Below are positions 1 to 29,975 of a stretch of DNA of 29,975 nucleotides, piece by piece. The notes below the pieces were generated by a model, which did no database searches, was not told where the DNA came from, and saw only the letters and a list, made by a program, of their open reading frames with translations. Both the position numbers and the translations under genes were made by a program. Within the stretch, counting starts at the first letter, position 1. Each line of letters opens with the position of its first letter. Origin of the DNA: a virus; the IMG/VR virus record IMGVR_UViG_3300025769_000563, positions 1-29,975 of that record; one strand, 5' to 3'.

Positions 1-135
1 GTTGAATACACATCGTCAAATATACAAACTTCATAAACTACTCCGCTAAAATAGTTTGTAATACTAGCTCTCGCTCCTAATCCATCAACTAAAAAATTTC
101 CTGCAGCAGTTTCTGTGTCTGTTTGTAAAACTCCA
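1..135. repeat. Terminal direct repeat, left copy (circular-genome overlap)
   Basis: This 135-bp stretch is repeated at 29841-29975 in the same orientation. The only difference is base 9 (C here, T at 29849). It lies inside the LamG-like gene, and joining the two ends keeps that reading frame intact. The difference changes a Val codon GTG to GTA, so it is synonymous. The simplest reading is that the contig was cut from a circular or circularly permuted molecule of about 29,840 bp. A true short terminal repeat of a linear genome is the alternative. Confidence 0.9.
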
Positions 136-641
136 TCCATCCAAATTCTAATCACATCTCCACTATCTCTAGCTATAACTAAAGTATGATCACTATCTGC
201 AGTAAATATACTCCCTGCATCCATTGTGAAAAGTTTTTGCCCTGAACTATGTTTAATTCCTACAGTTTCTGAATTGTTTAATCTTAAAAAATTATTAGAG
301 CTAGTTATATCTCCGACTAAAACATCATTTCCTGCATCAGCATCCGACACAGTAAATCTCACTCCCATAACATATTCTCCATCCAGAGTAAATTGAGTTC
401 CGATTAAATGATTATCAACTCCATCAAAATCAACACCTCCTTTTGTTCCAACTGATGCCGATAAAGTTGGCTTAGCATTAGCAGTTGGTTGACTCCATCT
501 GTCTGTTGCACCAGCTTTTGCACTTGCCCAATGAGTAACTAAACTTCCATCTGTTGTTATATTACTATTGTGCTGCAGCCAATATACTAAATTCTCCTGC
601 TCATACGTAGGATTCCACACATACGACCGTCCTAGCTTCAT
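1..641 (-). CDS. LamG-like (concanavalin A fold) virion protein, 5' part; continues at 29840-29789
   Basis: Reading from ATG at 641-639 the frame is open to base 1 and, after closing the circle, continues from 29840 to a stop at 29791-29789, giving 230 aa. The sequence shows the usual course of a LamG/concanavalin-A-like jelly roll: VDFDGVDNHLIG near residue 70, YVMGVRFTV, HTLVIARD, IWMDGVLQT and GVVYEVCIFDDVYS near the end. Such domains bind carbohydrates or serve as adhesion or decoration modules on virions. The start overlaps the stop of the 641-919 gene (TAATG), and the stop overlaps the portal start in the same way, so it sits inside the structural operon. Role as a surface decoration or receptor-binding accessory is inferred. 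Confidence 0.8.
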   Translation of the reverse strand, partial: MKLGRSYVWNPTYEQENLVYWLQHNSNITTDGSLVTHWASAKAGATDRWSQPTANAKPTLSASVGTKGGVDFDGVDNHLIGTQFTLDGEYVMGVRFTVSDADAGNDVLVGDITSSNNFLRLNNSETVGIKHSSGQKLFTMDAGSIFTADSDHTLVIARDSGDVIRIWMDGVLQTDTETAAGNFLVDGLGARASITNYFSGVVYEVCIFDDVYS

Positions 642-919
642 TATAACGTGTTATTTTTATAAATTAATGCTAAACCACTAGAAATGGTTATAGCCGTTAT
701 ATTTAAATATAAAGTTGTGCCTGCAGGGTAAGTTAAATGCAACTCACTATCAGTCCCTGTAACATTTGTGCCTGTATCTAAATTAGTAACTACAGTTTGA
801 ACAGGGAAGTGCACCGCATAACAATCCTTTCCTGTAACTGCTCCAGTTCCTGAAACTACTATTTCAACTCCTCCCTTTCCTAATTGTTCTCCTAATAATT
901 CTAATGTTGTATCTGCCAT
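641..919 (-). CDS. Small virion-associated protein, unknown function
   Basis: A 92-aa protein with no charged helices, rich in Thr, Gly and Val, with alternating hydrophobic residues typical of an all-beta fold (for example YAVHFPVQTVV and LYLNITAIT). No signal peptide or membrane segment is evident. It lies between another small beta-rich protein (929-1414) and the LamG-like protein, with a TAATG stop/start overlap to the latter, so the three are probably co-translated. Small beta proteins in this place in flavobacterial phages are usually virion decoration or neck proteins, but that role is only inferred from context. Confidence 0.7.
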   Translation of the reverse strand: MADTTLELLGEQLGKGGVEIVVSGTGAVTGKDCYAVHFPVQTVVTNLDTGTNVTGTDSELHLTYPAGTTLYLNITAITISSGLALIYKNNTL

Positions 920-928
920 AATATAATT

Positions 929-1414
929 TTAATTTGTATATACGTAATTTGTTGATGAGCTTGGCTCATATTTTTGATATTTTATTTGCTCTTGTCCTTC
1001 TGTTTCTGATACATATAATTTTCCCTCATGAACTTTTCCTTGCACAACACCATTGTTATCATTAACAGTTAAAACCTCAGTTTCACTGTTAGGAGCATTA
1101 GTATCATTAATTCCAACAGTTCCAATCCATGCAACTTCATAAACTTCATATGTCCAATATCCATATGGTTTAAAATTTACAGAGCCTCCAAATAAATCAC
1201 CAGTAGCATGGTGGAGAATAGCAATTTCTATTGAGCGATCATTAGTCGTTGCTTCACTTGCTACATAATCTCCATAAGCATATTTAACATTTTTTGTTAA
1301 ATCATTTGTAAACTTAAACAAATAAGCTATTTTGCTTTGTGCTAAACTACTAATTTTGCTTTCTCTCAAACTTAGATTAGCAACTAAATTTTGTCCATAA
1401 GTAACGTGTATCAT
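929..1414 (-). CDS. Hypothetical virion structural protein
   Basis: A 161-aa protein beginning MIHVTYGQNLVANLSL. The middle part (IAYLFKFTNDLTKNVKYAYGDY, then RSIEIAIL and YGYWTYEVYEVAWIG) has the alternating pattern of a beta-sandwich, and the tail is polar (EPSSSTNY). The pattern 'L/YLF.FT...T' followed by 'YE.YE' resembles small proteins common in marine flavobacterial phages near structural genes; I do not know a named family. It is the first gene of the short group after the 52-aa gene, and its start codon follows directly on a 10-bp inverted repeat. A minor virion component is the best guess. Confidence 0.7.
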   Translation of the reverse strand: MIHVTYGQNLVANLSLRESKISSLAQSKIAYLFKFTNDLTKNVKYAYGDYVASEATTNDRSIEIAILHHATGDLFGGSVNFKPYGYWTYEVYEVAWIGTVGINDTNAPNSETEVLTVNDNNGVVQGKVHEGKLYVSETEGQEQIKYQKYEPSSSTNYVYTN

Positions 1415-1416
1415 AC

Positions 1417-1458
1417 TATATAATAGAAAAAAAGTAGTTTTATTTTAATTCTATTATA
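1417..1458 (-). promoter_or_regulatory. Perfect 10-bp inverted repeat just upstream of the 929-1414 gene
   Basis: TATAATAGAA at 1419-1428 and its exact reverse complement at 1449-1458 are separated by 20 bases. In the minus-strand transcript they would form a hairpin ending about four bases before the ATG at 1414. The proximal arm carries the 12-base motif that also occurs at 4056-4067 and 15003-15014. It could be an mRNA structure affecting initiation or a protein-binding site. The stem has only two G-C pairs, so stability is modest. Confidence 0.45.
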
Positions 1459-1558
1459 AGCCGTCTAAGCTGAGTTTTAAGAGATTGCAACAGTATTGCT
1501 AAATACTAATATTAAAACTTTCTAATATTACAATAGCTAAAAATTACTAGAGAAGGTT

Positions 1559-1717
1559 TTAACTATCTTTTTTGCTTTTTTTCTTATCCTCTACTTTGTC
1601 AAAAAACGCTTCTAATTCTAAAATTTCAACTTGATGAGGTCTAACAGTATCAAGCAAAATACTATAACCTTTAATGTTTACAGTGCTTCCGTAATACTCT
1701 TTTTTTAATTTATACAT
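1559..1717 (-). CDS. Small basic protein, 52 aa, unknown function
   Basis: ATG at 1717-1715, stop TAA at 1561-1559. The product starts MYKLKKEYYGSTVNIKG, has a middle part LLDTVRPHQVEILELEAFFD and ends in a lysine-rich tail (EDKKKSKKDS). It is the only credible gene in the gap between the terminator at 1741-1774 and the gene at 929-1414, and the predicted protein has natural composition. The small size, basic tail and place next to capsid/tail genes recall short conserved proteins of Bacteroidota phages of unknown role. It would need its own promoter or read-through of the terminator. Confidence 0.65.
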   Translation of the reverse strand: MYKLKKEYYGSTVNIKGYSILLDTVRPHQVEILELEAFFDKVEDKKKSKKDS

Positions 1718-1740
1718 AGTTTTTTATTTTTCAAATTTAT

Positions 1741-1774
1741 AAAAAAAAAGGGTGACTAATGCCACCCCTTTTCA
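1741..1774 (-). terminator. Strong intrinsic terminator after the capsid/tail-tube genes
   Basis: On the minus strand a GC-rich stem (GGGTGGC / GTCACCC, one G-T pair) closes a four-base ATTA loop and is followed by nine T residues at 1749-1741. The flanking A and T runs could lengthen the stem. It follows the stop of the 1806-2357 gene by about 30 bases. This is the clearest rho-independent terminator in the window and probably ends the main late transcript. Confidence 0.9.
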
Positions 1775-1805
1775 AATATATTAACATTTGATATTTAATA
1801 TTTTA

Positions 1806-2357
1806 CTAAACAATTGTAGTTAAAGTAAAGTTATCAAATGGAACGCTAGTATATTGCGATAGTCTAAAGCACGGAGCTGATTCACTTGAGCTGAACGTTA
1901 AATCGTATCCGTTCATATCGCCAAAACCAGCACCAGAATTAGCAGTCCCAGCAGTTAATTCACATCCATTTTCTACACCAAACGCCCAAATTTCATTCTT
2001 GCTATTTACAGTTTGGTATAATTCAACAAATATAATTAATCTATTTTGTGCTAATAATTTAACTTCATTTCTATCGTCTAAAGATAATTTATGCAATTTT
2101 AAATTTATTGCTCCATCGTAAAATACAGTGCCGTTCTCAACTGAAGCGTTAATAGTCTCAGTCATGCTCGCCTGTCCTTTTGGAATAGCGTATTTAAAAT
2201 ATCCTGTGCTATAGCCTCCTGCTCCTGCTATTTGCGTAACAGCACCATTTGCAGTTGTAACAACAAGATCACTATGTTGAGCAAAGTAAATATTTCTAAC
2301 GCCTGCCATAATGTCCTTGCAGTCTAATCCCCTAGATCTTGTTAATTCACATGCCAT
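1806..2357 (-). CDS. Probable major tail (tube) protein
   Basis: A 183-aa protein beginning MACELTRSRGLDCKDIMAG. The following pattern (a 'VRNIYFAQHSDL' strand, YFKYAIPKGQASMTETI, NGTVFYDGAINLKLHKLSLDDRN, then a LLAQNR.IIFVE strand and a GYDLTFSSSE strand) matches the arrangement in tail-tube or major tail proteins of Bacteroidota siphophages, which often begin MAC. It follows the major capsid gene by 27 bases and is followed by a strong terminator, as expected for a highly expressed virion gene. A highly expressed capsid accessory protein is the alternative. Confidence 0.65.
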   Translation of the reverse strand: MACELTRSRGLDCKDIMAGVRNIYFAQHSDLVVTTANGAVTQIAGAGGYSTGYFKYAIPKGQASMTETINASVENGTVFYDGAINLKLHKLSLDDRNEVKLLAQNRLIIFVELYQTVNSKNEIWAFGVENGCELTAGTANSGAGFGDMNGYDLTFSSSESAPCFRLSQYTSVPFDNFTLTTIV

Positions 2358-2384
2358 GTTTATAATTTTTTATAGGTTAATAAT

Positions 2385-3302
2385 TTAGTCCATTCTAACA
2401 ATGTCCCCTCCTTGTGCGTGCTGGCATCCAGCCGTAAACTTTGCTACAACTCTAACGTTGTCGCTGCCGTCTAGAGTAGACATGTCTAGCATACGTATTT
2501 CTGCGTGGTCGCTAACTAGGTCAGTTCCAAAAAATAAGTTTGATTTTTGAGCTGCCGCCATTTTGTTGTCTACCATGCCAGGGCATACTGCAATTTTGAT
2601 TCCGTTAAACATTGGCTTAAAACCATCTCCCATATTATATAGTCTTTCATATCCAGCAGATGCTTGGTTTTGTAAGTATAATCTGTATGAAGCAACTGAC
2701 ATGTAGATATATAAATCTTCTTTTGTGTAAACTGCAGAAGGTATTGCAGCAACAATAGCATTTAAATCATCATCTATTGAAGTTGCAGTATAAGCAGCAC
2801 CTGCACCACCTGAATTATCAGCTTCTACAATTGCAGTATCATTCTCAAATAAACCATTTCCTGCGTGCATAAATCCAGTAAACTCACCAGCGTTAGAACC
2901 TAATCCAGCCCATATGTTACTCTCTACATGGTCAGCAATAGTATCAGCTAAGTGAGAAACTACAAATGCAGAAAAGTCAGCACTCATATCTCTATTGTGA
3001 GCTCCTGCTCCCATTTGTGCTGCTTGCCAGTCAGCTAATAAATCTTTTTTACATAAATCAACGTTAATCTGTAACGCCTTTGGCTCTAAAACTCTTTCTG
3101 TCAGAGTTAATGTTCCTGCGTCAGTAAAGTCGCAAGTAGCATCAACGATCATTCCAGAATTAGCAACTTTAGTTATGTTTCTTTTGTATTTAACATTTTC
3201 TAAAACTGTTAAAAATTCTAATGATTTAGAGGATTTTAATGCTGCTGCAATATACTGTCCAGCATGTTCCCCTGAATAATTACTAGTAATTGAATATCCC
3301 AT
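2385..3302 (-). CDS. Major capsid protein
   Basis: A 305-aa protein placed directly after protease and scaffold genes and before the tail-tube candidate, the usual capsid position. N-terminal residues (MGYSITSNYSGEHAGQYIAA, then LKSSKSLEFLTVLENVKYKRNI) and the TLTERVLEPKALQINVDLCKKDL strand-helix pattern match HK97-fold capsid proteins of flavobacterial phages. The LYIYMSVASYRLYLQ stretch and the LVSDHAEIRMLDM-type C-terminal part fit the A-domain. Length is normal for the fold. Composition is alanine-rich and GC is visibly higher than in the neighbours, as in strongly expressed genes. An RNA-level signal beyond the A-rich leader is not evident. Confidence 0.85.
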   Translation of the reverse strand: MGYSITSNYSGEHAGQYIAAALKSSKSLEFLTVLENVKYKRNITKVANSGMIVDATCDFTDAGTLTLTERVLEPKALQINVDLCKKDLLADWQAAQMGAGAHNRDMSADFSAFVVSHLADTIADHVESNIWAGLGSNAGEFTGFMHAGNGLFENDTAIVEADNSGGAGAAYTATSIDDDLNAIVAAIPSAVYTKEDLYIYMSVASYRLYLQNQASAGYERLYNMGDGFKPMFNGIKIAVCPGMVDNKMAAAQKSNLFFGTDLVSDHAEIRMLDMSTLDGSDNVRVVAKFTAGCQHAQGGDIVRMD

Positions 3303-3327
3303 TTTTTTTCTTTTTTTTAATTAATTA

Positions 3328-4017
3328 TTAATTTTTGATTTTACTTAGGTTAGCATAAAATCTTTCTCTTGCATCCATTTTACTATAGTCTGCATAGCTA
3401 ACCTCCTCCTTTTTTTCTTTATTAAATTTAGAAACTCTAACCTTTTCTCCTCCAGCTGATTTTTCTATCTCATTTAATCTAGTTTTTAAACTTGATAGCT
3501 CCTCTTTCAATACTTCAGTTAATTCTTTCAGATGCTTGTTCATAGCAACATCCTCAATTTTTTCCTCTACAATAGCAACTGCTATTTCTGCAGCAGCTTC
3601 TGCAACTTCAGGTGTTACCTCATCTCCTGTTGCCTCATCTATTGCCGTAGCAATCTCATCAGTAGCTTGTGTAACCTCATCCGTAATAGCCTCTGCTACT
3701 TCTGTTTCCTCATATTTTTTCTTGTCATCCTCTTTCCCTGCTTCAACTTCCTCCTCTTCCGTCTCATCTTCCATAATTTCTGCAACTGTTCCCTCAGTTG
3801 TTACAGAAAAGCTTTTGCCATCTTCTGTTTTGTATTCTCCAACAGGCAAAGGCATAGTTGAGCCATCTTCAGTTAGAATAGCAATATCTATTCCACTTGC
3901 TAAAGCATCTGCAGAAGATACAATAATTGTGCCATCTTCTAATTTAGCTTGGTATTCCAAAGTAATTTCCTCTGTTTCCAATCCTAAAGCAGATAAAATT
4001 TGTTTTTTAATATCCAT
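3328..4017 (-). CDS. Head scaffolding protein
   Basis: A 229-aa, very acidic protein. The N-terminal part (EYQAKLEDGTIIVSSADALASG, then a short beta stretch ending PVGEYKTEDGKSF) is followed by a Glu-rich linker (ETEEEEVEAG), an Ala/Glu/Thr-rich low-complexity helix, and a C-terminal coiled coil (HLKELTEVLKEELSSLKTRLNEIEK) with a basic tail (ERFYANLSKIKN). Acidic helical proteins with a basic C-terminus between the protease and capsid genes are scaffolds that direct procapsid assembly and are removed by the protease. No second function is visible. The plus-strand frame opposite the Glu/Ala region is also open by composition but is not a gene. Confidence 0.8.
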   Translation of the reverse strand: MDIKKQILSALGLETEEITLEYQAKLEDGTIIVSSADALASGIDIAILTEDGSTMPLPVGEYKTEDGKSFSVTTEGTVAEIMEDETEEEEVEAGKEDDKKKYEETEVAEAITDEVTQATDEIATAIDEATGDEVTPEVAEAAAEIAVAIVEEKIEDVAMNKHLKELTEVLKEELSSLKTRLNEIEKSAGGEKVRVSKFNKEKKEEVSYADYSKMDARERFYANLSKIKN

Positions 4018-4055
4018 AATTCTTATTTAATTTTAAAATTAATACTCATGATTAA

Positions 4056-4067
4056 TATATAATAGAA
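4056..4067 (-). promoter_or_regulatory. Copy of the repeated intergenic 12-base motif
   Basis: The minus-strand sequence TTCTATTATATA occurs exactly here and at 1417-1428 and 15003-15014, each time in a gap upstream of a virion gene. Here the AATAGAA part (4061-4067) also has an inverted partner at 4077-4083. Distance to the scaffold start is 39 bases, long enough for a promoter-like element. A recurrent AT-rich translation leader is equally possible. Confidence 0.35.
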
Positions 4068-4078
4068 TAAATTTAGTT

Positions 4079-4702
4079 CTATTTGATTTTCAAAATTTGT
4101 GCTAGTGCATTTAATAAATCCTCATCCCTAATTTTGCCCATTTTTTGCATAGCATTAACAAAGTAACCTTCTATGCTAAGTCCCTTAAGTTCGCCTGATT
4201 TAATTTTTTGCCACATTTCTTCATTTTGAATTTTCATTTTAACAAACCACGTGCCTAAAGGCAAATCAAAGCCATAAGCTAAACTCTTATCATATTTCAT
4301 ATCTTCTTTAATCCAACTTTCCACAGTTAAAACTCCTCCAACTCTCTGCTCATGTTGATAAGTAGCCTTGTGATGATTATTGTGTTTTAAATACATTTCA
4401 CTTGCTTTTCTAACAGTTTCTTTGCTAAAATATACGTAGTAATTTTCATCAGTATCTGCATTATATCTGTATATATTTTTGTTAGGTATTAACGCTGGAC
4501 TCACTAACATCCTTTTCTCCTCATCTATTTTTGCTAAAGTCAAATTACTTTTTTCTTTATTAAAATAAACAAAGTCCACTTCTATTGCAGGGTCTGTTAC
4601 TAATGAAATTGCATCAATAGCTAACTCCTCATTTTCATCACTTATAACGAGCTCTGTGATCTTAAATGGTTTTTTATATTTCTTTTTTTTCTTTTTTGCC
4701 AT
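4079..4702 (-). CDS. XkdF-like prohead protease
   Basis: A 207-aa protein with a lysine-rich N-terminus (MAKKKKKKYKKP) followed by the XkdF-type putative serine protease domain: ISLVTDPAIEVDFVYFNKE (residues 32-50), YYVYFSKETVRKASEMYL (88-105), HHKATYQHE with His117, LTVESWI (125-131), GTWFVKMKI (150-158) and LKGLSIEGYF with Ser176. His117 and Ser176 are the likely catalytic pair, by analogy with the prohead protease fold. It would cleave scaffold and capsid during head maturation, in keeping with its place directly before the scaffold and capsid genes. The C-terminal modules that often follow this domain in related phages are absent here. Confidence 0.8.
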   Translation of the reverse strand: MAKKKKKKYKKPFKITELVISDENEELAIDAISLVTDPAIEVDFVYFNKEKSNLTLAKIDEEKRMLVSPALIPNKNIYRYNADTDENYYVYFSKETVRKASEMYLKHNNHHKATYQHEQRVGGVLTVESWIKEDMKYDKSLAYGFDLPLGTWFVKMKIQNEEMWQKIKSGELKGLSIEGYFVNAMQKMGKIRDEDLLNALAQILKIK

Positions 4703-4710
4703 AATTATAA

Positions 4711-6876
4711 TTATAAAGTTGATTGTTGTCTAATTCCTTCTAGCTGCTCTTGTGAGTCCGTCATTTCATCTGTAACTACAAAAGCTTTTACTGGTTTTTT
4801 ACTAGGGTCTGCTCCTCCTAAACTAAACGCCCCAGTCGTTGCAGGTTTTGCTGGTTCAGGTCTAGGTGCAGGAGGGCTTGCTCCTCCTCCTCCACTACCT
4901 CCTCCAACATCTTGTGCCATAATTTGTCTTACATTAGCAAGACCAGCCGTGATTGCAGCAGCAGCTGCGATACCTCCTAAAACAGGCCCCACCACTGGTA
5001 TTCCTGACATAGCACCAAATGCACTAGTTGCATTTTTATACGTGTCTATAATAGCTTGTGCTACTGCTATTTTCTTTTGTTTTTGGTTTATTTTCTTTTT
5101 TTCCTTATCTGCCTTAGCTTGTATTTTTTCTTTCTCTCTTTCTGTTAATCCTTCTAACTCTAATTCTTTTCTAGTCCTCTCATCTATCTCAGCTTTCTCT
5201 GCATCCATGTTATCACTAAAAGCACTTAACGTTTGCGACAAAGCATCTAAAGTTGCCTCTATTTGACTTTGTAATAATTCTGCATCTTTTTCTTCTTTTT
5301 CCTTTCTATATTTATCATTAATTTCTTTTATTTGCCTATCTTGTTCCTCTGCTAAATACAATCTTTCTGCAAAGGTTAATGACTCATCCTCTAGTATTTG
5401 TTTAAAATGTGCTTTAACATCATTAATTTCATTTTCTTGGTCTTTTCTACGCAATCTTCTCAACTCCTCCATAGCATCCTCCGAAAATTCTTTACGCTTA
5501 TCTGCTAAAGCTTCATTCTCTTCGTCTATTTTATCTTGTGCATCTTTTGCGATTTTATCTTTCTCATCTTGGACTTTCTGAGCCCTATTAATTTCCATCT
5601 GATCATATTTATCATTAATGGCATCAATAGTCTTTCTCTTAATCTCCTCATCTCTTATTTCTTCTGCTTTTCTTAAAGCATCTTGTCTAGCATATTCTAT
5701 TTTTTTCTTGTTTCTTTCCTCATCATTAGTCTCCTCTAACAGAACTAACTCCTCTTGTAATTTTCTAATATTTTCTAATTGAGTAGCCTCCTCTTTTTTT
5801 CTTTCCTTATATCTCTGTCTTGCTTTCTCTCTTTTCTCTTCTGCCTCTTGCTCATCTTTAATTAACTGTTGTTGAGCTTCTATTAAATCCATAGTAGCCT
5901 CTTCTGCTTGCACTAATTCGTTAATTCTTTTTGTATATCCTGCTTTGTTAAGCTCATTTTGTATCATTCTTTCACTCAGACCAAGTTCTCCTAATCTTTT
6001 TGCATAATCTGCTGCTTTTTGAGTTAAAGCATCTGTTTCTTTCTGAGCATCTGAATATGCTTTATTTAACCTAATCAGTTGTTTTTCTGATTCTGTTTCT
6101 GCATTTTTTAACTCTCTTTGAAAGTTTGCATTTTCTCTTAATGCATCAGTTTGATTTTTTACGCTTTCAGATGCTTTGTCAGCAGCAGCACTAAAATCTT
6201 TTTGTCCTTCTGTTCCTTCATCAGACGCACCAAACCAATCTCCTAAAACTGAAATAAGTGATATAACACCAGCGACAATAGCAACTATTGGTATTGCTAA
6301 TAACGCAACTCTTAAAGCAATCGCAGCGACCGTTGCAGAGCCTTTTGCGACAGTTAAAGCTCCTAATGAACCAGTCATCACAAAATTAGCTGCAGCCGTA
6401 GCTAAAGTCGCTAATCTTCCCTTCCCACTTAGTGCAATAGCAATCTTTTCTTGTATAACTCTTTTTGCAGTTGCTGCCTGCATAGCAGCCTCAGCTAACA
6501 TTCTCACACCCATAGCGATAGCAATCGCTCCTTGCACTCTAGTTTGTAATTCCTGTAACGCTTCTGATTCTGTTCCAAATAATGCCATAGCACCCTGACC
6601 TATTGCAAAACCTCCTGCAATACCTTCTCCCATTTTAACGAAGCTTTCTGCTTTTTGCTGAGCATCTAAGCCCTCCATGTTTCTTTCTAACTCTTTTAAC
6701 TCTCCACTAGCACCTCTTATTGCCTCACTCAATTCCTGAAATCTATCTGAGCCTAAGTCCGTTCCCTCTAACTCAGACCTCATGTCCTGAATCTTCTTAG
6801 TTAGTTCTCCAATATTTTTTACAGGTTTTCTGGTATCTACTACCATTGTAACCTTTGCCGTTGTTCCCTTTGCCAT
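4711..6876 (-). CDS. Tail tape measure protein
   Basis: A 721-aa, largely helical protein. The N-terminal 90 residues resemble the start of phage tape measures (VDTRKPVKNIGELTKKIQDMRSEL-type helix, then GASGELKELERNMEGL). Hydrophobic segments lie near residues 95-125, 180-212 (IPIVAIVAGVISLISVLG) and 625-655 (PVVGPVLGGIAAAAAITAG). A long Glu/Lys-rich coiled coil covers about 230-610, and a Gly/Pro-rich linker precedes the C-terminus. Hydrophobic segments and coiled coil fit the role in setting tail length and passing DNA through the membrane. By the usual rule of about 0.15 nm per residue, the tail would be roughly 100 nm. It is unusual that it follows the baseplate genes and precedes the head genes. 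Confidence 0.85.
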   Translation of the reverse strand: MAKGTTAKVTMVVDTRKPVKNIGELTKKIQDMRSELEGTDLGSDRFQELSEAIRGASGELKELERNMEGLDAQQKAESFVKMGEGIAGGFAIGQGAMALFGTESEALQELQTRVQGAIAIAMGVRMLAEAAMQAATAKRVIQEKIAIALSGKGRLATLATAAANFVMTGSLGALTVAKGSATVAAIALRVALLAIPIVAIVAGVISLISVLGDWFGASDEGTEGQKDFSAAADKASESVKNQTDALRENANFQRELKNAETESEKQLIRLNKAYSDAQKETDALTQKAADYAKRLGELGLSERMIQNELNKAGYTKRINELVQAEEATMDLIEAQQQLIKDEQEAEEKREKARQRYKERKKEEATQLENIRKLQEELVLLEETNDEERNKKKIEYARQDALRKAEEIRDEEIKRKTIDAINDKYDQMEINRAQKVQDEKDKIAKDAQDKIDEENEALADKRKEFSEDAMEELRRLRRKDQENEINDVKAHFKQILEDESLTFAERLYLAEEQDRQIKEINDKYRKEKEEKDAELLQSQIEATLDALSQTLSAFSDNMDAEKAEIDERTRKELELEGLTEREKEKIQAKADKEKKKINQKQKKIAVAQAIIDTYKNATSAFGAMSGIPVVGPVLGGIAAAAAITAGLANVRQIMAQDVGGGSGGGGASPPAPRPEPAKPATTGAFSLGGADPSKKPVKAFVVTDEMTDSQEQLEGIRQQSTL

Positions 6877-6879
6877 ATC

Positions 6880-7770
6880 TTAAAATGTTACACTAATTTT
6901 ATTTGTATAAATCTTTACAACTGCAAACCAGCTGCAATTCACATTATTAACTCCTGTTATTTCTATCCTAAATCTATTATCACTCAACCCCACTGCAACC
7001 GTTCCTGTAGTTCCATTTGAAGAGGTGGTAGTAGTGGTTCCTGCATTATATACGTTCTCAGTCTCTGCACTGCTGCTTACTAAGCATGTTCCTGTTTGAA
7101 CTAAACTTTTATAATGACCTACGGTTCCACTAGCCCCCCCTGTGCATATACCAGTTAAATTAATCTCAAAAAGATTCATGCTTCCAAGTGGTAAATATAT
7201 CTCTTCTGCACGATCACTATCTCCCTGCAAAACCATAACAGAGCCTGTTCTACCTACATTTTGTAATCCCAAAGTATATATGCTTAATTGATGATGTCCG
7301 TGAGAATCTGAGCTATCTCCCTTTCCTCCTCCAATTACAACTTGCCCACTAGCAGTTGCTTTTCCATAACTTCCTCCGATTATACTAGCATTATTTACAT
7401 ATGCCTCTGCATCGTTAGGTTGCAAACCTGCGTAAACAGGGTCGTCAGGCGATATAACATTATTTTGCCCAGCTATAAAACAACCAAAAGCATTATCTAT
7501 AAAATGACTATTTCCTGTAATTAAAGTCCCTTTACTTTTGTTAATTTCATTTCCACTTCCATTATTTAAAAATGTTTCATCATTAGCATTCTCTCTAATT
7601 TGAGCAGAAGGCACATAAGCACAACAAACTCCATTTATATATTCATATCCGTATGCCTCGCAAGTTTTTTGATTAGCTGGTAAATCTATATTAGTTCCAT
7701 CAGTAAAAGTAACTATGCCATTTCTCTTAATATCATGAGGTTTTAATTTAAAATTCTTTCTATTTCTCAT
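6880..7770 (-). CDS. Receptor-binding / tail-fibre-like protein with beta-roll repeats
   Basis: A 296-aa protein. After an N-terminal part with paired cysteines (KTCEAYGYEYINGVCCAY, about residues 35-52) comes a run of short Asn/Gly-rich units (NDETFLNNGSGNEIN, GTLITGNSHFI, GCFIAGQNNVI, ASIIGGSYGKA, GQVVIGGG; about 62-150) like the trimeric left-handed beta-roll of YadA-type heads. A His-rich turn (SDSHGHH) and a beta-sandwich-like C-terminal half follow, with a Thr/Ser-rich stretch near 245. This layout suits a trimeric host-recognition fibre. The start overlaps the stop of the upstream baseplate gene (TAATG). Specific ligand unknown. Confidence 0.65.
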   Translation of the reverse strand: MRNRKNFKLKPHDIKRNGIVTFTDGTNIDLPANQKTCEAYGYEYINGVCCAYVPSAQIRENANDETFLNNGSGNEINKSKGTLITGNSHFIDNAFGCFIAGQNNVISPDDPVYAGLQPNDAEAYVNNASIIGGSYGKATASGQVVIGGGKGDSSDSHGHHQLSIYTLGLQNVGRTGSVMVLQGDSDRAEEIYLPLGSMNLFEINLTGICTGGASGTVGHYKSLVQTGTCLVSSSAETENVYNAGTTTTTSSNGTTGTVAVGLSDNRFRIEITGVNNVNCSWFAVVKIYTNKISVTF

Positions 7771-10730
7771 TATGGTATTCTAATTAATTCTACTGTTGAT
7801 AATTCTCCTGCTTTATAGTCGATTTTATTTATTCTATACTCTCTATTTTTAATAAATATTTTATCATAAAAATTCACATTACTCATATCAATAGGAGTAA
7901 GTATGCATTTTATTTTTACAACCATTGTATTGCTATCATATAATTCATTATAATATGGGCTCCAATATTCTGCATATAAAGTTCTAGGTGTTCCTCCATA
8001 ATTAATCATCTGCACAGGCCCAAAGTTAAAATCTCTTTGTTGTGCTGATGTAGGGTATGCAGTAACATGGCCAAACTGTAAAAATTTACTTTGATTTTCT
8101 CCAGTCACTCCATTGAAACTAGGTATTCTATATGTTTTTTGTATTCCACTTGCACCGACAGGCAATGCAGTTAAATTATTATAATTAGAGTGGTCTCCAT
8201 TCATATCATATAAAACTCTAGGTTTATTGTCAAATCCCTGTGTAGTTCCATCCGACTTCATATTTAATATTTGAGGCACATATAATTTATTTGTAAATCC
8301 TGTAAATAACGGTTTACAATATGTAGGGCTAAATACTTTTAATTGAATTTTTTGTTCGCCTGAAGGCACAGTTGCACCAGTAGTTATTTGCATTATTCCT
8401 AATTCATTTCCTGTTGCGTCTACATATACACTCCTAGCATAATCCTTGTCATCTTTTTTAGGTTCCCAAAAAACATCTTTTTTTAATTTGATAGGTTTTA
8501 ATTCATGCTCTGTTATATCTACTTTCTCAGTCCAATCATGAACTTTAGCATTAATCCCTGTCGTAAATTCATTATCAATAAATATATCATCATAAGGATC
8601 TATTTTTAATTTTGTAGGGTCGTCCTTATCTTGCAAAACAATCAAATTAAACATTGTAAAAATATCTTTTAAAAAATCAAATTGTTTTATTTTTCCTCTT
8701 TTCGACAATAATACATTGCTTGTCATTCTACCAGGCACGCAACTCACTACCATAGTTGTTCCAATACTAGAAGTATCGCTTGTATCTCCCTGTCTGACAT
8801 CGTTAGGAGCTCCACCCTGTCCGCTTGTTGGTGCTACTTTGTTAAATTGTAATTTTATAACATCATTCTGCATAGCCTGAACAGTCCCATTTAGATTAAT
8901 TGTTGTTACAGTTGATGAAGATGGATTGTTATTATATTGTGCGTCAATATTTCCTAGCCATGAGCCTGTGCTACTATAACGCGATAGAGCAACATGAAAT
9001 CTATCATTAACTGCTCCATTGTCATTATTAGAAATTAAGACCTCTATATCAAAAGTATAAATAAAATTATCCTCAGGAACTACAAATTGGTGAGTAGAAG
9101 TATTATATCCTAAAGCCTCTAATGGAACTGTATTGTCTGTAAGTTGTAAATTAACCCAAGTATTCTCAGGATTAGCCCTGTTATCTGCTGTTGCATTATC
9201 TCTCACATACGTTGCCTCTATATTTGTTCCAAAATCGCCAGGAGTATTTTTAGAGCCCCAATTCATATCCATAAACAATCTTTGAAAATCAGGAAATTTA
9301 GCAACTATATTAGGCAATCCCTGTGGATTAGCATAATTCCCTGTGCCTTCCATAAAATCACTTTGATAAGTATATCCTGCCTCTCCAATTATTCTATCAA
9401 CTAAATATTTTAATTTTATCCATGGTCTAAAAGCATTGCACATATGATTTAATCTAGGGAAACCATGCGTTGTTCCTCCCTGATCTTGTGTAATACCACC
9501 ATTCCATTGCACAAAAGGGTATTTTAAAACATTAGTTTCTGTTTCTCCTCCTGTGCAATCTCCTAATCTAGTAGTTAAATATCCTGTATATCCACTAGGC
9601 ACTGTATTGATTAAGGGTAACTGCCCTATCCAACTAGGTTTAATTTGTGTTTTAGTCCACAAATGGTCTAATTCACTCAATCCAATTCCACCTCCTGTTG
9701 CTCCTCCATCTAAATCAGCAAGAGTTTTGTTTCCTAATATGGTTTTAAGTGAAACTGCAGTAGAAAATAAATTAACAGAATAAACAATTTCTCCCTGTTT
9801 TTCTTTTATATCTAATAGCTGCATATGTCCTTCAAAAATTGTGCTGCCATCCTCTTTTAAAACAGCCTTAGTAATGATATAAGGATTAAAAGTAGCAGGA
9901 TTTTGTATAATGTCAGTAACAACACTAGCATCAAATATATTTTTAAATATTTTATTATTATGTTTTGTTGCAGGAAGATTAAAAGCCTTTGAGAATGATT
10001 GAGGTTTTTCTGCTATTTTTTTAAAATCATCTACACTTAAAGTCATTGGTATAGGTGAATGGTCAAATAAATCTAAAACTACTTGTCCGTCACTTACATT
10101 TGTAATTGTTGGCGTAGATTGACTTTGTTTAACAGATACTTGCATAATTTTTGTAGTATCATTATTAACACCATTGCCGATAAATCTAACGCAAAATATA
10201 CATTCTTGCGAGGTAGCAGTAAAAGTCCCCTGTGTGCTAAAAAATTGTTGAACCGAACTAAAACTTTGAGAAAATAATCCTGTTTGATGAAATGATTGTC
10301 CACCTATAAACATTTGTTGAGGATCAGAAAATCCAACTTCAACTGTTCCTCTACCAGCAGTAAAATAGTTTATAGTCCATACATAATCAATACCAGGTTG
10401 TAATCCACTAACTAATTGGTATGCTCCACAAACTGAGTTGCCTGTTGAAGGTAAATTCAAATTTCCTGAGGTAACACTTGGAGCAGTAACATTACTATAT
10501 ACTGTTCCATCACTTTTAAAGCCCTGCCATACACTACTCAATGGTATTGTTGCATTTTGAATAGAATCTTTTGCAGGTGTTGGACTACTAGACGTAAAAA
10601 CATTAGCAGCAAAATAATAAGCAGCAAAATTATACGAATGGTCAGCAACTAAATTTGTATTACTAACAGTTTGCTCCCAAGTATAAATCCCTTCATTTAA
10701 TTGAGGGTATAGTGTTAATTGTAAGCTCAT
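7770..10730 (-). CDS. Large baseplate / tail-tip protein
   Basis: A 986-aa protein, the largest in the genome. Residues 1-215 look like a beta-sandwich, possibly carbohydrate-binding. A conserved tail part begins near 225 (SPIPMTLSVDDFKKI, then KSFSKAFNLPATKHNNKIF and the strand EGHMQLLDIKEKQGEIVYSV). It continues through long beta regions to a C-terminus ending REYRINKIDYKAGELSTVELIRIP. The central pattern is shared by large tail proteins of Bacteroidota phages that sit next to tape measure and fibre genes. It probably forms the tail hub or tip and carries the receptor-binding protein encoded next. No protease or lysozyme motif was seen. Stop/start overlaps (TAATG) occur at both ends. Confidence 0.65.
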   Translation of the reverse strand: MSLQLTLYPQLNEGIYTWEQTVSNTNLVADHSYNFAAYYFAANVFTSSSPTPAKDSIQNATIPLSSVWQGFKSDGTVYSNVTAPSVTSGNLNLPSTGNSVCGAYQLVSGLQPGIDYVWTINYFTAGRGTVEVGFSDPQQMFIGGQSFHQTGLFSQSFSSVQQFFSTQGTFTATSQECIFCVRFIGNGVNNDTTKIMQVSVKQSQSTPTITNVSDGQVVLDLFDHSPIPMTLSVDDFKKIAEKPQSFSKAFNLPATKHNNKIFKNIFDASVVTDIIQNPATFNPYIITKAVLKEDGSTIFEGHMQLLDIKEKQGEIVYSVNLFSTAVSLKTILGNKTLADLDGGATGGGIGLSELDHLWTKTQIKPSWIGQLPLINTVPSGYTGYLTTRLGDCTGGETETNVLKYPFVQWNGGITQDQGGTTHGFPRLNHMCNAFRPWIKLKYLVDRIIGEAGYTYQSDFMEGTGNYANPQGLPNIVAKFPDFQRLFMDMNWGSKNTPGDFGTNIEATYVRDNATADNRANPENTWVNLQLTDNTVPLEALGYNTSTHQFVVPEDNFIYTFDIEVLISNNDNGAVNDRFHVALSRYSSTGSWLGNIDAQYNNNPSSSTVTTINLNGTVQAMQNDVIKLQFNKVAPTSGQGGAPNDVRQGDTSDTSSIGTTMVVSCVPGRMTSNVLLSKRGKIKQFDFLKDIFTMFNLIVLQDKDDPTKLKIDPYDDIFIDNEFTTGINAKVHDWTEKVDITEHELKPIKLKKDVFWEPKKDDKDYARSVYVDATGNELGIMQITTGATVPSGEQKIQLKVFSPTYCKPLFTGFTNKLYVPQILNMKSDGTTQGFDNKPRVLYDMNGDHSNYNNLTALPVGASGIQKTYRIPSFNGVTGENQSKFLQFGHVTAYPTSAQQRDFNFGPVQMINYGGTPRTLYAEYWSPYYNELYDSNTMVVKIKCILTPIDMSNVNFYDKIFIKNREYRINKIDYKAGELSTVELIRIP

Positions 10731-12178
10731 TATGTTCTATGCGTTTTTCTCATTTTACTTTTATTAATACTAAACGTATATTGTTTTTTACCATTATTAG
10801 CAGTAGTTTGTCTTTCTAATTCACTACTCGCCATAAATACAGGTTCCACATATTTTCTCAATGTTCCCTGATTGTTAGCGTCATTAGAATTTTGACTAAG
10901 TATATAAACATGATTGCTAACAAATAAACTCTCTAGCCATATAGCTTCCTCATCAGTAATAAAATCTGTGTTTAATATTACAATCTCAGTAGCTTTACTT
11001 TTATAAATTTTCTTTCCTCCTTTATATCCTTCCATACTAAATTTGTCACCATTCCAAGTTCCTTCTAAACTTTGGAAACTAACTGCCTCTTTACTAAAAG
11101 TCCTTATGCTTTTTTTAGTAAAATTATAATAATCCCAAGTTCCAAATTTATTTAACCAGCAAAGCCTTATAGTTTCAAATCCTTTACAATCATCTTCTTG
11201 TTTATAAAAATAATATATATCACTAATCGCAACTCCTCCGTCAAAAGCTTGGACTGTATAATAATCCCAGTTAGACGGCTGCGGATTGCCGTTATTCTTT
11301 TGATTTGCAGTCCCTACTCCAAAATAAGTTAGCTTTCTATTAGAATCAGTTTGTAAGTTATTTATAACTCCATTATTTGTAACTACGTTGGTTATTAGAC
11401 TGCCAACAGTCGCACCATTATAATAATATTGAATTTTAATAGAATCTACCTCATTACTGCTACCCACACCAAAACTGCCAGGCGTTCCTCCATTTTGCAG
11501 ATTATTAAAAAAAGCTAAAGTTTGATAGTCCTTCTCTCTTATGTATTGTATTTTAGGAGCTTCCGTTAAAAATTCATCATTATCATCATTTAAAATATAT
11601 TTATGATAGCTCAAATTATAACCAAAATTTCCACTTACTTCATTAAGTATTTCTGTGTTTTGTAAATATCCATTAAATATAACTAACTCATCTGCAGTTT
11701 GATGGTTTTGTGTTTCTATAACCTCTCCTTGTAAACTACCTGCGCCCTCCATATTAAATATTATTCTAACATATCTGCAAGCATTTTGATTAGCGCAAAA
11801 AGCATCTATCAAATGAATGTCATGTCTTTGCTGATCATACGTGTTACTCTTAAAAGATGAGAATTGAGCACTACTTCCGTCACTATTTGCATTTCCTCCC
11901 TCAAAATCAGGGCTAACATAATTATCTAATATAGCACCGAAATCAAAAATTCCAACTCCTGCACTGTTAGGATTGGTTTTTAGAACTGCAATTAAGCTAT
12001 TAGCAGCTAAATTAGAAGTTAATCCTAAATCCTGCACTTTTGGTGCAACATATACTCTTGCTATATATTTGACTTTCACATTATTAGTCACATATTGTAA
12101 ATCTTTAACAGTATATATAATCTTTTCTCCAGAGTGAAGCAAATCATATAAAGGTTTTTGGTGAATTGTTAATGCCAT
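10730..12178 (-). CDS. Distal-tail/baseplate protein, unnamed family
   Basis: A 482-aa beta-rich protein starting MALTIHQKPLYDLLHSGEKI. The C-terminal third has a recognisable pattern: YYFYKQEDDCKGFETIRLCWLNKFGTWDYY-type strands (residues about 325-355), then a FITDEEAIWLESLFVSNHVYIL helix-strand near 410-430, and the basic end NKSKMRKTHRT. The 'CWLN..G.WDYY' stretch is common in tail proteins of Bacteroidota phages that lie beside the large baseplate gene. It is translationally linked to the 986-aa protein by a TAATG overlap. A distal tail or baseplate wedge role is likely; no enzymatic motif is visible. Confidence 0.6.
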   Translation of the reverse strand: MALTIHQKPLYDLLHSGEKIIYTVKDLQYVTNNVKVKYIARVYVAPKVQDLGLTSNLAANSLIAVLKTNPNSAGVGIFDFGAILDNYVSPDFEGGNANSDGSSAQFSSFKSNTYDQQRHDIHLIDAFCANQNACRYVRIIFNMEGAGSLQGEVIETQNHQTADELVIFNGYLQNTEILNEVSGNFGYNLSYHKYILNDDNDEFLTEAPKIQYIREKDYQTLAFFNNLQNGGTPGSFGVGSSNEVDSIKIQYYYNGATVGSLITNVVTNNGVINNLQTDSNRKLTYFGVGTANQKNNGNPQPSNWDYYTVQAFDGGVAISDIYYFYKQEDDCKGFETIRLCWLNKFGTWDYYNFTKKSIRTFSKEAVSFQSLEGTWNGDKFSMEGYKGGKKIYKSKATEIVILNTDFITDEEAIWLESLFVSNHVYILSQNSNDANNQGTLRKYVEPVFMASSELERQTTANNGKKQYTFSINKSKMRKTHRT

Positions 12179-12179
12179 A

Positions 12180-12782
12180 TTAATTTAATTTTGCTTTAAA
12201 GCCATGAGTTATAACTCCAGCTTCTATATCTTTACTATAATTTTGTATTAATTTCCTTACAAATAATCCTCTTGTTGCAGATATTGGTTGCGTATAAAAT
12301 GATAACGCAGGAATGCCCTGTCTAAATATTCCATAGCTGATAGCATGAGCAACTCCTTTTAGTGTTTGACCAGCTTTAGGGCTAATGCCAGCACTTCCCA
12401 TCCATTTCATAATATTTCCGATAGGTGGTCTAGTCCCCTTAAATTGATATGGGCTACGTTTTCTTTTGCCTTCTAAATCTATATAGGTTCTATATCCTTG
12501 TCTTAATACAGGTTGTCCCTCTCCTTTTTTTCTGACTAATCCTCCAACTCCTCTAACTCCCTTTTCTACAAACTCTCCATATTTATTAGATCTAAAATCA
12601 ATTTCAAAATCTCCTTTAGCATATCTAACATCATATTTTAAAGCCCTACTAAGTTTTCCTGAGCCTTTGGTTTTTTTATCTACAACTTTCTTAGCTTGTT
12701 TTTTAATATATTTTCCATATGAATTTAAATAATCATCTAAATTCTTATAAGTCGTTCTCCTAGTCCAGCTCTTTCTGCTCAT
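12180..12782 (-). CDS. HK97-gp10-like tail completion / neck protein
   Basis: A 200-aa basic protein. The N-terminus (DDYLNSYGKYIKKQAKKVVDKK, then GSGKLSRALKYDV) followed by FEIDFRSNKYGEFVEKGVRGVGG resembles the HK97 gp10-like fold: helix, 'sG.L..Si' and 'Y...vd.G..g' patterns. The C-terminal part (ISYGIFRQGIPALSFYTQPI) also matches tail-completion proteins in which a 'GI...p.F...p' segment precedes the last helix. Such proteins join heads and tails. The start overlaps the stop of the next upstream gene. The lysine-rich start (MSRKSWTRRTTYK) is not a signal peptide. Confidence 0.65.
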   Translation of the reverse strand: MSRKSWTRRTTYKNLDDYLNSYGKYIKKQAKKVVDKKTKGSGKLSRALKYDVRYAKGDFEIDFRSNKYGEFVEKGVRGVGGLVRKKGEGQPVLRQGYRTYIDLEGKRKRSPYQFKGTRPPIGNIMKWMGSAGISPKAGQTLKGVAHAISYGIFRQGIPALSFYTQPISATRGLFVRKLIQNYSKDIEAGVITHGFKAKLN

Positions 12783-13252
12783 TATATTGATGCTGCAAAA
12801 ACTTCAACTTTAATTGCTTGGTCTGCACTATCTACTATAATGCTTTCTAAATCATGCATACTTGTATTAATAGTAGCATTAGCATCAGATACGGCAATAG
12901 AATCATGAGGAGTTCCCATCATGAACGATTGTCCTGCAGGTAGCGATATTGTTGCACTCTCATCAGCAGCACTATCATCATTTCCACTATCTATTTGCAA
13001 AGAAAGATTAATATTATTAGTTGAATCTAAATTTGTTATTCTAATATATTTGCAATCTTGTATATCTATCGCTCCATCGCTACTAGCAACAGTATCTTTA
13101 GTAACTAAAACTGTTGTGTCTGAATTAGCAGGAACTGTAACAACTCTTTCAAAAGTATGCTCTATTCCTGATATAGTATGAGTATTTGTAGAACCTCTGT
13201 TAGTTCCATTTATTGTAACCGTTTCGGTTAAACTTACTGTTAAATCTGCCAT
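12782..13252 (-). CDS. Beta-rich virion protein, unknown family
   Basis: A 156-aa acidic protein, rich in Thr, Ser, Asp and Ile. It begins MADLTVSLTETVTINGTNRGS, a pattern common in small structural proteins of flavobacterial and marine phages ('vtlNG..rGs'). The middle part (DCKYIRITNLDSTNNINLSLQID, then ESATISLPAGQSFMM) has alternating strands with the form of a jelly-roll. It lies between the gp10-like protein and a small head-type protein. A decoration or tail-surface protein is likely; nothing enzymatic is visible. Confidence 0.6.
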   Translation of the reverse strand: MADLTVSLTETVTINGTNRGSTNTHTISGIEHTFERVVTVPANSDTTVLVTKDTVASSDGAIDIQDCKYIRITNLDSTNNINLSLQIDSGNDDSAADESATISLPAGQSFMMGTPHDSIAVSDANATINTSMHDLESIIVDSADQAIKVEVFAASI

Positions 13253-13254
13253 AT

Positions 13255-13620
13255 TTATTTTTTCTTTTTATTATCAATACTTTTTAATTTTCTTATTGCC
13301 CAATTAACTCCTGCTGAGCCTCCCCACGCATCCCACATTAGAGGTCCGCATCCTTCATCATAACTACCTTTGCTATTTTTCTCATGTCTTTTAAAACTAG
13401 CCATTCTTGCTATAGTATCTCTGCTAATTGGTTTCTTATTTGCTAGTTGATTTGCGCGAGTCCAACCTACTTTTGTTCCGCAACTACTTCCATTCTCTTT
13501 TTTATACTTTATAGCACGCTTAGCATTATTTGTAGCCGTTTGAGGGTAATCTGTATAACTTTCTAATTTTATACTAATCTCATCTAATTTTTCTAATATT
13601 TGTTGGTATTTACTTTCCAT
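13255..13620 (-). CDS. Stand-alone head-protein module, 121 aa
   Basis: After a short coiled-coil start (KYQQILEKLDEISIKLESY) comes a compact domain: YPQTATNNAKRAIKYKKENG, then GTKVGWTRANQLANKKPIS, TIARMASFKRHEKN and GCGPLMWDAWGGSAGVNWAIRKL. I know this domain from portal, protease (XkdF) and capsid-maturation proteins of many phages, where it is usually one module of a longer protein; I do not recall a family number. Here it is its own gene, among tail genes and far from the portal and protease genes. Its biochemical function is unknown; interaction with head-maturation proteins is likely. No transmembrane segment. Confidence 0.7.
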   Translation of the reverse strand: MESKYQQILEKLDEISIKLESYTDYPQTATNNAKRAIKYKKENGSSCGTKVGWTRANQLANKKPISRDTIARMASFKRHEKNSKGSYDEGCGPLMWDAWGGSAGVNWAIRKLKSIDNKKKK

Positions 13621-13674
13621 TATATTTTATTGTTATTTTAAAAAAACCTAATACGATCACAAACTTTCCTAATT

Positions 13675-14181
13675 TTATTTTATACATGTTGCACTATTAT
13701 CAATTGGTATAATGCAACTATTCAACTCACTCTCTACAATAACGCCTATATCTACAGTCCATCCAGTAACAAAATTGTCAAATCTTTCCTGAAAAGGTTC
13801 GCAAGTAAAATCATCCTCTATAAAATATCTAGGTTCCTCTCCAGCACTTGCATCATAGTGATATAATATTTCTCCTTGTTTTAACAAAGCAATCAAATCG
13901 CTTACAATTTGAAACGTATCACTTTGAACATAATCCTCATTATTATTGTCAGCATCAACTATATCCATAACAAATATTTGAAAATTAAATATTTTTTGTT
14001 GCAAATTAATTTCTGCACTAATGGGATTAATATGGTATAGAGGAAATAAATTAGCATCATTTAAATCAATATCAAAAATATCTCCTGTTGTAGTAGTTTT
14101 AATTTGTTTATGCTTATCCCCTAAACACTTCAACGTTTCTAAAACATTCTTATAAGTTTTATATCTTATACTATCTGCCAT
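13675..14181 (-). CDS. Tail terminator-like protein
   Basis: A 168-aa acidic protein. N-terminal helix (YKTYKNVLETLKCLGDKHKQI), then FPLYHINPISAEINLQQKIFNFQIFVMDIVD and a helix (SDTFQIVSDLIALL), then strands with a C-terminal ERFDNFVTGWTVDIGVIVE. The order helix, strand of the type 'fp..hi', 'NFQIFVMDIVD' and 'W...i.v.v' is that of tail-terminator/completion proteins in Bacteroidota siphophages. It overlaps the second chaperone gene by 11 bases and is followed by the head module gene. Tail terminators cap the tail tube and join it to the head. The family assignment is from pattern only. Confidence 0.6.
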   Translation of the reverse strand: MADSIRYKTYKNVLETLKCLGDKHKQIKTTTTGDIFDIDLNDANLFPLYHINPISAEINLQQKIFNFQIFVMDIVDADNNNEDYVQSDTFQIVSDLIALLKQGEILYHYDASAGEEPRYFIEDDFTCEPFQERFDNFVTGWTVDIGVIVESELNSCIIPIDNSATCIK

Positions 14182-14374
14182 ATCTATTATATTTCATCAT
14201 TTCTTGTTCGTGTTCTTGTTTTTGTATTCTACTTATATCTTGCTTATAGCACATAAAAGTCAAACACTCCTCAACTTTTAACTTAGTTATTACATCTATT
14301 TTCTCAACCTTCTCATCAGCCATTACATATAAAGCATTATACCATCCCCATTTGTCTGATAGTTGACTTCTCAA
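14171..14374 (-). CDS. Second tail-assembly chaperone frame (T-like), probably made by -1 frameshift
   Basis: This frame has no early ATG: the first usable start inside it is TTG at 14374, overlapping the upstream stop (TTGA). The protein part (LSDKWGWYNALYVMADEKVEKIDVITKLKVEECLTFMCY) matches the pattern of second chaperone proteins in flavobacterial phages. The same frame stays open upstream through about 30 more codons, including GGENANPFGQD, to a 9-T run at 14466-14474. It may therefore be the C-terminal extension of the 14371-15000 protein (a gpG/gpGT-type arrangement), giving a fusion of about 276 aa. Independent initiation at TTG is the alternative. A role with the tape measure protein during tail assembly is inferred. 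Confidence 0.6.
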   Translation of the reverse strand: MRSQLSDKWGWYNALYVMADEKVEKIDVITKLKVEECLTFMCYKQDISRIQKQEHEQEMMKYNRYGR

Positions 14375-15000
14375 ATCTTGTCCGAATGGGTTGGCATTTT
14401 CTCCTCCTTCATTGCTGTGATCGAATATTTGAGCGAACTTTGTAATAATTCCCTTCCTAAAAGAGAAAAAAAAACCGATACTGCATAAAAATCTCCAACA
14501 TTCATTTTTTCTCTAAATAATTCTTGTCTCTCTTTACAAGGTCTATATTCCTCAATACAATATTTTTCATCAACCTTTTCTAGTATAGGTCTATATAAAA
14601 CACTCATAATCTTATGCAAATTGTCTTCTAATCCCTCACTTATATAAGTATCTATATCTACCCATTCTCCCATAGTCATTTCTGATAATTGAGGGTGAAA
14701 GCCGTAATCTATATTATCTATAGTTATAACATGCTTTAATTCCTCGTTAGGTAAATCATTTAATAACTGAGTTACGTATCCTCCTAATTGAGCTATATTT
14801 TTTGTAGAAAGCCTATATAAATCAGCACTATCAATGTTTGTTAAAATATTAATAATATCTACAACTTTCTCCAATTCTCTTAATCCGACTTCTTTTGTTT
14901 TTTTAATCATTCTAACGTATTGGTCTAAAGTGATATTATCCCAATTTGTAGGCATGACATGTTTTGTTTTTTGCTTTCCTTTGACTAGTTCAATCTCCAT
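14371..15000 (-). CDS. Tail-assembly chaperone (G-like)
   Basis: A 209-aa acidic helical protein placed between the large terminase and the tail terminator. The first part (NWDNITLDQYVRMIKK, helix LRELEKVVDIINILT) and the second part (LSEMTMGEWVDIDTYISEG, then FREKMNVGDFYAVSVFFSLLGREL) are typical of chaperone-like proteins before the second frame in Bacteroidota siphophages. The frame has a 9-T run at codons 175-179 and ends MPTHSDKI. It probably binds the tape measure protein, though that gene lies 7.5 kb away. Its start is preceded by the repeated 12-base motif at 15003-15014. Confidence 0.65.
   Translation of the reverse strand: MEIELVKGKQKTKHVMPTNWDNITLDQYVRMIKKTKEVGLRELEKVVDIINILTNIDSADLYRLSTKNIAQLGGYVTQLLNDLPNEELKHVITIDNIDYGFHPQLSEMTMGEWVDIDTYISEGLEDNLHKIMSVLYRPILEKVDEKYCIEEYRPCKERQELFREKMNVGDFYAVSVFFSLLGRELLQSSLKYSITAMKEEKMPTHSDKI
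14466..14474 (-). promoter_or_regulatory. Candidate -1 programmed frameshift site (9-T run)
   Basis: Nine T residues lie in the zero frame as GTT TTT TTT TCT, which contains the canonical -1 slippery heptamer T-TTT-TTT (14473-14467). From it the -1 frame is open to the stop at 14171 of the next gene, joining the two chaperone frames. An SD-like AAGGAGGAG at 14409-14401 lies about 60 bases downstream, just before the overlap, and may serve another purpose. No stable downstream pseudoknot was tested. Confidence 0.55.
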
Positions 15001-15002
15001 AA

Positions 15003-15014
15003 TATATAATAGAA
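15003..15014 (-). promoter_or_regulatory. Copy of the repeated intergenic 12-base motif
   Basis: Same minus-strand TTCTATTATATA as at 1417-1428 and 4056-4067, here two bases before the ATG of the tail chaperone. It lies in a 30-bp gap after the large terminase. With so little distance to the start codon it would be a poor promoter unless transcripts are nearly leaderless; a translation-initiation element is an alternative. Confidence 0.35.
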
Positions 15015-15030
15015 AAAATTAATAATTCGT

Positions 15031-16347
15031 TTATTGCACAAAATACTTGCCGTAATTATGATCAACCTCATAATACATCCTCATCATAATAGCATCTGCA
15101 TAATCAGGTGAACGGCCTATAATTCCCTTTATAACTTCTTTAGGTATGATTTGTAATTTATTATCCTTATCCATATCTTTACTCCTAATTTGCTCTAACT
15201 CCTCAATTATGTTATTTTTAATATTTACATTATTACAATCAATTCCTATTTGTCCTTTGTTTATCATGTCTGCTAATTTATAATAACATTGAGTTTTTAA
15301 ATTTTGATAATTCTCTTTTTTTATTGGTTTACTATTATTTACAAAACCTTTGCATCTTAACATATCCTTAACACCTCCACCAACTCCATCCTCATCAACT
15401 ATAATATTAGTTAAGTTTATACTCTCTTTGCTTTGTATCTCTCTAATTTTATCTACAACCGTTGTTACGGCTGATTTGTCATAAGATATTATATTTTTGA
15501 TATGCATCCCTTCCCAATACATAATAACGGTTTTATCCGTTCCAAAACGCGCTACATCACAAGTAATATATTTTTGTCCATCAATTCCTCGTTGATCAAA
15601 TAAATTAATTATAGCATCATAATTACACAAATTATCCTCTCCTGCATTATATTCCCAATTTCCGAATAATAATCTTTGTTTGCTAATTTCATCTAACTTC
15701 TCTAATTGTCCTTTATAATGCACACTAATAAAGGGGTTATCATCAACTAAACTTTGTATAAATTTTTTATGAGGTTCTATTTTTCCCTCTTTTGCTTTTC
15801 TATAATATGCAGTATAAACCCAATTTTTAGATGGATTGCAAGTTAGTAATAATTTAGGAATGAGTTGATATTGGTCTAATTTAAATCTAATTCTACTATT
15901 AACTATATTCTTTGCTTTCTCAGTTATTTGATTTGCCTCGTCAATAAATGCTCCTGTTATTTCTAAACTTCCTAAGCTATCATAGTTAGGGTCTGCAGGG
16001 TAATGAAATAAATCTTTTAACATTATCTCACTTCCATTATAGAACTTTATTACATTAGAGCTAGCATTAAAATTAAAATGTTTGCCTGCTATAATATTCC
16101 ATTTTTGGCAAACCTCAAAAAAAGTGTTAAGCGTTGTTTTCTTTAAATTATCTAATTTACTCCTGCCCATCAAATATCTTGTTTGAGGGTATTTAATACA
16201 CATTAATATAAGCCAACTGCATCCCATATAACTTTTGCCTCCTCCTGCAGCTCCTCCAAATAATATATCGTTAGTATTTTTATCTAATAAATATTTTAAC
16301 GCTTGGCTTTGTGTTTTTGTAAACTTAGGATTAATAGTCAGTTCCAT
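15031..16347 (-). CDS. terL: Terminase large subunit
   Basis: A 438-aa DNA-packaging motor of normal length. Walker A GGAAGGGKS at residues 31-39, Walker B with Asp136-Glu137 (FIDEAN), coupling motif near LLTCNPSKNW (167-176), and an RNase-H-like nuclease with acidic residues in ITCDVARFGTDKT (Asp264), IIVDEDGVGGG (Asp318, Asp320) and SPDYADAIMM (Asp415, Asp418). It translocates DNA into the procapsid and cuts it to length. It overlaps the small subunit gene by 17 bases and is followed by the tail chaperones. The portal gene is about 14 kb away on the circle, not next to it as is usual. Confident. Confidence 0.95.
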   Translation of the reverse strand: MELTINPKFTKTQSQALKYLLDKNTNDILFGGAAGGGKSYMGCSWLILMCIKYPQTRYLMGRSKLDNLKKTTLNTFFEVCQKWNIIAGKHFNFNASSNVIKFYNGSEIMLKDLFHYPADPNYDSLGSLEITGAFIDEANQITEKAKNIVNSRIRFKLDQYQLIPKLLLTCNPSKNWVYTAYYRKAKEGKIEPHKKFIQSLVDDNPFISVHYKGQLEKLDEISKQRLLFGNWEYNAGEDNLCNYDAIINLFDQRGIDGQKYITCDVARFGTDKTVIMYWEGMHIKNIISYDKSAVTTVVDKIREIQSKESINLTNIIVDEDGVGGGVKDMLRCKGFVNNSKPIKKENYQNLKTQCYYKLADMINKGQIGIDCNNVNIKNNIIEELEQIRSKDMDKDNKLQIIPKEVIKGIIGRSPDYADAIMMRMYYEVDHNYGKYFVQ

Positions 16348-16705
16348 CTATGTTAATGTTGATTTTAATAGGTTCATCTCCACTACTTAAATCTAACTCT
16401 TGTCTTTCTACATATCCTCTCCTTTTACCTTTTGTTTTTAAATAGAATATTGTTGATGGCGTATTCCCATCCCTTATCTGTTTGTGTAATTGACTTTCCA
16501 CAAAATCCAAAGTAATATTTTCTATATCCTTAACTTTCTTAGCAAAGTCCTGATCTTCCTCTATCCATTTATAAAAAGTTGAGCGACTAATTCCAACTAA
16601 CTTAACTGCAGTTGTAACCACTCCTAAGCTTTTTTCCAAAGCCTCTAATATAGCTTTTTTATTTACCTCTTTTTTAGTGTGTCCGATTTTGTCCGATTCT
16701 TTCAT
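16331..16705 (-). CDS. terS: Terminase small subunit
   Basis: A 124-aa protein with an N-terminal helix-turn-helix (residues about 14-60: ILEALEKSLGVVTTAVKLVGISRSTFYKWIEED), a helix for oligomer formation (FVESQLHKQIRDG), then TPSTIFYLKTKGKRRGYVER and an acidic C-terminal tail. This is the common layout of small terminase subunits of Bacteroidota and Firmicutes phages, which bind the packaging site and load the large subunit. The 17-base overlap with the ATPase gene supports the pairing. A packaging site probably lies in or near this gene, but none can be pointed out by sequence alone. Confidence 0.85.
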   Translation of the reverse strand: MKESDKIGHTKKEVNKKAILEALEKSLGVVTTAVKLVGISRSTFYKWIEEDQDFAKKVKDIENITLDFVESQLHKQIRDGNTPSTIFYLKTKGKRRGYVERQELDLSSGDEPIKININIDGTDY

Positions 16706-16706
16706 A

Positions 16707-17447
16707 TTACATTCCTTTTATTGGCACTTTAATTATAGGGTTGAAATCAAAACTTCTTTTGCTTGAATTATCTCTTTTGATTATATCTCTGCCCCATTTT
16801 TTTTGTAGATCAAAAAATTGTTTTTTCTCAACTTCTGTATTTCTCATTGTTGCACAACCTCCCTCTTGTTCTGCTTGTTTTACATTATAACTCGCATAAT
16901 TAACTCTTAAACATCCACCATATTTTTTTATATGTTGTAGAGTTAAATCATAATCCTCTTTTAATGGTAAGTTTAAATCATATCTAATATCTGATTCTTT
17001 TAGATGAGCAGAAAATGGTGAACCTATATATTGCAAAGTTCCAAAAGGACTATATTCTCTATAAGCTCCTTTGTCAGTTACACAGTTTAATCCCCAAAAC
17101 GTAAAACCAAAATCTTTGCATAATTGAGTATGTATTTCTGCAAATTCATATAACTCATCCTCTCCAAATAAACTCCATTCTTGTTTCTCCCATCTACCTA
17201 CGCCTTTGCAATCATCATCCATCAGTATTAAGCAATCAGCATCTTTCATTAAATTATCTAAAATCCAATTTCTAATTTTACTTACATTTCCCTGTGCACT
17301 ATCAGGGCATACCTCTATATCATTTCCATTCTCTAAATATTCTTCAGCTTCACTTTCTTTAACTACTAATTTAATAGATGGGTATAATTTTTGAGTTATA
17401 CTTTTTTCTGGTCTTTTATAACTAGGTGCATATATCTTAACTCTCAT
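16707..17447 (-). CDS. GT-A-like glycosyltransferase, possibly a DNA-modifying type
   Basis: A 246-aa protein starting MRVKIYAPSYKRPEKSITQKLY, the typical nucleotide-sugar side of GT-A enzymes. NVSKIRNWILDNL (54-66) is followed by LILMDDDCKG with the metal-binding acidic triad at 77-79, then IGSPFSAHLK and PLKEDYDLTLQHIKKYGG (about 161-178), which would carry the catalytic acid. The set 'sykRp', 'MDDD', 'KEDyd' is seen in phage glycosyltransferases of the TET-associated type, which put sugars on modified DNA bases. No base-hydroxylating or hydroxymethylating enzyme is seen here, so the acceptor is unknown. It overlaps the ParB-like gene by 11 bases and precedes the terminase genes. No signal peptide or membrane segment. 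Confidence 0.65.
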   Translation of the reverse strand: MRVKIYAPSYKRPEKSITQKLYPSIKLVVKESEAEEYLENGNDIEVCPDSAQGNVSKIRNWILDNLMKDADCLILMDDDCKGVGRWEKQEWSLFGEDELYEFAEIHTQLCKDFGFTFWGLNCVTDKGAYREYSPFGTLQYIGSPFSAHLKESDIRYDLNLPLKEDYDLTLQHIKKYGGCLRVNYASYNVKQAEQEGGCATMRNTEVEKKQFFDLQKKWGRDIIKRDNSSKRSFDFNPIIKVPIKGM

Positions 17448-18051
17448 CTTTAATCATTTTAATAGCATTAACTCCATCTATAACTCTGCCTATTCCCTGA
17501 CTCCATTTTTTACCGTTTGCTCTTTGAGCAACTTCTGTTTGCAATCCAAATAAAGTTTTCGCCTGTATCCAATCAATATCTTTATTAAATTTTAATACAA
17601 TATAATTGCTTTCCCTATCTAATTCAGTAGCAAAAGGGTTTTCTGTTTCACTATTATCAGGGCTTTTCATCTCCTCAATATCATCCTCATTTTGCCATAC
17701 GTCTAATCCCCACTCTGCAAGCTTAACGCTATCCCACTCATTTGCTAATACATCATAATCCCACTCTCCAAAACTAGCATTGTCTTTAACTATAAATTCT
17801 TTTTTCTGATCATCGCTTAATCCCTGAGCAATTTCTATCCATACCTCTTTTAATCCTGCATCTTGACAAGCTCTAAGCCGCATATTTCCTCCTAAAACCA
17901 TCATATCCTCATCTACCACTATAGGTCTTAATTCTAACATCTGTGGAAAATCTTTAATGCTTTGAACTAATTTTTTAAACTTATCATTTTTTATAATTCT
18001 GGGATTATCAGGATTCCCTCTAACTTTATTTATTTTAATTTTTTCTTTCAT
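17437..18051 (-). CDS. ParB/Srx-fold protein
   Basis: A 204-aa protein with an N-terminal ParB-like domain: NPDNPRII (13-20), KFKKLVQSIKDFPQ, LRPIVVDEDMMVLGGNMRLRACQDAG (41-66, with the conserved GGNMRLRA motif), then DDQKKEFIVKDN. The C-terminal part (about 130-204) has ESNYIVLKFN and an end KWSQGIGRVIDG without clear family. ParB-fold phage proteins may bind CTP or act as nucleases; no partition system partner (ParA) is present. It overlaps the glycosyltransferase gene by 11 bases and the zinc-ribbon gene by 4 (ATGA), so the group is co-translated. Such proteins are often found just before terminase genes in phages and may take part in packaging or DNA modification. Confidence 0.75.
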   Translation of the reverse strand: MKEKIKINKVRGNPDNPRIIKNDKFKKLVQSIKDFPQMLELRPIVVDEDMMVLGGNMRLRACQDAGLKEVWIEIAQGLSDDQKKEFIVKDNASFGEWDYDVLANEWDSVKLAEWGLDVWQNEDDIEEMKSPDNSETENPFATELDRESNYIVLKFNKDIDWIQAKTLFGLQTEVAQRANGKKWSQGIGRVIDGVNAIKMIKDES

Positions 18052-18275
18052 TTTGTATTATTATATTTAAAATTATTCCATAACTTATCATCATTCATAG
18101 CACTATCATTTCTCCTTATTTCAGGCATTCCCTCATATTCTTCAGATATTTCTTGTTGCATATACAGATCACAACAAAAAGCATCTTTACATACTAATCC
18201 CTCATTTTTTATATATGTAAATTTTACCTTATATATATCTTTTATATTACCACACTTATCACAAATAAATCTCAT
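18048..18275 (-). CDS. Small zinc-ribbon-like protein
   Basis: A 75-aa protein starting MRFICDKCGNIKDIYKVKF with a CxxC pair at residues 5-8, and a second cysteine group LVCKDAFCCDLYM (about 28-37). Four spaced cysteines fit a zinc-ribbon fold; the C-terminal 35 residues are acidic and polar. Its stop overlaps the ParB-like start in ATGA. Similar tiny zinc-ribbon proteins are common before ParB/terminase genes in flavobacterial phages. Role unknown; binding to DNA or RNA polymerase is a reasonable guess only. Confidence 0.6.
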   Translation of the reverse strand: MRFICDKCGNIKDIYKVKFTYIKNEGLVCKDAFCCDLYMQQEISEEYEGMPEIRRNDSAMNDDKLWNNFKYNNTK

Positions 18276-18293
18276 TTCTTTTTTCTTTTAAAC

Positions 18294-18395
18294 TTATAAA
18301 ATAAATATAAGCCAGCTGGCGTAAAAAAAAATATGCCATACAGTTATATGCGGTTCTCCACAAAAACCAAAAGCATGTTTAATTATCTCTAACAT
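18294..18395 (-). CDS. 33-aa membrane-type microprotein
   Basis: ATG at 18395-18393, stop TAA at 18296-18294. The product begins MLEIIKHAFGFCGEPH and ends in a hydrophobic stretch with YASWLIFIL, so it is a short amphipathic head followed by one membrane-spanning segment. It overlaps the DUF3310 gene by 17 bases and fills a 103-base gap that otherwise has no explanation. The FGFCGEPH start with a hydrophobic tail is a pattern I have seen in small unnamed ORFs of Bacteroidota phages. A second frame in the same place (18259-18339) is less protein-like. Function unknown. Confidence 0.6.
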   Translation of the reverse strand: MLEIIKHAFGFCGEPHITVWHIFFYASWLIFIL

Positions 18396-18687
18396 CTTTT
18401 AATTTTTCTATTTCAAATTCTATGTGAGCAATAGCTTTTTTAAAACAATCAAATGGCTCACTATGTTTGTTCATAGCTCTTAATAAATACGTTACTGCAT
18501 TTCCTATATTATAACTCAAATCAAAATTATCAACTACTTTTCTAGCTTCATAATTATTTTTCCCTCTATAATAATCAGGAACTCTATTGTCTTTCATTAA
18601 TTCCTCTTTACTTAATTTCATTTTAGGATTTATGTTAGGGTCTATATTCCTTTCTAAATCCCAATAATATTTGCTCTTATCTTTCAT
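18379..18687 (-). CDS. DUF3310 family protein
   Basis: A 102-aa protein with the DUF3310 core at about residues 37-92: PDYYRGKNNYEARKVVDNF, then LSYNIGNAVTYLLRAMNKH, and KKAIAHIEFEIEKL. This domain is found in T7 gp1.7 (a nucleotide kinase) and many small phage proteins, where its function is mostly unknown; here no separate kinase domain is present. It lies among tightly overlapping early genes, overlapping the 79-aa gene by 11 bases and the 33-aa gene by 17. The likely role is in nucleotide metabolism or host takeover, but this is inference. Confidence 0.75.
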   Translation of the reverse strand: MKDKSKYYWDLERNIDPNINPKMKLSKEELMKDNRVPDYYRGKNNYEARKVVDNFDLSYNIGNAVTYLLRAMNKHSEPFDCFKKAIAHIEFEIEKLKDVRDN

Positions 18688-18916
18688 AATATCTTTTTTC
18701 TCGTCTCAATGGAGTATATTTATTTCTCATATAAACATCTTCATATGCTTTGCTAGTAAACTTCATGCCTGTAATTAATTCCCATCCTATATCATGCTTT
18801 ATAATATCAGGAATTTTCATTTTCTTTTTATCTAAATCAGTATCATCATAATCTCCATAAATACTCTCATATTTAGGCAATTTTTTTCTACCTGCATTTC
18901 TAGGGTTTTTTTTCAT
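18677..18916 (-). CDS. Small basic hypothetical protein, 79 aa
   Basis: Starts MKKNPRNAGRKKLPKYESIYG with a GRKKLP tract like an AT-hook or nucleic-acid binding tail, then an acidic spot (DYDDTDLDKKKMKIP) and an IKHDIGWELITGMKFTSKAYEDVYM helix, and ends in a basic RREKRYYER. The composition suggests binding to nucleic acid. It is transcribed with NinG and DUF3310 genes and overlaps both neighbours by 11 or 17 bases. No family known to me. Start is the first ATG in frame. Confidence 0.55.
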   Translation of the reverse strand: MKKNPRNAGRKKLPKYESIYGDYDDTDLDKKKMKIPDIIKHDIGWELITGMKFTSKAYEDVYMRNKYTPLRREKRYYER

Positions 18917-19301
18917 TAGCTATTTTTTTTATTCCTTCTCTAACAGTATTTAAACATGAACTACAACTTGTGCCGATATTATATCCTGTATTATATATTA
19001 CATTATATAAGGTTATAGCTCTTTTTTTATATTCATGATTTAAGGCAGTTCCTGTTTTTATGCCTTCCCAAATTTCTTTTGCTTCATCTATTAAATATAA
19101 AGGCAAATCCGTTTTAGCTTGAGTTTGCCCTGTTTTTTTCCATATTCCGATAGGACACTCCATAACACTAATGCTAGCCTTTATTCTCATAAAACATCCG
19201 CATTTTTTACAACTTCCTGTAGGTTTGAAATAAAATTGACATTCTCTGCAATAATCTAACCTCTCTCTTTTAATTTCTTTACTTACAAAAAAACTACTCA
19301 T
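18900..19301 (-). CDS. Cysteine-rich zinc-binding protein
   Basis: A 133-aa protein. The N-terminal 55 residues hold CRECQFYFKPTGSCKKCGC with CxxC pairs near residues 18-21 and 32-37, then ISVMECPIGIW, a zinc-ribbon typical of small phage proteins. A long helical C-terminal part follows, with CSSC near residue 116-119 (GTSCSSCLNTVREGIKKI). It overlaps NinG by eight bases and the 79-aa gene by 17. The C-terminal CxxC resembles that of small unnamed proteins near phage packaging genes. Role unknown; two metal sites are likely. Confidence 0.6.
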   Translation of the reverse strand: MSSFFVSKEIKRERLDYCRECQFYFKPTGSCKKCGCFMRIKASISVMECPIGIWKKTGQTQAKTDLPLYLIDEAKEIWEGIKTGTALNHEYKKRAITLYNVIYNTGYNIGTSCSSCLNTVREGIKKIANEKKP

Positions 19302-19698
19302 CTAACAATTCATTAACTTTATTTTTATAATATTCTATTTTCTCCTCATAATCACACCTCATATATTTAACAGTAGTTCTAGCTAATTTATAAAGTTGAT
19401 CTGACTTTCCATCTCCTATTCTCAAATCTAATAATTTTCCAAAGGTATACTGTTCGCCACTATTGAAGATATTGCAGCGTTTGCATTGAGGTTTTACATT
19501 ATCCTCATTCCATCTTGTAGCTAAATATTTTCTACTTTGAAAATGCCCTGCATCCATTTGTTTCCATGGTTTAACAGATTCACAAGTGTAGCATTGCACA
19601 TATCCGTTTTCATCTCTATCTTTTAATCTTATATATCTACTAAAAACAGTATCTAAACTTTTTTTTAATGCTGGTAATTTTCTAACTTTCTTTTTCAT
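19294..19698 (-). CDS. ninG: NinG (Rap-like) recombination protein
   Basis: A 134-aa protein of the lambda NinG family. N-terminal LKKSLDTVFSRYIRLKD, then CYTCE (Cys36, Cys39), DAGHFQSRKYLATRWNEDNVKPQCKRCN (His52, Cys72, Cys75), and a helical C-terminus. The two CxxC pairs and the GHF..R........N..PQC..CN motif are the HNH-like metal site of the family. In lambda NinG (Rap) resolves or targets branched recombination intermediates, and lies among nin genes ahead of the late regulator. Here it follows a sigma-like gene. The protein is shorter than lambda NinG (about 200 aa) but has the full core. Confidence 0.9.
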   Translation of the reverse strand: MKKKVRKLPALKKSLDTVFSRYIRLKDRDENGYVQCYTCESVKPWKQMDAGHFQSRKYLATRWNEDNVKPQCKRCNIFNSGEQYTFGKLLDLRIGDGKSDQLYKLARTTVKYMRCDYEEKIEYYKNKVNELLDE

Positions 19699-20251
19699 CT
19701 TGAAAATTATTAATTAATTTTTTTCTAACATTATCAATTGTAGTAAATAAACTATTTCTACTTATTCCTGTTTTTTTTGCTAGCGTATCTAATGTTTCTT
19801 TATTATTAACATTATAATATAATTTATATATTTCTTTGTCATACCAATACATCTCATCTAAAGCCTTATCTATTTTTTCAAAATATTCCCAAGTATCATT
19901 CTGATTATCTAATAAATTTCTTTTATATAAATAACTATCAGAATTTATATATTCATCTTCCTTTCCTAATTTTTCTATTTGTCTATGTTTTTTATACGTG
20001 TAATAATACTCACTTCTAGGGCTATTAAAACTTCTCCGCAAAGCAACTGCTCCATATTTCATCAATCCTTTTTTTCCATCATTATCATATATTTTTTGTA
20101 ACGTAGTTGGATTCATTTTTAAAAAATATAACATAAGTAATTGCACCGCATCTTCGCTTTCATATTTATTATTTGTATATTGACTAGATATTCCCATAAA
20201 AACATCTCGCATATCTCCAATTATTATATATATTTTTTTTATATCAGTCAT
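19682..20251 (-). CDS. Sigma-factor-like transcription protein
   Basis: A 189-aa, mostly helical protein. The middle part (SEDAVQLLMLYFLKM at about 30-45) resembles a region-2 helix, and the C-terminal part (EMYWYDKEIYKLYYN, then LDTLAKKTGISRNSLFTTIDNVRKKLI, about 138-180) looks like region 4 with a helix-turn-helix. The pattern 'E..l...kk.gIsr..l......r.kL' is usual in phage-encoded sigma-like proteins of Bacteroidota. It lies between a gene with an internal terminator and NinG, upstream of all late genes, so a role in switching to late transcription is a fair inference. An HTH protein unrelated to sigma is the alternative. Confidence 0.65.
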   Translation of the reverse strand: MTDIKKIYIIIGDMRDVFMGISSQYTNNKYESEDAVQLLMLYFLKMNPTTLQKIYDNDGKKGLMKYGAVALRRSFNSPRSEYYYTYKKHRQIEKLGKEDEYINSDSYLYKRNLLDNQNDTWEYFEKIDKALDEMYWYDKEIYKLYYNVNNKETLDTLAKKTGISRNSLFTTIDNVRKKLINNFQDEKES

Positions 20252-20597
20252 TTACAGGTTGTATATCTTGTAATTCAGTAATAATTCTTAACGCAAATTC
20301 ATATAATAAAGTTCTATGTATCTTTATAACGTGCATATTATCTTTATTTTCTAATCCACAAAAAAACCCGCTAACTGCATTGCAAACATTAACGGGTATA
20401 ATTAAAAGGAAATCATGAAAATTTCCTGATGTTTCAGTAATATGATAAGAATTATGTTGTAATATTATTCTATTGGTTATATCTACAAAATCATTATATT
20501 TTGAGCTCTCAACTAAATCTTTAATACTATTTAAAACAGTATCTAAATATGTCTCTATTATAGATTCATGCCTAGCTGAAATATAGATAGGTTTCAT
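20244..20597 (-). CDS. Hypothetical protein, 117 aa
   Basis: The ATG at 20597 (MKPIYISARHES) is chosen over a TTG codon three codons upstream. The protein is mainly helical with one stretch of strands (HDFLLIIPVNVCNAVSGFFCG). No family is known to me. It overlaps the sigma-like gene by eight bases. Its coding strand contains a near-perfect intrinsic terminator at 20360-20396, which would cut transcription of this operon inside the gene. Cysteines are few and no membrane segment is convincing. Confidence 0.6.
   Translation of the reverse strand: MKPIYISARHESIIETYLDTVLNSIKDLVESSKYNDFVDITNRIILQHNSYHITETSGNFHDFLLIIPVNVCNAVSGFFCGLENKDNMHVIKIHRTLLYEFALRIITELQDIQPVND
20360..20396 (-). terminator. 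Intrinsic terminator inside the 20244-20597 gene
   Basis: On the transcribed strand the arms CCCGTTAA (20396-20389) and TTAGCGGG (20374-20367) pair over 8 bp with one G-T pair, around a 14-base loop that can itself form a short TGC/GCA stem, and are followed directly by seven T residues (20366-20360). This is a typical rho-independent terminator and it lies within a coding region, pointing in the direction of transcription. It may act as a timing barrier or an antitermination point before the sigma-like, NinG and terminase genes. Confidence 0.7.
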
Positions 20598-20673
20598 GAA
20601 GCACAAGTTTATAAATAAACATGCTCAAAAAATACAAATAGAAATTAATTTATTAACAATTAAATCTTAATAA

Positions 20674-20973
20674 TTACAAATTATAGATATTTCCTGCATA
20701 TTTTGGAAATGAATCTGCATCTATCATTCCTCTACTTTTAACTCTTAATCCTTTGACTAAATCTCCTCTTTTAATATTCTTAATTAATTTAGCCCATTTT
20801 TGATAATTTCTGTATGAAACATCTATGCATGTTCTATATGATCTCATTCCGTCATTAAAAAATAAATAATACATATCTCCATTTCTTCCATTTACTTTTT
20901 TTTGATTTTTATATATAAAACTTCCCTCAGGTAAATTTTGAACTTTATTATATATTTCTTTCATTTTTCCCAT
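20674..20973 (-). CDS. Small basic protein, 99 aa, unknown function
   Basis: Starts MGKMKEIYNKVQNLPEGSFI. The middle part (RNGDMYYLFFNDGMRSYRTCIDVSYRNYQKWAKLI) and the part GDLVKGLRVKSRGMIDADSF have the alternating strands of an OB-like fold, sometimes used for nucleic-acid binding; the family is not recognised. It is basic. The start overlaps the membrane protein gene by 26 bases; an alternative ATG (MKEIY) three codons on would shorten that to 17 bases. Preceded by DNA-binding and replication genes. Confidence 0.55.
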   Translation of the reverse strand: MGKMKEIYNKVQNLPEGSFIYKNQKKVNGRNGDMYYLFFNDGMRSYRTCIDVSYRNYQKWAKLIKNIKRGDLVKGLRVKSRGMIDADSFPKYAGNIYNL

Positions 20974-21211
20974 CTTTTATAGCTTTTTTAAGTTTATCAT
21001 TAATTTCTTTTGCTCTTTTTTTGATCTCATCATTTTCAAAACTATCAACATCTAATATTTCTAATTCTTTTTTCTTATCTATTTTTTTTATATTTTTCAT
21101 TAATTTTTTATTATTCATTCGACCTAATATCCACTCCTCAATTTGCATAGCAACATAAAAACCTATTGCAATTCCGAGCCATATTAATATTATCATTATT
21201 ATTATATTCAT
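20948..21211 (-). CDS. Small membrane protein with cytoplasmic coiled coil
   Basis: An 87-aa protein with one hydrophobic segment at residues about 3-22 (IIIMIILIWLGIAIGFYVAM), then EEWILGRMNNKKLMKNIKK and a Lys/Glu-rich helix to the end. With the segment at the N-terminus and a long basic C-terminal part it should be anchored with its tail in the cytoplasm. It could be a host-interaction or superinfection protein; the sequence does not decide. ATGA overlap with the 21208-21588 gene. Confidence 0.6.
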   Translation of the reverse strand: MNIIIMIILIWLGIAIGFYVAMQIEEWILGRMNNKKLMKNIKKIDKKKELEILDVDSFENDEIKKRAKEINDKLKKAIKDGKNERNI

Positions 21212-21588
21212 ATTTTTAATTGTTTAAAATTACTAATTGCTTTTAATCCTGTATTATTTCTTGACCTATAACGCAATCTTTTATCCTGTCTTTCTGGTTC
21301 TTTACTAGCCTCATCCCATATGAGCTGCCTATGAGCTTTAATCCACTTATAAAACGTCTTAACAGATAAAACAAAATCATCTGTATTTCTCACTCCTTGT
21401 CTAAACGCATATTGTATATCTGTAAAGGTTAATTTCTCAAAATCTAATTTTAAATCATTAGCTAAACTAACACTCATTGTCAAAAACCATTTTTCATCTT
21501 TACTTTGATTTAATTCTACAACTGTTCTAAATAATAAATCATTACATAATAAAATTAAATCTTTCTCTTTAATATCTTTTATTATCAT
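21208..21588 (-). CDS. Hypothetical replication-region protein, 126 aa
   Basis: A 126-aa, mostly helical protein: KDIKEKDLILLCNDLL, then KWFLTMSVSLANDL, TFTDIQYAFRQGVRNTD and a VKTFYKWIKAHRQLIWDEA helix, ending in a basic RLRYRSRNNTG tail. The FYKWIKAHRQLIW stretch occurs in small replication-module proteins of flavobacterial phages; I do not know its function. It overlaps the methyltransferase gene by 20 bases. A helicase-loader or replisome partner role is possible by position only. No HTH or metal site seen. Confidence 0.55.
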   Translation of the reverse strand: MIIKDIKEKDLILLCNDLLFRTVVELNQSKDEKWFLTMSVSLANDLKLDFEKLTFTDIQYAFRQGVRNTDDFVLSVKTFYKWIKAHRQLIWDEASKEPERQDKRLRYRSRNNTGLKAISNFKQLKI

Positions 21589-22006
21589 TTAATTCTTTTT
21601 TTAAAATTACTAAAATGCTTGGCCTCATAGCACTATTTTTTGATTGTCCATTTATATCAACAAATTTTAATCTTCCTTTTATAAATCGAATCTCTCCATA
21701 TCCGTAGCAATAATCATGAAACCATTTAGTGTCAGTATTAGCAAAAGTTAGAAAAACACAAAGCTCTGCATTTCCATTTTTAATTTCCTCATGAGCTTTA
21801 ATTAAAAAGCCTTTCACATTGCTATATGGTGGATTAACAAAATTTCTCTTTCCCCATTTTACTTCTAATCCATTAAAATCAGAATTAAGAGGACACGGAT
21901 CAAAATCAAAACTAAACTCTTTATTTAAATCATCATATAATTTTTTTGGAGTTGCCCAATTATCTGTTTTTTTACTAGAAAATAATTTTATTTGTTGTTC
22001 ATTCAT
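21569..22006 (-). CDS. Phage N6-adenine DNA methyltransferase (Dam-type)
   Basis: A 145-aa protein of the phage N-6-adenine methyltransferase family. WATP (17-20), FDFDPCPL (33-40) and the catalytic NPPY in FVNPPYSNVKGF (56-67), then FLTFANTDTKWFHDYC, IRFIKGRLKFVD and RPSILVILK match the family order. It would methylate adenine in a short DNA motif, shielding phage DNA from host restriction or marking replication. It overlaps the replication initiator by four bases (ATGA), so is made with it. Short (about 145 aa against about 160-180) but complete in motifs. Confidence 0.85.
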   Translation of the reverse strand: MNEQQIKLFSSKKTDNWATPKKLYDDLNKEFSFDFDPCPLNSDFNGLEVKWGKRNFVNPPYSNVKGFLIKAHEEIKNGNAELCVFLTFANTDTKWFHDYCYGYGEIRFIKGRLKFVDINGQSKNSAMRPSILVILKKELNDNKRY

Positions 22007-22662
22007 ATATTATTAAGCATTGATTTTACATTATTATAAACATCTACTTGCGAATCTAATTTAGATTTATTACTCCATTTTTTTTCATTTTTAGCCCATC
22101 TACTAAGCCTTCTGCTAACATCAAAAGTTTTTTGCATTTCATATTTCATCTTATTTCCTGATCTATTACATTCAGTCCAATAATTAATAAAATCATTGCA
22201 CATCTCAGTTGTATAATTAGATGAATAAACAATCTCCTCAAACTCCTTTCTTCTAATAGATATATTTTTTATTATTTTTATTTGTTTATTCTTATTAGTA
22301 TCTATTTTTTTAACATCTTCTTTTTTATTTTTTTTAATACTAGATTTTAAAAAATTTAGAATCTTGGTATCAATTATTTTAAAATGTAAACTAGCAGGAA
22401 TGCCTTTTAACTTTGTTTTTATAAATCCTTTACTTTCTAAATTCTTTATAGCTATTGACTGCTGATGCCTACTTAACGTTGTATCTTTCTCTATATTTAT
22501 TGCAGTATTAAAAAACCATCCATCATCTAACATATTATTTTCTATAAAATATTGCTCTTTGCTTATAAGGTCGGCAAGTAGGATTGCCTCTTTTAGTCCT
22601 ACCTGCCTTGCTAACTTTTTATTAACTATTAAATATGCACTACTACTTAACAAATTTTTCAT
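22003..22662 (-). CDS. Replication initiator with N-terminal winged helix
   Basis: A 219-aa protein. The N-terminal part (AYLIVNKKLARQVGLKEAILLADLIS, then DDGWFFNTAINIEKDTTLSRHQQSIAIKNLESKGFI) is the winged helix of phage replication initiators/replisome organisers of Bacteroidota. The middle is a lysine-rich linker (about 108-135), and the C-terminal part (FINYWTECNRSGNKMKYEMQKTFDVSRRLSRWAKN) resembles the helicase-loading end of DnaD-like proteins. It should bind the phage origin and recruit host helicase; no helicase is encoded here. ATGA overlaps on both sides. AT-rich coding sequence of this gene is a possible origin. Confidence 0.75.
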   Translation of the reverse strand: MKNLLSSSAYLIVNKKLARQVGLKEAILLADLISKEQYFIENNMLDDGWFFNTAINIEKDTTLSRHQQSIAIKNLESKGFIKTKLKGIPASLHFKIIDTKILNFLKSSIKKNKKEDVKKIDTNKNKQIKIIKNISIRRKEFEEIVYSSNYTTEMCNDFINYWTECNRSGNKMKYEMQKTFDVSRRLSRWAKNEKKWSNKSKLDSQVDVYNNVKSMLNNI

Positions 22663-23210
22663 GTAGATATATATATTCTTATATTATAATTATCTAAAAC
22701 CTCATTACACTTATCATAAACATCTGAAAATTCAGTATAATTACAATTTACACTAGTTTTAAAATCATCTGTTATAATATTTATAGCAATATGAAAATCA
22801 TCTAAATTTTCTTTACCTACATTCTCAATCCCATTATCTTTTAAAAATCTTATTAATTCACTTTTTGATTTAAAATCTTTCTTATTTTCTTTGATTTTAC
22901 TATATATATTAAATATCTCATTATAGTAATTTCTATATTTAGGGTATGTAGCATAGTCTGATTTATGTTTATTTTCATAATGATATATGCTTGTTCTATC
23001 TTTATGTAAAACGTCTGCTATAACTTTATAATGAATCTTTAAATCTTTTCGAGCTATAACTGCAACAATAGTTCTAGGCACAGTATATTTTTCTGCCTTA
23101 GAACCTAAGTCTTTATTATATAAATCTCCCTCATTAAGTCCGCAAACTTTAGTTGCAATATCACACAAAGCCAAAACATCTCTCTCATCATTAATATTTT
23201 TAACTATCAT
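22659..23210 (-). CDS. DnaA domain-IV-like DNA-binding protein
   Basis: A 183-aa protein with a segment resembling the C-terminal DNA-binding domain of DnaA (about residues 44-82): VPRTIVAVIARKDLKIHYKVIADVLHKDRTSIYHYENKH, which in motif form gives 'R.i...ia......y..I...l..d.tsi.H'. No AAA+ domain is present. DnaA domain IV recognises DnaA boxes, so this protein may bind the phage origin or compete for host boxes. The C-terminal half is helical and acidic with no known domain. It overlaps the SSB-like gene by 11 bases and the initiator by four. Confidence 0.7.
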   Translation of the reverse strand: MIVKNINDERDVLALCDIATKVCGLNEGDLYNKDLGSKAEKYTVPRTIVAVIARKDLKIHYKVIADVLHKDRTSIYHYENKHKSDYATYPKYRNYYNEIFNIYSKIKENKKDFKSKSELIRFLKDNGIENVGKENLDDFHIAINIITDDFKTSVNCNYTEFSDVYDKCNEVLDNYNIRIYIST

Positions 23211-23793
23211 CTCTTTTATATTTTAACTCATTTAATTTGCTTTTATACTCATCTGTATTTTTAATCTGATCTTGAATCCATTGCGGTTGCTCATCTAACC
23301 ATACTTCATTAAAATTATCATGATAATTAAATATAAAAGTTGGATTAAATTGTTCAGGGCATTCAAATCCATTAGCTAGTTTTGATATAGAACTAATAGT
23401 CGCATATTGGTTTCCAGAGTTAGCCGTTTTATGAATCACACTTATCATGCAGGGAACTTCAAGCATATTTGTTATGTCAAATCTAGGCTGCCCTATAAAA
23501 GCCTCTCCCCTCCAACTTTCTAAATCTTTTCTCAAATTAGATTTTTCGTGTAAACTCAAGGTATATTCTTTTGATATTACCATTGGTTTTTGCTCTCCTC
23601 CAAAATCTCTCATTTCATTAGGTAACTCAAAAGTTAATCTTATTTTATTTGAATACTTCAATTCTCCTTGCCATTCAAACTCTACAGTTCCAACGTGTAT
23701 CATTGAATAACATCTAGCGACATGAGTTCCGCTAGGCACTATTTCTTTAATTACATTGTTTGTGCTTTCTGCACTAATTTCTATTCCTTTCAT
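23200..23793 (-). CDS. Conserved phage protein, SSB-like
   Basis: A 197-aa protein. The pattern 'P.GtHvArcy..i..Gt.e.eWqGe' (residues 20-45), then IRLTFELP, ISKEYTLSLHEKSNLRKDLESWRG (about 73-96), FDITNMLEVPCMISVIH and YATISSISKL matches a family widespread in phages next to recombination and replication genes, in which some members are annotated as single-stranded DNA-binding. A beta-barrel fold is likely. The acidic C-terminal tail seen in SSBs is less marked here. It overlaps the DnaA-like gene by 11 bases. Confidence 0.7.
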   Translation of the reverse strand: MKGIEISAESTNNVIKEIVPSGTHVARCYSMIHVGTVEFEWQGELKYSNKIRLTFELPNEMRDFGGEQKPMVISKEYTLSLHEKSNLRKDLESWRGEAFIGQPRFDITNMLEVPCMISVIHKTANSGNQYATISSISKLANGFECPEQFNPTFIFNYHDNFNEVWLDEQPQWIQDQIKNTDEYKSKLNELKYKRDDS

Positions 23794-23855
23794 TTGTTAA
23801 TATATTTAATTTTGCCTACTCTAATAAGTTTTCGGCATCCCTTTTTATCTTTCAT
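23790..23855 (-). CDS. Possible 21-aa basic microprotein
   Basis: ATG at 23855, TGA at 23792-23790 overlapping the ATG of the SSB-like gene in ATGA. Product MKDKKGCRKLIRVGKIKYIN plus Lys: basic. It bridges the 51-base gap between the 76-aa gene and the SSB-like gene, and could merely couple translation between the two. Size makes it uncertain. Confidence 0.3.
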   Translation of the reverse strand: MKDKKGCRKLIRVGKIKYINK

Positions 23856-24075
23856 CTCGCATCCCATCTGCCATCATTTCTAAATAGTTTTCTCTTTGCT
23901 GAGCTTCGTATTCATAATCTTCTATGCTATCACATTCACATTTACACTCATCACACCATAAAACTCCATCCTCATCCTCATCTATATACTCAGATCCGCA
24001 GCACGAACTAACTAGTCCATAATAATGTCCGTCATCAATAGGATTCGATAATTTCCAACTGTCATAATTCATCAT
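23845..24075 (-). CDS. Small zinc-ribbon protein, 76 aa
   Basis: Starts MMNYDSWKLSNPIDDGHYYG followed by SSCCGSEY and LWCDECKCECDS. The two cysteine groups (about residues 24-25 and 41-48) form a likely zinc ribbon between an acidic loop (DEDEDGV). The NYDSWKLSNP start is familiar from small Bacteroidota phage proteins. Very acidic. Stop overlaps the next possible ORF. Role unknown. Confidence 0.65.
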   Translation of the reverse strand: MMNYDSWKLSNPIDDGHYYGLVSSCCGSEYIDEDEDGVLWCDECKCECDSIEDYEYEAQQRENYLEMMADGMRDER

Positions 24076-24275
24076 AACGATTCAATAAATTTATTTAATT
24101 CTTTTTTCATATGATAAGTATCTAGCCATTCTAATAATTGAAAATTAGAAAAAACTAAAGTAATATCCTTTTCATCTCCCTTATCACTGTAATATTTACA
24201 ACCTATAAACACCTCATTGTCTTTACATTGAAAAGTATTTATATCATACATATATTTTATTTCTGCATCTTCCAT
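24072..24275 (-). CDS. Hypothetical protein, 67 aa
   Basis: A 67-aa acidic protein (MEDAEIKYMYDINTFQC..., then EVFIGCKYYSD and a C-terminal helix MKKELNKFIESL). No family is recognised. It has an ATGA overlap with the 76-aa gene and starts three bases after the end of the 135-aa gene, so it is part of the early operon under the promoter at 24789-24820. Confidence 0.55.
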   Translation of the reverse strand: MEDAEIKYMYDINTFQCKDNEVFIGCKYYSDKGDEKDITLVFSNFQLLEWLDTYHMKKELNKFIESL

Positions 24276-24277
24276 AA

Positions 24278-24685
24278 TTAATTATTTTTTTTGTTAGGCA
24301 TTAAAGTATTAAGTAATTCAGCACAAGCTAACATCCACTCATCCTCATTACTATCTACATTTTCAGGGTCTAGTATATTATGAGCACTAAGTTCCAAAAC
24401 CTCAGCCCTATTGTCTCCGACCTTTACATTAAAACATTTTTGCTTTCCATCTACAATAGCAAGTTTGTAAAACCATACAGAATCAACTCCTATATATTTT
24501 TTGTATAAAGGTAAATCGCTGAATTTAAGTTGATGATATGCAGATGTAAGTTTCTTAATATAAACTATATCATCTTTCTCATCCATAACATTTAACTCAT
24601 GTTGAACACGATCAGAAGTTTGCTTGTCCTTCTCTCTTAGTTCTTGAATCTCATCTTGTAATTCTAAAAATCTTTCGTTTGTCAT
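24278..24685 (-). CDS. First gene of the early operon, 135 aa, unknown
   Basis: A 135-aa acidic protein. The N-terminal helix (FLELQDEIQELREKDKQTSDRVQHEL) is coiled-coil-like; the middle (LTSAYHQLKFSDLPLYKKYI, then FYKLAIVDGKQKCFNV) is globular. No family is known. It is the first gene after the leader RNA, so it is probably expressed early and strongly, and proteins in this place often act on the host. Its leader contains nine A residues just before the start. Confidence 0.6.
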   Translation of the reverse strand: MTNERFLELQDEIQELREKDKQTSDRVQHELNVMDEKDDIVYIKKLTSAYHQLKFSDLPLYKKYIGVDSVWFYKLAIVDGKQKCFNVKVGDNRAEVLELSAHNILDPENVDSNEDEWMLACAELLNTLMPNKKNN

Positions 24686-24710
24686 TGTTTTTTTTTATTA
24701 TATTAAACAT

Positions 24711-24755
24711 TTATTTTAAGTAAAGATTAGAGGAGATACCTGCTATTCGTAACAT
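24711..24755 (-). CDS. Possible 14-aa leader peptide
   Basis: ATG at 24755-24753, TAA at 24713-24711; product MLRIAGISSNLYLK. It lies in the leader RNA: its start sits within the hairpin loop region, and its codons cover the 3' arm. An AGGAG stretch lies 12 bases before its ATG inside the 5' arm. Translation through it would open the hairpin. Chance occurrence in an AT-rich leader cannot be excluded. Confidence 0.25.
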   Translation of the reverse strand: MLRIAGISSNLYLK

Positions 24756-24783
24756 CTCAGTCTAAAACTCCTCTGCACTTTAC
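24720..24783 (-). ncRNA. Structured 5' leader hairpin of the early operon
   Basis: In the minus-strand transcript, GTAAAG (24783-24778) pairs with CTTTAC (24725-24720), and AGAGGAG (24774-24768) with CTCCTCT (24735-24729), separated by a 3x3 internal loop. Inside, GAGAT and ATCTC could form an alternative stem that uses part of the same bases, so two shapes are possible. The predicted transcription start lies at or within a few bases of 24783, so this hairpin would be the very 5' end of the RNA. It may protect the RNA, or regulate the downstream genes. Confidence 0.55.
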
Positions 24784-24788
24784 ATGGT

Positions 24789-24820
24789 CAAATATAATAA
24801 CTATAATTTTAACTCACAAA
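24789..24820 (-). promoter_or_regulatory. Bacteroidota-type promoter of the early operon
   Basis: Minus-strand TTTG at 24820-24817, 20 bases, then TATATTTG at 24796-24789, an exact match to TAnnTTTG with the Bacteroidota -33/-7 spacing (19-21). Start of transcription would fall near 24780-24784. It lies in the only sizeable non-coding gap before the replication genes. The -33 element overlaps one arm of an inverted repeat (CACAAA at 24815-24820 and TTTGTG at 24847-24852) that may be an operator. Confidence 0.75.
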
Positions 24821-24884
24821 TTTATCAACAAAAAATATTTAGTAATTTTGTGAATATCAATAATTTGCTAGATAATATGGTTTA

Positions 24885-24895
24885 GGTATAATACC
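24885..24895. promoter_or_regulatory. 11-bp palindrome in the early leader region
   Basis: GGTATAATACC reads the same on both strands apart from its centre base. It lies between the metallophosphoesterase stop and the promoter, 65 bases upstream of the -33 element. A dimeric regulator or host factor could bind it. Only 11 bases and AT-rich, so weak on its own. Confidence 0.3.
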
Positions 24896-24938
24896 ATTAA
24901 AATTGTTAGAAAGTCCCTTAAATCAACTAAAAACAGCC

Positions 24939-25658
24939 TTATAAGTCCATTAATAGGTTGACTACATACCTTCCATTTTCTTTAACTACGGCACAACCAA
25001 TAGCAGGCTTTTTACCATACTTAGCATATGCCATTGCATAACTATCATGGTCAATGCCGCAACCGACTTGAGTAGCAAAAATTCTGTAATTTTGTCCAAC
25101 ATAATGCTCTGTATAGCATTGAGTATGTAAGTGCCCTTGCACAGTATTCATCATATCACTTTTAGCCTTAGTCCTAGCCGTTCCTCCCTCTCCATGAATA
25201 TATTGCACACCATCTTGCACATATCTTTCCATAAATTCCCATTGAGGCACTTCTAATACTTCTTTATATGATTTAATCCATTTACTAGGTATTGATGAGG
25301 TTTGAGCTTTACGCATTATAATGCGATCATGGTTTCCAATTATAACTCTAGCCTTAGGAAATGCAGCATACCATCTTGAAATCCTTTTGATTGCATATTC
25401 TAATTCATCTAAACCGCCCATCCCATCTGCTGAGGTCTCATGGTAGCTGCTAAAGTGGTTGTCAATTATATCGCCAATAAAAATAACATCTGTGCAATTA
25501 TGTAATTTATATTGTTCTACGCAAAAATCTAGGTATGAATCTAAACAAAAGGGCTCATGTAAATCTCCAATGACTAAGACGTTACGCTCCCCTTTGTTTC
25601 TGATTCTTTCTAATACTTTAATTTCAAATGGTTTTAACCGATAGCGGTTATTTCTCAT
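24939..25658 (-). CDS. Calcineurin-like metallophosphoesterase
   Basis: A 239-aa protein with all motifs of the superfamily: GDLHEP (31-36), GDIIDNH (62-68), GNHDR (108-112), HGEGG (155-159) and GHLHT (175-179). These hold two metal ions and the phosphate. Such phage proteins act as DNA or cyclic-nucleotide phosphodiesterases or as phosphatases; substrate cannot be told from sequence. It has no signal peptide. It lies after the lysis genes, at the end of the transcript that starts upstream with the portal, and is followed by the early promoter region. An inhibitor of host defence signalling is one speculative role. Confidence 0.85.
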   Translation of the reverse strand: MRNNRYRLKPFEIKVLERIRNKGERNVLVIGDLHEPFCLDSYLDFCVEQYKLHNCTDVIFIGDIIDNHFSSYHETSADGMGGLDELEYAIKRISRWYAAFPKARVIIGNHDRIIMRKAQTSSIPSKWIKSYKEVLEVPQWEFMERYVQDGVQYIHGEGGTARTKAKSDMMNTVQGHLHTQCYTEHYVGQNYRIFATQVGCGIDHDSYAMAYAKYGKKPAIGCAVVKENGRYVVNLLMDL

Positions 25659-25838
25659 TTATTTTTTTATATCTGCAATTCCTTGTCCTATAATAAGAGT
25701 CAAAGCTGCATAAAATATTTCATTAGCAGCCTCCTCAGAAACTCCCAAATAAGTAACAATTGCTGGCACTACAATAGAAGCTACTGCATACCAAAATTTT
25801 TTACTTGCAAACATTTGTTTAATTAACCATTCTTTCAT
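25659..25838 (-). CDS. Holin-like small membrane protein
   Basis: Start chosen at the ATG at 25838 (MKEWLIKQMFASKKFWYAVAS), 59 aa; an earlier ATG at 25871 overlaps the lysin gene and adds 11 residues. Two hydrophobic stretches: KFWYAVASIVVPAIVTYLG and ANEIFYAALTLIIGQGIADI, separated by a short turn, the layout of small class II-type phage holins. The arrangement 'kFWyaiasi.vp.....g' and 'ii.qGiADi.K' is seen in small phage holins of Bacteroidota. It is directly after the endolysin. A release or membrane-lesion role is likely. Confidence 0.6.
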   Translation of the reverse strand: MKEWLIKQMFASKKFWYAVASIVVPAIVTYLGVSEEAANEIFYAALTLIIGQGIADIKK

Positions 25839-25858
25839 AATATATAATTTTAATTTAG

Positions 25859-26242
25859 TTAGTAAGTCCATATACGATTCTCGCTTTTTGTTGGAGAATT
25901 ATCTACGTGAATAAATCCATCTGCTATTCCTATTCTATTGAATCCAACTAATAATAAAGAACCTACAATAAGCCATCTATCTTTACTATTAGTGCAACTA
26001 ATATCTGCAGCTCTTCCCTCACAGTGAGCTGAGTATTTTGCCGTTTTATAGCCTCTCTCTCCCAGTTTCTCGTGGTATTCCTGAGTTCTATATCCTGAAT
26101 TTATTTTAAACGGTATTTGTGCTATTTCTCTTGCCTCTTGTAATAACTCCATAAAATCATCTTTCATGTTTTTTCCTGAACCTTTAACGTCAGGACTATC
26201 AAATTCAGAAGCTTTAAAGTTTTTATATTTTTTCACAAGCAC
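25859..26242 (-). CDS. Endolysin, peptidase M15 family
   Basis: A 127-aa zinc peptidase. SGYRT (49-53), then YSAHCEGRAADIS with zinc ligands His73 and Asp80, and GFIHVDNS with third ligand His112. These are the motifs of M15 D-Ala-D-Ala carboxypeptidase-like lysins that cut peptidoglycan cross-links. No signal peptide. No in-frame ATG exists near the start, so it begins at GTG 26242 (or GTG 26236), with AGGA seven bases before the first. It lies between two small membrane proteins, making up a lysis cassette. Confidence 0.85.
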   Translation of the reverse strand: MLVKKYKNFKASEFDSPDVKGSGKNMKDDFMELLQEAREIAQIPFKINSGYRTQEYHEKLGERGYKTAKYSAHCEGRAADISCTNSKDRWLIVGSLLLVGFNRIGIADGFIHVDNSPTKSENRIWTY

Positions 26243-26257
26243 CGCATTTTCCTATAC

Positions 26258-26276
26258 ATATCTTTTTAAAAGATAT
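26258..26276. promoter_or_regulatory. Perfect inverted repeat upstream of the endolysin
   Basis: ATATCTTT (26258-26265) and AAAGATAT (26269-26276) with a 3-base centre form an 8-bp hairpin or operator 16 bases ahead of the endolysin start. It lies in the gap after the small membrane protein. In the mRNA it could affect endolysin translation; on DNA it could bind a regulator. Mostly A-T pairs. Confidence 0.4.
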
Positions 26277-26302
26277 ATAATATAGTATTTTACAAATTAA
26301 TT

Positions 26303-26479
26303 TCATTTTTTATTATTATTTATATGAGTTTTCCATCTTGCAACAGTATAACCTATTGACAAAACAAGTAATATTATTTTTAAAACTAGTTCAATATCTC
26401 CGAAGGTCGTTATTCCTAATACTGACAGGTTTACTGTTCCTGTTTCTACTATGTCCGTTGTTACCCTTTTTAGTGGCAT
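26303..26479 (-). CDS. 58-aa membrane protein, holin candidate
   Basis: ATG at 26479, TGA at 26305-26303. The product starts MPLKRVTTDIVETGTVNLSVLG and has one clear hydrophobic segment (ELVLKIILLVLSIGYTVA, about residues 30-47), then WKTHINNNKK. The 'kRvTtDIVETG' start with a single membrane helix is a pattern seen in small holin-like proteins of flavobacterial phages beside endolysins. It overlaps the 49-aa ORF 26391-26540 in another frame. Its start follows a 7-bp hairpin (26497-26519) that could control it. Confidence 0.65.
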   Translation of the reverse strand: MPLKRVTTDIVETGTVNLSVLGITTFGDIELVLKIILLVLSIGYTVARWKTHINNNKK

Positions 26480-26540
26480 TTTCTATATACTTTTTTAAGG
26501 CAACCTCGTTTTTTGCCTTCGGTTTATAATTTGTTCTCAT
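26391..26540 (-). CDS. Basic 49-aa ORF overlapping the holin candidate
   Basis: ATG at 26540 overlaps the stop of the DUF6712-like gene (ATGA), a layout typical of real coupled genes in this genome. Product starts MRTNYKPKAKNEVALKKYIE and is rich in Lys, Arg and Asn (ending VSIRNNDLRRY). It shares 89 bases with the 58-aa gene in another frame. The coupling argues for translation, the lack of known homology pattern against a firm call. It may be needed mainly to bring ribosomes to the next start. Confidence 0.4.
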   Translation of the reverse strand: MRTNYKPKAKNEVALKKYIENATKKGNNGHSRNRNSKPVSIRNNDLRRY

Positions 26541-27100
26541 TTAAGATCAGGAGTTAAAAAATCATCTAAAGTAATTTCTCCCTCTCTCTTTCTCACTCTC
26601 TCTAAGTTCATTCCTGAATAAAAAGCATTAACATCTGGCTCAACATCTGCACCGCTACTAGTTGAATATTCAGGGTAAGTTGAATTGTTATGTCTTAAAT
26701 AGTCTATTAATCTTTCTGTGTAAAACTCAGCAGTATTTCTAATTTCCTCTCTCAAAGTATGCATATCTTCTTGACTCATACTCTCTAAATTTTCACTGGT
26801 TTTAACACCAATTCCATTATTAGCAATTCTTATTCTTAAAAACGGCAGACACTCATAAAAACTCCAATGCACTAAAGAGTCTTGTATATAGTCGTCAACT
26901 AAAGTTTTATAAGCTCCTGTTAATGTTGAACCTGATATTTTTGTTTGTAATGCTTCAAATAAATCAGTTCCTAAAACAGTTTCTATATATTTTTTCTGAG
27001 CAACTTTTATATAAGGTAAATAGAAATCAGGGTCTATGTTACCGCCAATTGCAGTAGAATCAGTTAGCTTATTTTCCGATATGAATAAAACGTATGCCAT
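26537..27100 (-). CDS. DUF6712-like head-completion protein
   Basis: A 187-aa protein. It resembles the DUF6712 pattern of Bacteroidota phages: MAYVLFISENKLTDSTAIGG, IDPDFYLPYIKVAQKKYIETVLGTDLFEAL (about residues 23-52), then a DYIQDSLVHWSFYECLPFLRIRIANNGI segment and a helical C-terminal (HTLREEIRNTAEFYTERLIDYL). Such proteins lie near portals and are thought to be head-tail connectors (gp6-like). Its position two genes after the portal agrees. Its stop overlaps the start of a small ORF. Confidence 0.7.
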   Translation of the reverse strand: MAYVLFISENKLTDSTAIGGNIDPDFYLPYIKVAQKKYIETVLGTDLFEALQTKISGSTLTGAYKTLVDDYIQDSLVHWSFYECLPFLRIRIANNGIGVKTSENLESMSQEDMHTLREEIRNTAEFYTERLIDYLRHNNSTYPEYSTSSGADVEPDVNAFYSGMNLERVRKREGEITLDDFLTPDLK

Positions 27101-27103
27101 TGT

Positions 27104-27652
27104 TTATCTTAACTTTAAAACTTGTCCATTTAATTTCTGCATAGCAGTATTATATTTAGAAACATTTGCTGAAACATCAACTCCTAAAGCTTTTGCAGAG
27201 CTTTCAAAACTACTAATAGCTCCATTCATCTGATCTACTAATTGCTCTGCTTGTGATTTTAATCCTCTTGCAGTTTGCTCAGCTTTGATAAACTTATCTC
27301 CAATTTTCATGCTTTTTTCCTCCATTTTTTCGAGGTTCTTTCTAGCAATATCTATATTTTTTTGTTGATTTTCCTCTCTTTTATTATTTTCTTGTCTTAT
27401 TTTCTGCAATTCATCCTTCTTCTCCTCTACTATATCTAATGCTTTATTTTCTGCTTCAACTGCCGCCTCTGCTTCAATATCTGCATCTAAATATTTATCT
27501 ATTGCTTTAAATAAATCGTTGGTTAGTTTTTCTGCCTTTTTTGACAATCCATCTAAAGTTTTAACATCTTGAAATTCAAATCTTTCAACTCTTTTTTCAT
27601 GGCCAACATTAAATTCGCTTAGGTTCTTGTAAAATTTTTCTCTTGTTCTCAT
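27104..27652 (-). CDS. Coiled-coil protein, unknown virion role
   Basis: A 182-aa, almost completely helical protein rich in Lys, Glu and Ala, with long heptad-like stretches (KKAEKLTNDLFKAIDKYL, ENKALDIVEEKKDELQKI, NLEKMEEKSMKIGDKFIKA). No family is known; the start MRTREKFYKNLSEFNVGHEK is basic. It lies between the portal and the DUF6712-like gene, where structural or internal proteins are often found. It may be a minor head protein or an internal ejection protein. ORF composition is typical of the neighbours. Confidence 0.6.
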   Translation of the reverse strand: MRTREKFYKNLSEFNVGHEKRVERFEFQDVKTLDGLSKKAEKLTNDLFKAIDKYLDADIEAEAAVEAENKALDIVEEKKDELQKIRQENNKREENQQKNIDIARKNLEKMEEKSMKIGDKFIKAEQTARGLKSQAEQLVDQMNGAISSFESSAKALGVDVSANVSKYNTAMQKLNGQVLKLR

Positions 27653-27659
27653 ATTATAT

Positions 27660-29789
27660 TTATTTTAATCTTCCGTTATTAGGCATATTTTTTGGAGCTC
27701 TACTAACTTCCTGAGGATTAGCCTCAGGGTAGAAACCATTAGCTCTAGCCTCTGTTGTTGTTATTATTCTTGTTGCATCTTCTACATCAGTTCCTGTGCC
27801 GACTCCTAATTTGTAAAAGTAAATCTCTCTCCTCCAATAATGGCCGCAATTAACTCCTCCTTTAAATTTCCAGATTGAGTAAGTTTTTGCACCTTCAGGT
27901 CCCATACCAGCACCTTTTCCTTTGTAGTTTACTATCTTATTCTCCATAGCAATAATATCCTCCTTTCTGTAAAGCATATTAGCAGATAACATTTTTTTAC
28001 AAAACTCTCTAGTATTTTGTGATGCTATTGCAGTAGAGTATCTATATCTCACTATATATAAATTTTTATTTCTATCAATACCTTTGTCATCTGTTTCCTC
28101 ATCAGGGTTGGCGTCACCAGTATTAATATCAAACTCATATTTATGTAGCTTGTTTAATTCTAATTCATAATCAAAATCTTCTCTCTCATCCTCTACCTTT
28201 TCATCACTTAACAAATGCCAATTATCATCAGGATTTTCCTCTCCATAAGCTAATATAAATTTTTCTAATTCACTCGCCTTAATAGGAACACAATTAGGCA
28301 CCTTTCTACCGTCTTTAATCTTGTGACCGTATGGTTCCCATCCCTTTTGGCATGGGTTAGGGCTAATTAATTCCTCTTTACAATTACATTCCTCATTTAA
28401 ACTAGTAATTTGTTCATGATTTTCACACGGCATATAGTAAGTTTTGCCATCTTGCGAATGCTCATGGTATCCTGTGCATCCTAATCTCTCTGCTTCTGCC
28501 TCTGCCTCCTCAATAGTATCAAATAGAGGTAATTCAACTCCATCGGTAACCATGCTGCCAACTTTTGCAAAGTCATCTTCCTCTACATTCTCTCCAGCCT
28601 CTAACGGTGGTAAGCCTAATTCCTCTCTAATCTCATCTTGAGTCATAACGCTTTTCATATCCTCTACGCTAAATTTGCTTGTTATAGGTTTATTTTGTAT
28701 AATCTCTATAGGTAAATCTATTTTATTAATCTTTAATATTTTAGATATGCAATTAAGCAACTTATTTTGATATGGTTTTATAACAGTATTTAAATAAACC
28801 TCAAAAGCAGTATTTAATTCATCTACATTACTGCCCAATCCTGTGTTATTTTTAATCCCCATTAACATTGGTGATGTAACTCTATGTCCTGTAAGTATAT
28901 TTTGAACTAATAGCTCCTGTAAAGCTAAATATTGTTTGTCTGCATTAGATACTGCAATAGGATTTATGACAGGAACTTTGCTTTGGTCGTCTGAGAAGGT
29001 TAAAACTATTTTGCCGCTATTAGTGCTACCAGCAAATTTGTCAACTAAACTTCTTTCAATCTCAGCTCTTTCTTTAGCAGTAGGCACACCGTTTGCAAAA
29101 TTTACAAAATAACTACCGCTAAATCCATTAGCTATATTAGATAAGTGAAATTCACTTACATGCTGATCTATTAATGCCCAATTACATGCTGCTCCGTAAT
29201 CTGGCGAATAGTAAAGTTCCATATTAGGAGAATAATCTCCATCATATAAAATTTGACTAGGGCTAGTTCTATCATTCATATTAAAAGCAGGAACAGGAGT
29301 AGGTTTATTTTTTCTAATATCACTCCAATCTGCACTAATATAATAAGTATCTACTATCCCAAATTCGTTAGGTTTACCGCAACGTATTCTTTCGACAGGA
29401 ATATGATGTATTTCTGCTATTTCTGTTCTTGCTTTGTTCCAAATTAAATTCATAGCAAAACCTCCTTGCAATTTAAAATCAAAAGCTAACTTTTTAATCA
29501 CATCATGCAAACTTTCTTTGCCGTTTACATTACTCATGAACTGTTTTAACTTAGCATGAGTTTCTATGTCATCTGTTTCCTCACATAACAATCCCTCTCC
29601 TGCTATCATATCTCTTGTAGCGTTGATAATTGCTGCATGAGTAGAGCTATTATAATATAAATCTATTAAAAATTGAGGGTATAAGTTAGCCCAATTTTCT
29701 GTGCCATATTCTATATAGTCCTTATTTTGAACCTCTACAACCTTAGGGCTAGTTTGAGTTGCTAAATCTATTGAAATTATTTTTTCCAT
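27660..29789 (-). CDS. Portal protein with long C-terminal extension
   Basis: A 709-aa protein. Residues about 20-400 match phage portals: NWANLYPQFLIDLYYNSSTHAAIINATRDMIAGEGL at 32-67, GGFAMNLIW, EIAEIHHIPVERIR, GHRVTSPMLMGIKNNTGLGSNVDELNTAF at 301-329, and QDEIREELGLPPL. It is far longer than usual portals (about 400-500 aa). The extra part contains a Cys/His module (TGYHEHSQDGKTYYMPCENHE, 439-459), KDGRKVPNCVP (492-502), and a further module TREFCKKM..LYRKEDI then YSIWKFKGGVNCGHYWRREIY at 593-657. These pieces occur elsewhere in protease or head-maturation proteins of related phages. It forms the DNA channel in the head and may help maturation. Confidence 0.9.
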   Translation of the reverse strand: MEKIISIDLATQTSPKVVEVQNKDYIEYGTENWANLYPQFLIDLYYNSSTHAAIINATRDMIAGEGLLCEETDDIETHAKLKQFMSNVNGKESLHDVIKKLAFDFKLQGGFAMNLIWNKARTEIAEIHHIPVERIRCGKPNEFGIVDTYYISADWSDIRKNKPTPVPAFNMNDRTSPSQILYDGDYSPNMELYYSPDYGAACNWALIDQHVSEFHLSNIANGFSGSYFVNFANGVPTAKERAEIERSLVDKFAGSTNSGKIVLTFSDDQSKVPVINPIAVSNADKQYLALQELLVQNILTGHRVTSPMLMGIKNNTGLGSNVDELNTAFEVYLNTVIKPYQNKLLNCISKILKINKIDLPIEIIQNKPITSKFSVEDMKSVMTQDEIREELGLPPLEAGENVEEDDFAKVGSMVTDGVELPLFDTIEEAEAEAERLGCTGYHEHSQDGKTYYMPCENHEQITSLNEECNCKEELISPNPCQKGWEPYGHKIKDGRKVPNCVPIKASELEKFILAYGEENPDDNWHLLSDEKVEDEREDFDYELELNKLHKYEFDINTGDANPDEETDDKGIDRNKNLYIVRYRYSTAIASQNTREFCKKMLSANMLYRKEDIIAMENKIVNYKGKGAGMGPEGAKTYSIWKFKGGVNCGHYWRREIYFYKLGVGTGTDVEDATRIITTTEARANGFYPEANPQEVSRAPKNMPNNGRLK

Positions 29790-29975
29790 TAATCTATTTT
29801 TAAACTCATTAAATATTCCGACAATCTTTCTGCTATTCTTGTTGAATATACATCGTCAAATATACAAACTTCATAAACTACTCCGCTAAAATAGTTTGTA
29901 ATACTAGCTCTCGCTCCTAATCCATCAACTAAAAAATTTCCTGCAGCAGTTTCTGTGTCTGTTTGTAAAACTCCA
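29789..29975 (-). CDS. LamG-like virion protein, 3' part of the gene that spans the window ends
   Basis: Last part of the LamG-like frame described at 1-641, including the repeated overlap. Unique bases are 29789-29840, coding the final residues (TRIAERLSEYLMSLKID) and the stop TAA at 29791-29789. The stop shares a base with the portal ATG (TAATG), so the genes are translationally linked. In the circular genome the gene is 693 bp, giving 230 aa. Confidence 0.8.
   Translation of the reverse strand, partial: GVLQTDTETAAGNFLVDGLGARASITNYFSGVVYEVCIFDDVYSTRIAERLSEYLMSLKID
29841..29975. repeat. Terminal direct repeat, right copy (circular-genome overlap)
   Basis: Same 135 bases as 1-135, with T at 29849 in place of C at 9. 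See the left copy for interpretation. Because both copies are coding and differ at a synonymous position, real sequence variation among phage molecules is more likely than assembly error. Confidence 0.9.

Follow-up and report, generated by a model that had tools for sequence, protein, structure and literature searches.

A 64-nt hairpin at the head of a predicted early transcript is a member of a hitherto uncatalogued family of structured elements that occurs in a few Bacteroidota phages, and this assignment is well supported. The hairpin lies at 24720..24783 on the minus strand of the window, the 29,975-nt stretch of viral DNA that was analyzed as a whole, and it occupies predicted positions +2 to +65 of the early transcript, as delimited by folding, by the models R1-R3 and by covariation. 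In total, the family comprises six elements with five distinct sequences in four genomic contexts, all from uncultured phages, and the members share the invariant core G[UUUUAGA]CYG-loop-CRG[GUAU]C within covarying stems of differing sequence. We consider it very likely that the family is real. With a probability of roughly 0.5, we favor a function as a recognition hairpin that acts in cis on phage transcripts and may serve in conditional termination or in antitermination. Little is known about how transcription is controlled in Bacteroidota phages, which are abundant. The element offers an exact recognition core, so that, with the known copies in hand, a few constructs would suffice to test its binding partner and its function.

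The promoter ahead of the hairpin agrees with what the sequence-only reading had described. On the minus strand, TTTG at 24820-24817 is followed after exactly 20 nt by TATATTTG at 24796-24789, and TTTG-N20-TATATTTG matches the Bacteroidota primary promoter pattern (TTTG, about 19–21 nt, TANNTTTG = TAHHTTTG). The former is the putative -33 element (24817..24820), assigned by its sequence and the exact 20-nt spacing; the latter is the putative -7 element (24789..24796), assigned by its sequence, by the matrix of the relatives and by a published register (PMC6847099). The motif alone is not rare, with 2 occurrences in 30 kb compared with 1.34 expected in shuffles, so the evidence for the promoter is its position and the comparison with related phages. 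This comparison was anchored on 80 phage contigs carrying a 74–80% identical phosphoesterase, which in the window is the calcineurin-like product of the last gene before the promoter (24939..25658, minus strand; PF00149, phrog_221). A promoter of the same type was found directly 3' of the phosphoesterase gene in nearly all relatives whose contig extends far enough. Using a matrix from 42 non-redundant relatives, the window site was the top site on the transcribed strand, and three plus-strand sites scored higher. These sequence comparisons support a predicted early promoter in the window and a conserved position of it among the relatives.

In Flavobacterium johnsoniae, the register of the -7 element is T-12 A-11 T-8 T-7 T-6 G-5 (PMC6847099), and since the G of the element lies at -5, the +1 of the window transcript is predicted at 24784. 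The hairpin stem GTAAAG begins at 24783, which is the predicted +2. The claim that a start near 24783 adjoins the hairpin therefore holds as to the adjacency, and the start itself is placed at 24784 by this register. The first gene behind the hairpin element encodes 135 aa (24278..24685, minus strand) and has 27–37% identical relatives in L095, L012 and L021. Most relatives have an unstructured leader, and their first gene begins less than 50 nt from the -7 box. In the upstream region of the early promoter of relatives (e.g., L004, L024, L031), TTGTTAATAACTT and GTTAA motifs repeated at a distance of about 11–13 bp precede the -7 box; these are possible operator or activator sites.

The arms of the hairpin are as the sequence-only reading had given them, and the whole folds with -19.1 kcal/mol. 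In the lower stem, GTAAAG (24778..24783) pairs with CTTTAC (24720..24725); across the family, 4 of its 6 pairs show two-sided changes and 77.8% of the alignment cells are paired. In the upper stem, AGAGGAG (24768..24774) pairs with CTCCTCT (24729..24735), with two-sided changes in 6 of 7 pairs and 95.2% of the cells paired. The internal loop enclosed by these stems is invariant, its 5' side TTTTAGA (24761..24767) and its 3' side GTAT (24736..24739) being the same in 6/6 members. Beyond it lies the inner helix, in which CTG (24758..24760) pairs with CAG (24742-24740); it is paired in 100% of the cells, with a two-sided change in one pair, and is replaced by CCG/CGG in L241 and L248. The folding by itself is modest evidence (z of about -2.2 to -2.4 compared with shuffles), because about 2% of the 70-nt windows on the same strand fold equally well or better. 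It is the covariation with the relatives that makes the window hairpin secure.

Those relatives that are closest in gene content (L061, L095, L012 and L098) have no hairpin at this promoter, and the positional comparison, in which the promoter is kept and the hairpin is not, would alone have suggested a phage-specific or chance hairpin. The relatives of the element were found in other phages. R1, a covariance model made from the window hairpin alone, was applied to 0.82 Mb of DNA from related phages and gave one clear match (L086:6606-6678, 30.1 bits, E 3.7e-4), in which nearly all stem pairs are compensated. The L086 copy keeps GUUUUAGACUG and GCAGGUAUC and has different, pairing stems (AGGAAUG/CAUUCCU and AAACAA/UUGUUU). 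Scanning IMG/VR with TTTTAGACTG-N4-30-CAGGTATC returned nine stretches, including the L086 contig, L213 and L218 with complementary flanks; scanning with a variable inner helix returned 60 stretches and added L241 and L248, which have stems of 13–15 bp. R1 scored L241, L248, L213 and L210 at 30–33 bits and returned nothing at the tested decoy loci with a similar core. The weakest member is L218 (16.6 bits with R1, E 0.22), which has a 5-bp upper stem. R2, made from four members without L241 and L248, scored these two at about 1e-12, both of them having been fetched by the core pattern; the E-values are rough, and the viral scans, which relied on core patterns that were kept fixed, would miss any member whose core has changed. 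A covariance model from one phage hairpin can thus recover a family missed by catalogues.

In the six-sequence alignment, 89.6% of the cells pair compared with 71.1% in the shuffled alignments, and two-sided changes occur in 11 of 16 pairs compared with 5.4 in shuffles. The covariation score is 0.633, compared with 0.229 when shuffled (0/500) and at most 0.21 when slid. These values are to be read with two limits: the members after L086 were chosen partly for complementary flanks, so the stem covariation is inflated, and the independence of the sequences is limited to five distinct types, L213 and L241/L248 representing one locus. Genomic context is a criterion that was not used when picking members. 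By this criterion, the core matches with 5–15 bp stems and a full inner helix were intergenic in 6/6 cases, whereas the other core matches, with stems of at most 5 bp, were coding in 34/41 cases and intergenic in 7/41. All family copies lie on the coding strand, co-oriented with the genes, with one copy per searched record. Arms varying without compensation had been named beforehand as the result that would speak against the structure; the arms vary with compensation, which favors it. A chance hairpin, to which the folding z of only about -2.3 and the lack of a hairpin in the nearest relatives would point, has a negligible probability given the conserved core and the covarying stems in other phages.

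The window copy is located directly behind the early promoter and ahead of the 135-aa gene. The L086 copy directly follows the stop codon of an ssb-like gene, with the next ATG 35 nt after the core. The L241 and L248 copies are situated 7–9 nt behind an 86-aa gene, the product of which carries an EDLPF tail like that of SSB, and a VirE-type primase gene follows them after about 190 nt; the L213 copy lies in this gap as well, 76 nt past the stop. The copies of these three phages therefore all lie between SSB-like and primase genes, near AT-rich repeats. The L218 copy is at the stop codon of the gene following an endolysin-like gene, and the early promoter lies about 75 nt further downstream; both this copy and that of the window are located at the late/early junction. 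In L086, L241 and L248, the element follows the stop codon within about 10 nt. On the coding strand, the flanks are A-rich on the 5' side and T-rich on the 3' side; the T-rich stretch behind the stem is clearest in L086, L241 and L248, weaker in L213 and L218, and poor in the window. MW202828.1, a relative of L241 (primase 67.5%), does not have the element, and its ssb-primase gap holds an ordinary terminator (GGGGAGG-GTGGTG-CCTCCCC-TTTTTT).

The sequence-only reading had proposed, in addition to the promoter and the structured leader, which are both supported here, that the leader is an attenuator or senses translation by means of two mutually exclusive pairings and a leader peptide. The alternative pairing GAGAT/ATCTC is possible, but when forced it yields -10.8 vs -17.9 kcal/mol, and being 7.1 kcal/mol worse it does not make the hairpin a balanced switch. 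The 14-codon ORF is also present (24711..24755, minus strand; ATG at 24755-24753, MLRIAGISSNLYLK, stop ending at 24711), but it is probably not a gene: its ATG lies inside the hairpin in a poor start context with G at -3, the ORF is not conserved in the other family members, and no ATG was found in their loops. The 135-aa ORF, in contrast, starts in A-rich, unpaired sequence with an A at both -3 and -6; in F. johnsoniae, an A at -3 has been identified as a positive determinant (PMC6847099). The U-tract of the window hairpin is poor, since the 8 nt that follow its upper stem contain only 4 T, and the terminator scan did not call this hairpin. Attenuation by a leader peptide, or translation sensing, would have the ORF and the weak alternative pairing to build on; the missing ORF in the other members, its poor start, the cost of the second pairing and the weak U-tract make this reading highly improbable, and we do not retain it.

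The element probably acts as RNA. Its terminator-like placement behind genes elsewhere and its place at the early-transcript head here suggest conditional termination or antitermination, which we put forward tentatively. By such a mechanism, the window hairpin would make up the initial 64 nt of the early mRNA, and the other copies would lie in the transcripts of intergenic gaps, usually just behind a gene. The asymmetric internal loop (UUUUAGA / GUAU) might be read by a protein or by RNA polymerase, and the hairpin, which is terminator-like with an enlarged loop in most other copies, would govern whether transcription continues. The poor U-tract in the window and the L218 copy, which precedes the early promoter, speak against termination or antitermination. 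A wider proposal, which we regard as doubtful, is that the family constitutes a new class of nascent-RNA transcription regulators in Bacteroidota phages, in which the invariant loop of a terminator-like hairpin, read by RNA polymerase or a phage factor, decides between stop and run-on; if true, such a regulator would be used at the early-transcript head and between replication genes.

A hairpin bound by protein could instead set mRNA stability or translation, blocking 5'-end-dependent decay in the window and 3' exonucleases elsewhere. The stem at the predicted +2 in the window and the location of other copies directly behind gene ends fit this reading, as does the effect described for hairpins at the 5' end of mRNAs, that of ompA for example; however, most relatives do without any leader hairpin, and simple end protection needs no invariant internal loop, so we consider it an unlikely though credible explanation. 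The copies between SSB-like and primase genes near AT-rich repeats (L213, L241 and L248), those at the late/early junction (the window and L218) and the single copy per record would also suit a DNA element, namely a hairpin on single-stranded DNA that serves, for example, as a priming or origin site for a primase or an initiator protein. No G-U pair was observed in the 42 cells of the upper stem, and such strict Watson-Crick pairing slightly favors DNA, with few sequences behind it. The exact abutment to the predicted start, the adjacency to stop codons and the asymmetry of A-rich 5' and T-rich 3' flanks nevertheless fit RNA better, and close relatives replicate without a copy, which leaves a DNA role rather improbable. 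The promoter directly in front of the window copy would suit a small trans-acting RNA or decoy, akin to the small regulatory RNA that the sequence-only reading had also named, as an abundant 64-nt hairpin binding a host or defence protein, and relatives carry other noncoding RNAs at the junction, some as promoter-RNA-terminator units. Yet the window hairpin has no terminator of its own, and the L086, L241 and L218 copies have no obvious promoter directly in front; we judge a trans-acting RNA improbable.

The put RNA of phage HK022 brings about protein-free antitermination via the zinc-binding domain of the RNA polymerase beta' subunit. The cis-acting recognition hairpin that we favor resembles the HK022 putL and putR RNAs in being a structured RNA of similar length (64 nt compared with about 70 nt), and the window copy lies shortly downstream of a predicted early promoter, in the way that putL closely follows an early phage promoter; the 5' end of putL is in a duplex (PMC9378689). 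The HK022 put RNA, however, consists of two stem-loops, whereas all members here form one long hairpin with an invariant internal loop; the L218 copy precedes an early promoter, and the other copies have no obvious adjoining promoter, unlike putL. The lambda nut site (boxA/boxB with N) is likewise a cis-acting RNA hairpin near the start of the early transcript or just behind an early gene, and the present element is similar to it in this respect. Lambda boxB, in contrast, is a 15-nt hairpin with a pentaloop and not a 64-nt hairpin with an internal loop, and we know of no protein of the lambda N type for this phage. These analogies suggest that the element resembles put or nut in manner and is a member of neither. 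It is like an intrinsic terminator in having a stem with A-rich 5' and U-rich 3' sides behind genes in L086, L241 and L248, and in that a plain terminator fills the same gap in MW202828.1, but it differs in the large loop module of invariant sequence and in the poor U-tract of the window copy.

Searches in catalogues and in other genomes gave no further copies. An exact-stem DNA pattern had a single unrelated GC-rich match, and blastn searches of 50,697 phage records with the element of the window or of L086 gave no believable match. Against Rfam 15, the window region had no overlapping match with an E cutoff of 10, and L086, L213 and L218 had none with a cutoff of 1. About 1,000 Bacteroidota genomes yielded no signal above chance. 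For the genomes grouped around a Flavobacteriaceae MAG, the result was at chance level in 301 genomes of its family and in 396 genomes of its phylum, and in 398 genomes of its order the core pattern matched as often as a reversed control; the bacterial matches that were inspected lacked the core and were either terminators or chance folds. No copy was present in cultured relatives (an Elemovirus, Panino, P12024S and Larrie) or in further virus records, and the weak match in the Elemovirus is a plain terminator. No protein common to all carriers and missing from the non-carriers was found; the ssb-like gene (phrog_862) is present in three carriers and also in non-carriers such as L095 and L083. 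A stop-codon read-through element was rejected because the distance to the stop codon varies among the members. The resemblance of GUUUUAGA to the start of a Cas9 repeat would point to a CRISPR-repeat mimic, but this stretch is an internal loop here.

Other RNAs were observed in the window and in related phages. A DUF805b RNA (RF02914, 37.7 bits) is located at 23813-23845 on the minus strand of the window, between a 76-aa zinc-ribbon-like gene and the ssb-like gene. It is also a short Bacteroidota cis-element, but it differs from the leader hairpin in sequence and structure, and the hairpin has no match to RF02914. A second, different structured noncoding RNA occurs in related phages (L025:4375-4485, L079:1845-1960 and also L161; GATAAGGAATA..CTAACCTAACC..AAAGAAACGA); its outer stem is compensated, with 6 pairs changed on both sides between two sequences, and neither L025 nor L079 gave an Rfam match at the gathering threshold. 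Behind the phosphoesterase gene in L020, L033, L060, L079, L021, L053, L083/L084 and L092, there are long noncoding, partly structured leaders or promoter-RNA-terminator units, as if noncoding RNAs had a slot of their own at the late/early junction; the analysis did not support a fold shared by L020, L033, L060 and L079. A near-identical terminator and leader (GCTAGCAAAACATGCTAGCTTTTTTTTATAGCATAAAATAAATCCCTTTGCGACTACTATAGG) is present at L095:3142-3223 and L012:1220-1300, in L098 and partly in L047, and is followed by different early genes, as if it had been copied as a unit. The product of window 22659-23210 (minus strand) has no Pfam or PHROG match and resembles by eye the DnaA DNA-binding domain IV (HKDRTSIYHYENKH); proteins that look like it are present in L095 and L241.
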